DNA from: Spirochaetia bacterium
Lineage (GTDB): Bacteria; Spirochaetota; UBA4802; UBA5550
Length of the DNA stretch: 64,000 nucleotides
Assembly: GCA_009885955.1 (NCBI GenBank)
Contig: VFJS01000001.1
Span: 1 to 64,000, forward strand
Direction: 5' to 3'
The notes beneath the pieces are model-generated. The model made no database searches and was not told the origin of the DNA. It was given only the letters and a program-made list of their open reading frames with translations. Numbering within the stretch: the first letter of the stretch is position 1; each line of letters begins with the position of its first letter. The position numbers were made by a program, and so were the translations under genes. This document shows positions 1 through 64,000 of this stretch, piece by piece.

Positions 1-68
1 ATGCTTGAGATGAATCCTGTCGGTAAGCCGTATGCCTTAATAGGGCACGTACGGTTTGATGAGGGGCT

Positions 69-96
69 TCTGGTCGGATGTAGATATCCGACCAGA
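69..96. other. Hairpin beyond the 3' end of the AOR gene
   Basis: Positions 70-79 and 86-95 are perfect 10-bp complementary arms around a 6-nt loop, extended by an A-T pair. The hairpin lies about 45 bases past the stop codon of the minus-strand AOR gene. It has no T-run on either side, so it is at best a weak or factor-assisted transcription end. Nothing else is recognised in bases 1-139. Confidence 0.35.
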
Positions 97-139
97 GTCT
101 ACTCTATTGCCTCTGTGGCTATATTCATTTTTTTTCGAT

Positions 140-1876
140 TCACCAGTTGAACACCTGGTCAAGCTCCTTGTCCGTTACGTTGAAAGTCACATTGTGCGGC
201 GGCAGCTTTTCCGTGTAAAAGTAGCGCGGCAGCCTGTCATGCTCCTTGGTAAACCCGGCACCGGCATTGAATTCACGCTCCATTTTCAGGATTTTTTTCC
301 CCAGTGCCACCACATCATCCCCTGTCAGGTTTAACCCGTAAAAGGAGTTGAGGAGGTCGATGAGCGCCTGGAACGTCTCCGGCTGATCGAGTATGGCAAA
401 GGCTATGAAGAGGCACATACCCGTTGCATCGATGGCAGCAGTGGCAATCTGAAGATTTCTGGAGAGTTCTATCTGCCCGTCGGGCTTGAGGGGGTCTACG
501 AACCCGCCCACTTTCAGTATATTGGTTGCAACGGCATACCCCGAGGTATGGTCCGCGCCCATGGTTGTGGTTGCATAGGTAACACCGATCCCCTGAACCG
601 CCCTGGGGTCATAGGCAGGCATGGCCTGCCCTTTTACAACCGGCGCCCTCTCTATCCCGAAGGCCTTTGCCGTGAATGCCGTTCCGTTTCCCAGGATCCT
701 TCCCATGGGGGTCCCTTTTCCCACTTCCTTTATGAGGTTGATAGCGGCAGCGGCATCGCCGAATTTTGCTATGCCGGCCTCCATGGCCACGGCAATCGTT
801 GCCCCCATCTCTATGGTGTCGATGCCGTAGTTGTCATCGAGGAAGTCCATCATGGCAATGGAATCCAGGTCATCAATTCCGCAGTTCGCGCCGTGGGCCC
901 AGACCGTCTCGTATTCCGGCTGTTTGGTGAGGAATTTCCCGTTTTTGTCATTGTAGGTCCCGGAGCACTGGATGACGCACCCCCGGTGGCATCCATGGGT
1001 TGCCAGCCCCCCCCTCTTCACTTCAAGTTCGGCCTGGGTCTCGCCGCTTATTTTTGACGTACCGGCGAAGGTGCCGCTTGAGAAATTGTTCGTGGGGTAT
1101 CCGCCGGCTTCATTCAGTATATTCGCAAGTACATTGGTACCGTATGCAGGGAGGGCCTCCCCGGTGACAGGGTGCTTTTTCAGGCCATCGGTAAAGACCT
1201 TGTTCGCTGCCTTGAATTTTTCCGGATCCTTGGGGGTCCTGTTGCTCAGGCCCTTGTCTTCCAGGATTATCACCTTTACGCCTTTGGATCCCATGACAGC
1301 GCCCACCCCTCCGCGTCCGGCGTGCCTCGTGGGCCGCACCTCCATATCGGTGCAGGCGATAGTGGCCGCGCTCATCTTCATCTCCCCTGCAGTGCCTATG
1401 GATAAGCAGGCAATTTTATCGCCGTATATTCCCTTCATTTTTTCAATGAGATCATAATTGGGAAGCATCTTCAGGGAGTTGTCCTTTTCGACTTCCACCT
1501 TGTCCTTTGAAATATAAATTTTATAGAGGTCGTCGCCGGCGGGCTTCCCTTCAAGCACTATTGCCGCGTACCCGAGCCTGGCCAGCACCTGGGCAGCCTG
1601 GCCTCCCGAATTGGCCTCCTTGATTCCTCCCGTGAGCGGACTCTTGCAGCCGATGGAAAGCCTCCCGGACATTACAGCCGCGGTACCGCTCAGCATCCCC
1701 GGGGCTATTACAAGCTTGTTTTCTGCTCCCAAAGGATGGCTCAGCGGATGCACCTCTTTTGAAATTATTGCCGACGTCAAGCCCCTCCCCCCCAGTCCTG
1801 CGTAGCCTCCAATGGGCTCTTTGCTGACTTTCGGGGAATCCGGCGCGCTGAAATTAATTCTTAAAATAAATTCCAT
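140..1876 (-). CDS. aor: Aldehyde:ferredoxin oxidoreductase (tungstopterin enzyme)
   Basis: This is a 578-residue protein of the AOR family. Such enzymes oxidise aldehydes to carboxylic acids, or run in reverse, and exchange low-potential electrons with ferredoxin in the cytoplasm. The N-terminal pterin-binding domain is clear (GYAGLGGRGL at about 24-33; GRLSIG and GGIKEANSGG at about 71-92). The [4Fe-4S] ligands appear as C296-x3-C300-x3-C304 with a fourth cysteine at C488. The GADHTSGYA segment at about 440-448 is typical. The start is supported by a strong AAGGAGGT box just upstream of the ATG. Length is normal for this AOR subgroup. It is transcribed away from the histidine kinase and Ehr genes; a link with Ehr through ferredoxin is inference. 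The true aldehyde substrate cannot be read from the sequence. Confidence 0.93.
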   Translation of the reverse strand: MEFILRINFSAPDSPKVSKEPIGGYAGLGGRGLTSAIISKEVHPLSHPLGAENKLVIAPGMLSGTAAVMSGRLSIGCKSPLTGGIKEANSGGQAAQVLARLGYAAIVLEGKPAGDDLYKIYISKDKVEVEKDNSLKMLPNYDLIEKMKGIYGDKIACLSIGTAGEMKMSAATIACTDMEVRPTRHAGRGGVGAVMGSKGVKVIILEDKGLSNRTPKDPEKFKAANKVFTDGLKKHPVTGEALPAYGTNVLANILNEAGGYPTNNFSSGTFAGTSKISGETQAELEVKRGGLATHGCHRGCVIQCSGTYNDKNGKFLTKQPEYETVWAHGANCGIDDLDSIAMMDFLDDNYGIDTIEMGATIAVAMEAGIAKFGDAAAAINLIKEVGKGTPMGRILGNGTAFTAKAFGIERAPVVKGQAMPAYDPRAVQGIGVTYATTTMGADHTSGYAVATNILKVGGFVDPLKPDGQIELSRNLQIATAAIDATGMCLFIAFAILDQPETFQALIDLLNSFYGLNLTGDDVVALGKKILKMEREFNAGAGFTKEHDRLPRYFYTEKLPPHNVTFNVTDKELDQVFNW

Positions 1877-1910
1877 AGGGACCTCCTTGAGAATATGTGA
1901 TTTTTTGGAA

Positions 1911-1956
1911 ATGATTGTTTATCTATAATACAATCATATATACAGGGTATTGTCAA
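1911..1956 (-). promoter_or_regulatory. Candidate promoter and operator of the AOR gene
   Basis: Read on the minus strand, a perfect TTGACA lies at 1956-1951 and a TATTAT-like -10 at 1930-1925, but the 20-nt gap is longer than ideal. A perfect 8-bp inverted repeat (1911-1918 and 1930-1937, 11-nt spacer) overlaps the -10 and could bind a repressor. Placement before the AOR ribosome binding site supports the call; the spacing lowers confidence. Confidence 0.4.
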
Positions 1957-2320
1957 TGAAAAATAAGGATTATTTTATTAGATGAATTAACTCTATGGAA
2001 GCAACTATTCAAATAAGAATAGTTGCTCACGGATTCATATTGATAATCACAGATTTATTTTTCTGGCCGAGTAGTTCCATCGGGAGTAAATCAGTATAGA
2101 TAGTGAGAAAACTCTAATAAACTGAGTATTCGTTAATATTTGCATGATAATTGAACTATTTTTTACAAGAAAAATTGAAAGTTGTTCAAAAGTAAAATAT
2201 ATTCCAATAAAATATGTTTGTTTTTTATATTCTATAATATTTTATTGCTTATCAAATATTAATCAGAATTTAAAAATCATGACTTCAGGTGATAATTTCT
2301 GTTCATGTGGACTTTAAATA
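1957..2320. other. AT-rich divergent intergenic region with a hairpin
   Basis: This non-coding stretch separates the AOR gene from the histidine kinase. It contains a perfect 10-bp inverted repeat at 2001-2010 and 2017-2026 with a 6-nt loop, extended by one A-T pair. The repeat could be an operator or a structured leader. No small gene and no convincing promoter for the kinase were found. Confidence 0.5.
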
Positions 2321-4444
2321 ATGCATAATCCGGAAAAAAACAGTGGGCTAATACCCAATACCGGGATACCCCCGGGAAATGAAGGGGAAAGCAGGGAAGA
2401 TCTGCTCAGGGAACTCTCAATTCTCAGGGAACATGTCCGTAAACTTGAGAAAATCGACGGTGAACTGAAGATTGAGGTTACCGTCCTCAGGGACCTTGTT
2501 AACCTTAACCGTAACATATTTGAGCACAGTAAAATAGGCATCTGGCAGATAAACCAGGAGGGAAATACCGTACTGATAAATCCTGCCATGTGCGATCTTC
2601 TTGAAATTAAATCCCCCCTGGACATCATAGGCAAGAACTATCACTCCTTTTTCACCGAAGAGAGCCTCAAGTCGATAAAAATCGGGGGCGGCAATCAGAT
2701 CGAAAAGTTCTCTTCCAGATTCGAGGTGGAAATGATAACAATAAAGGGGAGGCGGCGTTTCATGGAGATGCTGGGCCTTCCGCTTTTTTCCAGTGAGGGC
2801 AAGGTCTATAGCCTCCTCGGCACCTTTATTGATATAACGGATCGCAGGGATGCGGAGGAGAGGCTCAGGGAATCGGAGGAGAGATACCGTTCCATCCTTG
2901 AAAACATTGAGGAGGGATATTTTGAGGTGGACCTTGCCGGCAACTATACTTTTTTCAATGATGCTGCCGCAAATATTTTCGGTTACACCAGGGATGAACT
3001 CCAGAAAATGAACAACCGTGACCTGAGCACTCATGAGATGTCCAGGAAGATGTTCGTGATTTTTAACCAGGTCTACCGGACAGGGGTTCCGGCCAATCTC
3101 TTTGACTGTGAGATAATCAGGAAGGATGGAACTATAAGGTCCCTTGAGTATTCCGCGTCGCTCATGCTTCATTCAGGAAAATATCCGCTGGGGTTCCGGG
3201 GTATTATACGGGATATAACCGACAGGAAAGCGGTTGAAAAGGAATTGAAGGAGGCCAGGGAGAAAGCGGTTTACGCGTCAAAGGCCAAGAGTGAGTTCCT
3301 GGCGAGGATGAGCCATGAAATAAGGACCCCGATGAACGGCATCATGGGAATGACAGAACTTGTCCTTGAAACTGAGCTGAATCCCGAACAGATGGATTAT
3401 CTCCTCACCGTAAGGGAATCGTCGGAGCATCTGCTGAAAATCATAAATGACATCCTGGACTTTTCCCGGATCGAAGCAGGGAAGATAGATATCATCCCCG
3501 CTGACTTCAGCCTCCAGTACATGATGAATTCAATTGTCAAGCTGCTGAAGATCCAGGCAATCAAAAAGGGCCTGGACCTGGAAATTTCAATCGCCGGCGG
3601 CATACCTCCCTATCTTCATGGTGATTCCGCAAAGCTGAGGCAGATCCTCGTTAACCTTATAGGCAATTCGATAAAATATACCGATGAAGGGAGCATTCAC
3701 ATATCAGTCAATTATGCCGATGAAAAGGCGAAGAAGAGCGACCCCGCGGCATCTCACGTGACCCTTCTTTTTTCAATCAGGGACACAGGTATCGGGATCC
3801 CTCAGGATAAAATCAAGACCATATTCGAAAGCTTCGGGCAGGCCGATGTCTCATTTTCCAGGAGATTTGGCGGCACTGGACTGGGACTGGCCATCAGCAA
3901 ACAGCTGGTTGAGCTCATGGGGGGGATGATCTGGGTTGAGAGCAGGGTCGGAGAAGGTTCGCAGTTTAATTTTATTGTGACCCTGAAAACTGCCAATGCC
4001 ATTGAGGAAAGAAAGGAGACGGCCGTGGATAAGGGACATATTCACCAGGCTGAACCTCTTGCCATACTCCTTGCCGAAGACAATGTAATTAATGTCAAGA
4101 TGGCATCAGCCATTCTCAGGAAGGCAGGGCACCAGGTTGAATGCGCCATTAATGGAGTGGAGGTTTTGAAAAAATTGAGTGAAGGTTCCTATGACCTCAT
4201 ATTCATGGACATAGAAATGCCTGTCATGGATGGGCTGGAAGCGGCAAAACGGATACGTTCCGGCGAGGCGGGAGTCCAGAACAGTGAAATTCCCATATTC
4301 GCCATATCGGCCCATGTGCTGTCCGAGGTGAGGGAACTGTGCAGGGATGCGGAAATGAACGGTTTCATAGCAAAACCTGTTAACAAAAAGGACCTTCTCT
4401 CAGCAAGTTCCAGCGTTATGGGAGAACGTTTCAAAATTCTGTAA
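2321..4444 (+). CDS. Soluble PAS-PAS hybrid histidine kinase with receiver domain
   Basis: This 707-residue hybrid sensor kinase has no membrane segment or signal peptide, so it should sense a cytoplasmic signal. Domains in order are: an N-terminal coiled coil (about 25-55); PAS (about 58-180); a second PAS ending in [12 protein letters not shown] (about 185-305); HisKA with phospho-acceptor H332 in an [10 protein letters not shown] box; HATPase with a DTGIGIP and GGTGLGLAI signature (about 425-560); and a C-terminal receiver whose phospho-acceptor is D630 in [11 protein letters not shown]. There is no output domain or HPt, so the phosphate must pass to a separate protein not seen here. It stands 150 bases before the HTH-EIIA regulator on the same strand. 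A role in controlling the Ehr genes is possible but only inferred from position. The ribosome binding site is weak. Confidence 0.93.
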
Positions 4445-4600
4445 ACCGGCATTTTTATTCCCCATGCTATTTTTAATTGAATTTCCATTTTTTTTTATTG
4501 ATTAATTAGGGAGGTGGAAATAGTTGTTATTTTTGCTTTTTACAACGCAAATGTAAGAAATAGTATAACTTTATTACCGTATTAACTTTTTGGATTATCA

Positions 4601-5269
4601 ATGGATCTTAAAATTAAGGATATCGTTGAATTATTCAACGTTCCGGAAAAGACTATTATTCAATGGATAAAAGAGAGGGGCATGCCCTCTCATAAGATCA
4701 AAAACCAGTACTTCTTCAACAAGGCAGCTGTCAGCGAATGGATACTCTCAAGCAATATTGCCGTATCGGAAAATATTTCAAACCTGAGCCTGACGAACAA
4801 GCCTGTATCAATATCAAAACTCATAAAAAAAGGGGGGGTGTTCCACAACATCCAGGGGAATACCATCGGCGATATTATAGGAAACATTGCAGATGTCATC
4901 AACATTCCCGAAGGCCTTACAAAGGAAACGGTGAAGGCATCCCTTCTGCAGAGGGAGGAGTTGATGTCCACGGCCGTGGGCAACGGGATTGCCTTTCCTC
5001 ATCCGAGGAATCCCATCATATCGGATATAGATGAGGAGGGGATTTCAATCTGTTTCCTTGCGCACAGGATCAATTACAATGCCATGGATAAAAAGCCCGT
5101 GGGCATCCTGTTCATCATCATATCCTCCAATGCCAAAAGGCACCTGGAGATCCTTTCAAAGATTTCCTTCCTTTGCCGCGATGAGGATTTTATCCGGCTG
5201 CTGCAGGGTGAACCCGGGACCGATGAATTGTATCATTATATTGATATAAAAGAAAAGGAATGGGCATAA
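4601..5269 (+). CDS. HTH (excisionase/MerR-like)-PTS EIIA (PtsN-like) fusion regulator
   Basis: The protein has 222 residues. The first 50 (DLKIKDIVELFNVPEKTIIQ onward) form a MerR/excisionase-type helix-turn-helix, ending in the usual YFFNKAAVSEWI wing. A linker leads to an EIIA fructose/Ntr-type domain from about residue 75 to the end, with the phospho-acceptor H134 in GIAFPHPRNP. The EIIA family is phosphorylated by HPr/NPr and often acts as a regulatory switch rather than in sugar uptake. The gene ends 7 bases before the first Ehr gene, so it is probably the first gene of that operon and a candidate phosphorylation-dependent regulator of it. No other PTS component occurs in the window. 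Fusion of the two domains is seen; the regulatory role is inferred. Confidence 0.85.
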   Translation: MDLKIKDIVELFNVPEKTIIQWIKERGMPSHKIKNQYFFNKAAVSEWILSSNIAVSENISNLSLTNKPVSISKLIKKGGVFHNIQGNTIGDIIGNIADVINIPEGLTKETVKASLLQREELMSTAVGNGIAFPHPRNPIISDIDEEGISICFLAHRINYNAMDKKPVGILFIIISSNAKRHLEILSKISFLCRDEDFIRLLQGEPGTDELYHYIDIKEKEWA

Positions 5270-5276
5270 CAGAGCC

Positions 5277-7256
5277 ATGGAATTGTTTTTTTATCCCCTG
5301 GCAGTCATCGTATCCGGCGGATTGATATCCCTGTTCCTTCCGGAAAAATTCAAAGGGGCCGCAGTCTCCCTTGCCGCGGGCATCGGCATGGTCCCCCTGG
5401 TATATCTTTCACTGGAAGTAATCAATTCGGGAAATGCCATGGGGGCAGCAGCGGACTTTTCCTATCCCATCGGCACCGTGAATTTCGCCATTGATCCGCT
5501 ATCGTCTTTCTTTATCATCCTCATATCCCTTATGAGCTTTATCGGATCCATCTATTCAATGGAGCATACGAAGATGTATCACGGGAAAGGGAAGGGGCTT
5601 TCCTCTCATTTTTTCTTTTTGTCCCTGCTCATTGCATCCATGCTGCTCCTGGCAGCTGTGCAGAATGCCCTGCTTTTTCTTGTTGTATGGGAGGTCATGT
5701 CCTTCTCATCGTACCTCCTCATGACCTTCGAGAATGAGAAGGACGGGGTTTATAAAGCCGGAATAAATTATCTCATCTCCATGCATGTGGGGGTCATCTT
5801 TCTTATGAGCGGTTTTGCCGTGCTTGCCGTAAAGACGGGGAGCTATGATTTTAACTCATTCAGATCAGTACTGGAACAGGGGGACCTGGAATCCGTCGGT
5901 ATTTTTTTTCTCATCTTCGCAGGGTTCGGGATGAAATCGGGATTTATCCCCCTCTATACCTGGCTTCCCGGGGCATACTCTGCCGCTCCGGCCCATGTTT
6001 CGGCAATCATGTCCGGGGTCATGAAAAAAACCGGCATCTATGGAATTTTCAGATTTATCGTGCTCATGAAAATTCCCCCTCCCGAAATAGCCTTCATTAT
6101 CCTGGCTATCTCCCTTATTACCGGAATAACAGGCGTTGCCTATGCCGTTGTACAGAAGGATCTGAAGAGGGTCCTGGCCTACAGCTCCATAGAGAATATC
6201 GGTATAGCCGGAACCGGCATGGGCCTGGGCCTCCTGGGGCTTGCCTACGGCAAACCTCCCATGGCGGTACTGGGATTTACCGGGGCCCTCATCCATGTCT
6301 TCAACCATTCCATATTCAAGCCGCTCCTCTTTTTTTCAGTAGGGAATATATTCGCCAGAACCGGCAGTGTCAACATGGAGAAGCTGGGAGGACTCATTAA
6401 GCCCATGGCCTTTACCGGCCTGTCATTCCTCATCGGCTCCCTTGCCGTATCGGGGCTCCCGTTCTTTAACGGCTTTACCGGAGAATTCATGATCTACTGG
6501 TCCATGTTTTCAGGCCTGTCAAAGGGTGAACCGTTCCTTTCAATTATCATGATAGTCTCCCTGGCAGGCCTGGCTTCCATAGGCGCCATGGCAATCATCT
6601 GTTTTACCAGGGCCTTCAGCATAACCTTTCTCGGCAGCCCCAGGAGCAGTTATGACATGACGCCTGAAAATCCCGGACTTGCGTCAAGGCTTGTATTTTC
6701 CATCCAGATATTTTTCATTGTCATCATAGGAATCTTCCCACAGTACGTGTTCATGTTTACCGGAAAAATAGTATCATCCTTTATCCCGGCCGGCCATGCT
6801 GCCGCCATCCCGGGTTATTTCAGCGCTCTGGGTTCTCTGTCTTCTGTGCTCTTTATTTTTCTCGCCGTAGTATCGATCCTTTTTATTGCGCGGTTCAGGC
6901 TTCTCCGGCACAGGGCCCCGTCATCTTTTAAAACATGGGACTGCGGTTACCAGGCCGGCAATACACGGATGCAGTACACCGGCTCCTCCTTTGCGGCGCC
7001 ATTCATGAAGATATTGAGGCCCCTATACAGCCTGACGGTCAGGATAGACAGGCCTGCCGGGCTTTTCCCGGACCGGGGGGGTTACGATTCAACGGTAGAG
7101 GATAACCTTGAAAAAAGGGTGATCTATCCTGTCATCAATGGGCTGAATAAATTTCTCAATGCCTTCACCTGGATCCAGAGCGGCAGCACGCAGCAGTACA
7201 TCATGTACGGCCTCCTTTTTTTAATCGCGACGGTCATATGGATCATGGCTGCATGA
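5277..7256 (+). CDS. ehrA: Ehr complex membrane subunit A (HyfB/NuoL-like antiporter subunit)
   Basis: This 659-residue, highly hydrophobic protein of the proton-conducting Q/M (NuoL/M/N, MrpA/D) family has roughly 15 or more predicted membrane helices. The family's ion-channel residues are visible: a membrane glutamate in VVWEVMSFSSYLL (about 140-152) and lysines in GFGMKSGFIPLYTWLPGAY and SGVMKKTGIYGIFR (about 220-260). The C-terminal TWDCGYQAGNTRMQYT segment is typical of HyfB. It should be one of the ion-pumping modules of the complex. Its stop codon overlaps the next start by 4 bases (ATGA), which points to translational coupling. Ehr naming is used because the large subunit lacks nickel ligands; letter assignments follow gene order and are less certain. 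Confidence 0.9.
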   Translation: MELFFYPLAVIVSGGLISLFLPEKFKGAAVSLAAGIGMVPLVYLSLEVINSGNAMGAAADFSYPIGTVNFAIDPLSSFFIILISLMSFIGSIYSMEHTKMYHGKGKGLSSHFFFLSLLIASMLLLAAVQNALLFLVVWEVMSFSSYLLMTFENEKDGVYKAGINYLISMHVGVIFLMSGFAVLAVKTGSYDFNSFRSVLEQGDLESVGIFFLIFAGFGMKSGFIPLYTWLPGAYSAAPAHVSAIMSGVMKKTGIYGIFRFIVLMKIPPPEIAFIILAISLITGITGVAYAVVQKDLKRVLAYSSIENIGIAGTGMGLGLLGLAYGKPPMAVLGFTGALIHVFNHSIFKPLLFFSVGNIFARTGSVNMEKLGGLIKPMAFTGLSFLIGSLAVSGLPFFNGFTGEFMIYWSMFSGLSKGEPFLSIIMIVSLAGLASIGAMAIICFTRAFSITFLGSPRSSYDMTPENPGLASRLVFSIQIFFIVIIGIFPQYVFMFTGKIVSSFIPAGHAAAIPGYFSALGSLSSVLFIFLAVVSILFIARFRLLRHRAPSSFKTWDCGYQAGNTRMQYTGSSFAAPFMKILRPLYSLTVRIDRPAGLFPDRGGYDSTVEDNLEKRVIYPVINGLNKFLNAFTWIQSGSTQQYIMYGLLFLIATVIWIMAA

Positions 7257-8182
7257 TCATGATAGTGAAAGCGGTAAACCTGGCTCTTCTTTTCCTTCTC
7301 CCTTTTTTCTTTGCAGGCCTCATAAACAGGGTCAAGTCCCGGCTTTCCGGAAGGATGGGCCCGCCGATACTGCAGCCGGTGAAGGACTTTGTAAAGCTCA
7401 TGAAAAAGAGCGAGGTCATTAGCGTATCCACCTCACTTGTTTTCATCATAGCGCCGTCCATCACGCTGGGTTCGGTGATCGTAGCGGGCCTCCTTGTCCC
7501 CATGTCCGGCGGGAGTTCGATCCTCTCCTTTGACGCAGATTTCATTCTCTTTGCCTACTTGCTGGGCCTGGGCAAGTTCTTCTCAATCATAAGCGCCATG
7601 GATACAGGTTCAAGCTTCGAGGGGATGGGGGCCAGCAGGGAGGGTACCTTTGCCGGCCTCGTGGAGCCCCCGTTTTTCATTACCATTGCCTCGCTCGGCC
7701 TCCTCGGGGGCGGGATATCATTTTCAGGGCTCATGAAGATCCCCTTTGGGACCGGGGACCTTACCGGGCTCGTCTTCCTCATGGGCGTGGTTGCCCTGTT
7801 TATCATGGTAATCGTGGAAGGGTGCAGAGTCCCGGTGGATGACCCCAATACTCACCTGGAGCTTACCATGATCCACGAGGTCATGATACTTGACAACTCA
7901 GGCCCGGGCCTGGGGTACCTTACCTATTCGTCGTGGATGAAGATGGTGGTCATGGGCTCAATCATCGCGAACCTGATTATTCCGGAAGAGCTCTATTATG
8001 CCTGGTCACTGCTCCTGTTCCTGGCGGTCATTGCCCTTCTCGCCATGGTCATCGGCATCATCGAGACCGTAATGGCAAGGCTGAGGATGACCCATATACC
8101 GCAGTTCCTGTTTTTCATGACATCCATATCCATCGTCGTCCTTTCCACAATAGTTCTTTTCATCTCGGGAGGCCTGAAGTGA
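7253..8182 (+). CDS. ehrB: Ehr complex membrane subunit B (HyfC/NuoH-like)
   Basis: This 309-residue NuoH/HyfC family subunit forms the membrane anchor between the quinone-site or Fe-S module and the antiporter subunits. About eight membrane helices are expected. Family signatures include SGRMGPPILQPVKDFVKL near residue 32 and the acidic loop EGCRVPVDDPNTHLELTMIHE at about 185-205, which in complex I lines the path from quinone cavity to membrane arm. The start at 7253 is preferred because it overlaps the ehrA stop codon and removes a non-family extension; an in-frame ATG at 7238 is the alternative. The next gene overlaps by 4 bases. Confidence 0.9.
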   Translation: MIMIVKAVNLALLFLLPFFFAGLINRVKSRLSGRMGPPILQPVKDFVKLMKKSEVISVSTSLVFIIAPSITLGSVIVAGLLVPMSGGSSILSFDADFILFAYLLGLGKFFSIISAMDTGSSFEGMGASREGTFAGLVEPPFFITIASLGLLGGGISFSGLMKIPFGTGDLTGLVFLMGVVALFIMVIVEGCRVPVDDPNTHLELTMIHEVMILDNSGPGLGYLTYSSWMKMVVMGSIIANLIIPEELYYAWSLLLFLAVIALLAMVIGIIETVMARLRMTHIPQFLFFMTSISIVVLSTIVLFISGGLK

Positions 8183-8814
8183 TCCCGCTGATAATAATAC
8201 TTTTCGGCGTTACCATGCTCTACGTGTCATCGGCGTCCCGTATTGAGAGCTATATCAAGGCGCTGAACATGCAGGGGTTCCTTCTCCTTCTCCTTGTCGT
8301 CTTTGATTACGGCACCATCCATATAGAGAGTTTCATCTTTCTCTGTTTTGAAACGCTTGTAGTCAAGGCCATAGCCATCCCGCTTTTTATAACGCATATC
8401 ATAAGGAAGAACGGCGTGTACCGGGAGGTTGACCCCAACGTGACAAGCAGGTTCTCCATCATTGTAACCAGCATTATTTTTGTTATGGGATTTTATTTTT
8501 CCTTCTGGGCCATTGATAAGGTGGACAATATACGCCCGTTTTACTTTGGAATTTCCATATCCACGATGGTGGCCAGCATCTTCATCATCATTACCCGGAA
8601 AAAGATCATAACCCATGTCATGTGCTACATGATGCTTGAAAACGGGATATTTCTCCTTGCCCTCTCCATTGCCAGGGAGATGCCCTTCATTGTCGCCTTC
8701 GGAATGCTCCTCGATATATTCATTGCCATATACCTCTTCGGACTGTTTGTAAACAAGGTCCAGGATACCTATTCCGAAGTCGATATCACAAAGCTGACAT
8801 CGCTCAAGGACTGA
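8179..8814 (+). CDS. ehrC: Ehr complex membrane subunit C (HyfE/NuoK-like)
   Basis: A GTG start at 8179 overlaps the ehrB stop codon and is preceded by a good GGGAGG box (8166-8171). This gives a 211-residue protein; any longer reading from upstream in the same frame is out of place. It is a small polytopic membrane protein of the HyfE type, with about six or seven helices and a NuoK-like core (conserved glutamates in FETLVVKAIAIP and YMMLENGIF). In complex I relatives these glutamates join the proton path. It belongs to the Ehr operon and lies 4 bases before ehrD. Confidence 0.88.
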   Translation: MIPLIIILFGVTMLYVSSASRIESYIKALNMQGFLLLLLVVFDYGTIHIESFIFLCFETLVVKAIAIPLFITHIIRKNGVYREVDPNVTSRFSIIVTSIIFVMGFYFSFWAIDKVDNIRPFYFGISISTMVASIFIIITRKKIITHVMCYMMLENGIFLLALSIAREMPFIVAFGMLLDIFIAIYLFGLFVNKVQDTYSEVDITKLTSLKD

Positions 8815-8818
8815 TGAC

Positions 8819-10258
8819 ATGATAGAAATTCTTCTCCTCTTCCCGGTTGCCGCCGCCATCCTGATTTTCCTTTTCAACTCCAGGAGGTTCAGCTCGATGC
8901 TCATCCTTCTCTATGCCGCCGTTTTCCTTGGGATATCGGTGATGTTCTGTTTTGAGCCTTACGAATTCACCAGGTATTTCAGGGTGGACCAGCTGAACAG
9001 GCTGTTTCTCATCATACTGGCAGTTATATTTTCAGGTGTGGCGCTCTACAACCTGGGCTCTATGAAGGGGATGAAGGGGATGAAAGGCGCGGAAGAGCCG
9101 GGGAGGAGCCATTCATTCTATTCCATGAACATTCTCCTCTTTGTCGCGTCAATGATCGGAGTCATTTTGTCCACCCACCTGGCCCTCCTATGGGTATTCG
9201 TGGAGGCCTCGACCCTGTCGAGCTCCTATCTCATATACTACAGCCGCACAAAGTCATCACTTGAGGCCACGTGGAAGTACCTTTTCATCTGCTCCATCGG
9301 CATCGCCATTGCCTTTGTGGGGATCATCTTCCTTTCCATGGGCCTGGGAAACCTGGACTCCCTGTTTTTCGACGATCTTCAGAAGAATGCGGCGCTCATA
9401 AACCCCTTCTGGCTGAAGCTCGCCTATCCTTTCATGCTCGTGGGTTTCGGCACCAAGGTGGGTTTCGGCCCGGTGCACTCATGGCTCCCCGACGCCCATT
9501 CCGAATCCCCGTCGCCCATTTCGGCGCTCCTGTCCGGGACACTCCTCAACACCGCCCTGCTGGGCATCATCAGGATAAACAGGGTCATGGACGCGGCGCG
9601 CATGGGCTGGTATACGCAAATGCTCCTTCTTGTCATCGGCTTCATATCAATATTCATCGCGGCAGTCTATATCGTCAATATCAGGAATTATAAAAGGATG
9701 CTTGCCTATTCATCAATAGAAAATATGGGGATCATTGCCATAGGCCTGGGGCTCGGGGGGGCCGGGATTTTTGCCGCGCTGCTCCACACCGCAGCGCATT
9801 CCCTCACGAAGGCATCATTGTTCCTCACGTCGGGGAATATTTTAAAGGTATATGAAACGAAATATATCGGCGAGGTGAAAGGCCTGCTGAAAAAAGACAG
9901 CCTCTCCGGCTGGCTCTGGATATTCTCCTTTGCCGGCATCGTGGGCCTTCCCCCTTTCCCCATATTCCTGAGCGAGTTCCTTATCATTCGGAGCATGTTT
10001 GAAGGGGGCCGGGTCTGGCTTGCCGTGATCTTTTTTCTTCTCCTCACGGTGATCATTGCCGGAATCGGCAGGGCGGTCTTTTACATGACAGGGGGAATAA
10101 GGGAGGGGGATGATATTTCTCTCCGTGCTAAGGGGCTCGGCTTTTATTCCTATGCCCCGCAGATTATTTTTCTTGCCATACTCATACTCATGGGGGTTTC
10201 CATGCCCGATTTCATTTATAACCTGATACAGAGCGCAGTACAATTCATGGGGGTTTAA
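8819..10258 (+). CDS. ehrD: Ehr complex membrane subunit D (HyfF/NuoN-like antiporter subunit)
   Basis: This is a 479-residue NuoN/HyfF-type antiporter-like subunit, the second ion-channel module of the complex. The pump signatures are clear: a membrane glutamate in LLWVFVEASTLSSSYL (about 122-137) and lysine plus WLP motif in GFGTKVGFGPVHSWLPDAHS (about 211-230). Fourteen or so helices are expected. A short three-fold MKG tandem (9-bp unit, about residues 82-90) sits in an early loop; it cannot shift the frame because the unit is a multiple of three. An AAGGA box at 8806-8810 supports the start. Confidence 0.9.
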   Translation: MIEILLLFPVAAAILIFLFNSRRFSSMLILLYAAVFLGISVMFCFEPYEFTRYFRVDQLNRLFLIILAVIFSGVALYNLGSMKGMKGMKGAEEPGRSHSFYSMNILLFVASMIGVILSTHLALLWVFVEASTLSSSYLIYYSRTKSSLEATWKYLFICSIGIAIAFVGIIFLSMGLGNLDSLFFDDLQKNAALINPFWLKLAYPFMLVGFGTKVGFGPVHSWLPDAHSESPSPISALLSGTLLNTALLGIIRINRVMDAARMGWYTQMLLLVIGFISIFIAAVYIVNIRNYKRMLAYSSIENMGIIAIGLGLGGAGIFAALLHTAAHSLTKASLFLTSGNILKVYETKYIGEVKGLLKKDSLSGWLWIFSFAGIVGLPPFPIFLSEFLIIRSMFEGGRVWLAVIFFLLLTVIIAGIGRAVFYMTGGIREGDDISLRAKGLGFYSYAPQIIFLAILILMGVSMPDFIYNLIQSAVQFMGV

Positions 10259-10262
10259 ACCG

Positions 10263-11762
10263 GTGGACAGGATGAACTGGGCCGTAACAAAAAATAACAG
10301 GGTACTTCCTTTAAAGAACATACCGGTGCTGGACATGGTGCAGTTGAGGGACGGTATCATCGGCAAATGCTCCCGGGGGATGAGGCCGATCCTGTTTTTT
10401 GCAGACCGGCGGGAGAAGAGTCCCATGCTCTACGCCGCCCTGGCCGATGATGATAATTCCAGGATACTGGTCTCCTCTGCTGACATATCCACTATAAAGA
10501 AATATAATGCCATCACACCTGCAGTGCCGTCCTTTCACCTGTTCGAACGGGAGCTCCACGAAGAGACAGGCATTGTCCCTGAAGGGCACCCCTGGCTGAA
10601 ACAGGTGAGGTATTCATGGAACAGATTTAACCGCGCCGAAACCATGGAGAACTACCCCTTCTACACAATGGAAGGGGAGGAGATGCACGAGGTTGCAGTG
10701 GGCCCCATACATGCCGGGGTCATAGAACCCGGGCACTTCAGATTTATGTGCCAGGGGGAGGATGTATATCACCTGGAGATACAGCTCGGCTACCAGCACA
10801 GGGGCATGGAAGACCTTTTCGTGAAATGGAAGAAAAAATCGGCCATACACCTTGCCGAGTCCATAGCAGGAGATACGGTCATCGGGCATGCCTCGGCCTA
10901 TGCCGCTGCTGTTGAAACCCTGTGCGGTACAGAAATTTCCCGAAGGGCCCAGTCCATCAGGGCCATTGCCCTTGAGCTTGAAAGGCTGGCCATCCATATC
11001 GGCGACATGGGGGCAATTGCAAATGACGTTGCCTATCTCATAGGAAATGCCGTGTTCGGGGCAACAAGGACAATTGCAATTAATACGCTCCTGGCCATCT
11101 GCGGGAGCAGGTTCGGCAGGAGCCTGGTGCGCGAGGGCGGCGTACTGTATGACATTAGCGCGCCCCTGGCACGGGAAATTAAAACGAACCTGAAAAAAAT
11201 ACATGACGATGTCACCCTCATGGGTGAAACCATGTTCAACTCAGCCGGAGTCCTTTCAAGGCTCGACCATACCGGGACAGTCGATACTGACACAGCAAAA
11301 TCCATAGGGCTTGTGGGCCCCGCGGCCAGGGCCTCGGGTGTACCCCTTGACGTGCGGACTGACCATCCCTTCGGCATATACAGGTATTTCCCTGTGCACA
11401 AACTGGTTCTCTACAGCGGCGATGTCTTTGCCAGGACCTATGTGCGGTACATGGAGGTGAAGCAGTCTATTGATTTTATTTTTGAACAGATCGACAACCT
11501 GCCGGCAGACAAGCCGCTGATTATGGAGACTGGCAGGCAGCAGCCCGCGTGCCTCTCCATATCCATGACCGAGGGATGGAGGGGGGAGATTGTCCATGCA
11601 GCGGTGACCGGGCGGTCCGGGAAAATTGAGAGGTACAAGGTCAAGGACCCTTCGTTCAATAACTGGTACGGGCTGGCGCTTGCAGTCAGGGACAACGGGA
11701 TATCGGACTTTCCGCTGTGCAACAAGAGCTTTAACCTGTCCTATTCCGGGCACGACCTGTGA
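10263..11762 (+). CDS. ehrL: Ehr complex large subunit (NuoCD/HyfG-like) lacking NiFe ligands
   Basis: The 499-residue protein combines a NuoC-like N-terminal part (about 1-140) with a NuoD/hydrogenase large-subunit part. In group 4 hydrogenases the L1 motif is ERVCGICGFAH; here the aligned stretch is ESIAGDTVIGH (E199 onward), with A202 and T205 in place of the two cysteines. The C-terminal L2 motif DPCxxC is replaced by NLSYSG, with S493 and G496. All four nickel ligands are therefore absent, while the conserved histidine after L1 is kept. The protein cannot hold a NiFe centre and fits the Ehr class, thought to interact with a quinone or another acceptor. Translation starts at GTG; an ATG lies three codons in. 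Confidence 0.92.
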   Translation: MDRMNWAVTKNNRVLPLKNIPVLDMVQLRDGIIGKCSRGMRPILFFADRREKSPMLYAALADDDNSRILVSSADISTIKKYNAITPAVPSFHLFERELHEETGIVPEGHPWLKQVRYSWNRFNRAETMENYPFYTMEGEEMHEVAVGPIHAGVIEPGHFRFMCQGEDVYHLEIQLGYQHRGMEDLFVKWKKKSAIHLAESIAGDTVIGHASAYAAAVETLCGTEISRRAQSIRAIALELERLAIHIGDMGAIANDVAYLIGNAVFGATRTIAINTLLAICGSRFGRSLVREGGVLYDISAPLAREIKTNLKKIHDDVTLMGETMFNSAGVLSRLDHTGTVDTDTAKSIGLVGPAARASGVPLDVRTDHPFGIYRYFPVHKLVLYSGDVFARTYVRYMEVKQSIDFIFEQIDNLPADKPLIMETGRQQPACLSISMTEGWRGEIVHAAVTGRSGKIERYKVKDPSFNNWYGLALAVRDNGISDFPLCNKSFNLSYSGHDL

Positions 11763-11774
11763 GGAGAAATTCCG

Positions 11775-12530
11775 ATGTTTGAAATATTCAAGGTGATAAA
11801 AAACCAGGGGTCCCAGGCAATCCCCGATCTGAGAAAGGCCGAGGTTCATTTCCCTTTCCGCGGCCTTCCGTCCATCAAGGAGAGGAACTGCGGGAAGTGC
11901 TCGGCCTGCGCCGATATATGCCCGTCAGGGGCCATCACGCTGAATCCCTGCACCCTTGACATGGGGAAATGCATTTTCTGCGGAGACTGCGAGAGGGCAT
12001 GCGCGGAGAACGCCATTGAATTCTCCAACTTTCACGGGCTCGCGGCAACAGACCGCGAGGGCCTCATCATTGACGGCAGAACCGATAAAATAATATTCCT
12101 CGATAGAGCAATAAAAGTAAGAAATGATATACAGGGGATTTTCGGCAGGTCCCTGAAGCTCAGGCAGGTTTCTGCAGGGGGCTGCAATGGCTGCGAGTGG
12201 GAGCTCAATGCCTGCGGCAATGTGAATTTCGACATGGGGAGATACGGCATAGACATAGTTGCCTCCCCAAGGCATGCAGACGGGCTCCTCATAAGCGGCC
12301 CCATCCCTTCAAACATGGCCAGGGCGCTGGATGATGCCTGGCACTCAACACCGGAGCCGAAGATCGTGATCCTTGCCGGCGCCTGTGCCATAAGCGGCGG
12401 TATATTCCAGGACTCCGTAGCCCTGGACAGGGGATTTTTAGAAAAGTACCCCGTAGATCTCTACATCCCCGGATGCCCGGTCCATCCCCTTGCCGTGGTC
12501 TGCGGGATCATGGATTTTCTGGGGATATAG
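11775..12530 (+). CDS. ehrS: Ehr small subunit fused to a 2x[4Fe-4S] ferredoxin domain
   Basis: This 251-residue fusion of a HyfH-like ferredoxin and a HyfI/NuoB-like small subunit brings electrons to the complex. The N-terminal half carries two cluster motifs (CGKCSACADICP and CIFCGDCERAC, about 37-78). The NuoB-like half keeps all N2-type cluster ligands: C137 and C140 in GGCNGCEWEL, C204 in GACAISGG and C234 in PGCPVHP. So the electron path is intact even though the partner large subunit has no nickel site. A GAGGAGA box precedes the ATG. It is the last gene of the Ehr operon. Confidence 0.92.
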   Translation: MFEIFKVIKNQGSQAIPDLRKAEVHFPFRGLPSIKERNCGKCSACADICPSGAITLNPCTLDMGKCIFCGDCERACAENAIEFSNFHGLAATDREGLIIDGRTDKIIFLDRAIKVRNDIQGIFGRSLKLRQVSAGGCNGCEWELNACGNVNFDMGRYGIDIVASPRHADGLLISGPIPSNMARALDDAWHSTPEPKIVILAGACAISGGIFQDSVALDRGFLEKYPVDLYIPGCPVHPLAVVCGIMDFLGI

Positions 12531-12531
12531 G

Positions 12532-12577
12532 AAATAATAACCCCCGCGGCCTGGCTCACCGGGCATTATTTTTTTCT
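12532..12577 (+). terminator. Terminator-like inverted repeat after the Ehr operon
   Basis: Arms at 12532-12538 and 12565-12571 are perfectly complementary and enclose a GC-rich segment that can pair further; a T-rich run follows at once. It lies 2 bases past the ehrS stop and overlaps the 3' end of the convergent small gene, so it may serve both strands. Confidence 0.5.
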
Positions 12578-12753
12578 TTCTTGTATTTCATAACATGTTC
12601 CCTGATATACAGCGCTGCGAAAACAACGCCGGCAATAATTGTGACAATGAGCCATGCATTCTCGCTCATGCCGAATTTCGTGTAATTTTGCGACAGGTAG
12701 ATTACGATGCAGATAAATAAAGCTGTAAATGATAAAAGACTGAAAGTGTTCAT
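12556..12753 (-). CDS. Small two-helix membrane protein
   Basis: This 65-residue protein has two hydrophobic segments (about 4-20 and 33-50) and a positively charged, lysine-rich C-terminus that should remain in the cytoplasm. No family is recognised. An AGGG sequence lies about 8 bases before the ATG, which supports translation. It is convergent with the Ehr operon and could be an accessory membrane protein, but nothing in its sequence shows a function. Confidence 0.5.
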   Translation of the reverse strand: MNTFSLLSFTALFICIVIYLSQNYTKFGMSENAWLIVTIIAGVVFAALYIREHVMKYKKEKNNAR

Positions 12754-13465
12754 AAATATAACCCTGTAGAATTTTTAAATTTTTAATTTTTGTCGTCAGG
12801 GAAACGGCCTGCTTTAATTATTCAGGGTTCCCGCACTTACCAGAATTTTATGAAAATCTATATTCAATATTCCGGTTCAAAAAATGAAGAAGATGCCAGC
12901 GCAGTCATACCGGTAAATTATGTGTAGGTGCTCTTTGTCCACCTGGTATATTTGTAAATTTCGAAAACTGAAAAGGATAGACATTGAATAGCTGCGGTAA
13001 AATTTTCAGGGAATTGAGTGAAATGATATTTTTGGATCAGGCTGCCGCACAGGGGATTAAGCTTATATTTGTTATTGATACATATAAGGCAGGCGCTGCA
13101 CGCAGGCATGATGATTTCTGATTTACTGCTGAAATTGAATTTGATATATTTTTGTAAATTATTTTCCATGTCAAACCGGCAAACAGAGCAGATGATCAGC
13201 AGTGATGACAGGATTGATTTGATCCTTTTTGAATAATATTGATTATACTTCATATTATAACCGGGCCTGGGTTTTAAATTTCATAGTTCATTTTTATGTG
13301 TTTAATGATATGCACTGATTTTAATGAAAATTGATGCATATAATACTTCCAATGGTATACCGGGAAACAATTATTCAACAGGTCATTTAATTGGGGATTA
13401 ATGCAAGTAAAAATTTTTAATACTGGGCCCCTGAATGTATAAATTGTAAACTGAAAATTGCTTCA
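12754..13465. other. Long intergenic region before the IS element
   Basis: This AT-rich stretch has no secure gene. One minus-strand frame (12918-13253) encodes 111 residues with a cysteine cluster (ACSACLIC, plus CSVC upstream). It has no ribosome binding site, and no domain is recognised, so it may be a decayed zinc-ribbon gene or chance. The region marks the change from moderate to low GC content. Confidence 0.4.
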
Positions 13466-13479
13466 ACCTCAATTGCTTA
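13466..13479 (+). repeat. Left terminal inverted repeat of the IS
   Basis: The sequence ACCTCAATTGCTTA matches the reverse complement of the right end at 13 of 14 positions. Confidence 0.8.
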
Positions 13480-13582
13480 ATAACAAATATGGAGAAATTG
13501 AATTATAGTTGATAAATGGCCAATATCCTTGATTATTGTTAAATAACGACAAATAACAAAACAAAGATAGAGGCCATTTATT

Positions 13583-14971
13583 ATGAGGTTAAGAAAATCA
13601 GAAATCGGATTAAAAGTCAATAATAATCTCTCGATAAAATTTATAAATCAGGATTTGACCAGTTATGCAGGGCTTGAATTATTAAACAGGTATTTCAGGT
13701 TTATTAAACTGAATTCAAGAATTAAAAATGTAATGAAGCAATTTAAAATAAAAGGAGATTACCCGGGATATAAATTGATCATGCTGCTGATATGCATTAT
13801 CATACTTGGGATTGAGCGGGTATCTCAAATAAAATATTTGCAGGACGATCCCTTATTGAAACGGTTATGCGAATTGAAAAAAATATCAAGCCGACAAACG
13901 ATACTGAGGTTTCTCAAATCATTTACAGATGAGATACTAAAAGGATTAGCTGAATTGAATTCAGAATTGATCACAGATTATTTACAAAAGCTTGGCCTTA
14001 CGACTTTGACAATAGATATAGATGGGACTGTTATTTCAAGCAGGGGTAAACCTGAATTAAGCGCAAAGGGATACAACAATATCAAACGAGGAGCATACAG
14101 CTACTTTCCATTGACGGCATATCTGGCACAGACAGGCCATTTCCTGAAAATTATGAACCGTCCAGGGAATATACATGACAGCAATGGTTCAACGGAGTTT
14201 ATTAAGGAAATTATTTTAAATTTGAAGATTATGATCGGGAATAAAATTCGCATACAAATACGTCATGATTCGGGCTTTTTTGATGAAAAACGCTTTAAAA
14301 TGTATGAAAAAGAGGGTATTGAATACTGTTCAAAGGTTCCATTCTGGCGATACCCAATATTTAAAAACGCTATTTTATCAAAGAACAAGTGGAAAAGAAT
14401 AAATTCAAAGACATCCTATTTTTTCAAAAAAATGAAGCTTGATAACTGGAAAAAGGAACGATTATTTTTAATCATCAGGATTGAGAAGCCGAAAAAAGAA
14501 AGGAAGACGGATTATCAACTCAATTTATTTGAACCCGATGACAGGAGCTATGAGTATTCAGGGATCTGCACTAATATGAATTTATCAGCCAAATATTTAT
14601 TCAAATTTATGCTCGGCCGTTCCGCTCAGGAAAAGGCGATCGGTGAATTAAAGAATGATTTTAATTTTGATAAGATTCCATCGAATTCATATATGGCGAA
14701 CAGCGGGTATCAGCAACTGAGTATGTTGAGCTATAACCTTATGACATCATTCCAGTTAAATGCCCTGGGATATGATAAAACATTCAAAAGGAATTTTAAG
14801 AAGACTCGACACTTTGTAAATTGTGGTATTAAAACACTCCGGTTCTTAATATTTTATAAAGCCGGAATTTTTACCAATTCATCCGGGAAGACTGTACTCA
14901 ATATTTCAAATAATACGGCAACAAAGAATTTGTATGAAAAAATAATGGAAAATCTACCAAAGACTGCTTAA
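13583..14971 (+). CDS. IS1380-like DDE transposase
   Basis: This is a 462-residue transposase of the DDE_Tnp_1 fold. It shows the IS1380-type layout: first acidic residue in TIDIDGTVISSRG (D145/D147), then a KGYNNIKRGAYSYFPLTAYL stretch and RPGNIHDSNG, second acidic residue D229 in RHDSGFF, and the third in QEKAIGELKNDF (E350 or E355), followed by SYNLM. Length is normal for the family and no frameshift is present. The start ATG lies about 100 bases inside the left repeat. The family assignment rests on motif pattern only; IS4-group relatives are the alternative. Confidence 0.88.
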   Translation: MRLRKSEIGLKVNNNLSIKFINQDLTSYAGLELLNRYFRFIKLNSRIKNVMKQFKIKGDYPGYKLIMLLICIIILGIERVSQIKYLQDDPLLKRLCELKKISSRQTILRFLKSFTDEILKGLAELNSELITDYLQKLGLTTLTIDIDGTVISSRGKPELSAKGYNNIKRGAYSYFPLTAYLAQTGHFLKIMNRPGNIHDSNGSTEFIKEIILNLKIMIGNKIRIQIRHDSGFFDEKRFKMYEKEGIEYCSKVPFWRYPIFKNAILSKNKWKRINSKTSYFFKKMKLDNWKKERLFLIIRIEKPKKERKTDYQLNLFEPDDRSYEYSGICTNMNLSAKYLFKFMLGRSAQEKAIGELKNDFNFDKIPSNSYMANSGYQQLSMLSYNLMTSFQLNALGYDKTFKRNFKKTRHFVNCGIKTLRFLIFYKAGIFTNSSGKTVLNISNNTATKNLYEKIMENLPKTA

Positions 14972-14976
14972 ATTTT

Positions 14977-14990
14977 TGAGCAATTGAGGT
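14977..14990 (-). repeat. Right terminal inverted repeat of the IS
   Basis: It pairs with the left end (one mismatch). Its outer part, TTGAGGT, lies 10-16 bases before the ATG of the next gene and can act as that gene's ribosome binding site. Confidence 0.8.
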
Positions 14991-15000
14991 ATTAGTTTAT

Positions 15001-15906
15001 ATGGAAACTGATACATCCCAGATAACTGAAAAAAGTCTGATATCCAGGCTTGCATTGGGGACTGTTCAATTCGGAGTTGATTATGGCATCAATAATGCCA
15101 CTGGAAAAATTCCTGAAACTGATGTTCAAAAAATTCTGGAATATGCTCATTTGTCAGGGATTGATACACTGGATACAGCATATGGGTATGGAAACAGTGA
15201 AGAGGTTATCGGGAAAAGCCTGGGGAATTTACATATTGATTTCAACATCATATCAAAGTATCCTCTGACTGATGATAAAAAAGTATCTCTTATAGATGTT
15301 TTTCATGAATCAATCAAAAGGCTGAAAATAGATACGCTGTACGGGTACATGTTTCATAATTATCAGGCCTTTGAAAAAAATCCTGATAATATTGAAATTT
15401 TATATAAACTCAGATATGAAGGCCTGATAAAAAAAATCGGATTTTCATTGTATTACACGAAGGAACTTGATACTATTTTAAATAATAAAATAAAATTTGA
15501 TCTTATACAAATACCCTATAGCCTCTTTGACCAGAGATTTGAAGAATATTTTCCAAAATTGAAGAAATTGGGTGTAGAAATCCATACAAGGTCGGTTTTT
15601 CTGCAGGGTCTGGTTTTTAAAAAAACGGTTGAGTTGAAAAATAATTTTGGAAAAATAAAAAATAAAATTGAAACATTAAACAGACTCGCTGAAGAACTTG
15701 ATACTAATGTTTCATCTCTTTGTTTAAATTTTGCCCTGTTCAATGAGCTGATAGATAAGGTCGTGATTGGAGTTGACAATATTTTTAATCTGAAAGAAAG
15801 CATTGAACATGTCAATGAGAATAGAAAGGTTCAAGGGATATACAGGGAGTTGAAAGATCTCATAGAACACGATGAGCAGATTATTCTGCCGATCAACTGG
15901 AGTTGA
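15001..15906 (+). CDS. Aldo/keto reductase of the nonulosonate cluster
   Basis: This 301-residue NADPH-dependent aldo/keto reductase has a TIM-barrel fold. Signatures are LALGTVQFGVDYG near the N-terminus, GIDTLDTAYGYGNSEEVIG (catalytic D and Y, about 54-72), a lysine in IISKYPLT (catalytic K) and MFHNYQAF where most members have a LxHxP-type strand. The family start is usually at the SRLALG stretch, so the first 15 residues may be new sequence created when the IS inserted just upstream. Relatives often sit beside SpsF, class III aminotransferase and PseG genes in nonulosonate loci, as here. The substrate is unknown; reduction of a keto-sugar intermediate is the likely job. Confidence 0.82.
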   Translation: METDTSQITEKSLISRLALGTVQFGVDYGINNATGKIPETDVQKILEYAHLSGIDTLDTAYGYGNSEEVIGKSLGNLHIDFNIISKYPLTDDKKVSLIDVFHESIKRLKIDTLYGYMFHNYQAFEKNPDNIEILYKLRYEGLIKKIGFSLYYTKELDTILNNKIKFDLIQIPYSLFDQRFEEYFPKLKKLGVEIHTRSVFLQGLVFKKTVELKNNFGKIKNKIETLNRLAEELDTNVSSLCLNFALFNELIDKVVIGVDNIFNLKESIEHVNENRKVQGIYRELKDLIEHDEQIILPINWS

Positions 15907-15918
15907 AATAGCGTTGAT

Positions 15919-16683
15919 ATGGAAATTCTGGCAATAATCCAGGCCCGCATGGGTTCAACACGGCTTCCCCGGAAAGTTTTAATGGATGTTGAAGGCATAT
16001 CTGTACTCGAGCATGTCGTCAGGCGGGTAAAGAATTGTACATTAATATCCGATGTCATTGTGGCAACTACGATTGCGGAAAATGACCTGGCAATAGTCAA
16101 ATTATGCGCTGAAAAAGGGTTTCGCGTTTTTTGCGGATCAGAGGATGATGTGTTAGACAGGTTTTATCAAATTGCAAAATTGCTGTTGCCGGAACATATT
16201 GTCCGTATCACTGCAGATTGCCCCTTGATGGACGCTCTTGTGATAGATAAGGTTATTGAAAAGCACCTGCTGGAACATGCTGATTATACTTCAAACACCA
16301 TGGTGGAACGATATCCTGATGGAGAGGATGTGGAAGTTTTCACTTATAAATCCCTGGAAAGGTCGTGGAAAGATGCAGATCTTGTATCAGAAAGGGAACA
16401 TGTCACTCCATATATCAGAACCCATAAGGAAGTGTTTAAACAGGCATCGGTGGAATATGAAATTGATGTATCATCAAAAAGATGGACCCTTGACAATCAG
16501 GAAGATTATGAATTTATTATAAAAGTTTATAAAGCATTATATCATAAAAATAATTACTTCGGGATGAAGGAAATATTGGCATTTTTAAAAGAACATCCCG
16601 AACATGAAAAAATTAACAGCAATATTAAACGAAATGAAGGCTATGAAAAATCACTTAAAGAAGATAAAAAATTAAGCAAATAA
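15919..16683 (+). CDS. spsF: SpsF-like cytidylyltransferase (CMP-nonulosonate synthetase-related)
   Basis: A 254-residue nucleotidyltransferase fold protein of the SpsF/PseF-related group. The nucleotide-binding N-terminus is clear (IIQARMGSTRLPRKVL, residues 6-21), as are SDVIVATTIAENDLAI, the metal-binding RITADCPLMDALVID (about 92-106) and a YTSNTMVERYPDGEDVEVF segment characteristic of SpsF. Family members activate nonulosonic acids with CTP or serve spore-coat polysaccharide synthesis. Position directly before the aminotransferase, PseG and PseI genes supports a role in making the CMP-activated sugar. Charged C-terminal tail of about 20 residues is extra. Confidence 0.82.
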   Translation: MEILAIIQARMGSTRLPRKVLMDVEGISVLEHVVRRVKNCTLISDVIVATTIAENDLAIVKLCAEKGFRVFCGSEDDVLDRFYQIAKLLLPEHIVRITADCPLMDALVIDKVIEKHLLEHADYTSNTMVERYPDGEDVEVFTYKSLERSWKDADLVSEREHVTPYIRTHKEVFKQASVEYEIDVSSKRWTLDNQEDYEFIIKVYKALYHKNNYFGMKEILAFLKEHPEHEKINSNIKRNEGYEKSLKEDKKLSK

Positions 16684-16698
16684 GATAATTCAGGAATT

Positions 16699-17379
16699 AT
16701 GATGAACAGTGAAATATTTATTAATGAAGAAGCTGAAAATTATTTTGAAAGGAATAAAGCGCATAGCCACAGTTACTTCATTGATTATTTATTAGAAATA
16801 TTCCCTAAAATAAGGTTAAAAAATTTTGATGTTGCTGAATTCGGGATAGGTAACGGGCAGAATCTGATGTACTTAAAACATTTTGTCAATAAAGTTCATG
16901 GTTTTGAAGGATCGAACTCGGCAGTTGAATTATTCAAAAAACAGTATTCAGGCCACCCTCATATAAAAGATTTTTTCGCTGAACAGGTGAATTTGGCTAA
17001 GCCATTTAACGCACCTTCCGTATATGATTTAATCATATATGGATTTTTCCCATATTATGTAGATGATGATGAAATGAAAATTGTAAAACAAAATACTTTG
17101 AAGATGTTAAAAGATGAATCCTATATATTCATTTATGATTTTCTTGTAAGAAATAACAGGGTGAAAACTGACAGCCGTAATGACAAATTGAAAGTATATA
17201 AACGTAATCTACTGTACTGGCTTGATTATTTTCATGAGTTTGACATGATTGATTATCGTTTATTTGACAGCTATAAAGGCCAGGAAAATCTTACGAGTAA
17301 CAGCATTATGAAGATTGACCCCTTATTGCCGGCTGATGATGATGCATGGTTATTTGCAGCTTTATTTAAAAAAAAATAG
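16699..17379 (+). CDS. SAM-dependent methyltransferase
   Basis: This 226-residue class I methyltransferase has motif I in VAEFGIGNGQNLMYL (about 50-64) and an acidic end of strand 2 in VHGFEGSN. The central IIYGFFPYYVDDDE replaces the common acidic motif before strand 4. It probably O- or N-methylates a sugar or glycan end, or an amino acid substituent; the acceptor cannot be told. Two ATGs lie in tandem at the start. Its 3' end is directly followed, without overlap of the true start, by the class III aminotransferase. Confidence 0.75.
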   Translation: MMNSEIFINEEAENYFERNKAHSHSYFIDYLLEIFPKIRLKNFDVAEFGIGNGQNLMYLKHFVNKVHGFEGSNSAVELFKKQYSGHPHIKDFFAEQVNLAKPFNAPSVYDLIIYGFFPYYVDDDEMKIVKQNTLKMLKDESYIFIYDFLVRNNRVKTDSRNDKLKVYKRNLLYWLDYFHEFDMIDYRLFDSYKGQENLTSNSIMKIDPLLPADDDAWLFAALFKKK

Positions 17380-17404
17380 ATTATATATTTATCAGGATAA
17401 TGTA

Positions 17405-18715
17405 ATGGGAAAAGGACAGGAGTTATATAAAAAAGCTAAAATGCTGATTCCGGGGGGAACCCAGCTGTTATCAAAAAGGCCAGAAATGTATCTGCCGGAT
17501 TACTGGCCTTCATACTATAGCAAAGCCAAAGGATGTGAGATATGGGACCTTGACGGGAACCATTATTTCGATATGACCAATATGTCGGTGGGGGCAGGAA
17601 TTCTCGGATATGCCGATGATGATGTGGATAATGCAGTCAAGCATGTCATCAATAACGGATCAATTTCATCACTGAATGCCCCGGAGGAAGTTGAACTGGC
17701 GGAGGTATTATTGAGCCTTCATCCCTGGGCCCGGATGGTCAGGTATGCCCGGGGCGGCGGTGACGGAATGTCTGTAGCCGTGAGAATTGCCAGGGCATAT
17801 TCTCAGAAAGATGTTGTATTATTTTGCGGATACCATGGCTGGCATGACTGGTATCTCTCGGCAAATCTTGGAGAGGACAGCGCCCTTGACGGGCACCTGC
17901 TGCCGGGCTTAAATCCGTCAGGAGTTCCGCGGGGATTAAAAGGGACCTCACTGACGTTCCAGTATAATGATGTAGCTGGATTTAAAGAGATTCTGAAGAA
18001 ACATGAAAATAGGATCGGCGCCGTTGTCATGGAGCCTGTCAGGAATGATGCACCGACGAAAGATTTCATTCATGCAGTGCGCTCAGAGACTTCTTCACGA
18101 AATATACCTCTTGTTGTGGATGAAGTGAGCGCAGGCTGGAGGCTGAATGTGGGCGGCGCACATATGATCTACAACCTAGAGCCTGATATTGCAGTATTTG
18201 CAAAAGGAATTTCCAACGGGTATCCAATGGCTGCCATTATTGGAAAGGAAAAGGTGATGCAGACGGCCCAGGAGACATTTATCAGCAGCACCTACTGGAC
18301 AGACAGGATAGGGCCCGCCGCAGCCATCGCAACAATTAATAAAATGAAAAAACTCAACCTCCCTGAATATTTAATCAGCTGCGGCAGAAAGATTCAGGAG
18401 GGGTGGAAAAAATGCGCTGAAAATGCCGGCCTTCAAATACATACCGGTGGGATATACCCCTTAAGCCATTTTTCCTTTGAGCATGAGAAGCCCCTTGTTC
18501 TGAAAACGTTGTTCACCCAGGAGATGTTAAAAAAAGGATTTCTTGCTACTACGGCATATTATTCCTCATATGCGCATAAAGATGAAATAATTGAAAATTA
18601 TCTGAATGCCTGTATGGATGTTTTCAAATTTATTGCAAAGGCAGTGACTGATAAATCCGAAGAAAAAATGTTGCAGGGACCTGTCTGCCATGCAGGATTT
18701 AAAAGGCTGAATTGA
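17405..18715 (+). CDS. Class III aminotransferase (glutamate-1-semialdehyde aminomutase-like)
   Basis: The preferred start at 17405 gives 436 residues and begins at the family N-terminus (MGKGQELYKKAKMLIPGGTQ); longer readings run into the upstream methyltransferase gene. It is a PLP enzyme of the class III fold: FCGYHGWHDWY (about 139-149) for cofactor stacking, DEVSAGWR (about 239-246) for the pyridine-binding aspartate, and Schiff-base lysine K267 in FAKGISNGYP. Genuine GSA aminomutases serve haem synthesis, but position between SpsF and PseG implies amination of a sugar intermediate instead. Canonical PseC and LegC are DegT-fold enzymes, so this is an atypical choice. Its stop overlaps the next start by 4 bases. 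Confidence 0.85.
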   Translation: MGKGQELYKKAKMLIPGGTQLLSKRPEMYLPDYWPSYYSKAKGCEIWDLDGNHYFDMTNMSVGAGILGYADDDVDNAVKHVINNGSISSLNAPEEVELAEVLLSLHPWARMVRYARGGGDGMSVAVRIARAYSQKDVVLFCGYHGWHDWYLSANLGEDSALDGHLLPGLNPSGVPRGLKGTSLTFQYNDVAGFKEILKKHENRIGAVVMEPVRNDAPTKDFIHAVRSETSSRNIPLVVDEVSAGWRLNVGGAHMIYNLEPDIAVFAKGISNGYPMAAIIGKEKVMQTAQETFISSTYWTDRIGPAAAIATINKMKKLNLPEYLISCGRKIQEGWKKCAENAGLQIHTGGIYPLSHFSFEHEKPLVLKTLFTQEMLKKGFLATTAYYSSYAHKDEIIENYLNACMDVFKFIAKAVTDKSEEKMLQGPVCHAGFKRLN

Positions 18716-19653
18716 AGGAAGTCATTATTCTCACAGAAGCCGGGAGCAAATTTGGATATGGCCATTTAACCAGGTGCCTGGCCCTTGCTCAGGGTTTTAA
18801 GGTCAAGGGCATTGAATCCCTGTTCTTTATAAAAGGTGATTTACATGCTGATGATATTCCAGGTGAATTTAAATATATTCAATTTGACTGGACAAAAGAA
18901 AAGGTAGAGGTTAAGGGCAAAATTTTAATTATAGACTCTTATTATGCAGATGGAAATTTCTGCAAAAAAGTTTATGAAGAAGCTGAAACTGTTCTTTTTA
19001 TTGATGATTATAACCGGATACCGTATCCCGGGGGATTCGTTCTGAACAGTGTATTAGGAGCTGATATCATCGGTTATCCGATAAATCCTGAAATCACTTA
19101 TTTACTTGGTCCTGAATATCACCCGCTTCGAAGAGAGTTCTGGGATGTACCGGTGAAAGTGATAAGAGAAAAAGTAATGAAAATTCTCATTACTTTTGGA
19201 GGTTCAGACATGACAAATGAAACTCCATCGGTTTTAAAAATGTTACATGATCGTTATCCTGACCTGGAAAAACATGTAATTATCGGTAGCGGATTTTCTA
19301 ACATTAATAACATAAAAGATGAAGCTGATGATAAAACATTCCTCATTATAAAACCTGATGCTGAAGGGATGAGACATGAGATGATTGATTGTGATATTGC
19401 CATATCAGCAGCGGGACAGACAATTTATGAACTGGCAAGGGTAGGGATAACCACTTTTGCAAAAAAAGTTGCAGAGAATCAGGATAACATAATACATAAC
19501 TGGAAAGCAATTGGGTTTCTTTTGGATTTTAGCCTGTCAGATAAAATTCCGGATTATTACAGCAGGAATGCTATTTATAATACCGGCAGAAGTATCATTG
19601 ATGGACAAGGGGTGCACCGTATTGTGGAGAAGTTGGCAAATGATCACAATTAG
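18712..19653 (+). CDS. pseG: PseG/SpsG-like UDP-sugar hydrolase
   Basis: A 313-residue GT-B fold protein of the PseG family, which releases UDP from UDP-2,4-diacetamido-2,4,6-trideoxy-L-altrose. The N-terminal GYGHLTRCLALAQGF (about 15-29) carries the catalytic-histidine loop, and the C-terminal half shows ILITFGGSDMTNETP and AISAAGQTIYELARVG, both hallmarks of PseG/MurG-like folds. It starts at TTG overlapping the aminotransferase stop and ends 14 bases inside the next gene, so the three genes are translationally coupled. This enzyme marks the pathway as pseudaminic-acid-like or a close nonulosonate variant. Confidence 0.88.
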   Translation: MKEVIILTEAGSKFGYGHLTRCLALAQGFKVKGIESLFFIKGDLHADDIPGEFKYIQFDWTKEKVEVKGKILIIDSYYADGNFCKKVYEEAETVLFIDDYNRIPYPGGFVLNSVLGADIIGYPINPEITYLLGPEYHPLRREFWDVPVKVIREKVMKILITFGGSDMTNETPSVLKMLHDRYPDLEKHVIIGSGFSNINNIKDEADDKTFLIIKPDAEGMRHEMIDCDIAISAAGQTIYELARVGITTFAKKVAENQDNIIHNWKAIGFLLDFSLSDKIPDYYSRNAIYNTGRSIIDGQGVHRIVEKLANDHN

Positions 19654-21115
19654 GAAAGCGAATTGGGATGATAAGGATGAATTGTATGCCCTGGCCATCA
19701 GTCCTGATGTGAGAATGGCCAGTTTTGATTCCAGCGAGATAGATTATCAAAATCATCTGATTTGGTATAAAAAATTATTAGATTCAGTTAATGAATGGAT
19801 TTTTATTCTTGAGGATAGCGGTAAATTCTCCGGTCAGATACGGTTTACCTATGACAGCACCACTTCCAGATGTAAGGTTGGAATTTCATTATTAAAAACG
19901 ATAAGAGGGAAAAATGTTGCAGTTAATTTTTTTTATAAAGCCCTTTTTTTATTAAAAAAAGAAGTTAGGTCATGTGAAACAGTAGCAGCATATATTAAAG
20001 AAAATAATATTCAATCTCTAAATTTTTTTAAAAAAGCCGGATTTGTTTTTTCAAAAAAAGTTAAGATAAATGAAAGTGAGGCACAGGAATGGTTATTATC
20101 TCTCAGTAAAGTATGTATCATAGCTGAATTATCAGCAAATCATAATCAAAATATTGATACAGCAAAAAAAACTATTGATGCCATTAAAGAGTGTGGTGCT
20201 GATGCAGTCAAAATTCAAACATACACTCCTGATACAATAACAATAGATTGCAAGAATGATTATTTTACATTACAGCAGGGTACCTTATGGGACGGTAGAA
20301 CTTTTTATGACCTGTACAAGGAAGCTTACACACCCTGGGAATGGCATGATGAACTGAAGGATCATGCTGAATCCCTGGGGCTCATTTTTTTCTCAACACC
20401 CTTTGATTTTACCGCAGTGGATTTTCTCGAATCAAAAAATGTTCCTATGTATAAAATCGCATCCTTTGAAATAACTGATGTTCCTCTGATTGAATATACT
20501 GCATCAAAAGGCAAACCAATGATTATATCTACAGGGATTGCTGAAATTTCAGATATTCAGGATGCTGTTGAGGCATGCAGAAGGGCAGGAAACAGTGACA
20601 TTACTCTGCTGAAATGCACATCCAGCTATCCGGCTCCCATTGAAGAAGCGAATCTAAAAACAATGGTGAATATGAAGGAGACTTTTAATGTCAGGGTTGG
20701 CCTGTCAGATCACACCATGGGCAGTGATGCGGCTATTGCTGCCGTGGCCCTGGGTGCCGTAGTAATTGAAAAGCATTTTATTCTTGATAGAAATATCGGC
20801 GGCCCTGACGCAGCCTTTTCCATGGAACCGGCAGAGTTCAAGGCAATGGTCAATTCAATCCGCAATGTTGAAAAAGCCCTGGGCATGGTGACATATAAAC
20901 TTTCTGAAAAAACAATGAAAAGCAGGGAGTTTTCCAGGTCACTTTTTGCTGTTGAAGACATTCCAGCAGGGGAAATTTTCACAAAGGCAAATGTGCGGTC
21001 AATAAGGCCCGGATACGGGTTGCCTCCCAAATATTTGAATGAAATTCTGGGTAAGAAAGCACGCGTATCATTAAAAAGGGGGAATCCTTTAACCTGGGGA
21101 GTTATTGATAATTAA
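19640..21115 (+). CDS. pseI: PseH-PseI fusion: GNAT acetyltransferase plus pseudaminic acid synthase
   Basis: The natural start is the ATG at 19640 (MITIRKANWDD), giving 491 residues. Residues 1 to about 153 are a GNAT domain like PseH, the N-acetyltransferase acting on the 4-amino UDP-sugar. Residues 157-491 are a NeuB-family synthase of the PseI type: IAELSANHNQ, DAVKIQTYTPDT, YKEAYTPWEWHDEL, FFSTPFD, GLSDHTMG, EKHFILDRNIGGPDAAFSME, and a C-terminal SAF (antifreeze-like) domain from about 430. PseI condenses the freed sugar with phosphoenolpyruvate. PseH is normally separate or joined to PseG, so joining to PseI is unusual. The reading frame is continuous with no sign of frameshift. Confidence 0.88.
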   Translation: MITIRKANWDDKDELYALAISPDVRMASFDSSEIDYQNHLIWYKKLLDSVNEWIFILEDSGKFSGQIRFTYDSTTSRCKVGISLLKTIRGKNVAVNFFYKALFLLKKEVRSCETVAAYIKENNIQSLNFFKKAGFVFSKKVKINESEAQEWLLSLSKVCIIAELSANHNQNIDTAKKTIDAIKECGADAVKIQTYTPDTITIDCKNDYFTLQQGTLWDGRTFYDLYKEAYTPWEWHDELKDHAESLGLIFFSTPFDFTAVDFLESKNVPMYKIASFEITDVPLIEYTASKGKPMIISTGIAEISDIQDAVEACRRAGNSDITLLKCTSSYPAPIEEANLKTMVNMKETFNVRVGLSDHTMGSDAAIAAVALGAVVIEKHFILDRNIGGPDAAFSMEPAEFKAMVNSIRNVEKALGMVTYKLSEKTMKSREFSRSLFAVEDIPAGEIFTKANVRSIRPGYGLPPKYLNEILGKKARVSLKRGNPLTWGVIDN

Positions 21116-22393
21116 ATGGAAAATTATTATTTATTTAATTATATAAAAAATAACAGCAGCATTGATGAAAAAATATTCGATGCATTGAAATTTGAACTGG
21201 AACAGAACATTTATTATTATGGTAATCAATTTAAATATCCAAAAGAGAAATTAAAAAAATTTAAAACAAATTATATTAAGCTGTTAGTAAAATTGTTTCG
21301 TGTTTTAATGAATAATAGTTTTAAAAAAAAAATACAGAGTAATAAAATTATTTTTTCGAACGCGTATTTTAGTGTAAATGAAGAATTGAAAAAAATCGGA
21401 TTTAATGTTTGTTCTCCTCCCTGGCTATTGGAGTTCAATAAAGAATATGCTGCTGATTATCACTTGTACAAAAAAATATTGAACATAAGCAAATCTTTCA
21501 GCGACAAGTCATTTTCTGAATTGCTGGAGGAGAAATTTTTGAATGATATAAATGATTTTAAGCATGAATTGAAATCATTTTATTTAAATAGTAATGCCAG
21601 ATCAATTGTTGTACCTAACGATGTTTCCTTCTATGAAAACATATCTCTACAAATATTTAAAGAATTACAAAAACCATCTTTTATATTTCTTCATGGTCTC
21701 CCGGGACGGTATAATAGTATAGATGAAAACAGATCAGATTATTTATTGGTATGGGGTGAAAAAATTAAAGATAATTATATCAAAGCGGGTATTAATAAAA
21801 ATAAAATATTTGTTACCGGACATCCCTATTATCAGAATTGTGTACAGAAAGAATTGAAATTCGGCTTTGACACTATCCTGATTATTACAAAAGCAATGAA
21901 TGGCGCACAGCATAGCGATGGTGTCCGCTTATCTGATCGCGGGAACCTGATTGTATATTTATTGTCCATACAGATTGCATTAAAAAAATTAAATGTCACA
22001 TCTGTCCGTTTGAGGCCTCATCCATCGGAAAATCCTGAATGGTATTATCAATTTATTGATAAAAATTTTTTCATCTTTGATTCGGATACTCTGCATGTGT
22101 CATTAAACAAGTCGAGCCTTGTCATAGGACCCAGTTCAACAGTATTTCTAGAATCGATATACAGAGGAATTAATTACCTGGTTTATGAACCGGTAAAGGA
22201 AAATCTTGATTTAATGAATTATACCCTGGTACCTCCCTTCGACGGTTCCGATTCAAGGGTGCCTCTTGCAAGAAATGAAGAAGAACTCTTCTATTTTTTA
22301 AAAAACAGGATCATTACAGACAGCACGATTTTTAATGATTACATTCAAACCCCCTTTAATATGCATTTTATTAAATCATTGATTAATATATGA
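21116..22393 (+). CDS. Predicted surface-glycan glycosyltransferase (GT-B type), possible nonulosonate transferase
   Basis: This 425-residue protein starts at the base after the pseI stop codon. The C-terminal half is GT-B like: FIFLHGLPGRYNS (about 190-202), a SDYLLVWGEKIKDNYIKAGI strand-helix unit, ITGHP-like VTGHPYYQN, VRLRPHPSENP, and a GPSSTVFLESIYRG donor-binding loop (about 340-353). Such layout is found in CDP-glycerol phosphotransferase-like and sialic/Kdo-type transferases. The N-terminal half is poorly conserved and lysine-rich. Direct coupling with the nonulosonate synthase suggests that it adds that sugar, but the family is not certain. Very AT-rich. Confidence 0.6.
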   Translation: MENYYLFNYIKNNSSIDEKIFDALKFELEQNIYYYGNQFKYPKEKLKKFKTNYIKLLVKLFRVLMNNSFKKKIQSNKIIFSNAYFSVNEELKKIGFNVCSPPWLLEFNKEYAADYHLYKKILNISKSFSDKSFSELLEEKFLNDINDFKHELKSFYLNSNARSIVVPNDVSFYENISLQIFKELQKPSFIFLHGLPGRYNSIDENRSDYLLVWGEKIKDNYIKAGINKNKIFVTGHPYYQNCVQKELKFGFDTILIITKAMNGAQHSDGVRLSDRGNLIVYLLSIQIALKKLNVTSVRLRPHPSENPEWYYQFIDKNFFIFDSDTLHVSLNKSSLVIGPSSTVFLESIYRGINYLVYEPVKENLDLMNYTLVPPFDGSDSRVPLARNEEELFYFLKNRIITDSTIFNDYIQTPFNMHFIKSLINI

Positions 22394-23925
22394 CGCAATC
22401 ATATTTCAAAAATTATTTACAGATTTACTTCTGGCAGGGAGTAGCATTACTACTTAATTTTTTATCAATGTTTATCGTCACCCCATTGATATCAAGTAAC
22501 CCGGTAATTTTTGGTATTTATTCAATCTGTATATCATTAACCATTTTTTTATCATATGCTGATCTGGGATTTATTAGTTCAGGATTTAAGTATGCCAGTG
22601 AATATATTCCCACAGATGACAGGAATGGCGAGATTAGAATTGTCGGTTTTGTTTTTTATATATTACTGATTTTCGGGATATTGTATTGTTTAGCAATATT
22701 ATTTATTTCTTTTAATCCGGAATTGATTATTAAAAATTTTAATACTGCAGCTGAAAGAAATATAGCTGAACAGTTATTATTAATCCTTTCTTTATTTTCT
22801 TTTAACCTAATTCTGGGGCGGGTATTATTAATAATCCTTGGAATACGTCTTGATGATTTTGTGTATCGGCGGATCAGTTCTATAGCAAATATCATAAATA
22901 TTGCCTCTGTGTATTATTTTTTTAATGATGGAAAACATGATATTGTGGGATATTATTTATTCTGCTCCATTACAAACGTAATCGTGAACATTTTAGTCAC
23001 TGTTATCATTAAGAATAAATATCATTATGACTTCTTACTCTTAATGAAATCAGTCAGATTTTCGAAGGAAATATTCAGAAAGACCAGAAATCTGGCCTTT
23101 TCAACTCTGTTTGCAACCTTTGCATGGATTCTCTATTATGAACTCGATACTTTGGGGATTGCAAAATTACTGGGTACTGAAAAACTTGCCCTCTATGCTA
23201 TTTGTTTAATTATCATCAATTTTTTCAGAAGCCTGCTGGGAACTTTTTTTAATCCATTCATTGCCCGTTTTAATCATATTATTGCTGAAAAAAATATTGA
23301 AAAATTAAAAAACTTTTTTTCACAAATATTGATCATTACAAATCCGCTAATCATTATTACAATTACCTGCATAATATTTTTTTTAAAATATCTGATACTA
23401 TCGTGGGTTGGGGAAAGCTATATCGATTCAGTCAGAATTGGACAGTTACTGATGCTTATTTACTTTTTTTCTGCATTTTCTTATTTAACGAATATTTTAT
23501 TGATGGCCCAGGAAAGAATTAAAGAAATGAACATTATCGCTGCATGTAATGTAATCATATTCTGGTCCGGTGTCATTTTAACATACAATGACTGGGGCTT
23601 GTATTCCTTCGCAGTATTTAAATTATCGGCTTTTATCATAACCGGAATATACAGCATATATTTAACGAAAATTTTTCTGGGCCTTGGATGGTTAGATGTA
23701 TTCAATAAATTTTATGGTTTGCTTTTTGTCCCTGTACTTTTTATTATTTCATCACATTTCATTATATCTGAATTTTTGATAATTGAAAAAAGTAAATTCA
23801 TGATGATTAAAGTCATTTTGTTAAGTGGATGTGTATGTTCGCTTTCTTATTTGGTATGCTATATATGTTCGAAGAATTTTAGAAGCACAATCCAAAGTGT
23901 TCTGATACCGAATATCCGGAGATAA
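22390..23925 (+). CDS. wzx: Wzx-type polysaccharide flippase
   Basis: A 511-residue integral membrane protein of the MOP/polysaccharide transporter family, with about 12-14 predicted helices. The N-terminal NYLQIYFWQGVALLLNFLSM followed by IFGIYSICISLTIFLSYADLGF is typical of Wzx, including the acidic-aromatic YADLGF. It should move lipid-linked repeat units across the inner membrane. It overlaps the upstream transferase gene by 4 bases. As for all Wzx proteins, substrate cannot be read from sequence. No Wzy polymerase is seen near it. Confidence 0.88.
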   Translation: MTQSYFKNYLQIYFWQGVALLLNFLSMFIVTPLISSNPVIFGIYSICISLTIFLSYADLGFISSGFKYASEYIPTDDRNGEIRIVGFVFYILLIFGILYCLAILFISFNPELIIKNFNTAAERNIAEQLLLILSLFSFNLILGRVLLIILGIRLDDFVYRRISSIANIINIASVYYFFNDGKHDIVGYYLFCSITNVIVNILVTVIIKNKYHYDFLLLMKSVRFSKEIFRKTRNLAFSTLFATFAWILYYELDTLGIAKLLGTEKLALYAICLIIINFFRSLLGTFFNPFIARFNHIIAEKNIEKLKNFFSQILIITNPLIIITITCIIFFLKYLILSWVGESYIDSVRIGQLLMLIYFFSAFSYLTNILLMAQERIKEMNIIAACNVIIFWSGVILTYNDWGLYSFAVFKLSAFIITGIYSIYLTKIFLGLGWLDVFNKFYGLLFVPVLFIISSHFIISEFLIIEKSKFMMIKVILLSGCVCSLSYLVCYICSKNFRSTIQSVLIPNIRR

Positions 23926-24010
23926 AATATCTGAATACCAGATCTCAATACTACCGGAAATTATTGTATGGATAATTTAAAATGCACTTTAATATATATA
24001 TAGGTTTTGT

Positions 24011-24553
24011 ATGATGAAAATTGATTTCGGCTGCGGCAATTCCAAAAAAGACGGCTTCATAGGTGTAGATTCCATCCCATTAGCAGGAGTGGACATCATC
24101 CATGATTTAAATACATTTCCCTATCCCTTTGAAAATGACAGCATTGATGAAATATGGATGGATAATGTTTTAGAACACCTTGAGAAACCGCTGACTGTTA
24201 TGGAAGAATTATATAGAATATCCAAACATAATACTGTTGTAAATATAGCGGTACCGTATTTTAGAAGTTTTTATTCAGTTATTGACCCTACGCATAAATT
24301 TTATTTTGGAGTTTTCTGGTTTTACTATTTTGATCCCAATCATGCTTTTTATTCCAAATATAAGTATACCAGTTCGAAATTTATGATAGAAAAATTTGAA
24401 TTTGACAGGGAATGGGCAGGCAAGAAGAAAAGCATATTTCATAAAATTATTTTATCTTATGCGAATAGAAAACCTGAATCATATGAAATAAGATTATCAC
24501 ATTTTTATCCGCTGAACTCATTAACATTCAGTTTGCGGGCACTCAAGAAATGA
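24011..24553 (+). CDS. Small SAM-dependent methyltransferase
   Basis: A 180-residue class I methyltransferase without extra domains. Motif I is IDFGCGNSKKDGFIGVD (about 4-20), and the post-motif DEIWMDNVLEHLEKP carries the acidic-histidine pattern of the Methyltransf_11 group. Short members of this type are common in O-antigen loci and methylate sugars or terminate chains. Two adjacent ATGs (24011 and 24014) are possible starts. It stands apart by 85 bases from the flippase gene. Confidence 0.75.
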   Translation: MMKIDFGCGNSKKDGFIGVDSIPLAGVDIIHDLNTFPYPFENDSIDEIWMDNVLEHLEKPLTVMEELYRISKHNTVVNIAVPYFRSFYSVIDPTHKFYFGVFWFYYFDPNHAFYSKYKYTSSKFMIEKFEFDREWAGKKKSIFHKIILSYANRKPESYEIRLSHFYPLNSLTFSLRALKK

Positions 24554-24591
24554 ATGAAGGGAAATAGCAGCATGTTGAGGATCAATTAATT

Positions 24592-25308
24592 ATGATTACA
24601 GGTAATACATGCAGAATAAAAAATCCCTATAGTTCTATTGTGAAAATTTCAAATGAAGGGATCATTAAAGTCATACAGATTGCTGCTTCGAAATATGCAA
24701 AGGGGGAACTTATCGATATTGGTTGCGGGACAAAGCCTTACGAAGCAATATTTCAACCTCACATTAACAGTTATTTCGGGATTGATTATGAGTCATCTGC
24801 AGAATCAAATTACAGTACAGATACGAAAGCTGATCTGTTTATTGACTGCACGAATACCGGTCTTGAAAAAGAAACGTATGATACCCTCCTTTCAACGCAG
24901 GTGATGGAACATATTTATGACACCGCATCATATGTAAAAGAATGTCATAGGCTGTTAAAAAAGGGAGGCTATGGCATATTTACCGTTCCCATGTCATGGC
25001 GCTGCCATGGCGAGCCCTATGATTTTTATCGTTTTACTAAATACTCTCTTGAAAAAATATTTAAGGAAAACGGATTTCTCATCATAGAATTAAAAGAAAT
25101 AGAGGGAACTTTTGCGACGATTATTCAGCATTTTATTGTATTTTTAGCAAATCGCCAGGGATATCAGAATATCATTTTCAGGATAGCAAGGAAATCAGTT
25201 TGTTCCATACTTTTTTCAATAATGAATTTTACCGCTCTCAAGCTGGATAGATTTTTTTGGGATGAAAAGTTATGTTTAAATTATATATTGGTTGTTAAAA
25301 AAGTTTAG
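24592..25308 (+). CDS. SAM-dependent methyltransferase
   Basis: A 238-residue class I methyltransferase with motif I LIDIGCGTKPYEAIF (about 42-56), an acidic strand end in FGIDYESSAES, and YDTLLSTQVMEHIYDTASYVKECHRLLKKGGYGIFTVP (motifs II-III), closely matching the Methyltransf_11/23 pattern. A C-terminal hydrophobic part (about 180-215) may touch the membrane. It is the third methyltransferase of the island; methylation of a glycan residue is likely but the acceptor is unknown. Confidence 0.78.
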   Translation: MITGNTCRIKNPYSSIVKISNEGIIKVIQIAASKYAKGELIDIGCGTKPYEAIFQPHINSYFGIDYESSAESNYSTDTKADLFIDCTNTGLEKETYDTLLSTQVMEHIYDTASYVKECHRLLKKGGYGIFTVPMSWRCHGEPYDFYRFTKYSLEKIFKENGFLIIELKEIEGTFATIIQHFIVFLANRQGYQNIIFRIARKSVCSILFSIMNFTALKLDRFFWDEKLCLNYILVVKKV

Positions 25309-25336
25309 CAGGATATAAATAATAAGAAATAGACAG

Positions 25337-26266
25337 ATGCTAACTGAAAAATTCAATAATAAGACAGTTTTAATTACCGGGGGGAATGGCTTTATCGGCA
25401 GTCATTTGTGTTTACGTTTTAATAAGGAAAAAACAAATATATATATTTTATCCCGGAATGTTAATGCCAGTATATATCATTCGATTCATTGTGATATTAA
25501 TGACCGGGCCGAGTTAGAAAAAGCTATCTGCTTATGTAAACCTGATTATATATTTCATTTAGCTGCATTTAAAGAAAGAACAAAAGATATTGATAAATTG
25601 TATGAAGCTCTTAATGTAAATTTATTCGGTACGTTAAATATATTCCATTGTTTACTGAAAAATAATATTAACTCAAAAGTTGTCTTACTGGGTACCGGGG
25701 AAGAATATGGCAGTGCCCGCTCTCCCTATACTATAAAAACCCGTGAGATCCCGGTTTCTGATTATTCCCTTGCGAAACTGTGCACAACAAAATTATCAGA
25801 ATTTATTTTTAACGAATATCAATTGCCTTTAGTCATTATACGCCCTTCTTTAGTCTATGGCCCCGGTCAGAATGATGATATGTTTTTACCGGTGCTGATA
25901 CAAAGTGTTTTAAGCAGAAAAAAAATTGAAATAACTGCCGGAGAGCAGCTGAGAGATTATATTTTCATAGATGATTTAGTTTCATTGATACTCGAAGCAT
26001 CGGCTTTAGATTCAATTAATGGAGAAATAATAAATGCAGGGACCGGTGTTTCTTTAAAAATCAGGGAATTGGCGAACAAGGTTGAAAAGATAACCGGGTA
26101 TCCCGGATATATTGATTATGGAGCTAAAGAGTATAGAAAAAATGAGGTCATGGATTATAGATTAGATATGACAGAAACCTTTACTAAATTAAAGTGGAGG
26201 CCGCAAGTTACCATCGATGAGGGCTTAAAAAGAACAATTGATTCTTATAAAGAGATACTCAAGTGA
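25337..26266 (+). CDS. NAD-dependent sugar epimerase/dehydratase (extended SDR)
   Basis: This 309-residue extended SDR has the NAD-binding GGNGFIGSH motif (about 15-23) and catalytic Y-x3-K in SDYSLAKLCTTKL. FHLAAFKERT and RPSLVYGPGQNDDMFLPV are the usual substrate-domain landmarks. The usual catalytic serine/threonine region reads LLGTGEEYGSA. It overlaps the following transferase by 4 bases. Epimerase or 4-reductase activity on a nucleotide sugar is expected; CDP-4-keto-sugar reduction is one option given the CDP module 4 kb downstream, but nothing proves it. Confidence 0.78.
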   Translation: MLTEKFNNKTVLITGGNGFIGSHLCLRFNKEKTNIYILSRNVNASIYHSIHCDINDRAELEKAICLCKPDYIFHLAAFKERTKDIDKLYEALNVNLFGTLNIFHCLLKNNINSKVVLLGTGEEYGSARSPYTIKTREIPVSDYSLAKLCTTKLSEFIFNEYQLPLVIIRPSLVYGPGQNDDMFLPVLIQSVLSRKKIEITAGEQLRDYIFIDDLVSLILEASALDSINGEIINAGTGVSLKIRELANKVEKITGYPGYIDYGAKEYRKNEVMDYRLDMTETFTKLKWRPQVTIDEGLKRTIDSYKEILK

Positions 26267-27498
26267 AAAAGTTGTTATATTACTCAGACTGTCATTTTTT
26301 TGCCGGTTGTGAACAAATGCTGGCTGTATTAATAAATTCAGGTGAGATCAATAGTAAGTATAGTATCAAATTTGTGTATAGATATTCAAAAGAATATTAT
26401 GATGGAATGATAAGCCGCATACATGATTGTGAGAAGACATACGGCATTCATTTATATGATCCGGTTTTAAGTTCTAAAAAAAGCAAATTTTTACAAATAA
26501 ACATTATAAAAAAAATAATGTATTTAATCCTGAAATATCCGGTATTTATAATAAACACAATAAAACTTTATCAATGTATCAGGAAAGAGAATTATGATCT
26601 TGTGCATATTAATAATGGCGGTTATCCGGCTGCCGAATCAGTATATTCCATGGTGGTAGCATGTAAATTAGCATCTATCAAAACGATCATATACATTGTT
26701 AACAATCAAGCAGTGGAATATAATAGTTTTAAAAGGATTTATGATTATCCGCTGGATTATATTATAAAGAAGCAAGTTACGCTTTTTATTACATCTTCAG
26801 TCTCTGCAAAGGAAAAATTAAAAGAAGTATTGCACATAAATGACAATAAGGTTATTAATATTAATAATGGCATTTTATTGAGAAAAATTGATCAGTCAAA
26901 ATTACACGTGCGTAAGATGCTGAACGTTGATAAGAAAAAAGTAATTGTCGGTATCGTGGCAAATATTGAAGATAGAAAAGGGATTATTTATGCTATTAAG
27001 GCATTTGAATTATTAATTCCAGAGAAAAACATATTACTGGTTATTGAAGGGGAAGGCCCTGTAAAAAATGAATTGCTCAAATACATTTTTGTAAATAAGA
27101 TCAGCAATGTAATGTTTATTGAAAAGCAGAAAAATATAATGAATTTTATCAATGCAATTGATATATTTTTATTGCCATCAATATCAAATGAAGATTTTCC
27201 TAATGTTATACTTGAAGCAATGAGCTTTGGAAAAGCAATAATTGCGACAAATATTGCAGGAATACCTGAACAAATTACACATTTAGAAGATGGCATAATA
27301 ATTAATCCTGAATCATCAGGTGAAATTGCAGCAAATGTTCTTACATTGGCACAAAATTTCAAATTACGAAATATGCTGGGGCATAATGCTAAAATGAAAT
27401 TTATTAAAAATTATACATCAGAAATTGCAGTTAAAAAATATATAAAATTATATAATGAATTAATGGATTTAAAAGGGAAAAATGCAATTAAGCAATAA
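26263..27498 (+). CDS. GT4 family glycosyltransferase
   Basis: This 411-residue protein has GT-B fold. The C-terminal donor domain is clear: IVGIVANIEDRKGIIYAIKAFELL (about 227-250), LVIEGEGPVKNELL, and the E-x7-E-type loop LLPSISNEDFPNVILEAMSFGKAIIATNIAGIPE (about 304-337). The N-terminal acceptor domain begins LLYYSDCHFFAGCEQML. Starts at GTG coupled to the upstream stop and ends 17 bases inside the LegB-like gene. It is a retaining transferase by family; sugar and acceptor are unknown. Confidence 0.85.
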   Translation: MKKLLYYSDCHFFAGCEQMLAVLINSGEINSKYSIKFVYRYSKEYYDGMISRIHDCEKTYGIHLYDPVLSSKKSKFLQINIIKKIMYLILKYPVFIINTIKLYQCIRKENYDLVHINNGGYPAAESVYSMVVACKLASIKTIIYIVNNQAVEYNSFKRIYDYPLDYIIKKQVTLFITSSVSAKEKLKEVLHINDNKVININNGILLRKIDQSKLHVRKMLNVDKKKVIVGIVANIEDRKGIIYAIKAFELLIPEKNILLVIEGEGPVKNELLKYIFVNKISNVMFIEKQKNIMNFINAIDIFLLPSISNEDFPNVILEAMSFGKAIIATNIAGIPEQITHLEDGIIINPESSGEIAANVLTLAQNFKLRNMLGHNAKMKFIKNYTSEIAVKKYIKLYNELMDLKGKNAIKQ

Positions 27499-28480
27499 AA
27501 ATGTTCTTGTTACCGGAGCAGATGGATTTATCGGGAGCCATCTGGTCGAAATGTTATTAAAAGAAAATTGTAATGTCAGGGCATTTGTCTGTTATAATTC
27601 ATTCAATTCATGGGGATGGATAGACAGTTTCCCTCCAGAAATTAAAAAAAAGATAGAAATTTTTTCAGGAGACATCCGGGATCCCAATGGTGTGCGAAAA
27701 GCAATGGAGAGGATTGATGTTGTTTTTCATCTTGCAGCATTGATTGCAATACCATTCAGCTATCATTCCCCTGACAGCTATGTGGATACAAATATAAAGG
27801 GGACATTAAATGTTTTACAGGCAGCAAGAGATTCCAGCTGTAATAAAATACTCATAACCTCAACCTCCGAAGTTTATGGTACAGCACGGTATGTTCCCAT
27901 AGATGAAAATCATCCTTTCCAGGGGCAATCACCATATTCAGCATCGAAAATCGGAGCTGACAGACTTGCTGAAAGTTTTTACCGCAGCTTCAATATGCCG
28001 GTAACAATAGTCAGGCCTTTTAATACCTATGGCCCCCGGCAATCTGCAAGAGCCGTTATCCCTACAATCATTACTCAATTACTATCCGGTTCTACTGAAA
28101 TAAAACTTGGCAAATTAACTCCAACCAGGGATTTTAATTTTGTTTTAGATACGGCCAGCGGCTTTATTGAAATTGCAAAATCAGATAAGACACTCGGTGA
28201 GGAAATCAATATTGCATCACAGGAAGAGATATCTATCGGTGATTTGGCTTATGAAATAATCAGTCAAATTAATCCCGGGGCAAAAATTATTACTGAGGAG
28301 GAAAGACTCCGGCCGGTTAACAGCGAAGTTGATCGTTTATTAGGATCTAATGAAAAGATAACCAGGTTAACGAATTGGAAAGCTGCATATGATATTAAAA
28401 AAGGAATATATGAGACCATTGAATGGTTCAAAAATAAAGAGAATTTAAAGTTTTATAAATCTGACATATATAATGTATGA
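27482..28480 (+). CDS. legB: LegB-like nucleotide-sugar 4,6-dehydratase
   Basis: A 332-residue extended SDR. The pattern VTGADGFIGSHLVEML, then YNSFNSWGWID, GDIRDPNGVRKAM, HLAALIAIPFSYHSPDSYVDTNIKGTLNVLQAAR and TSTSEVYGTARYVPIDE is the LegB signature rather than that of PseB or RmlB. LegB makes the 4-keto-6-deoxy intermediate of legionaminic acid synthesis. Catalytic Y-x3-K is in SPYSASKIGADRLAE. Other Leg enzymes (LegC, LegG, LegI types) are absent, so the product may be diverted to another 6-deoxy amino sugar. The nucleotidyltransferase that follows may supply its substrate. Confidence 0.85.
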   Translation: MQLSNKNVLVTGADGFIGSHLVEMLLKENCNVRAFVCYNSFNSWGWIDSFPPEIKKKIEIFSGDIRDPNGVRKAMERIDVVFHLAALIAIPFSYHSPDSYVDTNIKGTLNVLQAARDSSCNKILITSTSEVYGTARYVPIDENHPFQGQSPYSASKIGADRLAESFYRSFNMPVTIVRPFNTYGPRQSARAVIPTIITQLLSGSTEIKLGKLTPTRDFNFVLDTASGFIEIAKSDKTLGEEINIASQEEISIGDLAYEIISQINPGAKIITEEERLRPVNSEVDRLLGSNEKITRLTNWKAAYDIKKGIYETIEWFKNKENLKFYKSDIYNV

Positions 28481-28488
28481 GGGGGGTT

Positions 28489-29199
28489 ATGCAGGCAGTA
28501 ATATTGGCAGGCGGAAAGGGGACAAGGCTTAAACCTTTTACAACATGCATACCGAAGCCATTGATACCGATTGGGGATTTGCCGATTCTTGAAGTGGTGC
28601 TGCGTCAATTGAAATATTATGGTTTTAACGATATCATCATGTCTGTAAATCACCAGGCGGAATTACTGATGGCTTTTTTTGGAAATGGGAAAAAACTTGG
28701 TCTGAATATTACCTATTGCATAGAAGACATGCCCCTGGGGACAGCAGGTTCCTTATCGATTATAGAAAACTTGCAGGATAATTTTATTGTAATGAATGGA
28801 GATGTTTTAACAACAATCAATTTTAGTGATCTATATAATTTTCATACAATACATAATAATGATACGACAATTTCCGTTTATAACAAAGAGGTTAACATTG
28901 ATTTAGGAGTTTTAAAGGTTGATACGAATAATACATTTTTGGATTATATTGAAAAGCCAACATATCATTATATTGTAAGCATGGGAATTTATGTTTTGAG
29001 TAAGAAAATAATCGATTATATCCCTAAAAATATCAGATTTGACATGCCTGATTTAATGCTGAGATTAAAAGAGGAAAATAAAAAAATACTCTGTTATTCA
29101 GGAAGTTACTATTGGCTGGATATCGGCAGAGTTGATGATTATAATGAAGCTGTCTCAATATTTGAGCAAAGGCGCTCGGAGTTTTTATTTGATGAATAG
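28489..29199 (+). CDS. Sugar-1-phosphate nucleotidyltransferase
   Basis: This 236-residue protein begins with the family signature MQAVILAGGKGTRLKPFT right after a strong GAGGGGGG box (28479-28486), which decides the start. PKPLIPIGDLPILEVVLRQL, PLGTAGSL, MNGDVLT and the C-terminal YWLDIGRVDDYNEA are all typical. Like PtmE it stands with LegB, where GDP-glucosamine is formed for legionaminic acid, but it lacks PtmE's CBS domains. The base and sugar used are unknown. It overlaps the next gene by 8 bases. Confidence 0.83.
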   Translation: MQAVILAGGKGTRLKPFTTCIPKPLIPIGDLPILEVVLRQLKYYGFNDIIMSVNHQAELLMAFFGNGKKLGLNITYCIEDMPLGTAGSLSIIENLQDNFIVMNGDVLTTINFSDLYNFHTIHNNDTTISVYNKEVNIDLGVLKVDTNNTFLDYIEKPTYHYIVSMGIYVLSKKIIDYIPKNIRFDMPDLMLRLKEENKKILCYSGSYYWLDIGRVDDYNEAVSIFEQRRSEFLFDE

Positions 29200-30052
29200 A
29201 GTATTAATTTTAGGAATCAATGGATTCATCGGCACACATTTTGCAGAATACGTTGCCAGTAATCATTTATATAAGCGATATGAATTTATCGGCATTGACA
29301 AAAATATTGATCAGAAGTCTACTGATGGAATATTTCAGTACAGGCAGCTCGATTTATTATCTCCGGACAGCATGAACAAATTGCTGCAGGAAGTACGGCC
29401 TGATTACCTGATGAATTTTGCAGGTATTTTCGGCAGTACAAAATATGAAAATCTTATTGAAATAAATGTTGGAATTACAAGATCAATTTTTGAAGGGATA
29501 CACGCAAATACATTATCAATAAAAAATATGTTGCTTATCGGATCTGCAGCAGAATACGGGAATGTGACTGCTTTACCAGTCAGAGAAACAACTGGTTTAA
29601 ACCCTATTAATGATTACGGTTTATCAAAAGTATTTCAATATTATACCGCAAAATATTTTAATTATATCTATACTATTCCTTATTCCCTTGCAAGGATATT
29701 CAATGTTTTTGGAAAAGGGTTATCAGCTGATTTATCGATTGGATTTTTTTTGAAGCAGATTGAATCCGCTCAGGATGGTGATTCTATTATAGCCGGCAAT
29801 ATTGATACAAAAAGAGATTTCCTGGATATATCAACAGTGGCCGCTCATTTGTGGAAAATATTATTATCAGGCAAACCGAATGAAGTATACAATGTTTGCA
29901 GCGGGCATTCAGTTACGATACGGTCGATCCTGGAAAAAATGATTAATGAATCGGGAAAAACATTATCCATATCCATTGATCAATCAAGAATAAAAAAATT
30001 TGATATTATGGATATGTACGGGGATAACTCAAAATTGCTATCGATATCATAA
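29192..30052 (+). CDS. NAD-dependent epimerase/reductase (SDR)
   Basis: The ATG at 29192 gives 286 residues and the normal start MNRVLILGINGFIGTHFAE; a longer upstream reading lies inside the nucleotidyltransferase gene. It is an extended SDR with IGSAAEYGNV and catalytic NDYGLSKVFQYY. The ELxS-like ARIFNVFGKGLSADLSIGFF segment resembles GDP-6-deoxy-mannose reductase (Rmd) and CDP-abequose-type reductases. It is a good candidate for the 4-keto reductase of either the LegB-derived or the CDP-sugar pathway; choice between them is open. Confidence 0.75.
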   Translation: MNRVLILGINGFIGTHFAEYVASNHLYKRYEFIGIDKNIDQKSTDGIFQYRQLDLLSPDSMNKLLQEVRPDYLMNFAGIFGSTKYENLIEINVGITRSIFEGIHANTLSIKNMLLIGSAAEYGNVTALPVRETTGLNPINDYGLSKVFQYYTAKYFNYIYTIPYSLARIFNVFGKGLSADLSIGFFLKQIESAQDGDSIIAGNIDTKRDFLDISTVAAHLWKILLSGKPNEVYNVCSGHSVTIRSILEKMINESGKTLSISIDQSRIKKFDIMDMYGDNSKLLSIS

Positions 30053-30090
30053 ATTGTATTATAAAATAATTTTTAAAAAAGGAAAATGAT

Positions 30091-30873
30091 ATGAAGACTG
30101 TGATCCTTTGCGGCGGCTACGGAACCCGTATCCGTGACGTTGCTGAAAATATCCCCAAACCGATGATTCCAATCGGAAGATTCCCTATACTCTGGCATAT
30201 CATGAAATATTATTCCACATTCGGCCACAAAGATTTTATATTATGCCTGGGGTATAAAAGTGAAATTATTAAGGAATTCTTTATTAATTACAGGGAGATG
30301 GTCTCTGATCTTACAATAAAACTGGGTGAGGTCCAAAGCCGTATCTACCATGCTGATTTTGCCGAGTCAGACTGGAGCATCACACTTGCTGAAACAGGCC
30401 TGAATGCCATGACCGGTGCACGGATAAAGCGGATACGAAATTATATCGGCAGCGATGAAACTTTTATGCTGACCTATGGCGACGGTGTCGGTGATATTAA
30501 TATTGATGATCTGATAAAATTTCATAACTCCCACGGGAAGGTATTAACGGTGACCGGTGTTCAGCCTCCCGGCCGTTTCGGGGAGCTGGAGATGAAAGGC
30601 TCCGGCCTGGTCACCGGTTTTAATGAAAAACCCCAGATCTCCGGCGGATTTATTAATGGCGGATTTTTTGTATGCAATAGAAAGTTATTTGATTATCTGG
30701 ATGACAGGGAAGAACTGGTATTTGAAAAAGATCCGATTCATAAAGTTGTGACTGATGAACAGTTATTAGTATATAAACACAATGGATTCTGGCAGCCGAT
30801 GGACACATCAAGAGAGTATCAATTACTTAATGACATGTATAATAACGGTACCGCTCCATGGGTCCGCTGGTAA
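30091..30873 (+). CDS. rfbF: Glucose-1-phosphate cytidylyltransferase
   Basis: A 260-residue enzyme that makes CDP-glucose, the first step of CDP-3,6-dideoxyhexose synthesis. Full RfbF signatures are seen: MKTVILCGGYGTRIRDVAENIPKPM (the nucleotide loop), a TYGDGVGDINIDDLIKFH metal-binding strand (about 130-147), GRFGELE, INGGFFVC and the C-terminal GFWQPMDTSREYQLLN. Length matches the family exactly. An AAGGAA box precedes the start. The gene is directly upstream of CDP-glucose dehydratase. Confidence 0.95.
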   Translation: MKTVILCGGYGTRIRDVAENIPKPMIPIGRFPILWHIMKYYSTFGHKDFILCLGYKSEIIKEFFINYREMVSDLTIKLGEVQSRIYHADFAESDWSITLAETGLNAMTGARIKRIRNYIGSDETFMLTYGDGVGDINIDDLIKFHNSHGKVLTVTGVQPPGRFGELEMKGSGLVTGFNEKPQISGGFINGGFFVCNRKLFDYLDDREELVFEKDPIHKVVTDEQLLVYKHNGFWQPMDTSREYQLLNDMYNNGTAPWVRW

Positions 30874-30920
30874 ATTAATTTTGAATTATTGATGCCCCTA
30901 AAAATGAGTGAGGAAATATC

Positions 30921-31994
30921 TTGTTTGATAATTTTTATAAAAATAAAAGGATCTTTATAACCGGGTCAACAGGTTTTAAGGGGTCATGGCTCAGTTTGTG
31001 GCTCCTTGAATTAGGTGCCGATGTTAAGGGCTACAGCCTGCCGGCTCCTACAAATCCGAGCCTCTTCGAAAAAGCAAAGCTATCAAGTCATGTGAATACT
31101 GTTATTGCCGATGTCCGTGACCAGGACAGGTTTATTTCTGAAATGAGTGAGTTTCAGCCTGAGATTGTTATTCATTTGGCCGCACAACCTCTGGTACGCC
31201 TTTCATACCGGGAGCCCTATTCCACATATGAAATAAATGTGATGGGAACGGTTAATCTTTTTGAAGCGGTAAGAAAATGTGATTCTGTTAAAGCAGTATT
31301 GAATGTAACGACAGATAAGTGCTATGAGAACAAGGAGTGGCTCTGGGGCTATAGAGAAAATGAACCTCTCGGAGGGTATGATCCCTATTCTAACAGCAAA
31401 GCATGTTCTGAGCTGGTGACAAGCGCATATAGGAATTCATTCTTTAATCAGGCGGAATATAACCAGAAGCATCATGTCGCTCTGGCAAGCGCCCGTGCCG
31501 GGAATGTCATAGGGGGGGGCGACTGGGCAGAGGATAGATTGATTCCTGATATCATTAATTCCTTTCAGGTGAAAAAAGAAGTTTTAATACGAAGCCCCTA
31601 CGCAATACGACCCTGGCAGCATGTTCTCGAATCTCTGCACGGGTATTTATTACTATGCAAAAAGCTGTATGAATGCGGGTGTTCCTATGCCGAAGGATGG
31701 AATTTCGGCCCTGATGATAATGATGCACAGAATGTTGAGTGGATAGTAAAGAGGTTATGCGCTCTCTGGGGAAATGGAGCAGCGTATCGCATTGATGACA
31801 GTCCTCAGCTTCATGAGGCTAACTATTTAAAATTGGACATATCAAAATCAAAAACACTTTTAAAATGGAAACCGTTAACTGATATTGAATTTGCGCTTAA
31901 AAATATTGTAAGCTGTTATTTAGAATTCGATGATATAAAAGATTACTGTATTCATACGATAAAACAATTTGAAAGGCTGTCTGAAAATGATTAA
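30921..31994 (+). CDS. rfbG: CDP-glucose 4,6-dehydratase
   Basis: This 357-residue SDR converts CDP-glucose to CDP-4-keto-6-deoxyglucose. The N-terminus FITGSTGFKGSWLSLWLLELGADVKG is distinctive for RfbG. HLAAQPLVRLSYREPYSTYEINVMGT, VTTDKCYENKEW and catalytic YDPYSNSKACSE follow, then SARAGNVIGGGDWAEDRLIPD. Translation starts at TTG 30921, supported by a GTGAGGAA box. It ends just inside the cupin gene. With RfbF and the RfbH-like enzyme it gives a nearly full route to CDP-3,6-dideoxyhexoses. Confidence 0.95.
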   Translation: MFDNFYKNKRIFITGSTGFKGSWLSLWLLELGADVKGYSLPAPTNPSLFEKAKLSSHVNTVIADVRDQDRFISEMSEFQPEIVIHLAAQPLVRLSYREPYSTYEINVMGTVNLFEAVRKCDSVKAVLNVTTDKCYENKEWLWGYRENEPLGGYDPYSNSKACSELVTSAYRNSFFNQAEYNQKHHVALASARAGNVIGGGDWAEDRLIPDIINSFQVKKEVLIRSPYAIRPWQHVLESLHGYLLLCKKLYECGCSYAEGWNFGPDDNDAQNVEWIVKRLCALWGNGAAYRIDDSPQLHEANYLKLDISKSKTLLKWKPLTDIEFALKNIVSCYLEFDDIKDYCIHTIKQFERLSEND

Positions 31995-32439
31995 CGGGGT
32001 TATAATTAAACCATTGAAAAAAATTCCCGATGGAAGGGGCTGTATTTATAAGATGCAGGAAAACAGTGATCCTGAATTTAAAGGATTCGGCGAAATATAT
32101 TTTTCAACAATTTATCCGGGGATAGTGAAAGGATGGCACTGTCATAAAACAGCAGTTCTGAATTATGCGGTGATCCAGGGGATGATAAGACTGGTGTTAT
32201 GTGATTTGAGGGCCGGTTCCCCAACGTACGGGGAAATACAGGAAATATATGCGGGTGATCAGTCATATTCTCTTGTGCAGATCCCGGCCATGGTCTGGAA
32301 TGGGTTCCAGTGCATCGGGGATCAAACTGCCATTGTTGCTGACCTGATCACGGTAAATCATAGCCAGGATGAAATGGAGAGGCTGGATCCGCATAATAAT
32401 GATTTGATTACGTTTGACTGGAAAATTAAAGATAAATGA
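31987..32439 (+). CDS. RmlC/AscE-like cupin, nucleotide-sugar 3,5-epimerase family
   Basis: The ATG at 31987 gives 150 residues; the frame opens 18 bases earlier inside rfbG. The protein is a one-domain cupin of the dTDP-4-dehydrorhamnose 3,5-epimerase family: IKPLKKIPDGRG at the start, then the histidine-bearing GWHCHKTAVLNYAVIQG strand (about 46-62) and VQIPAMVWNGFQCIG. It is shorter than RmlC (about 180), as are many CDP-sugar-linked members. Its place after rfbG suggests epimerisation of CDP-4-keto-6-deoxyglucose or its 3-deoxy product, as in ascarylose synthesis; this is inference. Confidence 0.78.
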   Translation: MINGVIIKPLKKIPDGRGCIYKMQENSDPEFKGFGEIYFSTIYPGIVKGWHCHKTAVLNYAVIQGMIRLVLCDLRAGSPTYGEIQEIYAGDQSYSLVQIPAMVWNGFQCIGDQTAIVADLITVNHSQDEMERLDPHNNDLITFDWKIKDK

Positions 32440-33398
32440 CCGGCCGGCATATTGCAATAACAGGGGGGACAGGTTATTTAGGCTCAAGAATTGCAGAATA
32501 TTTACTGAAAAATGGATACCAGGTAATTGTTTTATCAAGAAAAGAAAATAAAAATCTGCCTCCCTGGCTGCAGAATATTACAAAAATTGTGGATTATAAT
32601 GATAAAGCATCAATAATTAATGCGTTGAATTCGGTTCACTGCCTGATTCATTTAATGTCGCTAAATGAAATTGAGGCAAAAGAACGGCCTGAAGAGGCTG
32701 TTTATGTCAATGTCTATTTAACTGAAGTGGTTCTCCAGGCGGCAATTCAGGCTGGTGTCAAAAGAGTTCAATATTTTTCTACGGTTCATGTCTATGGCTC
32801 TCCCTTGGCCGGTATGATAGATGAATCTCATAAAACCATGCCGGCCCATCCATATTCAGTTGTCCACAGGGCTGCTGAGGAATTTGTGATGGAAAAGATA
32901 ATAACCGGCAGGCTGGAAGGTGTAATTTTCCGGTTGTCAAACGGTTTTGGTTATCCCGTTTATAGAGATGTAAATAGATGGACTCTGCTGATAAATGATA
33001 TCTGCCGCCAGGCAGTGGAACATGAGAGTATCATTATTAAATCAAAAAATCAGAAACGTGATTTTATTGCCATTACTGATGTTGTCCGTGCCGTTGAATG
33101 GTTTTCAGATAAGGAATTATCAGGGGATTGTATTTATAATCTCTCCAGTGGAATTACAATGTCCATATCTGAAATGACAAATATCGTCGTAGAATCGTAT
33201 GTGGACATTACAGGAAAAAATGTTGCAGTTACATATGAGGATGAGAGGGAAAACCCTGTTGAGCTGACTGTTTCAAATGAAAAATTAATTAAAACCGGTT
33301 TTGAATTTAAAAATAATATTCATGATGAGATCGTTGCAACGTTAAATAAATGTACTGAATGGTTCAGCAATCAAGGTCATCAAAGTAATAATAGATAG
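32436..33398 (+). CDS. NAD-dependent epimerase/reductase (SDR)
   Basis: This 320-residue extended SDR has TGGTGYLGSRIAEYLLKNGY at the start, HLMSLNEIEA, FSTVHVYGSPL and catalytic HPYSVVHRAAEEF in which the usual lysine position of Y-x3-K is histidine (Y-S-V-V-H). That replacement is seen directly and may mean altered or lost redox chemistry. It is coupled to the cupin gene (4-base overlap) and precedes a GT2 gene, which places it in the CDP-sugar module as a candidate 4-keto reductase or epimerase. Confidence 0.75.
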   Translation: MTGRHIAITGGTGYLGSRIAEYLLKNGYQVIVLSRKENKNLPPWLQNITKIVDYNDKASIINALNSVHCLIHLMSLNEIEAKERPEEAVYVNVYLTEVVLQAAIQAGVKRVQYFSTVHVYGSPLAGMIDESHKTMPAHPYSVVHRAAEEFVMEKIITGRLEGVIFRLSNGFGYPVYRDVNRWTLLINDICRQAVEHESIIIKSKNQKRDFIAITDVVRAVEWFSDKELSGDCIYNLSSGITMSISEMTNIVVESYVDITGKNVAVTYEDERENPVELTVSNEKLIKTGFEFKNNIHDEIVATLNKCTEWFSNQGHQSNNR

Positions 33399-33406
33399 GA
33401 TTACAA

Positions 33407-34285
33407 ATGAGAGAGCCTTTGATATCTATTATTATGCCGACCTATAACCATGGGGCATTTATCCGGGAAGCGGTAGATTCTGTGATTCATCAGACCTATG
33501 GGAACTGGGAATTAATTATTATCAACAACTATTCAACGGATAATACGGGAGAGATACTGGATCAATATAATGACCGCAGAATCAGGGTTATTAATTTTAA
33601 AAATAACGGTATTATAGCGCGGGCAAGGAATAAGGGCATTTCAGAAGCAAAAGGGGAGTTTGTTGCCTTTCTGGATTCAGATGATATCTGGCTGAGTTCA
33701 AAACTGACCATTCAGATAAAAGTATTAAGCGTATCTCCGCATCTGCTTGCCTGCTCTACGGCAATAAGGCTGTTTCCCGGGGAAATGAGGGCACCTTTTT
33801 ATAAAATCTGGACACGGCGCATATCAAGAAAAAGTCTGTTACGCGCAAATAGTGTATTCAATTCAACTGTTGTCATACGGTCTGTCTGCTTTAAAGAGAT
33901 TGGCCTGTTACATGAGGATGAAGCACTGCGAACCATAGAAGATTATGATTACTGGCTGCGAATCCTGGAAGCGAGGGATAGATCTATTCTGTTCATAGAT
34001 CAGGATCTGGTAAGATACCGGGTCAGTGATGTAAATTCCAGCGGTTTCGGCAAAGCCATAGATGAAGAAAAAGAGTGGCGCAAATACAATGCAATTATTA
34101 AAAATCATGCAAGGAATAAAGAAGAAGAAATCTGGCTCAGGAAAATAAAAAAAAGTGAATTGGCCAGGCGATATATTAAAACTGCTTTAGGGAACAAATC
34201 AGATTTTGATAAAAATAAATATTCAGAACTTTTATTCTGGGACAGAATTAAAATTTTTTTATCAAAATTAATAATTAAATACTAA
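33407..34285 (+). CDS. GT2 family glycosyltransferase
   Basis: A 292-residue inverting GT-A glycosyltransferase. It has the GT2 N-terminus ISIIMPTYNHGAFIREAVDSV, NNYSTDNTGEIL for nucleotide binding, ARNKGISEAKGEFVAFLDSDDIW with the DxD metal site (about 76-97), and a TIEDYDYWLRI segment (ED, about 174-184) that often carries the catalytic base. No membrane segment is seen, so it works at the inner face of the membrane. An AGGA box lies before the start. Its likely donor is the sugar made by the preceding CDP genes. Confidence 0.87.
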   Translation: MREPLISIIMPTYNHGAFIREAVDSVIHQTYGNWELIIINNYSTDNTGEILDQYNDRRIRVINFKNNGIIARARNKGISEAKGEFVAFLDSDDIWLSSKLTIQIKVLSVSPHLLACSTAIRLFPGEMRAPFYKIWTRRISRKSLLRANSVFNSTVVIRSVCFKEIGLLHEDEALRTIEDYDYWLRILEARDRSILFIDQDLVRYRVSDVNSSGFGKAIDEEKEWRKYNAIIKNHARNKEEEIWLRKIKKSELARRYIKTALGNKSDFDKNKYSELLFWDRIKIFLSKLIIKY

Positions 34286-34425
34286 ACACACAGATAAAAT
34301 GCATGTGCCATGAGTTTATCGTACTCAAAAAAGCTGATAAGACGAAATTAATAGATAATCAAAAAAGTAATAAATAGAATGATGTTGATATTTTGATTGG
34401 TACATAAAAGAGTAAACAAAAAATA

Positions 34426-35724
34426 ATGGTAACGCTCATAACAACAGGCGGCAAAGGAACAAGGTTATCCTCAATCAGTAATGATATTCCTAAACCCATG
34501 GTGAAAATCGGGGATAAACCAATTCTTGAACTGCAGGTTGATCTCTTCAAAAGATATCATCTTAATAATTTTATATTTCTCAATGGCCATTTATCGAATA
34601 TCATTGAAGATTATTTTGGCGATGGCGGGAGATTTAATGTTAACATTATCAATATTAAGGAACCATTCCCTCTTGGAACAGCCGGGTGTTTATTATTGGC
34701 AGAAGAATATATTACCGATGATTTTATTGTCATCAATGGCGATCTTGTACTGGATGTTGATTTGAAACGGTTCATCGATTTTTATTATCATACACATTCA
34801 GACGCGGTTCTTTTTCTTCATCCCAATGACCATCCCTATGACAGCGACCTGGTGGAAATTGATGATGATAAGAATGTTATCACATTACATTCGAAACCCC
34901 ATGATACCGGCAGATTTTATAAAAACCTTGTGAATGCCGGACTCTATATTTTTAGTAAAAGAGTATTATCGTTATTAGGCGGAAATGAAAAAGCTGATAT
35001 GGGCAGGGATTTGATCCAGAGGATTCTATCATCAGGGATGAAAATAAAAGGATATGTCTCTCCTGAATATGTTAAGGATATGGGAACGCCCGACAGATAT
35101 GAAAAAGTAACTCATGATTATGTAAGCGGCAAGGTTGCGCGTTTACATTATGATAAGAAAAGGCCGGCTGTTTTTTTAGACAGGGACGGAGTGATAAACA
35201 GAGAGGTCAATTTTTTATCAGATATCAATGATTTCCAGTTACTGCCAAAAACCACTGATGCAATAAAGAAGCTGAACAGCGCCGGAATACTTGCCGTAGT
35301 TGTAACGAACCAGCCGGTGGTTGCCCGGAACATGGTATCTTTTGATGAGCTGAATGAAATACATAATAAAATGGACTGGCTGCTGGGCCTGGAAAGATGC
35401 TATGTAGACGCTCTTTATTTCTGCCCCCATCACCCTGATTCAGGATTTCCGGAAGAGAGAAAAGAATTAAAATTTGATTGTGACTGCAGAAAACCAAAAC
35501 CTGAAATGTTATTCCGGGCTATGAGAGAATATAATATTGATGCTGAAAGATCCTATATGGTTGGTGACCGGGTATCCGATATCGTTGCAGGGAAAAATGC
35601 CGGTGTGAAAACAGTTTTAGTCAAAACGAACGGTGAATTCTGGAGTGCTGACCCCGACGAGGCGGATTTTTCTGCAGAGTCATTGGATAGTGCAGTGGAG
35701 AATATAGTGAAAGATACTATGTAA
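34426..35724 (+). CDS. hddC: HddC-GmhB fusion: heptose-1-phosphate nucleotidyltransferase plus HAD heptose bisphosphate phosphatase
   Basis: The protein has 432 residues. Residues 1 to about 240 are a sugar nucleotidyltransferase (LITTGGKGTRLSSISNDIPKPM, PLGTAGCLLL, INGDLVLDVD, EYVKDMGTPDRYEK). Residues about 245-430 are a HAD-IIIA phosphatase like GmhB: FLDRDGVINREVNF with the nucleophile pair D-x-D, VVTNQPVVAR, CPHHPDSGF and CDCRKPKPEM for zinc, and MVGDRVSDIVAGKNAG. These are the third and fourth steps of GDP-D-glycero-D-manno-heptose synthesis in one chain. GmhA follows 29 bases later. ADP rather than GDP cannot be ruled out from the sequence, but the presence of HddA (not HldE) favours GDP. 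Confidence 0.85.
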   Translation: MVTLITTGGKGTRLSSISNDIPKPMVKIGDKPILELQVDLFKRYHLNNFIFLNGHLSNIIEDYFGDGGRFNVNIINIKEPFPLGTAGCLLLAEEYITDDFIVINGDLVLDVDLKRFIDFYYHTHSDAVLFLHPNDHPYDSDLVEIDDDKNVITLHSKPHDTGRFYKNLVNAGLYIFSKRVLSLLGGNEKADMGRDLIQRILSSGMKIKGYVSPEYVKDMGTPDRYEKVTHDYVSGKVARLHYDKKRPAVFLDRDGVINREVNFLSDINDFQLLPKTTDAIKKLNSAGILAVVVTNQPVVARNMVSFDELNEIHNKMDWLLGLERCYVDALYFCPHHPDSGFPEERKELKFDCDCRKPKPEMLFRAMREYNIDAERSYMVGDRVSDIVAGKNAGVKTVLVKTNGEFWSADPDEADFSAESLDSAVENIVKDTM

Positions 35725-35753
35725 ATATATTTTAGTATCTGAAAGGTGGTACG

Positions 35754-36392
35754 ATGAAATACATGAACGAATTGGTAGCAAGATATCCGGTATTATCAGA
35801 GTGCATTGATGATATTATTCAACTGGTAACATCAATTGTCGACGCTTATTATGCAGGCAATAAATTACTCATATGCGGAAACGGGGGGAGCGCTGCAGAT
35901 TCAGAGCATATTGTCGGGGAACTGATGAAAGGTTTTCACTTAAAACGCCCGTTATCACCTGACGAAAAAAAGCTGTTTCATGAAAAATTTGGAGACGATG
36001 GAATATATATTTCTGAGAATCTCCAGATGGCCATCCCGGCAATATCATTGACCGGGCATCCATGTTTTTCAACGGCTTTTCAAAATGATTGTGATTATCA
36101 ACTGGTATTCGCGCAGCAGGTATACGGGTATGGGAAAAAGGGAGATCTGTTTTTAGGCATTACCACATCAGGAAATTCAAGGAATGTCATATTAGCTGCT
36201 ATGACAGCAAAATTAAGAGGCCTGAAAACGGCGGTATTAACGGGAAAAGAGGGCGGAAAAATTGCCGGATTTTCTGATATATGCATCAAAACTCCGTCAT
36301 CGGTGACTCATGAAATCCAGGAGCTGCACCTTCCCATTTACCATGCAGTCTGCCTGCAGGCTGAATTTGAAATTTTTAATAAAATCGTTTGA
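35754..36392 (+). CDS. gmhA: Sedoheptulose-7-phosphate isomerase
   Basis: This 212-residue SIS-fold isomerase converts sedoheptulose 7-phosphate to D-glycero-D-manno-heptose 7-phosphate. LLICGNGGSAADSEHIVGELMKGF (phosphate-binding loop and active-site glutamate), LFLGITTSGNSRNVILAA and the C-terminal THEIQELHLPIYHAVCLQAE with its conserved E and H residues are GmhA hallmarks. An insertion around residues 63-82 is longer than in E. coli GmhA but common in GmhA variants of surface loci. A GAAAGGTGG box supports the start. It supplies HddA, encoded 13 kb downstream. Confidence 0.92.
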   Translation: MKYMNELVARYPVLSECIDDIIQLVTSIVDAYYAGNKLLICGNGGSAADSEHIVGELMKGFHLKRPLSPDEKKLFHEKFGDDGIYISENLQMAIPAISLTGHPCFSTAFQNDCDYQLVFAQQVYGYGKKGDLFLGITTSGNSRNVILAAMTAKLRGLKTAVLTGKEGGKIAGFSDICIKTPSSVTHEIQELHLPIYHAVCLQAEFEIFNKIV

Positions 36393-36403
36393 GGGATATA
36401 CAC

Positions 36404-37606
36404 ATGGCTGAAATAAAATATTCATTTGGAACAATATCCATTACTGAAAAAGCAAAAAAGCTGATCAATGAAGCCCTGGATTCAACACGAGTCTCCTCGG
36501 GGAAATATGTGAGGTTGTTTGAACAGCTTTTTGCCGAAATGAACGGGACGAAGGAGGCCGTTGCCGTAAGCACAGGAACCGATGCCGACGCCCTGGCACT
36601 CGCTGCCCTTTATGATTTTGGTGCCGAATGGGGCGATGAGATCATTGTTCCTGCGCTCTCTTTTGTGGCAACAGGGAACGCGGTTCTCATCGCCGGATTA
36701 ACCCCTGTTTTTGTTGATGTAGAAAGAAATACCCTGAACATTGATCCGTCAAAAATTGAGGAAAAAATCACTGAAAAGACACGGGCAATCATGCCGGTGC
36801 ATCTTATGGGGAAGCCGGCAAAGATGGATGAAATAATGGCTTTAGCTAAACAATACAATTTGGAAGTTATTGAAGACGCCGCTGAAGCCCATAATACCTA
36901 TTACAAGGGGAAACAAGTCGGCACCTTCGGAATTATGGGAGCGTACAGCCTTTATGTTGCCCATATTATTACAACCATTGAGGGCGGCATCATCGTGACC
37001 GATAATCCTGATTATGCTGAAGTGCTTCGCTCGCTCCGTTCCCACGGCAGGGCTTGCAAATGCACAAGCTGCGTTGTGAATACAAATGAATCGGAGTGCA
37101 AAAAACGTTTTGCACAGGGTGAGGATATCCGTTTTATTTTTGAGAGGTATGGTTTCTCAAGCAAGATGAATGAGCTGGAAGCAGCAGTGGGCCTTGGCAA
37201 TATGGAAGTGTATCAGAATATTATTGAAAAGAGGCGGGAAAATCTTCTCTATCTCATAAAAGAATTTAAGACTTTCAAGAACTATTTTTTTACCATGGAA
37301 GAGGAAGAACATGAAAAAATAGGGCCCCATGCCCTGCCAATCATATGCCAGGACAATGTTTCTTTTACAAGAAATTCATATGCCCTTTTTCTTGAACAAA
37401 ACGGCATTGATTCACGGAATATGTTCCAATCAATGCCGACGCAGTGTCCCCAGTTTAAAAGATTCGGATATCATTATGGCGATTTCCCTTCAACGGAATA
37501 TATCGCAAATAATGGAATCCATGTGGGTGTTCACCAGGACTTAAACAGGGAACATCTTGATTATTTGCTTGAGAAAACTGATTCATTTATCAAAAAAAAT
37601 TCTTGA
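36404..37606 (+). CDS. rfbH: RfbH-like PMP-dependent 3-dehydrase (CDP-4-keto-6-deoxyglucose-3-dehydrase, E1)
   Basis: The ATG at 36404, after a GAGGGA box, gives 400 residues of the DegT/DnrJ fold. The usual PLP-binding lysine is replaced by histidine: H187 in YVAHIITTIEGG. That is the mark of PMP-dependent deoxygenating enzymes (RfbH/E1, ColD). A cysteine cluster C218-x-C220-x2-C223-x8-C232 sits where RfbH holds its [2Fe-2S] cluster; ColD lacks it. So the protein removes the 3-hydroxyl in the route to CDP-3,6-dideoxyhexoses, together with RfbF and RfbG. It is shorter than Yersinia RfbH (437). The partner reductase (E3, AscD/RfbI) is not in the window. Confidence 0.87.
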   Translation: MAEIKYSFGTISITEKAKKLINEALDSTRVSSGKYVRLFEQLFAEMNGTKEAVAVSTGTDADALALAALYDFGAEWGDEIIVPALSFVATGNAVLIAGLTPVFVDVERNTLNIDPSKIEEKITEKTRAIMPVHLMGKPAKMDEIMALAKQYNLEVIEDAAEAHNTYYKGKQVGTFGIMGAYSLYVAHIITTIEGGIIVTDNPDYAEVLRSLRSHGRACKCTSCVVNTNESECKKRFAQGEDIRFIFERYGFSSKMNELEAAVGLGNMEVYQNIIEKRRENLLYLIKEFKTFKNYFFTMEEEEHEKIGPHALPIICQDNVSFTRNSYALFLEQNGIDSRNMFQSMPTQCPQFKRFGYHYGDFPSTEYIANNGIHVGVHQDLNREHLDYLLEKTDSFIKKNS

Positions 37607-37614
37607 TATCGAAA

Positions 37615-38445
37615 ATGATCTTTTTATCTTCATCGTGCGTTTCAGGGGGAACTATTATTGAAAAACTCGAAATCCTTGGAAAAATTACAAAAAATATTGA
37701 GTTGAGCGGTGGTTCATTATTTGAGGAGGAAATTCTTGAGAAGCTCCTCATTGAGAAGGGTAAGGGTTTTAATTTTCTTCTCCATGGATATTTTCCCCCA
37801 CCTAAAAAAGGGATGCTGCTAAACTTTGCTGATTCGTCGAAAGAAACTCAAGCGTTTATATCACATTCAGTATTTTTATGCAAAGCTCTTAAAATTCCTT
37901 ATTATTCAGTTCATGCAGGCTTTAAAAAAGATTATACAATCGATAAGGAAAAACTTTTCGGCGGCAGTAAAAATTTTTATCTATCAGGGATTGAAAAGAA
38001 TATAAATTGGTTTTGTGATTCATTTCCCGATATGGAACTTGCCGTTGAGAATTTATTTCCCGTGGGTAATGACATATCTACATGTTTTTGCATGCATCAT
38101 GAGGATATAGTAAATTTTCTTAACCGTTTTAAAAAAATTAAACTGCTTCTTGACCTTGGGCATCTTCAAGTATCAGGGAAACTTCTTGATTTTGATATCA
38201 GAAAATCTGCTCAAATTTTGTTAAAGGAATTTTCAGACAGGGTAATTGAAATTCATCTTTCTGAAAATGACGGATTTGATGATGACCATAACATTCCTCA
38301 AAAATACGGGTTTCAATATAATTTTGTTAATGAGAATCTTGAATTAATTGTCAGGAATAGAATAAACTTGACTATAGAAGCGCGAAAATCCAGTATGGAA
38401 TCTATTGAAGAATGTTTTAATTCTTTTCATAACCTTATATTTTAA
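37615..38445 (+). CDS. TIM-barrel sugar isomerase/epimerase-like protein
   Basis: A protein of about 276 residues in the xylose isomerase-like/AP endonuclease 2 superfamily. It has strand motifs MIFLSSSCVSGG, IELSGGSLF, FLLHGYFPPP, YYSVHAGF, LAVENLFP, LLLDLGHLQVSG and VIEIHLSENDG, in which the H, E, D and H residues form the usual metal site of these enzymes. The substrate is unknown. It is coupled with the RfbH-like gene and stands before an SDR, so isomerisation of a sugar or sugar phosphate for the glycan is likely. A TTG at 37603 is an alternative start. Similar genes are seen in other O-antigen loci. Confidence 0.72.
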   Translation: MIFLSSSCVSGGTIIEKLEILGKITKNIELSGGSLFEEEILEKLLIEKGKGFNFLLHGYFPPPKKGMLLNFADSSKETQAFISHSVFLCKALKIPYYSVHAGFKKDYTIDKEKLFGGSKNFYLSGIEKNINWFCDSFPDMELAVENLFPVGNDISTCFCMHHEDIVNFLNRFKKIKLLLDLGHLQVSGKLLDFDIRKSAQILLKEFSDRVIEIHLSENDGFDDDHNIPQKYGFQYNFVNENLELIVRNRINLTIEARKSSMESIEECFNSFHNLIF

Positions 38446-38463
38446 ATTAATTATTCAAGGTAA

Positions 38464-39401
<938 letters not shown>

Positions 39402-39402
<1 letters not shown>

Positions 39403-40349
39403 TGAATGTTAACAGTAAAATATATGTAGCCGGGCACACAGGGCTTCTTGGTTCCGCGCTTATCCGGGTGCTATCAAATAAAGGTTACGGCAACATTATT
39501 ACAAGGTCTCATGCAGATCTTGATCTCACTGATAGAAAACAGGTTGAAAACTATTTTATTAATGAAAAACCTGAATTTGTATTTCTCGCAGCTGGAAAGG
39601 TTGGCGGTATTATCAGTAACAGGACATATCCTGCTGACTATCTGCATATAAATATTGCCATTCAGGATAATGTATTTGAGTCATCAAAAAATTTCGGTGT
39701 AAAAGCCCTTGTTTATTACGGTTCATCCTGTACCTATCCGAAAATATGCGAACAGCCTATGAAAGAGGAGTACTGGTTAACCGGTGCATTGGAAGATACA
39801 AGCGCAGCTTATGCAGCAGCCAAGATTGCTGGAATTATTGGCTGCAGGTCATATAATCAGCAATTTAATTCTACAAAATATATCTGCCTTATCCCTAATT
39901 CAATGTTCGGACCTCATGATAATTTTGACCTTGAAAATGCCCATGTGCTTTCGTCATTGATGAAGAAGCTGCACGACGCTAAGACTGCACATCAAAATGA
40001 AATTGTCTTATGGGGCAGCGGCTCTCCCCGCCGGGAATTTATTCACAGCGAAGATACGGCAAGAGCATCAATTTTCATGGTTGAAAATAGTGAAAAGCTT
40101 GAAAACCGTCATTATAACGCAGGAACTGGCACTGATTATTCCATAAAAGAACTTGCAGAAATCATGTCGGATGTTGTCGGGTATAAGGGAAAAATAACAT
40201 GGGATACATCGAAGCCAGATGGTACTCCCAGAAAACTGCTCGACAGCTCCCGAATTTTATCACTGGGCTGGAAACCCCAGGTAAATTTCAAACAGGGACT
40301 TGAAGAAACATACGTCTGGTTTTTGCACAACCGGCCGGGGTTGAAATAA
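39402..40349 (+). CDS. fcl: GDP-L-fucose synthase-like epimerase/reductase
   Basis: This 315-residue SDR closely follows the Fcl/WcaG pattern: YVAGHTGLLGSALIRVL, DLTDRKQVENYF, AAGKVGGIISNRTYPADYLHINIAIQDNV, SSCTYPKICEQPM, then catalytic SAAYAAAKIAG and PNSMFGPHDNFD. Fcl reduces and epimerises GDP-4-keto-6-deoxymannose to GDP-fucose. No GDP-mannose 4,6-dehydratase is in the window, so the substrate may come from a distant gene or be a heptose analogue (relatives reduce GDP-6-deoxy-4-keto-heptose in Campylobacter). Tightly linked to the split transketolase downstream. Confidence 0.85.
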
Positions 40350-40356
40350 TAATTAT

Positions 40357-41178
40357 ATGGGAAATGAATCTTTCATTAATGCTATTACCAGTAAGGCGAA
40401 ATGGGTATTTTCAGAGACTTTGAAAATCCACCGCTCTGCCCCTGAAACACGGGTTGCATCAGCATTATCCTGTATTGAAATTTTTTCAACATTATATTAT
40501 GGAGATTTAATTAAATATTATCCACATGATCCGCTGAATTCAGATCGGGATCGCGTAATAATCAGCAAAGGGCACGGTTCAATATGTTTTTATCCGATAC
40601 TGGCTGATCTCGGATTTTTTAAAATGGATGAGTTGAAAAATGTCGGGCAGGAGGGAAGTTTCCTCGGCGGGATTCCTGATCCGATTATTCCCGGGTATGA
40701 AACCATAAATGGTTCTCTTGGGCATGGATTAGGTGTAGCGTGCGGAATTGCTGTATCATTAAAGAGGAGAAAAAAAAATCAGAATGTCATTGTCATAGTC
40801 GGCGATGGGGAGTTGAATGAGGGATCTAACTGGGAAGCAATAAATTTTGCCGCCCATCATAAGCTGGACAATCTTCTTTTAATAATCGATGATAATAAAA
40901 TATCTATGCTGAATTTTTCCGCCCGTATTATAAATGCCGCCCCTTTAAGTGAAAAATTTGCTGCGTTTGGATGGGAAATTTCTGATATAGACGGTCATGA
41001 TATACCAGCTCTCTATACTGCAATTTCAACATGTTTAAAATCCCGTAATAAAAAACCGAAAGTCATATCAGCGCATACAGTCAAAGGCAGAGGTGTCCCG
41101 TCCCTTGAAAATAAACCTCTGTCTCACATAATGAATATTAAATCAGAAGAAATCGATGAAATTCTGAGGGGCATATAA
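40357..41178 (+). CDS. Transketolase N-terminal half (ThDP-binding)
   Basis: A 273-residue subunit equal to the pyrophosphate-binding half of transketolase. HRSAPETRVASALSCIEIFSTLYYG, ISKGHGSICFYPILADLG and NGSLGHGLGVACGIA are typical, and the ThDP motif is GDGELNEGSNWEAINFAAHHKLDNLLLIIDDNK (about 147-180). The C-terminal half is encoded separately by the next gene, with the two genes touching by one base. Split transketolases occur in archaea, in sugar catabolism and in polysaccharide loci. Possible roles here are sedoheptulose 7-phosphate supply for GmhA or transfer of a two-carbon unit onto a keto-sugar. Confidence 0.88.
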   Translation: MGNESFINAITSKAKWVFSETLKIHRSAPETRVASALSCIEIFSTLYYGDLIKYYPHDPLNSDRDRVIISKGHGSICFYPILADLGFFKMDELKNVGQEGSFLGGIPDPIIPGYETINGSLGHGLGVACGIAVSLKRRKKNQNVIVIVGDGELNEGSNWEAINFAAHHKLDNLLLIIDDNKISMLNFSARIINAAPLSEKFAAFGWEISDIDGHDIPALYTAISTCLKSRNKKPKVISAHTVKGRGVPSLENKPLSHIMNIKSEEIDEILRGI

Positions 41179-42134
41179 TGTCCATACCGTTGAAGACTAT
41201 GAGGGATGTTTTTATTGAAAAACTGCATGGATTGATGCGGGAACGGGATGACATTTTTTTTCTGACAGCTGATTTTGGATCACCTAAACTTGATGCAATG
41301 ATAGAGGAATTCCCGGATAATTTCATAAATGTCGGCATATCAGAACAGAATCTTATAAATGTTTCTGCAGGCCTGGCTATAGAAGGATGGAATGTCTATG
41401 CCTATGCAATTGCTCCATTTATTACCATGCGTTGTTATGAGCAGATACGCGTTAATCTTTCTCTGCTCTCATTGGAACGGCCCATGAATGTTACATTAAT
41501 CGGGGTTGGTGCCGGCGTCAGTTATGATGTTTCCGGTCCCACGCATCATTGTCTTGAGGATATAACATTAATGCGCCTGCTTCCGGGTTTTACCGTTTTA
41601 TCACCTTCGGATTATGTTACAGCTGAAATGCTGCCGGAATATTCATTGAGAGAAAAGGGATTGAAATATTTACGATTTGATTCAAAGCCCCATTCACCAA
41701 TCCATAATGCCGGTGATATAGATTTTAAAAAAGGTTTTGTTGAACTGAAATATGGAGAAAAGATATTATTATTAGCAACGGGGTATATGGTATTTGTAGC
41801 ATTACAATTGCATGAACAGCTTTTACAAGTTGGAATAAAAACCGGTGTATTAGATATCTACGAACTGAGCAATCCTGATAATGAAAATCTTTCTGGAATC
41901 ATGGAGAAATATCCGCATATTATTTCCATGGAAGAGGGTATCATAGGGCGCGGGGGGCTTGATTCATTGCTGTCAGAAATAATCAGACTTCATAAACTTG
42001 ATTCCCTTTTACACCCTGTCGGCATAAAAAATGAATATTCTTTTGCTATAGGTTCAAGAAATTTTATCCATAATTCTTACGGTTTTGGGATTGAACATAT
42101 TAAAGAATTAATTATGAGTATTGTAAGAAGCTGA
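41178..42134 (+). CDS. Transketolase C-terminal half
   Basis: A 318-residue partner of the preceding gene, with the Pyr domain (TADFGSPKLDAM, FINVGISEQNLINVSAGLAIEGWNVYAYAI with the catalytic glutamate in SEQN, about 55-58) and the C-terminal transketolase domain. The stretch VGAGVSYDVSGPTHHCLED aligns with the phosphate-binding THDSIGVGEDGPTHQPIE of classic transketolase: the second histidine is kept, but the first histidine, which helps hold the acceptor phosphate in yeast transketolase, is missing. That is common in split forms and may mean another acceptor. Last gene of this tight block; a 330-base gap follows. Confidence 0.87.
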   Translation: MSIPLKTMRDVFIEKLHGLMRERDDIFFLTADFGSPKLDAMIEEFPDNFINVGISEQNLINVSAGLAIEGWNVYAYAIAPFITMRCYEQIRVNLSLLSLERPMNVTLIGVGAGVSYDVSGPTHHCLEDITLMRLLPGFTVLSPSDYVTAEMLPEYSLREKGLKYLRFDSKPHSPIHNAGDIDFKKGFVELKYGEKILLLATGYMVFVALQLHEQLLQVGIKTGVLDIYELSNPDNENLSGIMEKYPHIISMEEGIIGRGGLDSLLSEIIRLHKLDSLLHPVGIKNEYSFAIGSRNFIHNSYGFGIEHIKELIMSIVRS

Positions 42135-42464
42135 TTAATGTTATATGACAGAAATTGTTTTTAAGAAAATTTCAGACCAACCAAGGTATTTCGGACATTC
42201 CTTGCCGGATCCCCGCAAATGGTTGACTGACTCTTTGAAGGGCTTTTACATATATTTACAAATATTTTGCTCTGAAATTAATATCCATAATTGCTCATGA
42301 GATGAATCATGTTTAAATATTTACTATAATCGCAGGCTATCAATTTTTTGAGTTAATAATAAGCCATGATGAAATATTTAATAGTTTACATTTTAACAGG
42401 ATAAATAAATATTTTTTAAATATGAGATGTTGTCAATAATTATAAATATAAAGCAAAGGATATT
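42135..42464. other. Intergenic region within the island
   Basis: A 330-base AT-rich gap that breaks the operon. A 51-codon frame (42145-42300) lacks a ribosome binding site and matches nothing known, so it is not called as a gene. A TATAAT at 42325-42330 has no -35 box at good spacing. The gap probably holds the promoter for the next genes, but no site is secure. Confidence 0.45.
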
Positions 42465-43199
42465 ATGAAATTTACATTACTTATACCAACAATGAATGAA
42501 ATCGTGGGAATGCGGGAAATCATGCCTCGAATTCCAAAAAAGTTAATTCATCAAATACTTATTGTTGATGGTGGTTCAACAGATGGAACAATTGAATATG
42601 CGAGAGAGAATGGATACGAGGTATATTCGCAGAAGCGACGCGGAATACGTCTGGGGTTAATTGAAAGTTACCCGTTGATAAAAGGGGATTACATCATATC
42701 ATTCAGCCCTGACGGCAATTCTGTTCCGGAGGAAATCCCGAATCTGATAAAAAAATTAAAGGAAGGATATGACCTGGTCATCGTTTCAAGATATTTGAAC
42801 TGGGCGAGAAGTTATGATGATACTTTTATCAGCCGATTGGGGAACTGGTATTTTACCAAAATTATTAATTTTTTGTTTGGCTATCATTATACCGATTCCC
42901 TTGTCATGTTTCGCGGGTACAAACGCGCATTGCCAGAAGAACTTGGATTGACGAAGATAAGATCAAATATTTGGGAAAAAATCATAGGAAAATATATAAG
43001 CTGGGAACCTCAGATGTCAGTAAGGGCTGCGAAAAAAAGGAAAAAAATTTCTGAAATTCCAGGAGATGAGCCGCTAAGAGTAGAAGATATAGGGGAAATG
43101 CATGGAAACAGGATGCTTCCCCCCTCGAGAATACATCATTTCAAATCGGGATTTGCATGTTTGTACATGTTTCTTGAAGAATTTATTAAAAAGGAATAG
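42465..43199 (+). CDS. GT2 family glycosyltransferase (dolichol-phosphate mannosyltransferase-like)
   Basis: This 244-residue GT-A protein has LLIPTMNEIVGMREIMPRI at the N-terminus, the LIVDGGSTDGTIEYA nucleotide-binding motif (about 36-50) and YIISFSPDGNSVPEEIPNLI, where the DxD-like position is D-G-N. It resembles the soluble DPM1/polyprenyl-phosphate sugar synthase group. Such enzymes make polyprenyl-phosphate sugars for GtrA/GT-C systems, and GtrA and DUF2079 genes do lie 4-6 kb downstream. Acceptor and sugar are not known. Confidence 0.82.
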   Translation: MKFTLLIPTMNEIVGMREIMPRIPKKLIHQILIVDGGSTDGTIEYARENGYEVYSQKRRGIRLGLIESYPLIKGDYIISFSPDGNSVPEEIPNLIKKLKEGYDLVIVSRYLNWARSYDDTFISRLGNWYFTKIINFLFGYHYTDSLVMFRGYKRALPEELGLTKIRSNIWEKIIGKYISWEPQMSVRAAKKRKKISEIPGDEPLRVEDIGEMHGNRMLPPSRIHHFKSGFACLYMFLEEFIKKE

Positions 43200-43237
43200 A
43201 CATCATTGAATGCTCTATTTAAGGGATGGGATTAACC

Positions 43238-44560
43238 ATGAAAGTGACACTGGTACAACCGCCAAATTTACAAAGGTCTGGCAAATGGAAAAAACAGAAT
43301 GTTTACAGGACGCCGACCAATCTAGCTCTTCTTGCAGCCTATGTCAGGCATTTTAATCATGAGGTGAGGATTTGCGACCTTGACATCGAAGGCGGAACAG
43401 TTGCCGAAATGGCAGAAAATTTATTGTCTGATAATCCGTTGGTTGTCGGTTTTACATGCCTCACTCCCCGGTATCCGATTATTGTCGATATATCGGAGAA
43501 ACTCAAGGAATTGAATCCCAATATAATAATTGTTGTAGGGGGCCAGCATGTATCGGGATTACCGAAGCATATATTAAAAAAGGATATCATCGATTATGCA
43601 ATACAGGGAGAAGCAGAGGAATCTTTCCTTGAATTTTTAAACCGACTGGAATCTGGGAAATCGATGGATGATTTATCAAACCTGATTTATGAAAAATCCG
43701 GGAAATTATATATAAATCCCTGCAGATCATATATCGATAATTTGGATTCACTCCCTTTTCCTGCCTGGGATCTCCTTAAGCTTGAAAATTATACAGATCC
43801 GGCTTTTTACAAAGGGGCTCACCTGGGAATAATCACTAGCCGCGGGTGTCCCTTTAACTGTTATTTCTGTGCATCCAAGGTGGTCTGGGGAAGAACGGTC
43901 AGGCTGAGATCTCCTGAAAATATGGTCCAGGAGATCAGGGAGGCTGTGGAAGTATATAAGATAAATGAGTTCATGTTTTATGATGATACTTTCACGTTAA
44001 ATAAGAAACGGATATTGCAATTCTGTGAAATGATGGAAAATAGCGGCCTCGAAATCAGGTTTTATGCGCAGATCCGTGTAGATACAATAGATAAAGAACT
44101 TGCCCTGAGGTTGAAAAAAATAGGATGTTTTGCTGTTGCCATCGGGGTTGAGAGCGGTAATGAGAAAATTCTAAAAGAAATGGGGAAAAGTTTAACCAAA
44201 GACAATATTAGAAATGGCTGTAAAGCTCTAAAAGATGCAGATATGCCGTTTTTAGCAAGTTTTATTATTGGCCATCCAGGGGATACGCATGAAACAATTC
44301 ATGAAACATTGCACTTCGCAGATGAACTTGATGCTGATCAGGCTAAATTTATGATTGCAACTCCTTATCCTGGAACAAGATTTTTTGATTTGGCAGTGGA
44401 AAAAGGATTGATCCCGGAAGAAGGAGCTGAAGATTTAGGTGACCATACATATTTTCAGCATGTAGCAGCAAATTTATCAGAGATAAGTGATGAGGATCTA
44501 TTGAAATATCAGCAGGATGCCTTTGATGAATATGATAAAAGGAAAAGACCTTTAGTGTAA
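43238..44560 (+). CDS. Cobalamin-binding radical SAM protein
   Basis: This roughly 440-residue protein has an N-terminal B12-binding domain (VTLVQPPNLQ, then FTCLTPRYPIIVDI and VVGGQHVSGLP; about 1-140) and a radical SAM core with cluster motif C-x3-C-x2-C in SRGCPFNCYFCASK (about 204-217), followed by GVESGNEKIL and IIGHPGDT. The arrangement is that of class B radical SAM enzymes such as BchE, HpnJ and fosfomycin C-methylases, which methylate or rearrange unreactive carbons. B12 binding by this domain often lacks the DxHxxG motif, as here. In a glycan locus, C-methylation of a sugar or change to a lipid carrier is possible. ATG at 43238 follows a GGGATGGG box; 43226 is an alternative. Confidence 0.87.
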   Translation: MKVTLVQPPNLQRSGKWKKQNVYRTPTNLALLAAYVRHFNHEVRICDLDIEGGTVAEMAENLLSDNPLVVGFTCLTPRYPIIVDISEKLKELNPNIIIVVGGQHVSGLPKHILKKDIIDYAIQGEAEESFLEFLNRLESGKSMDDLSNLIYEKSGKLYINPCRSYIDNLDSLPFPAWDLLKLENYTDPAFYKGAHLGIITSRGCPFNCYFCASKVVWGRTVRLRSPENMVQEIREAVEVYKINEFMFYDDTFTLNKKRILQFCEMMENSGLEIRFYAQIRVDTIDKELALRLKKIGCFAVAIGVESGNEKILKEMGKSLTKDNIRNGCKALKDADMPFLASFIIGHPGDTHETIHETLHFADELDADQAKFMIATPYPGTRFFDLAVEKGLIPEEGAEDLGDHTYFQHVAANLSEISDEDLLKYQQDAFDEYDKRKRPLV

Positions 44561-44724
44561 ATGTTATTAACTCATACAGCAGCGTCTAAATGAGCCTTGG
44601 AGTGCTAAGCAGATTTCAAAAATACACTGACATGTGTCTGAATGTTATTAAATTTTTGTGTTTAATAATGATAGTTAATAATTATTAAATTGATTATGTT
44701 TTATATGCAATAGGAGAGAATATT
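44561..44724. promoter_or_regulatory. AT-rich spacer with inverted repeat before the second radical SAM gene
   Basis: The 164-base gap contains a perfect 9-bp AT-rich inverted repeat (44661-44669 and 44681-44689) about 35 bases before the next start codon. It could be part of a promoter or an operator; no -35/-10 pair is convincing. Confidence 0.3.
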
Positions 44725-46266
44725 TTGGAAAGTAATAGGTATGATGCAATACTAATATTCCCAAAAACAGGAATTGATTTTGGTGCAACTGTTGCCCCTC
44801 CGCATTCACTTTTAACAATATCTGCACCAGCATTAAAAGCAGGGTATAAAATTAAAATCATAGATCAAAGAATTAATAATCTCTGGGAAAAAGAGCTTTC
44901 TGAATTACTTCATGATGATATTCTTTGTGTTGGTATGTCAGTTATGACTGGAGCCCCAATATATTATTCCCTGAAAGCAGCAAAAATAGTCAAATCTTAT
45001 AAAAATGGTAAAATACCAGTGGTTTGGGGAGGACCACATCCGACTCTGCTCCCGGAAATGACCCTTGCCAATGAAAATATTGATATTATATGTATAGGTG
45101 AAGCAGATGTAACTTTTACTGAATTGTTGGATGCCCTTAGACATAAAAAAAATTATTCAAAAATGCTAGGGATAGCCTATAAAGATGGAAAGAATATAAT
45201 TAGAAATAATGACAGGCCATTTATTGATGTTAATGATTTACTCCCTGTTCCATGGGAAATTATAAATGTTGAGAACTATATACATAAGGATTTCTATATA
45301 AGAAATACTTACCGTTCACTGGATATCGGGCAGACAAGCCGCGGGTGTCCTTATAAATGCGGTTTTTGCAGCAGTGCCGTATTAAGAAAAAGACAATGGA
45401 GAGCGATGTCAGTTGAAAGAAGCCTTGAAGCAATTCTTGAGCCGGTTAAGAGATTTAATTTAGATTCAATCTGGATACGAGATGATGAATTCTATATAGA
45501 TAGAGACAGAGCGACAGAAATTTGTGAAGGAATAATCAAATCGGATTGTAAAATTAAATGGTATACTTCTGGGACAAGGGTAAATATATTCAATAAAGCT
45601 ACTGACTACCAATTAAATACCATGAAACGAAGTGGTTCTGATACACTGAAATTTGGTGCAGAATCAGGCAGTAATAGAATACTGAAATTAATGAATAAGG
45701 GTATTACTGCAGAAGAGACGATTCAAGCAAATTTACGTGCGAAAAAGCATGGAATTACCCCAGCCTATTCCTTCATGATAGGTTTCCCTACGCAGACATT
45801 TGATGAAATCAATGAAACGATTGATTTGATGTATAGATTAAGGAAAGAAAATCCGCAAGCTCAGTTGGAAACATTGGCAATCTATACAGCATTGCCTGGA
45901 ACCGAATTATGGGACCTGGCGGTGGAATATGGCCTTAAGCCGCCAACAACTTTGGAAGGTTGGGAAGATTGGCTTTTTCATGAGTACGATATTAAGGGAG
46001 ATAGAATACCCTGGTTTAATTATAAGGATAGGATTAAGATCGGGAACATTTCCTTGATGAGCATTTTAGCATTTGCATTTACGAATGCAATAAATAGCCT
46101 CTATAACAGATACGTAAGGATGTTATTCAAAGCAGTTATTATTCCTGCATCTATATTTTACCGATTTAAATTAAAGCATAAAATGTATAAATTTGCTCCT
46201 GAGTTGAAAATTGTGAATTATCTCAGAAGAATAATATTTTCAAAAGGCAAAATTATTTTCAGATAA
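44725..46266 (+). CDS. Cobalamin-binding radical SAM protein (second copy)
   Basis: A 513-residue class B radical SAM protein, started by TTG 44725 after a TAGGAGAG box. The B12-binding domain (ILIFPKTGIDFG start, VGMSVMTGAPI, VVWGGPHPTLLPEMTL; about 1-150) precedes the radical SAM core with CPYKCGFC in TSRGCPYKCGFCSSAV (about 206-221), then FGAESGSNRIL and MIGFPTQTFDEI. A hydrophobic or amphipathic tail of about 100 residues follows (from about 410) and may bind membrane lipid. It is only distantly similar to its neighbour, so they likely act on different positions or substrates. Confidence 0.87.
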   Translation: MESNRYDAILIFPKTGIDFGATVAPPHSLLTISAPALKAGYKIKIIDQRINNLWEKELSELLHDDILCVGMSVMTGAPIYYSLKAAKIVKSYKNGKIPVVWGGPHPTLLPEMTLANENIDIICIGEADVTFTELLDALRHKKNYSKMLGIAYKDGKNIIRNNDRPFIDVNDLLPVPWEIINVENYIHKDFYIRNTYRSLDIGQTSRGCPYKCGFCSSAVLRKRQWRAMSVERSLEAILEPVKRFNLDSIWIRDDEFYIDRDRATEICEGIIKSDCKIKWYTSGTRVNIFNKATDYQLNTMKRSGSDTLKFGAESGSNRILKLMNKGITAEETIQANLRAKKHGITPAYSFMIGFPTQTFDEINETIDLMYRLRKENPQAQLETLAIYTALPGTELWDLAVEYGLKPPTTLEGWEDWLFHEYDIKGDRIPWFNYKDRIKIGNISLMSILAFAFTNAINSLYNRYVRMLFKAVIIPASIFYRFKLKHKMYKFAPELKIVNYLRRIIFSKGKIIFR

Positions 46267-46335
46267 AATTGAGAATGTCAAAATTGCTCTAATCGGCTTT
46301 ATTATGTCTCACCATGTAACAAAGATGTGTATTAA

Positions 46336-48258
46336 ATGAACTGGATCAATATTCGAAAAATAAAATATTTCTTTATCATTTCAAGTGCAATAATTATTAT
46401 ACTGAGCTTGCTCACGATATTCAATAATGATTTTTGTATTTTAATTATTAGAGCTATACCCCTTATCAGGAAGATATCTCCTAAATCCTTAACAGGGACT
46501 ATTAATATATCATCCCTTTGGTTAACACAAATAAAACTTCACGCTATAATTTTTCTCATATTGGGAATTCTTTTAATGAGTATCTCTCTTTTGATAAATC
46601 AATTAATAAAAAAAGAAATATACAAGAAATTAATTGTGATATTTTTTTTCTTATCTTCTATTTTACTAATCATTGCTGTTAGTTCATTTTTTCTTAATTT
46701 AAACACAACAACCAGTGATTATTCCTGGGGAGATGTATCATGGATTCATCAAGCATTTTATAATTTTTTACATGGAAGGCCATTACAGACTTCCATATAT
46801 TTTATGGCTGGCGATGGGGTGAAAGTCAATCCTTTTCCCTATACAAATTTATTAGCGGTTCATTCAAATTACCTGCCCTATATATTTGCTCCCTTTTATT
46901 TTTTTTTACAGGACATAAACGGTTTATATGTGATCTATATTTTTTATAATATCATTGGATTATCATTTGTGACTTGGTTGATTATTAAAAACCTTTCGGA
47001 TGATGATCATGTAGTTAAATATTTATTTATTTTATCGATAATATTTTCAGCATTTTATTTAGATATTATTCATTATAAATCACAATTTCCTCTATTGGCC
47101 GGACCGATAATTTTACTTCTGTTTTACTTTTTGATAAAAGGAAATAAAATAGGATATATCATTATTGGGATTTGTTTATCCCTACTGTCAGATGATATTG
47201 CCATTTATCTCTGCTGTTTTTCAGGCTATGTATTTATTTTTTACCCTGAAATGAGGTTAACCGCAATCGGAGCGATAATCATTGGTATGATTACTATCTT
47301 TTTTGCTACATTCGTTAGCCAGCCTGCAACAAAATTTGGAATGATAATGGAGACTCAGCAATCAGGAGAGTTAATCAATAAACTGTTACGGGTTTTTACA
47401 GGTGAATATCCAATTAAGTTTGTTCGATTAAGGGAAATAGGTATTTTTATCATTCCCGCCTCTATTTTAATAGGGGTTACCTTTAGATTCACAAAGAAAG
47501 TCAGTATAATTAATGTATTAGGAATAATTTTTATTACAGCATTTTCACACTGGTTTGTCGTACTGGTGATGGGTGGCGGCCATCATATGTATCCGGTGGC
47601 GATATCAATTTTATTAGCCATTATTGTACTTGTTTCTCAAATGGATTTAGAAAAAAAGGATGGGCATTCAAATAATGTCTTAATTAAATGTGCATTTATT
47701 ATCATAGGCATGTTCTTTTTTATTAATGTCATCACCATTCCATACATATCCAGGCAAGTCCATGATATAAATATATCAAATAGTTATTTAACAAAATTAA
47801 TTGGCAGCAATAAAAATATTTTACAAGAAATAAATAAAATTCCTAGGGATAAAAGCATCGTTTTTTACACAAATAGAGGCATCGATGGATTTATAGCCAA
47901 CAGAAATGATATCTGGAGATTCCCTCATTTTTATGATCTTGCAGATTACTTTGTTATTCAAAAAGATGCAGTATTGCTCTTTTATAGTCTGGAATACAAT
48001 AATTTATTATCTGTCAAAGACATGATTCATAAAGGAAAGGATCTTTCAACTTCGGATTCAGGAGTCATTCCTTATGAATTTGTAGATAAAATTAGGTATG
48101 AATTGGTTAGCGTAAATAAAACTCATGAGATTGTTGTCGATAATAATACAATGATTCTTTTTAAAAGAATTGTGCCTTATAAATTTATTATACCTGATGC
48201 ATCTATTGGATTCGGCTGGATAAAAAATATATCAAAAATGTATAGTAACAAAAAATAG
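46336..48258 (+). CDS. DUF2079-like polytopic membrane protein (possible GT-C glycosyltransferase)
   Basis: A 640-residue protein with about 11-13 membrane helices and a soluble C-terminal domain from about residue 490. The motif area SWGDVSWIHQAFYNFLHG (about 131-148) followed by HSNYLPYIFAPFYFFLQD resembles DUF2079, whose members are thought to be GT-C transferases using polyprenyl-phosphate sugars outside the membrane; the acidic residue in the first loop would be catalytic. It lies before a GtrA gene, which fits. A Wzy polymerase role is a weaker alternative. Confidence 0.65.
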   Translation: MNWINIRKIKYFFIISSAIIIILSLLTIFNNDFCILIIRAIPLIRKISPKSLTGTINISSLWLTQIKLHAIIFLILGILLMSISLLINQLIKKEIYKKLIVIFFFLSSILLIIAVSSFFLNLNTTTSDYSWGDVSWIHQAFYNFLHGRPLQTSIYFMAGDGVKVNPFPYTNLLAVHSNYLPYIFAPFYFFLQDINGLYVIYIFYNIIGLSFVTWLIIKNLSDDDHVVKYLFILSIIFSAFYLDIIHYKSQFPLLAGPIILLLFYFLIKGNKIGYIIIGICLSLLSDDIAIYLCCFSGYVFIFYPEMRLTAIGAIIIGMITIFFATFVSQPATKFGMIMETQQSGELINKLLRVFTGEYPIKFVRLREIGIFIIPASILIGVTFRFTKKVSIINVLGIIFITAFSHWFVVLVMGGGHHMYPVAISILLAIIVLVSQMDLEKKDGHSNNVLIKCAFIIIGMFFFINVITIPYISRQVHDINISNSYLTKLIGSNKNILQEINKIPRDKSIVFYTNRGIDGFIANRNDIWRFPHFYDLADYFVIQKDAVLLFYSLEYNNLLSVKDMIHKGKDLSTSDSGVIPYEFVDKIRYELVSVNKTHEIVVDNNTMILFKRIVPYKFIIPDASIGFGWIKNISKMYSNKK

Positions 48259-48276
48259 AATGTTAATCAAAAAAAA

Positions 48277-48762
48277 ATGAAGATAATTGAACTTGGAAAG
48301 ACCAATGAATCACAAAAGGGGATTATAACGAAAAAAATAAAAAAATTTCTGGATACATCAGTTTTTTTTAAAAAAGTAAATACTCGACAAGTAATAAAAT
48401 ATGGTATTATAGGCGGTGTGAATACAGTAATTGCCTACGGACTGTTTTTTATCTTAATAACCTATAATTTTCACTACCAACTGGCCCTTACTATTGTAAC
48501 AATTTTTGTGATAATCAATGGATATTTTTGGCATCGCCGCTGGACATTTCGTTCCAAATCCAGCAGATTTATTCAGGAATTTTTTCGTTTCAATAGCACC
48601 TATTTTGTTACCTACATTGTGAATTCGCTCCTGCTTTATCTATTTGTTGAAAAGTTTAATATTGATCCCCGCTTAGGACAGATCTATAGTATGTTCTTTT
48701 CAATAATTTTAAATTTTTTAGGTCATAAATACTGGAGTTTTTACGATAGGGGCAAGGCATGA
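48277..48762 (+). CDS. gtrA: GtrA family membrane protein
   Basis: This 161-residue protein has four membrane helices and the GtrA pattern: KYGIIGGVNTVIAYGLFFILI (about 42-62), a NGYFWHRRWTFRS segment (about 88-100) and a final NFLGHKYWSFYDR. GtrA proteins are proposed to flip or help move polyprenyl-phosphate sugars. With the DUF2079-like protein and the DPM1-like transferase upstream it could form a glycan side-chain addition system. Residues 1-35 form an extra lysine-rich cytoplasmic extension. Confidence 0.85.
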   Translation: MKIIELGKTNESQKGIITKKIKKFLDTSVFFKKVNTRQVIKYGIIGGVNTVIAYGLFFILITYNFHYQLALTIVTIFVIINGYFWHRRWTFRSKSSRFIQEFFRFNSTYFVTYIVNSLLLYLFVEKFNIDPRLGQIYSMFFSIILNFLGHKYWSFYDRGKA

Positions 48763-48898
48763 ATATCAGATATTAATGCCTTGCCTATATTTTAAATTTG
48801 AAATAATTCTTGCATTCTTACCCTGCTCTAATAGAAATATTCTACTTGATATGAGGTACGGTCAATTGTAATTATATATCTCTCCAGGAGCAAAAAAA

Positions 48899-49894
48899 TT
48901 GATTATCACAAGAACACCCTTCAGAATTTCTTTTTTTGGCGGTGGAACTGATTTCCCGCAATATTACCGGGAGCATGGCGGGGCCGTTCTATCTACAAGT
49001 ATTGATAAATATTGCTACCTCAGCTGCAGGGAACTTCCTCCTTTTTTTAATTACAAATATCGTATTGTCTATTCAGTCCAGGAAAATGTTAAATCCCTGG
49101 ATGAAATCCAGCATCCATCCGTGCGGGAAGTTCTGCGTTATATGAATATTAAGGAAGGTCTCGTGGTCCACCATGATGGCGATCTTCCTGCAAGGTCGGG
49201 CCTTGGGTCAAGTTCATCTTTTACCGTTGGATTACTGCATAATCTTTTTGCCCGGCAGGGAAAAATTGTAACAAAGCGTCAACTGGCAATGGAAGCCATT
49301 CATCTTGAACAGAATATTTTAAAAGAAAATGTAGGTTCCCAGGATCAGGTTGTGGCCGCATTTGGCGGTTTAAATAGAATTGATTTTGGCGGGGATCTGG
49401 AATTTCAGGTCACTCCCATTACCCTGGGCAGGGAAAGATTGGAACTGCTGCAAAAACATTTCCTTCTGTTTTTTACCGGAGTTCAGCGTATTGCATCGGA
49501 CATAGAGGCGGACAAAATTAAAAATTTTGTTAATAAAAAGGACGATCTGAAGGCAATTTACGGGATGGTTGATCGAGCGATGGATTATCTGCAAGATGGT
49601 GTTGATTTGGAAAATATAGGAAATATGCTTGATGAATACTGGCAGCGTAAAAAAGCGTTATCCCTTAAAACTTCAACTGCTCATATTGATCATATCTACG
49701 AAAGGGCGGTCAAGGCCGGCGCATCCGGGGGTAAAATTCTTGGTGCCGGCAATGGTGGATTTATTTTATTTCTCGTTCATTACGAATATCAGGAATCCGT
49801 TTTGCTGGAACTCTCCGATTTGCTTCATGTCCCTTTCAGATTTGATACAACGGGAAGTCAGCTTATTTATTATGGAATACATAATGAAAAATAA
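48899..49894 (+). CDS. hddA: D-glycero-D-manno-heptose 7-phosphate kinase
   Basis: A 331-residue GHMP kinase. The N-terminus IITRTPFRISFFGGGTDFPQYYREHGGAVLSTSIDKYCYLS and the ATP loop DLPARSGLGSSSSFTVGLLH (about 96-115) match HddA closely, with the GAGNGGF motif 3 near residue 281. It phosphorylates the GmhA product at C1. Translation starts at TTG 48899, decided by a CCAGGAG box 8 bases before it. It completes the GDP-heptose route although it stands 13 kb from GmhA and HddC-GmhB, which is unusual. A plain D-heptose or fucose kinase is a weaker reading. Confidence 0.9.
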   Translation: MIITRTPFRISFFGGGTDFPQYYREHGGAVLSTSIDKYCYLSCRELPPFFNYKYRIVYSVQENVKSLDEIQHPSVREVLRYMNIKEGLVVHHDGDLPARSGLGSSSSFTVGLLHNLFARQGKIVTKRQLAMEAIHLEQNILKENVGSQDQVVAAFGGLNRIDFGGDLEFQVTPITLGRERLELLQKHFLLFFTGVQRIASDIEADKIKNFVNKKDDLKAIYGMVDRAMDYLQDGVDLENIGNMLDEYWQRKKALSLKTSTAHIDHIYERAVKAGASGGKILGAGNGGFILFLVHYEYQESVLLELSDLLHVPFRFDTTGSQLIYYGIHNEK

Positions 49895-49938
49895 AAAAAG
49901 TAATCGTAAACTTCGCAGGAAATTTTTTTTTTCATTCT

Positions 49939-50940
49939 ATGTATGATATAATTTTTGATTTTTCCGCTTCACCAATTGGCGGTGGATTGTTACGGCTGAA
50001 AGAATACATCCGTTTTTTTAATACACATAATACAAATGTACTTTTTCTGGTACATCCCGGGGTTCCGGTAGAATTATATGAAAATTCAAATTGTAAGATT
50101 GTAGTATTCCCCCGTAATCAGATAAAAAGAGTTTTTTTTGATCATGTATTTTTAAAAAAATATACAGGAGAGGCACATTGTTTTTTTTCATACGGAATAC
50201 CTATTTATAAAAGGCTTGCAGATGTAAACTGGATGCACCTGAGTAATGCATTGCCATTCGGGTATAAAAAATGTACTTTAAGCCAAAAACAAAAACTAAA
50301 AAATTATGTATTATTATCAAAATTCAAGCAGCTGGATAAAAGTATTGAATTTATTTCAGGTGAATCCCAATCTACAATCGATTTGTTTTCCGAATCGATT
50401 GAATCAGCATCAAAAAAAATAATATTGCATAATGGCTTTAACACTGATTTAATAAAATATTCAGAAACATCAAAAAAAATTAATATTGCCTTGACTGTCG
50501 GGGGAGAGTCCTACAAGCGTTTAGATTTAGTATATAAATGTTTTGAATATTTGAATAAAAAAAAACAGACATCTGAATTATGGATAAAAGCAGATAAGAA
50601 TATGATTCCTGATTGGATCAAAAGAAAAGAGAATGTCAGAATTATAGGTTACCTGCCCTATGAGGAGCTTTTAGATTTGTATAAAAAGTCAGCATATTAC
50701 ATTTCAATGTCTGAGATTGAAAATTCATCGAATGCAGTATTGGAGGCACTTCATTGCGGTTGCACCGTTATGTTAAGCAGGATCCCTTCGCATCTTGAAA
50801 TGTTTTCCGATGCAATAACTGATCAATTTCATCCTGACTATTTTACCGCAACAAAAGAAAATTTAAAAAAAGAAAATTCATTGTCATGGAATGAAATTAT
50901 AAAAAGAATGTGTACTATTTTGGCAGTTAATATATCATAG
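49939..50940 (+). CDS. GT4-like glycosyltransferase
   Basis: A 333-residue GT-B transferase. The N-terminal domain has GGGLLRLKEYIRFF and the C-terminal donor domain carries ALTVGGESYKRLDLVYKCFEYL, NVRIIGYLPYEELLDLYKKSAYYISMSEIENSSNAVLEALHCGCTVMLSRI (E-rich loop with E-N-S-S-N, about 235-285). This is the usual GT4 pattern. It follows hddA closely and may add heptose, but acceptor and donor are unknown. Confidence 0.78.
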   Translation: MYDIIFDFSASPIGGGLLRLKEYIRFFNTHNTNVLFLVHPGVPVELYENSNCKIVVFPRNQIKRVFFDHVFLKKYTGEAHCFFSYGIPIYKRLADVNWMHLSNALPFGYKKCTLSQKQKLKNYVLLSKFKQLDKSIEFISGESQSTIDLFSESIESASKKIILHNGFNTDLIKYSETSKKINIALTVGGESYKRLDLVYKCFEYLNKKKQTSELWIKADKNMIPDWIKRKENVRIIGYLPYEELLDLYKKSAYYISMSEIENSSNAVLEALHCGCTVMLSRIPSHLEMFSDAITDQFHPDYFTATKENLKKENSLSWNEIIKRMCTILAVNIS

Positions 50941-51029
50941 GTATGTAACATGGCATCATTGAATAATTTATTGTAACTTTCAGATGACAAATGCTGTTGT
51001 GATAGAATCAGGCTTGATAAGGAGTAATA

Positions 51030-52064
51030 ATGTTAAAAAATAAAATTTTATTAATCACTGGTGGGACGGGTTCTTTCGGCAAAGCAGTATTACAGAAGTA
51101 TCTTAAATCTGACATAGGTGAAATCAGGATTTTCAGCCGTGATGAGGAAAAGCAGGATGTTCTCCGTCATGAAATTCAGGATAACAAAGTAAAATATTAT
51201 ATCGGAGACATCCGGGATTATGAAAGTATTAATGATGCCTTGTTTGGCGTAGATTATATTTTTCATGCGGCTGCGTTAAAGCAGGTTCCTTCATGTGAAT
51301 TTTATCCGATGGAAGCAGTAAAGACAAATATTAATGGTGTTGATAATCTGATAAATTCGGCTTTTGCCAATAAAGTAAAAAAAGTTGTAGTGCTGAGTAC
51401 CGATAAAGCCGTTTACCCGATAAATGCCATGGGCATCTCAAAGGCAATGATGGAAAAAGTCATGGTTGCAAAATCAAGGACGGTTGATGAAAATAGGACA
51501 TTGTTATGCGGCACCAGATATGGGAATGTTATGTGCTCCAGGGGTTCGGTTATCCCGTTATTCATCAGGCAAATCAAAAATAATGAACCTATAACAATTA
51601 CCGATCCCAACATGACGAGATTTTTAATGTCCATAGACGATGCGGTTGATTTAGTTTTGTATGCCTTTACCCATGCGCGGCAGGGGGATATTTTTGTGCA
51701 AAAGGCGCCGGCATCAACTATTGGAGACTTAGCCTTGGCTTTAAAAGAATTATTTAATGCTAAAAATGAAATCAAAGTTATCGGAACCAGGCACGGGGAA
51801 AAGCTGTATGAAACATTGCTCACCAGGGAAGAGATAGCAAATGCAGAGGATCTGGAGAATCATTACCGCATTCAAGCTGATGTCAGGGATCTGAATTACA
51901 ATAAATATTTTGTTGAAGGCGAAGTCACCATTTCTGATTATCAGGACTATAATTCACACAATACATCCAGGCTTAATGTAGAGCAGATAAAAGAGCTTTT
52001 ATTGAAAATTGAGTATGTCCGTTCAGAACTTTCAATGATAAAAAATGATAGTACGTCTCGGTAA
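51030..52064 (+). CDS. capE: CapE/WbvB-like UDP-GlcNAc 4,6-dehydratase/epimerase
   Basis: This 344-residue SDR has LLITGGTGSFGKAVLQKYL, SRDEEKQDVLRHEI, FHAAALKQVPSCEFYPMEAVKTNINGVDNLI, STDKAVYPINAMGISKAMMEKV (catalytic M-G-I-S-K in place of the normal tyrosine pattern, as in CapE/FlaA1) and GTRYGNVMCSRGSVIPLFI. It converts UDP-GlcNAc to UDP-2-acetamido-2,6-dideoxy-L-arabino-hexulose and on by C3 epimerisation. An AAGGAG box precedes the start. The next two genes encode the 2-epimerase and reductase of the same route. The first product is the same compound that PseB makes, so it could also feed the nonulosonate pathway. Confidence 0.88.
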   Translation: MLKNKILLITGGTGSFGKAVLQKYLKSDIGEIRIFSRDEEKQDVLRHEIQDNKVKYYIGDIRDYESINDALFGVDYIFHAAALKQVPSCEFYPMEAVKTNINGVDNLINSAFANKVKKVVVLSTDKAVYPINAMGISKAMMEKVMVAKSRTVDENRTLLCGTRYGNVMCSRGSVIPLFIRQIKNNEPITITDPNMTRFLMSIDDAVDLVLYAFTHARQGDIFVQKAPASTIGDLALALKELFNAKNEIKVIGTRHGEKLYETLLTREEIANAEDLENHYRIQADVRDLNYNKYFVEGEVTISDYQDYNSHNTSRLNVEQIKELLLKIEYVRSELSMIKNDSTSR

Positions 52065-52075
52065 CTGAGGAAATT

Positions 52076-53200
52076 ATGATAAAAGTAATGACAATTGTCG
52101 GGACACGGCCTGAAATAATTAAATTGAGCCGGGTCATGTATGAACTGGAAAAAAATACAAGGCATATTCTGGTTCATACCGGGCAGAATTACGATTACGA
52201 ATTAAATGAAATTTTTTTTCAGCAGCTGGAATTAAAAAAACCTGATTATTTTTTAAATTCAGTAGGTGAGACAACTGCTGCCACCATTGGAAATGTTATT
52301 GCTAAATCCGATGAAATCATGAAACTTGAAAATCCCGATGCGCTGCTTCTCTATGGCGATACAAACAGCTGTCTGTCTGTTATATCTGCGAAGAGGCTGA
52401 AAATTCCCATATTTCACATGGAAGCAGGAAATCGAAGTTTTGACCAGCGCGTTCCGGAAGAAATAAATAGAAAGATAGTTGACCATTTGAGTGATATCAA
52501 TCTGCCGTTAACGGAACATGCCCGCAGGTATTTACTCAATGAAGGACTACGGCCTGAAACGGTAATGAAAATCGGGTCTCCAATGAAAGAAGTCCTTGAG
52601 TACTACCGTCCGAAGATTGAAGAATCAGATATTTTATCCCGCTTAAACCTGAAAGAAAAGGAATATTTTATTGTCAGCACCCACCGTGAGGAGAATGTCG
52701 ATTCAAAAGAAAATTTTATCAATCTCCTGGATTCATTGAAAGCGATATCAAACAAATATAAAAAAAGGATTATAGTCTCAACCCACCCCCGGACCATGAA
52801 AAAACTTGAAGAATCAGGAAAAAAGGAATTAGGTCCGAATATTGATTTTATGAAACCCTTAGGATTATTTGACTATATAAAACTGCAGATGAACTCATTT
52901 TGCGTTATTTCGGACAGCGGCACGATTACAGAGGAATCATCACTGTTGAATTTTCCAGCAGTCACAATACGGCAGGCGCATGAAAGGCCTGAAGGTATGG
53001 ATGAGGGAACCCTGATCATGTGCGGACTAAAAAAGGAGAGTGTCATTGATTCAATTGAAGTGGTCCTGTCGCAGCATTCCGATAAAAAGCGGGTTTTCAG
53101 GGTTGTACATGATTATGATGTAGATAATGTTTCCAAAAAAGTTCTTCGTATCATCATGAGTTATATCGAATATATCAACCGGACTGTGTGGTTCAAGTAA
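52076..53200 (+). CDS. UDP-HexNAc 2-epimerase (WecB/CapG/WbvD-like)
   Basis: A 374-residue non-hydrolysing 2-epimerase of the GT-B-like WecB family. Signatures are KVMTIVGTRPEIIKLSRV (N-terminus), HTGQNYDYELNEIFFQQL, ALLLYGDTNSCLSVISA (catalytic D), HMEAGNRSFDQRVPEEINRKIVDHLSD, and the C-terminal SDSGTITEESSLLNFPAVTIR. Within this cluster it should act on the L-sugar produced by the CapE-like enzyme and RmlD-like reductase, giving UDP-L-QuiNAc or L-FucNAc type donors. A GAGGAAA box supports the start. Confidence 0.9.
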   Translation: MIKVMTIVGTRPEIIKLSRVMYELEKNTRHILVHTGQNYDYELNEIFFQQLELKKPDYFLNSVGETTAATIGNVIAKSDEIMKLENPDALLLYGDTNSCLSVISAKRLKIPIFHMEAGNRSFDQRVPEEINRKIVDHLSDINLPLTEHARRYLLNEGLRPETVMKIGSPMKEVLEYYRPKIEESDILSRLNLKEKEYFIVSTHREENVDSKENFINLLDSLKAISNKYKKRIIVSTHPRTMKKLEESGKKELGPNIDFMKPLGLFDYIKLQMNSFCVISDSGTITEESSLLNFPAVTIRQAHERPEGMDEGTLIMCGLKKESVIDSIEVVLSQHSDKKRVFRVVHDYDVDNVSKKVLRIIMSYIEYINRTVWFK

Positions 53201-53248
53201 TATTTTCATTAAACCGGTACAATATCTTTACATAGGATTACGTTCATT

Positions 53249-54115
53249 ATGAAAAAAATAATGATATTCGGTTCCAGCGGCATGAAAGGCCACATGATAA
53301 TTAATTACTTGAAATTTTTGAAAAAATATGATGTACTTGAGTTATCACATGAGAAAAAATTATCGAGGGCCGGTAAAACTATTAATATTGAAGATAAAGA
53401 TAGCGTAAAGGATATCATCGAAAAAGAAAATCCCGATTATATTATTAACTGCATCGGGACCCTTGTCAGAGAATCCGATAAAAACCCTTCAAAGGCTATT
53501 TATTACAATAGTTATTTCCCTCATTTTTTAGAGGATGTATGCAAAGAGAGTATTATTAAAATTATTCAACTAAGTACAGACTGCGTATTTTCCGGCAGCA
53601 AGGGAGCCTATAAAGAATCGGACTTCAAAGACGGTACCGGCTTTTATGCTCTGAGCAAATCTCTTGGAGAAATACTTAATAATAAAGATCTTACGATACG
53701 ATCTTCCTCAATAGGGCCGGAACTGAAGGAAAATGGTGAGGGATTATTTCATTTTTTTATGAGCCAGAAAGGTGAAATTAATGGATTTTCAAAAGCATAC
53801 TGGTCGGGAATAACCACATTGGAATTAGCCAAAATTCTCGATTGTTTCATTGACAAAAATCTGCATGGTTTGTATCATATAGCACCAGTAGAGAAAATAT
53901 CCAAGTTTGAATTATTGAAATTGATTCAGGAGATATGGGAAAAAAATGATGTAAAAATAATCAGATATGATGAATATTGCAGTGATAAAAGCCTCATAAC
54001 AGAAAAAGATAATTTTAATTATACATTTAAAAGCTACAAAGAAATGCTTGTTGAATTGCATGAGTGGATGAATATCCATAAGGATTTATATCATTATTAT
54101 GATAAAAAGAAATAA
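53249..54115 (+). CDS. RmlD/WbvR-like 4-keto-sugar reductase
   Basis: This is a 288-residue SDR of the RmlD subgroup (IMIFGSSGMKGHMIINYL; NCIGTLVRESDKNPSKAIYYNSYFPHFLEDV; LSTDCVFSGSKGAYKESD; catalytic FYALSKSLGEI). It lacks the extra C-terminal cupin domain of CapF/FnlB, so the route is more like WbvB-WbvR-WbvD (UDP-L-RhaNAc/L-QuiNAc) than that of UDP-L-FucNAc. It should reduce the CapE-like product at C4. The order dehydratase, 2-epimerase, reductase is seen directly. Confidence 0.85.
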   Translation: MKKIMIFGSSGMKGHMIINYLKFLKKYDVLELSHEKKLSRAGKTINIEDKDSVKDIIEKENPDYIINCIGTLVRESDKNPSKAIYYNSYFPHFLEDVCKESIIKIIQLSTDCVFSGSKGAYKESDFKDGTGFYALSKSLGEILNNKDLTIRSSSIGPELKENGEGLFHFFMSQKGEINGFSKAYWSGITTLELAKILDCFIDKNLHGLYHIAPVEKISKFELLKLIQEIWEKNDVKIIRYDEYCSDKSLITEKDNFNYTFKSYKEMLVELHEWMNIHKDLYHYYDKKK

Positions 54116-54124
54116 TTATTTCAT

Positions 54125-55351
54125 ATGAAAATTTTGATTATTACCCAATACTTCTGGCCTGAGAATTTCAGAATTAATGATTTGGCGCTGGCATTATCGG
54201 AAAAAGGGCATGATATATCCATCTTAACAGGTATACCGAATTATCCTGAAGGATCTTTTTTTAAAGGATATGGAATTTTTTCAAAAAGGAAAGACAATTA
54301 TAAAGGTATTAAAATTTACCGTTCTATTCTGGTTTCAAGGGGTAAAAGTAAAGGGATCCGTTTAATTATTAATTATTTATCTTTTGCTTTTTTTGCATCA
54401 ATGTCTATTTTATTTATGATTAATAAAAAATTTGATGTTGTCTTTGTGTATGAGCCTTCCCCCATTACCGTTGGATTACCTGCTATTGTCATAAAAAAAA
54501 TTAAAAAAATTCCTATCTGTTTCTGGGTTCAGGATTTATGGCCCGAAAGCGTTATATCAGCGGGGAATATAAAATCAAAGTTTATCATTAAAATAATTCT
54601 GCTCCTGGTGAAATATATTTATAACAATTGTGATAAAATCCTGGTCCAGTCAAAAGGCTTTATCCAATCATTGGTTGATAAAGGGGTTTATGGCACAAAA
54701 CTTGTGTATTATCCCAACTGGGCTGAAAATATATTCCAGGCAAAAGTTTCAAAGGATGATGCTTTATTAAAAATTCTGCCCAAAGGGTTCATCATTTTAT
54801 TTGCCGGAAATATTGGTGAAGCGCAGGATTTTTCATCCATTTTAACGGCTGCTGAAAAAATTAAGGAACACAAGGATATTCATTGGGTAATACTTGGTAA
54901 TGGAAGAAAAAAAGAATGGGTTGAGGAGCAGGTTCAAATAAGGGGACTGGAGAAAACATTTCATTTACCAGGAGAATATCCGGTTGAAACCATGCCTTTT
55001 TTTTATTCCAAAGCTGATGTGTTATTAGTTTCATTAAAAAATGAGCCTATTTTTTCACTGACTATTCCGGGAAAGGTCCAATCATACATGGCCAGCGGAA
55101 AACCGATTCTGGCAATGCTCAATGGAGAAGGGGCAAGAATTATCAAAGAGGCTGATGCCGGGCTTACCTGTAATTCCGGTGATGCCGACGGCCTTGCAGC
55201 CAATGTGGTAAAGATGAATAAAATGAAAAAAAGCACATTGAATACATTCGGAAAAAATTCAAAGAAATATTACCAGGATAATTTCAACAGGGAACATCTG
55301 ATAGATAGAATTGAACAGATTTTACAGGCTCTCGGCGGGGAAAAGGGTTAA
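54125..55351 (+). CDS. wbuB: WbuB-like GT4 glycosyltransferase
   Basis: This 408-residue transferase has the WbuB N-terminus MKILIITQYFWPENFRINDLALALSEKGHDISILTGIPNYPEG, a WVQDLWPESV motif (about 138-147) and the donor-domain loop PLLVSLKNEPIFSLTIPGKVQSYMASGKPILAM-like segment (about 300-335). WbuB adds L-FucNAc or related L-amino sugars, often next to the lipid-linked first sugar, and the gene is typically beside the CapE-type cluster as seen here. It touches the following SDR gene. The donor L-QuiNAc-type sugar is inferred from context. Confidence 0.88.
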   Translation: MKILIITQYFWPENFRINDLALALSEKGHDISILTGIPNYPEGSFFKGYGIFSKRKDNYKGIKIYRSILVSRGKSKGIRLIINYLSFAFFASMSILFMINKKFDVVFVYEPSPITVGLPAIVIKKIKKIPICFWVQDLWPESVISAGNIKSKFIIKIILLLVKYIYNNCDKILVQSKGFIQSLVDKGVYGTKLVYYPNWAENIFQAKVSKDDALLKILPKGFIILFAGNIGEAQDFSSILTAAEKIKEHKDIHWVILGNGRKKEWVEEQVQIRGLEKTFHLPGEYPVETMPFFYSKADVLLVSLKNEPIFSLTIPGKVQSYMASGKPILAMLNGEGARIIKEADAGLTCNSGDADGLAANVVKMNKMKKSTLNTFGKNSKKYYQDNFNREHLIDRIEQILQALGGEKG

Positions 55352-55352
55352 T

Positions 55353-56261
55353 GTGAAAGTATTAATCACCGGGTGCAATGGGTTTATCGGGAACAGCATT
55401 TATCAAGCCATAAAAAATACGTATAAGGTCATCGGGATAGATATCAATTCAAAAGGGGATCACAGTTCAATTCATCATATTGATATTACCAATTACGGTG
55501 AAATTGAAAATTTCTTAAAGGATAACAGCGACATCAGCATCATAATACATGCTGCAGCACTGGCCCATAACAAGGGGACGGATTTATCTTTTGACAGGTT
55601 TAATAAGGTAAATTTTGAAGGGACAAAAAATTTACTAGATGCATGCAATAGATACCTGAAATTAAAACGGTTTATTTTTTTTTCAACCATCTCGGTGTAT
55701 GGAGAAAAATTAAACAAAAACATATATTACGAAGATGATAAGCTTTATCCTAAGACACCATATGCCTTAACAAAAAAAATGAGTGAGGATTACATCCGGG
55801 AAAATGCCGGCTGTAATTTTACCATTCTGAGATTTGTCCCGGTTTACGGGAATGCCTTTTATCTAAATATAGACAGAAGATCCATGATTATGAATCATTT
55901 ATATACGGTGGGGAGAGGCGATAAAAAACTCTCACTATTGAATATCTTGAATATCATTGAGCTGATTAAATTTTTTCTGGATAAAGGCAAATCCGGGATA
56001 GATGAAATATATAATGTAGCGGATTCTGCAGCATATACCTACCAGGACATCATTAGTTTTCAATTGAAAAAAACCGGGGCGAAACGGGTAGTAACCATTC
56101 CGCGGATTTTTATCTATTGTATTTATCTGACAGGGAGATTGATAAAAAATAATTTCCTCACAGAAAATTCAATAAAATTACTGAGTGATAATGTGTATAA
56201 TACGGATAAACTCTCTTCACTTATTGAATTAAAATATACCATCGGGAATAGTGTTGAATGA
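55353..56261 (+). CDS. WbpV-like UDP-sugar epimerase/4-reductase (SDR)
   Basis: GTG 55353, after a GGGGAAAAGGG box, gives 302 residues; the frame extends upstream into the transferase gene but the SDR fold starts here (KVLITGCNGFIGNSIYQAI). It has HAAALAHNKGTDLSFDRFNKVNFEGTKNLLDAC, STISVYGEK, catalytic TPYALTKKMSEDY and LRFVPVYGNAF. It resembles WbpV/QuiNAc-type 4-reductases that make UDP-D-QuiNAc or D-FucNAc for WbpL-type initiating transferases, one of which is 2.6 kb downstream. It is the last plus-strand gene of the island. Confidence 0.78.
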   Translation: MKVLITGCNGFIGNSIYQAIKNTYKVIGIDINSKGDHSSIHHIDITNYGEIENFLKDNSDISIIIHAAALAHNKGTDLSFDRFNKVNFEGTKNLLDACNRYLKLKRFIFFSTISVYGEKLNKNIYYEDDKLYPKTPYALTKKMSEDYIRENAGCNFTILRFVPVYGNAFYLNIDRRSMIMNHLYTVGRGDKKLSLLNILNIIELIKFFLDKGKSGIDEIYNVADSAAYTYQDIISFQLKKTGAKRVVTIPRIFIYCIYLTGRLIKNNFLTENSIKLLSDNVYNTDKLSSLIELKYTIGNSVE

Positions 56262-56286
56262 TCAACTTTTTAAATCTTAAAATTTA

Positions 56287-56391
56287 ATGCCCTCACCCGC
56301 GCTCTGCGCAGTCGCAGAGCGCTTATCAGACATCCTGTCTGCGCTCTGCACTAATGCTTCCTGCATGTCGCCTCTCCCGGTAGGGCGAGGG
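56287..56391 (+). repeat. 105-bp structured intergenic repeat, copy A
   Basis: The copy is 105 bases long and differs from copy B (58531-58635) at a single base. It starts ATGCCCTCACCC and ends GGGCGAGGG, whose ends pair with each other (9 of 10). Inside is a perfect 10-bp inverted repeat (GCGCTCTGCG and complement, 4-nt loop) and a smaller AGACA/TGTCT stem. The strong GC content contrasts with its surroundings. Confidence 0.88.
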
Positions 56392-56422
56392 TTTTTATTC
56401 ATGTGATGTAGAATTTACATGA

Positions 56423-57292
56423 CTAATTGTACAAAAAGATGCCAAACGTTACTAACCACCCGATGACTATTATTTGAAGAAACCTGTCTTTTAACAGAAC
56501 CATTGTAGGCGAGCCGCTGTTGTTAGCCACATATATCACATGGAGATACCTCATGAGACCCATGATTACCCAGATTACCGTTAAATAGAGCTTGTCGCTT
56601 CCTGCCCTCCACCTGATTTCCGGCGATACGGTATACATGATATAGGAAACGATCAGCACTGAAGTCATGACCATGATTGTTACATTCAGAAATTCAAGGG
56701 AATATCCATCTATAACCTTCCTCATTTTATTTCCGCTTTCATGAAAAATTATGAGGTCATCCCTTCTTTTCGCCAGGGCCAGGAAGAGGGCCAGAAGGAA
56801 TGTCATGATAATCAGCCACTCCGATACCATTATCCCCGATGCTTCATACCCTATGTAGATCCGTATGACAAAACCGGCGGATATGATGAAGACATCAATG
56901 ATAGCTATCTGCTTTAATTTTACCGAATATAAAATATTTAAAATTACATAGGATACTATGAGGATGAAGATATGTATGTTTATCGTGAATGCTATCATGA
57001 GCCCGGACGAAAGAAGTCCTGCCATTAATATGGCTGCGCTTTTTATTGTCACGGAACCGGCTGCAAGGGGGCGCCGGCATTTTGTGGGATGCTTTTTATC
57101 CGCTTCTCTGTCAATATAATCATTGAATATGTAAACCGCGCTTGAGACAAGGCAGAAAGCTGAAAAGGCAGCTGATGTTGCAATGAGGGGATAATAATCA
57201 AAAATTTTTAATCCAAAAAATACCGGGAGGAAGATAAAAAAATTTTTTATATACTGGTGAAATCTTAAAAGAAAAAAATAATTCTTGATCAT
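56423..57292 (-). CDS. UbiA-family polyprenyl-phosphate phosphoribosyltransferase-like membrane protein
   Basis: The ATG at 57292 (MIKNYFFLLRFHQYIKNFFIFLP) gives 289 residues; longer readings invade the DUF362 gene. It has eight or nine membrane helices and the UbiA first aspartate motif NDYIDREADKKHPTKCRRPLAAG (about 68-90). The KxFFIFLPVFFG and RRPLA features are those of decaprenylphosphoryl-5-phosphoribose synthases (Rv3806c-like), not quinone prenyltransferases. A second motif in YSVKLKQIAIIDVFIISAGFVIRI is clear. It should make a polyprenyl-phosphate pentose donor. The gene is separated from DUF362 by 7 bases and both run against the island. Confidence 0.82.
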   Translation of the reverse strand: MIKNYFFLLRFHQYIKNFFIFLPVFFGLKIFDYYPLIATSAAFSAFCLVSSAVYIFNDYIDREADKKHPTKCRRPLAAGSVTIKSAAILMAGLLSSGLMIAFTINIHIFILIVSYVILNILYSVKLKQIAIIDVFIISAGFVIRIYIGYEASGIMVSEWLIIMTFLLALFLALAKRRDDLIIFHESGNKMRKVIDGYSLEFLNVTIMVMTSVLIVSYIMYTVSPEIRWRAGSDKLYLTVIWVIMGLMRYLHVIYVANNSGSPTMVLLKDRFLQIIVIGWLVTFGIFLYN

Positions 57293-57299
57293 GTGAAAA

Positions 57300-58382
57300 T
57301 TAATAACTCTCCCATAAACGGCCCCATTCACTTTCGGATTTCCACTTCTCAAAAATCTTTTTGCCTTTGAACTTCCACCAGAATTTATCATGATAGAGGT
57401 CCGAGGAGACGACAAAGAGGTAAACCAGGGGCGTATGGAAGAATAATTTCTGGATACTCTTAAAAGGGCCGAACCAGAGCATATTACCCACTGAGCTGGC
57501 CATATTATTCCCGACGGAAAAGTTCATGTTCACGCCGGAAATATCATCACCAACAATTTCGATATTTTCCGGCCGGCCGTTTCCCAGGCCTTCTTCATCT
57601 GCAAGCCTGATATAACCGATCTCCATTGGATCGAATCCCATCATTTTCGCAGAAACCGCGTCAATAGCAGTTTGATCTTCACTGGCAAGGATATAATCGG
57701 CTTTTACCGGTATCAGGGTCCTCGGCCCCGGGCCATTGCCTGCAGTTGTCCCGTCCATAACGGCAAAAATGCCGGAGTGGATCTCTTTCTGAATTTTCAG
57801 GAGGTCAACAAGGGTTTCATGTATCCAGGTATGGGTATAATGCCGTTTTGTGTTCAGGAGGCCGCCGAAGGCGTTTTTCATGGCCCCGGTAGTGGTTGTG
57901 TAGATATGGCATTTCATCGTGGGGAACTGGATTATGTTTTTGCCGAAAAAGTAATCCGGGATCCTGATTCCCTCGGGGTAAATTTTATCAAGAATCCGCA
58001 ATTTTGATTTGGGCCTGTATTCGACCCATTTCATGTGCCCGGGGTCAAAGTTATATTTCACCGGAATTTTATACCGGTCAAAAATTATATCGAACTTATT
58101 CAATTTTTCGCCGGCTTTCGGCCTGGTGACAACGGTTTTATTTTCAACTGCAACCAGATCATTAAAACCGGAATTTTTTAAGGCCCTGATCGTGCCTTCA
58201 AGCTGCCACGGGGTGGAATTTGCCCCCGGCATGGGGAAATGCCACGAGATATTGTCCTTTAAAATCGTGGTTGAATTGATGTCCAGGGCTTTTTTCAGCC
58301 CTGCTTTGTTCAGGAGTTTTTCATAATCCTGAATGACGGTTTTTGAATTAGTTTTAATGACTGCGACTTTTGATTTTTTCAT
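57300..58382 (-). CDS. DUF362 domain protein
   Basis: This 360-residue protein has the DUF362 pattern: VAVIKTNSKTVIQDYEKLLNKAG at the start, KDNISWHFP, GTIRALKNSGF, FPTMKCHIYTTTTGAMKNAFGGLLNTKRHYTH (about 155-190), VMDGTTAGNGPGPRTLIPVKADYILASEDQTAIDAVSAKMMGFDP. It lacks the ferredoxin domain often fused to DUF362. No cysteine cluster is seen. Function of the family is unclear; it is sometimes linked to glycan or lipid modification. Pairing with a UbiA-type gene suggests a joint step in making or using a lipid-linked sugar. A hydrophobic segment near 310-330 may touch the membrane. Confidence 0.83.
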   Translation of the reverse strand: MKKSKVAVIKTNSKTVIQDYEKLLNKAGLKKALDINSTTILKDNISWHFPMPGANSTPWQLEGTIRALKNSGFNDLVAVENKTVVTRPKAGEKLNKFDIIFDRYKIPVKYNFDPGHMKWVEYRPKSKLRILDKIYPEGIRIPDYFFGKNIIQFPTMKCHIYTTTTGAMKNAFGGLLNTKRHYTHTWIHETLVDLLKIQKEIHSGIFAVMDGTTAGNGPGPRTLIPVKADYILASEDQTAIDAVSAKMMGFDPMEIGYIRLADEEGLGNGRPENIEIVGDDISGVNMNFSVGNNMASSVGNMLWFGPFKSIQKLFFHTPLVYLFVVSSDLYHDKFWWKFKGKKIFEKWKSESEWGRLWESY

Positions 58383-58530
58383 ATGAAATAATAGTTCTCT
58401 ATAAATTTAATTGATTGAATAAATAAATTTTCAATAAGCAATGTATGTCAATGATATTAATGACAGATAGATATTTTTTAGAATTTTCCAAAATGTTTAG
58501 AAACAATATACTCTCGACCTTAGAAATCTG

Positions 58531-58635
58531 ATGCCCTCACCCGCGCTCTGCGCATTCGCAGAGCGCTTATCAGACATCCTGTCTGCGCTCTGCACTAATG
58601 CTTCCTGCATGTCGCCTCTCCCGGTAGGGCGAGGG
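58531..58635 (+). repeat. 105-bp structured intergenic repeat, copy B
   Basis: Same orientation as copy A with one base change (T at 58555 against G at 56311). The two copies bracket the UbiA-DUF362 pair exactly, one beyond each end. Confidence 0.88.
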
Positions 58636-58773
58636 CTTATATATATATCTTTAATAACTTGTAATAATCATCTTTTTCAAAAAACATTTAATAATAAAAC
58701 AGTTTCTACCTTAAATAAGCGGCATCAATTGGTCATACAGTTATATGTTTTAAAAAAATATAAATATAACGAA

Positions 58774-58817
58774 CACCCCTCTCCCTATTTCGGGAGAGGG
58801 GCCGGGGGTGAGGGCAT
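58774..58817 (-). repeat. Related GC-rich hairpin repeat, copy C
   Basis: Inverted and shorter relative of copies A and B: read on the minus strand it begins with the same 12 bases, ATGCCCTCACCC. The core is a strong hairpin of CCCCTCTCCC with its complement around an AAAT-like loop. It lies 20 bases past the stop of the WecA-like gene and could stop transcription of that gene. Confidence 0.7.
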
Positions 58818-58836
58818 TATTTCTAAAAAAGAGGAT

Positions 58837-59889
58837 TCACTTTATCAATCCCTTTCTCTTTGCAGCGCTGATTATTATAACCGTATATATCATCTGAAAT
58901 ATTATAAATGGTATGTAAATTAATAATCTTGTATTCCTCGTTGATGTAACCATCCATATGGCTGCAAATCCCTGCATGATGCAGACGCCATAATGGAAAA
59001 CAGCGACCGTTGCATGGTTGTACCCCAGCTGCTGAAAAAGCTGATAGAGGTGCGAACGATGGGCATCCACTACTTTTTCCCCTGAAAATAATCTTCTGAG
59101 AAAAGTAAAGAATGTGTCATAGATAAAGTTTAACAGCAGCAGCGGCATGACAAAAAAAGATGTGTGAGAGTTGTCATATCGCATGGAGATAATCGCAAGA
59201 ACGGCAAATGTGAAGCCGAGAAACGTGCTTCCCACGTCACCCATAAATATCCGGGCAATGGGAAAATTATATTTCATGAATCCCAGGGTTCCGGCTATCA
59301 GCGTATAGCATGTGATATAGACAAAATGGCTCCCCTGGGAATAGGTTATATATCCAAAAAAAATTGAGACAATAATAGCAACGCCTCCGGCAAGACCATC
59401 GAGGCCGTCCATGAAATTGAACGCATTGGTGAGACCGATGATCCATATAATGGTAACCGGATATGCCAGCCACCCGATGCTGTAGCTGCCGATAACCGGA
59501 AGGTTAAACTGGTCAATAATAATGCCGAAGAGCAATACAATCATTACCGCAATGAACTGCGCTATGAGTTTTGTGGTAAAGGGTTTGTTTTTAATATCGT
59601 CATAGAGCGCGATCCCGGCGATAAGTAAGGAGGCGATGACAAAACCAAAAAACCGCCATTTGATAAATGCTATTGATTTTGAGAATAGAAAAATTGCAAT
59701 GATACCGATGAAAAATGAAGCGACAATGGAGATTCCGCCGCTTTTCGGTGTCGGCGTGTTGTGTGATGAACGATCATTGGGCATATCAATGACATTTGCC
59801 CTGTAGAGCATAAAACGTGTTATGAAAACAGAGATGAGAAAGAGGAAGAACGTAAATAACAGGTGAATTAAAAATGCTTGTATAGTCAT
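58837..59889 (-). CDS. wbpL: WecA/WbpL-like undecaprenyl-phosphate phosphoglycosyltransferase
   Basis: This 350-residue membrane enzyme of the MraY/WecA family has about 11 helices and transfers a HexNAc-1-phosphate to undecaprenyl phosphate, starting repeat-unit assembly. Motifs are PNDRSSHNTPTPKSGGISI (about 36-54), LYDDIKNKPFTTKL (acidic site), NAFNFMDGLDGLAGG (about 154-168), MGDVGSTFLGF (about 215-225) and DAHRSHLYQLFQQLGYNH (family HIHH-like site). The WbpL-type is favoured over WecA by the adjoining WbpV-like SDR. It is transcribed on the minus strand, opposite to the main island. Confidence 0.9.
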   Translation of the reverse strand: MTIQAFLIHLLFTFFLFLISVFITRFMLYRANVIDMPNDRSSHNTPTPKSGGISIVASFFIGIIAIFLFSKSIAFIKWRFFGFVIASLLIAGIALYDDIKNKPFTTKLIAQFIAVMIVLLFGIIIDQFNLPVIGSYSIGWLAYPVTIIWIIGLTNAFNFMDGLDGLAGGVAIIVSIFFGYITYSQGSHFVYITCYTLIAGTLGFMKYNFPIARIFMGDVGSTFLGFTFAVLAIISMRYDNSHTSFFVMPLLLLNFIYDTFFTFLRRLFSGEKVVDAHRSHLYQLFQQLGYNHATVAVFHYGVCIMQGFAAIWMVTSTRNTRLLIYIPFIIFQMIYTVIIISAAKRKGLIK

Positions 59890-60010
59890 AAATTAAAATT
59901 CAATCCCTATCCCCCTGAAGGGGTATGGCAATTATTCTGAACAATGGCAATTTTAGATGTAAAAATACAAGAAATATTTATTTAAGTGTCTGGAATATTT
60001 TAAACCATTT

Positions 60011-60109
60011 TTATATTTTCCCGCAAACGGGACAAGTATGCCTATTAAACCCGTTCTGAAAATTATCGGAACGGATTAACTTCCTTACCTCTTCTTTTTT
60101 TATCATCAT
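60011..60109 (-). CDS. Possible 32-residue small zinc-ribbon-like protein or gene remnant
   Basis: A minus-strand frame starts with two ATGs and reads MMIKKEEVRKLI, then ends HTCPVCGKI. The C-x2-C knuckle and charged N-terminus look protein-like, and a GGGTAG box lies about 7 bases before the first ATG. It is too short to hold a full zinc ribbon, so it may be the head or remnant of a longer gene. Nothing else supports it. Confidence 0.25.
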   Translation of the reverse strand: MMIKKEEVRKLIRSDNFQNGFNRHTCPVCGKI

Positions 60110-60219
60110 ATAACTACCCGTAAAATTCTCCCAACCTGTGGGGATATACTTTGATAAAATCTATCCAATGCCGGATCCGGAGGGTCTTGTAATTGCTCAA
60201 TTTATCAAGTCAGAAATAT

Positions 60220-60294
60220 AATTCGGTTTTCTCCGAATTCCGAACTAATTATACCTATTTACTAAACGATTGCATAGTATATAGGTATAATTAG
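60220..60294. promoter_or_regulatory. Two inverted repeats upstream of the sahR promoter
   Basis: Positions 60220-60226 and 60233-60239 form a perfect 7-bp hairpin. Directly after, 60245-60263 and 60276-60294 form a 19-bp inverted repeat with one mismatch and a 12-nt loop. The latter differs in sequence from the SahR operator, which suggests another regulator or a structured element. No T-run follows, so termination is unlikely. Confidence 0.5.
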
Positions 60295-60327
60295 GTATCC
60301 CTTTTCAGATAAATTTACTATTTTCAA

Positions 60328-60356
60328 TTGACAAAAACCTACCTGTATATTACTAT
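60328..60356 (+). promoter_or_regulatory. Sigma-70-type promoter of sahR-ahcY
   Basis: Perfect TTGACA at 60328-60333, a 17-bp spacer, and TACTAT at 60351-60356. The -10 lies wholly inside the left arm of the palindrome at 60343-60386, so a bound repressor would block polymerase. Confidence 0.75.
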
Positions 60357-60386
60357 ATCAATATATCTTGATATAGTAATATACAG
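60343..60386. promoter_or_regulatory. 19+19 bp perfect palindrome, likely SahR operator
   Basis: Arms 60343-60361 and 60368-60386 are perfectly complementary with a 6-nt centre. The inner part has the ATATCAA/TTGATAT form expected for SahR-type ArsR regulators (recalled, not checked). It overlaps the promoter -10 and the probable transcription start of the sahR gene, which fits autoregulation by S-adenosylhomocysteine. Confidence 0.75.
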
Positions 60387-60406
60387 GGCACTAATTGTTA
60401 ATTCCA

Positions 60407-61399
60407 ATGATTGAATCCGTAAAATACTTTAAGGCGCTGGCCGACGACACCAGGCTCAGGCTCCTGAACCTGCTCATTCATTATGAACTCAATGTGAATG
60501 AGATAACCAGGGCCCTGGCCATGGGGCAGTCCAGGATATCCCGGCACCTGAAAATACTCACCGACAGCGGCATCCTCTCGTTCAGGAGGGACGGCCTCTG
60601 GATCTTCTACAGGGCCGCTTCCGAGGGAGAGGGAACCAATTTTATCAACTCTGTAAAAAAAATGCTATTAAACGACTATGACCTAAAAATCGATCTCAGC
60701 CGTCTTGAATGGATAATCGAAGAAAAGTCCAGGGAGAAGACCGAGTTCTTCAACTCCATAGCCTCCCAGTGGGACAGCATGAAAAGAAACATCACCGGTG
60801 ATCTTGATATTACAGGCGAGATATCATCCAGGATAAAAAAATCAGGGACAATTGCCGACCTGGGCTGCGGAACCGGTGAACTCCTCCTCGCCATGAACGC
60901 TGCGTCCCGGAAAGTCATAGGTGTTGACCGGTCGCCCATGATGCTGAACGAGGTAAAATCGCGCTTTTCAAATAAAAACGGAAAAATTGATTTAAGGATT
61001 GGAGCAATAGAGCATCTTCCGATGAAAGACGGTGAGGCAGATGCTGCAGTAATAAATATGGTACTCCACCACTTGGCATCCCCTTATGAAGGAATTACCG
61101 AATCGAACAGGATATTAAAAAAAGGCGGGTCCCTTATCATCGTCGATCTTGAAAAACACAGTAACGAGGAGATGAGGGCAAAGTTCGGACACAGGTGGCT
61201 CGGCTTTTTCAGCGAAGAAATGGAGAACTGGCTGATAAACGCCGGGTTCAGAATTAACGAAAACACCCGCTTCAAGGGTGCAAAAAAAATGAAAATAAAC
61301 CTTATCCATGCAGTCAGGGAGAGGGAAATCAGCAATGTATATCAAATTAAAACAAAGGAGATGAATCATGAACATGAAGACTACAAACGGAATAATTGA
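60407..61399 (+). CDS. sahR: SahR-like regulator: ArsR HTH fused to methyltransferase-like SAH-binding domain
   Basis: From ATG 60407 the protein has 330 residues. Residues 1 to about 85 are an ArsR winged helix ([20 protein letters not shown], then [19 protein letters not shown] as recognition helix). From about 120 on it is a class I methyltransferase fold ([53 protein letters not shown]). This is the architecture annotated as ArsR/UbiE in Desulfovibrio, where SahR senses S-adenosylhomocysteine and represses methionine-cycle genes. Overlap with ahcY and the palindrome over its own promoter support the call. A TTG at 60395 with an AGGG box is a possible earlier start. Confidence 0.88.
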
Positions 61400-62810
61400 A
61401 CTGGACAAATCCCTCAAGTTTCAGGTGGCGGATATGTCCCTGGCCGAGTGGGGCCGCAAGGAGATTATTCTTGCCGAGGCAGAAATGCCCGGGCTCATGT
61501 CTGTACGGGAAAAATACAATAAGGAGAAACCCCTGAAGGGCCTCAAGGTCATGGGAAGCCTCCACATGACCATACAGACAGCGGTACTCATTGAAACACT
61601 GGAGGCCCTGGGAGCCGATGTCCGCTGGGCCTCGTGCAACATTTTCTCTACTCAGGACCATGCCGCTGCAGCAATTGCCAAGGCCGGAAAATCGGCTGTT
61701 TTTGCCTGGAAAGGCGAGACCCTTGAAGAGTACTGGTGGTGCACGGAACAGGCCCTTACATGGCCCGATGGTTCCGGCCCCGATCTCCTGGTTGATGATG
61801 GCGGAGATGCCACTCTCATGATACACCAGGGAGTAAAAATTGAAAAAGATCCTTCTCTTCTCGAAAAGAAACATGATAATAAGGAATTCCAGATAATCAT
61901 GGACCGCCTGAAAGAGTGTTATAAAAAAACACCAAAACACTGGACTGAGGCGGTTAAAAACGTCCGCGGTGTATCTGAAGAGACTACAACCGGTGTTCAC
62001 AGGCTCTACCAGATGGAAAAAAACGGAGAGCTCCTCTTCCCTGCCATCAATGTTAACGACTCAGTTACGAAATCCAAATTCGACAACCTCTACGGCTGCC
62101 GGGAATCCCTTGCAGACGGAATAAAGAGGGCAACAGACATTATGGTCGCAGGAAAGATAGTGGTCATCTGCGGTTACGGCGACGTGGGCAAAGGCTGTGC
62201 CCAGTCTATGAGGGGTTTCGGTGCAAGGGTGCTCATCACCGAGATAGACCCCATATGCGCACTCCAGGCTGCAATGGAAGGCTACGAGGTTACAACTGTT
62301 GAAGATGCGGTGGCAACAGCAGACATATTTGTCACAACAACAGGTAATGTGGACATCATAACAGGAAGTCACATGGAAAAAATGAAGGATGGAGCCATTG
62401 TATGCAACATAGGCCACTTTGACAATGAGATTGACATGAGATATCTTGAAACTACCCAGGGCATCAAAAAGGATACCATAAAACCCCAGGTGGATAAGTG
62501 GACCCTGAAATCCGGCAAATCAATTCTTATTCTTGCAGAGGGAAGGCTCGTCAACCTTGGCTGCGCAACAGGACACCCCAGCTTTGTCATGAGCAATAGT
62601 TTCACCAACCAGTCACTGGCACAGATTGAGTTGGCGACAAAGAAACACAAAATCGGCGTCTATGTACTCCCGAAAAAACTGGATGAAGAGGTGGCAAGGC
62701 TCCACCTCGGCAAACTGGGCGCGAAGCTGACAAAGCTGACAGACAGCCAGGCGGAATATATCGGTGTATCCAAGGAAGGGCCATATAAACCTGAAAACTA
62801 CAGATATTGA
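61368..62810 (+). CDS. ahcY: S-adenosylhomocysteine hydrolase
   Basis: A 480-residue adenosylhomocysteinase that splits SAH to adenosine and homocysteine and relieves product inhibition of methyltransferases. Signatures are [43 protein letters not shown], the NAD-binding [23 protein letters not shown] (about 264-286), [20 protein letters not shown] and the C-terminal [25 protein letters not shown]. An AAGGAG box precedes the ATG. The gene overlaps the sahR 3' end by 32 bases, so both are under the same operator. The several methyltransferases of the island would add to SAH load. Confidence 0.97.
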
Positions 62811-62832
62811 TATACGACAATTCTGAACTCCT

Positions 62833-62866
62833 ATTCCTTTTCCCCGTTAATCCGGGGAAAAGGAAT
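62833..62866 (+). terminator. Intrinsic terminator after ahcY
   Basis: Perfect 13-bp arms (62833-62845 and 62854-62866) flank an 8-nt loop; a short T-containing tail (TACTTTT) follows. It lies 23 bases past the ahcY stop codon. Confidence 0.85.
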
Positions 62867-63127
62867 TACTTTTCCGACAAATTCCATACAACACAATTTT
62901 TTTATTTATCTTAAAAAAGTTACTCTGAGCAAGTACAAGCAGATTAAAATGCACATCAGCCTTATCATTGATTTATCATATAAATTCCTTAATAACACAG
63001 TTTGATTTTATACCAGTTATTCAAATCCTCAAATTTGCTTGACAATAAATAAAAACAGGATTTAATCCCAATTCATTGGACCTGGCATTATCTATTGAAT
63101 CAACATAAAGTAAGCAGGCAAATATAA
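62867..63127. other. Intergenic region after the terminator
   Basis: The stretch from the ahcY terminator to the next start codon is AT-rich and non-coding. Apart from the promoter at 63039-63066 nothing is seen. Confidence 0.5.
63039..63066 (+). promoter_or_regulatory. Candidate sigma-70 promoter of the exported protein gene
   Basis: TTGACA at 63039-63044, a 16-bp spacer, and TTTAAT at 63061-63066, about 60 bases before the start codon. Five of six -10 bases match. Confidence 0.6.
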
Positions 63128-64000
63128 ATGAAAATATATGTTACTATGAATAAAGTTTTACTTCTTACTGCACTTACCTGCTTCCCACTCCTTTTTTCCG
63201 CCATGTCAGGAACTCAGGATTTCACTATAAAAAGCGGCTCCCTTCCGGACCTTTTATCCATTGATGCAAGCAGCACCCTGAAAGATCCTAATAATATTTA
63301 CCGGCCTGAAAATCTGGTAGACAGGACCTGGGCCTCATGGTGCGAAGGCAAAAGCGATAACGGCATTGGAGAATTTTTCATACTGAAATTCAGCAGACCC
63401 ATGAGCATCGATGTTTTCTATATCAAGAACGGATTCGGCTTTAAGAGGGACTTTGCAGGCAACAACAGAGTGAAGGGGCTCAGGGTGTCTGCGGATGAAT
63501 TTTCAACCGATGTGGTGCTGAAAGATACAAGCGAGGTGCAGGTGGTAAAGCTCGTTAAGGCAGTGAAAGGGAAAAATATTAAGTTTACAATTCTATCGGT
63601 TTATTGGCCGACAAGGGACCGCGATACCTGTATTTCTGAAATATCTTTTACTCCAATAAAAATAAATGACATTGACCTCATCCCCAGGTTCAACTCAGTT
63701 TCATTCCATCTTGGTTCCGGCGTCCCTTACTTCAAGCTCTTCTCTGACGGCAGGGCTGAAGGCCATCCCTGCGGTGCAACGCAGTTGCCCTGTGAGATGG
63801 TTCCAGGATCAGGGACCTGGGAAAAAAATCCCGGTGGTTCAGTCATTATACATTTCAGTATTAAATCCTGCCATTTCAAACCAGGTGCAAAAGAGCCCGA
63901 TGACGTTGAATGCAGCATATCAAAGTCATTTTTAAAATTAAAAAAATTCGGTGTCGATGCTATCGTGACTGAGTCTAATGAGATAGGGAATTCATTGCAT
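63128..64000 (+). CDS. Exported protein with NADase-type glycan-binding domain, cut by window end
   Basis: The frame is open for 291 codons to the window's edge. An N-terminal signal peptide is clear (about residues 7-25, MNKVLLLTALTCFPLLFSAM); the cysteine there does not form a standard lipobox. From about residue 57 it matches the NADase-type glycan-binding (discoidin-like) domain: ENLVDRTWASWCEGKSDNGIGEFFILKF, then FYIKNGFGFKRDFAGNNRVKGLRVS. The following part (from about 185) has a cysteine-rich pattern with CGATQLPC. Such proteins are frequent in spirochaetes. A second in-frame ATG at 63146 may be the true start. Function is unknown; it may bind surface glycans. Confidence 0.75.
   Translation, partial: MKIYVTMNKVLLLTALTCFPLLFSAMSGTQDFTIKSGSLPDLLSIDASSTLKDPNNIYRPENLVDRTWASWCEGKSDNGIGEFFILKFSRPMSIDVFYIKNGFGFKRDFAGNNRVKGLRVSADEFSTDVVLKDTSEVQVVKLVKAVKGKNIKFTILSVYWPTRDRDTCISEISFTPIKINDIDLIPRFNSVSFHLGSGVPYFKLFSDGRAEGHPCGATQLPCEMVPGSGTWEKNPGGSVIIHFSIKSCHFKPGAKEPDDVECSISKSFLKLKKFGVDAIVTESNEIGNSLH

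Follow-up and report, generated by a model that had tools for sequence, protein, structure and literature searches.

Organization and identity of the operon

The window, that is, the whole 64,000-nucleotide stretch of spirochaete DNA analysed here, contained a seven-gene operon at 4601-12530 on the plus strand, in which hyfBCEFG and a fused hyfH-hyfI gene were led by a gene for an HTH-EIIA regulator (Table 1). The genes were tightly packed, with intergenic gaps of at most 12 bases or short overlaps. Relative to hyf/hyc of E. coli, HyfA/HycB, HyfD and the maturation or assembly genes HycH, HycI and HyfJ were not found, and the operon contained no nickel-maturation genes, that of the maturation protease (HycI) included. 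Both antiporter-like subunits had been described in the initial annotation as keeping their channel residues, and our results agreed with this and extended it to the HyfC/NuoH-like subunit. The conserved ion-path residues were E139, K220, H344, K348 and E403 in the HyfB-like subunit, E143, E194, D201, E208, E214 and E276 in the HyfC/NuoH-like subunit, and E129, K153, K213 and K331 (122/122) in the HyfF-like subunit. The HTH-EIIA gene was the only family-wide operon partner. It stood next to the cassette in almost every one of the 28 loci having it, and in non-Gastranaerophilales loci its place was immediately upstream; its phospho-site His134 was kept in 41/41 copies, and this PTS-type regulator probably tunes Ehr expression. 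Elsewhere in the window, an RNA match to group II introns (Rfam RF00029, 41.3 bits) was present at the edge (23-107), and a transposase-like ORF, recognised by eye at 13583-14971, lay past the Ehr operon and before a cluster of surface-sugar genes.

Table 1. Genes of the operon and sites in its large subunit (window coordinates)
Feature	Position	Strand	Remarks
HTH_17 + PTS EIIA-type-2 fusion regulator	4601..5269	+	Pfam PTS_EIIA_2 3e-24, HTH_17 1e-8; operon gene 1
HyfB-like antiporter subunit, NuoL-type	5277..7256	+	PRK06521 hydrogenase 4 subunit B 1.2e-149
HyfC/NuoH-like membrane anchor, E-channel acids	7238..8182	+	Pfam NADHdh 3e-29
HyfE-like membrane subunit	8179..8814	+	PRK11492 3.7e-17
HyfF-like antiporter subunit	8819..10258	+	PRK06458 1.3e-104
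Large subunit, HyfG/NuoCD type, without NiFe ligands	10263..11762	+	Best PDB match HycE 7z0s_E
E155, counterpart of HycE E193 (beta1-beta2 loop glutamate)	10725..10727	+	Invariant, 93/93
L1 site A202-G203-D204-T205	10866..10877	+	C-x-x-C at the same place in hydrogenases
C-terminal Ehr signature NKSFNLSYSGHDL (L2), runs up to the stop	11721..11759	+	
Small subunit, HyfH-type 2[4Fe-4S] domain fused to HyfI/NuoB	11775..12530	+	N6a, N6b and N2 ligands all present

Energy-converting-hydrogenase-related (Ehr) complexes have been named in Nitrospira, Melainabacteria and Geobacter. The operon had been assigned to this family rather than to the hydrogenases, and the assignment stood: judged by motif, tree, operon content, the absent C-terminal tail and the absence of HypD from most carriers, it is a membrane machine resembling hydrogenase-4 that belongs to the Ehr complexes and not to the hydrogenases. 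In the large-subunit phylogeny, a fully supported branch (100, starred, in two trees) separated all Ehr rows, which included Nitrospirota rows and left out the named Geobacter EhrL, from HycE/HyfG, from the FHL-like and MBH-like hydrogenases of related genomes, and from NuoD. HypD is needed for the NiFe cofactor; it was absent from 38 of the 52 genome handles with Ehr (two genomes apparently being counted twice, G072=G296 and G063=G299), including genomes that were 99% complete. The same cassette was found in 80 loci in one scan of named genomes, distributed over Spirochaetota, Melainabacteria, Lentisphaerota, Ignavibacteriota/Bacteroidota, Omnitrophota, Calditrichota and Nitrospirota. Ehr was present in 38/296 Spirochaetota genomes sampled, and an Ehr match was found in 112/198 Nitrospirota genomes sampled, where the loci read carried the same signature; Ehr has already been published in comammox Nitrospira (PMC10284858). 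Ehr complexes are thus widespread.

The former NiFe site of the large subunit

The large-subunit gene was open throughout in frame 1 and encoded 499 amino acids. Alignment with E. coli HycE/HyfG confirmed the earlier reading of both ligand motifs, with A202 and T205 at the cysteine positions of L1 (ESIAGDTVIGH) and S493 and G496 at those of L2 (NLSYSGHDL-stop). The claim that all four cysteines were lost held for the window protein, but not strictly for all of its relatives, since the variable position 202 was Cys in 34/93 large subunits, mainly those of Gastranaerophilales. The six cysteines of the window large subunit were located at 36, 163, 221, 280, 430 and 486; Cys486 lay seven residues ahead of the L2 position, in a helix, and no further cysteine was found at the pocket. 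The protein ended 3 residues past L2, whereas the hydrogenases of related genomes ran 30-45 residues further, and the cleavable C-terminal tail was absent. That the complex works as a hydrogenase through relocated or non-cysteine ligands, as the cysteines of relatives at position 202 and at position 495 (66/93) might suggest, is therefore very improbable: T/S205, S493 and G496 were fixed as non-cysteines, the maturation tail was missing, and most carriers lacked HypD.

The residues that replaced the ligands were strongly conserved. G203, D204, N487, K488, L492, S493, Y494, G496, D498 and L499 were invariant across 93 large subunits, and position 205 was T or S in 92/93; except for G203, Y494 and D498, the invariant residues were mostly unlike those of hydrogenases. 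Together they made up a metal-free motif, GD[T/S] with NKSFNLSYxGxDL at the extreme C-terminus. HycE E193, to which E155 corresponds, is a glutamate near the hydrogenase NiFe site (PMC9474812). The structure model of the large subunit (pLDDT 88.8, with low confidence at 495-499 and in the loop 149-154) had the E. coli formate hydrogenlyase large subunit 7z0s_E as its best solved match (TM 0.87), which was also the best sequence match (2.9e-49). The invariant new motif and the intact frames in over 90 loci imply that the ligand loss was due neither to chance nor to decay. Although the loss of catalytic residues is what a decaying, functionless pseudo-hydrogenase would present, these same features and the low dN/dS refute it at the family level and leave it a negligible chance here. 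By alignment, the NiFe site is a conserved metal-free pocket.

A pocket of this kind could also belong to a complex-I-like quinone reductase that passes electrons from ferredoxin to menaquinone and pumps protons, since the subunits are homologous to NuoCD/NuoB, and since two complex I-type clusters and UbiA-family genes occur in the genome. Against it, the quinone residues H38 and Y87 of Nqo4 were missing, the beta1-beta2 loop reading GPIHAGVIEPG and the Tyr position being G203, and the NuoB-type subunit had the hydrogenase-type CxxC instead of the tandem CC. The UbiA family, used here as a proxy, was absent from Ehr genomes that were 99, 96 and 91% complete while present in 14/14 controls; the carriers without it included a 61%-identical Brevinematales relative with the full Fe-S set. 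Quinone as a general Ehr acceptor is unlikely, and we regard the quinone reductase as improbable for this complex. The two complex I-type clusters of the genome (L025 and L026, G000:C55) were neighbours, one with NuoE/F/G-like genes and the other with about 11 genes and without them.

The Fe-S wire and its loss in relatives

As initially annotated, the small subunit retained all 12 Fe-S ligands of N6a, N6b and N2. Within the clade of the window copy, the N6b-type ligands were kept in 86/86 members and the N2-type ligands in 81-82/86 (about 95%), and the entrance cluster N6a was degenerate in about half. Beyond what had been annotated, our results showed that this electron wire is not universal and that copies without N2 are kept by selection. 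The four ligands of the proximal cluster (N2) were lost in four separate lineages, the tree needing four changes and its starred branches forcing four. The first comprised a second Ehr cassette of the same genome (L024; G000:C31, about 101345-108678), whose large subunit was 45% identical to that of the window, and its relatives (L032-L035), with D-A/C-D-N at the ligand positions; L024 itself retained one of the four N2 cysteines (D-C-D-N), and one row was gapped at the fourth ligand. The second was a second spirochaete family with N-V/G-E-D (L149-L154, and L181 by sequence reading), and the others were a Meiothermus-group plasmid with T-D-E-S (L127) and a Mycobacterium branderi plasmid with N-D-D-A (L173). 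The Allomeiothermus plasmid record of L127 (pMESIL01) also carried, at 21491-22294, a second copy 100% identical to the N2-less small subunit.

In Rhizobium, Azospirillum, Variovorax copy 2, Cupriavidus, Rhodococcus and Nitrospira types, N2 was kept and the ferredoxin domain was absent; this branch retained the pocket signature. No Ehr copy without both N2 and the ferredoxin domain was seen among the copies read. Across the aligned Ehr complexes, then, the electron wire is not conserved. The electron relay of FHL proceeds in steps under 14 A (PMC9474812), and by analogy the distance from the remaining cluster to the pocket in the N2-less copies should be too great for electrons to be passed on usefully. 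Nothing on N2-less Ehr was found in the open-access papers searched, among which most subscription papers are missing.

The N2-less copies were not decaying. Pairwise dN/dS was 0.01-0.12 in both N2-less clades for which it was computed, one being the DADN-type paralog clade and the other the second spirochaete family, demonstrating strong purifying selection in both. The pocket motif of these two clades shared 70-90% identity with that of the window, compared with 31-49% over the remainder of the protein. The ion-path residues of HyfB, HyfF and HyfC were kept nearly throughout the N2-less copies. In the Meiothermus and Mycobacterium rows, pocket identity to the window was 55% and 30%, so that the motif was weaker or lost, and the argument from N2-less copies therefore draws chiefly on the two spirochaete clades. 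A selected N2-less copy that shares a genome with a fully wired one provides a natural control by which a redox pump could be told from a non-redox ion machine.

An altered proximal cluster is also found in MBS, which likewise is related to MBH, has antiporter subunits and lacks the NiFe site. MBS retains two of the four NiFe cysteines and has a shortened proximal-cluster motif in which only three Cys bind (PMC7684303). An MBS-like sulfane-sulfur reductase is nevertheless a rather remote prospect here, since the window protein had 0/4 of the cysteines, its CxxC spacing was hydrogenase-like, and several Ehr complexes were without the cluster.

Gene neighbourhoods

In the second spirochaete family, a bicarbonate-type transporter, SulP and/or SbtA, was encoded immediately downstream of the N2-less Ehr in 7/7 loci, the seventh of which (G075/L181) was fetched as a test after the pattern had been noticed and fitted it; PII-like and LysE-type genes were present in some of these loci. 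An OFA-type MFS gene, for a formate/oxalate-type transporter, adjoined L027, whose large subunit was 67% identical to that of the window, and OFA-type genes were also found beside L033/L035. In many Gastranaerophilales loci (L081-L121), an FNT formate/nitrite transporter gene lay divergent from Ehr, upstream of ehrB, and an MHS-type MFS gene was located 37 bases upstream of the L024 cassette on the same strand. In a Burkholderia multivorans plasmid, a fluoride riboswitch (L172, 4971-5041) preceded a distant Ehr-like operon by about 235 bases within a fluoride-gene island, and the N2-less copy of M. branderi (L173) sat in a similar island. The window contained no fluoride riboswitch, so the fluoride link of these distant relatives does not extend to it, and no transporter gene adjoined the window's own operon. 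Transporter neighbours varied by lineage, and the remainder of the main clade had almost none; they are lineage-specific and suggestive of an anion theme.

Candidate redox partners were also sought. The window carried an aldehyde:ferredoxin oxidoreductase (AOR) family gene (140-1876, minus strand) divergent from the operon region, which was rejected as electron donor because no AOR occurred at any other Ehr locus, and a hybrid kinase (2321-4444) was rejected because it was not conserved. A dedicated dehydrogenase was rejected too, no redox partner recurring among the neighbours of 88 + 54 genes; formate dehydrogenase (FDH) genes lay upstream of Ehr only at L033/L035.

Proposed function

The complex had been expected still to pump ions, with an unspecified electron acceptor. 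Its full Fe-S set fits this expectation, which is unproven and is weakened by the N2-less relatives; it is only one reading, and a pocket that handles a proton or small anion without electrons is at least as likely. Since N2 was lost in four lineages while the ion path, and in two clades the pocket, stayed under selection, a redox acceptor at that site cannot be the function of the whole family, whose role may lie outside redox chemistry altogether. The window copy keeps every Fe-S ligand, so a redox acceptor at the pocket may still be its own function.

In its classical form, such a redox-driven pump would take electrons from reduced ferredoxin or formate dehydrogenase through N6a, N6b and N2 to an acceptor at the old NiFe pocket and export ions. 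The 12/12 ligands here and the retention of N6b and N2 in the clade argue for it, as do the FDH-Ehr complexes proposed in the literature (PMC6349859). In Geobacter, Ehr was more abundant on formate (PMC7894505), a response that also fits a redox partner and counts against a non-redox explanation. The pump is in turn weakened by the lack of a dedicated dehydrogenase or acceptor gene recurring beside the cassette, by the four N2 losses with the pump, and in two clades the pocket, kept under selection, and by an N6a that is degenerate in about half of the clade; we place it somewhat short of even odds.

The explanation we favour, at a probability of roughly 0.5, is an Ehr complex whose metal-free pocket handles a small anion and is mechanically coupled to ion movement. 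It is consistent with the loss of N2 from copies that kept the pocket and the ion path, with the ferredoxin-less branch, and with the anion-transporter neighbours, and it explains why pocket and pump outlasted the loss of the wire. The sequences, tree, selection and neighbourhoods are results, and the substrate, coupling and regulation are inferences. The pocket would consist of E155, D204, T205, N487, K488, S493, Y494 and D498. It would bind a small molecule and add a proton to it or remove one; the most probable ligand is a C1-type anion of a weak acid, for example bicarbonate or formate. Neither a Zn site nor any other site of carbonic-anhydrase type was recognised in this pocket. This chemistry would be coupled mechanically to ion movement via HyfC/B/F. 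In the window copy, reduced ferredoxin would enter at the N-terminal clusters and probably drive or modulate the cycle, by analogy with cyanobacterial NDH-1MS, in which ferredoxin oxidation is coupled to CO2 hydration; in complexes without the wire, ion gradients alone would drive it. There is precedent in DAB2 and NDH-1MS, where CO2 hydration is driven through a proton path like that of complex I (PMC13144422). The conservation of N6b and N2 in the clade of the window copy nonetheless indicates that the wire is selected in most members, for which a purely non-redox job is insufficient. We lean slightly to the non-redox reading for the family; the window copy may follow either.

A bolder version is doubtful: Ehr complexes would not be oxidoreductases at heart, the pocket handling a proton-linked small anion, the Fe-S wire being optional, and the SulP/SbtA-linked members forming an undescribed system of inorganic-carbon uptake. 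No link between Ehr and bicarbonate was found in the open-access papers searched, among which most subscription papers are missing. If the non-redox reading is true, Ehr would be a complex-I relative that needs no electron transfer to work, and it might offer a new route of bicarbonate or formate handling.

Comparison with known systems

With DAB2 and NDH-1MS, the complex would share a complex-I-type proton path serving non-respiratory CO2 chemistry, the link running only via the neighbours of its relatives; no homologs of DabA or CupA/B and no carbonic-anhydrase-type subunit were found among the operon's Pfam/NCBIfam matches. MBS of Pyrococcus is, like the window complex, a NiFe-less complex-I-like machine with antiporter modules, but the window complex shares neither its two NiFe-site cysteines nor its three-Cys proximal cluster. 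Respiratory complex I has a homologous NuoB/CD/H/L-M-N core and E-channel, whereas the window complex is without the quinone-binding His/Tyr, has no NADH module in its operon and carries CxxC, not CC, at N2. The best match in both sequence and fold is E. coli hydrogenase-4/formate hydrogenlyase (group 4a), which has the same membrane subunits; relative to group 4a, the window complex lacks the Ni ligands, HyfA/HycB, HyfD, HycH/HycI/HyfJ and the tail, and its H and I subunits are fused. The Ehr complexes of Nitrospira, Melainabacteria and Geobacter share with it the HyfB/C/E/F/G/I-type subunits and the missing NiFe cysteines, and the Nitrospirota loci also share the GD[T/S] and NKSFNLSYxGxDL signature. 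In contrast to the Nitrospira type, which is without the ferredoxin domain, the small subunit of the window has a fused 2[4Fe-4S] domain, and its operon differs from those of known Ehr in beginning with the HTH-EIIA regulator.
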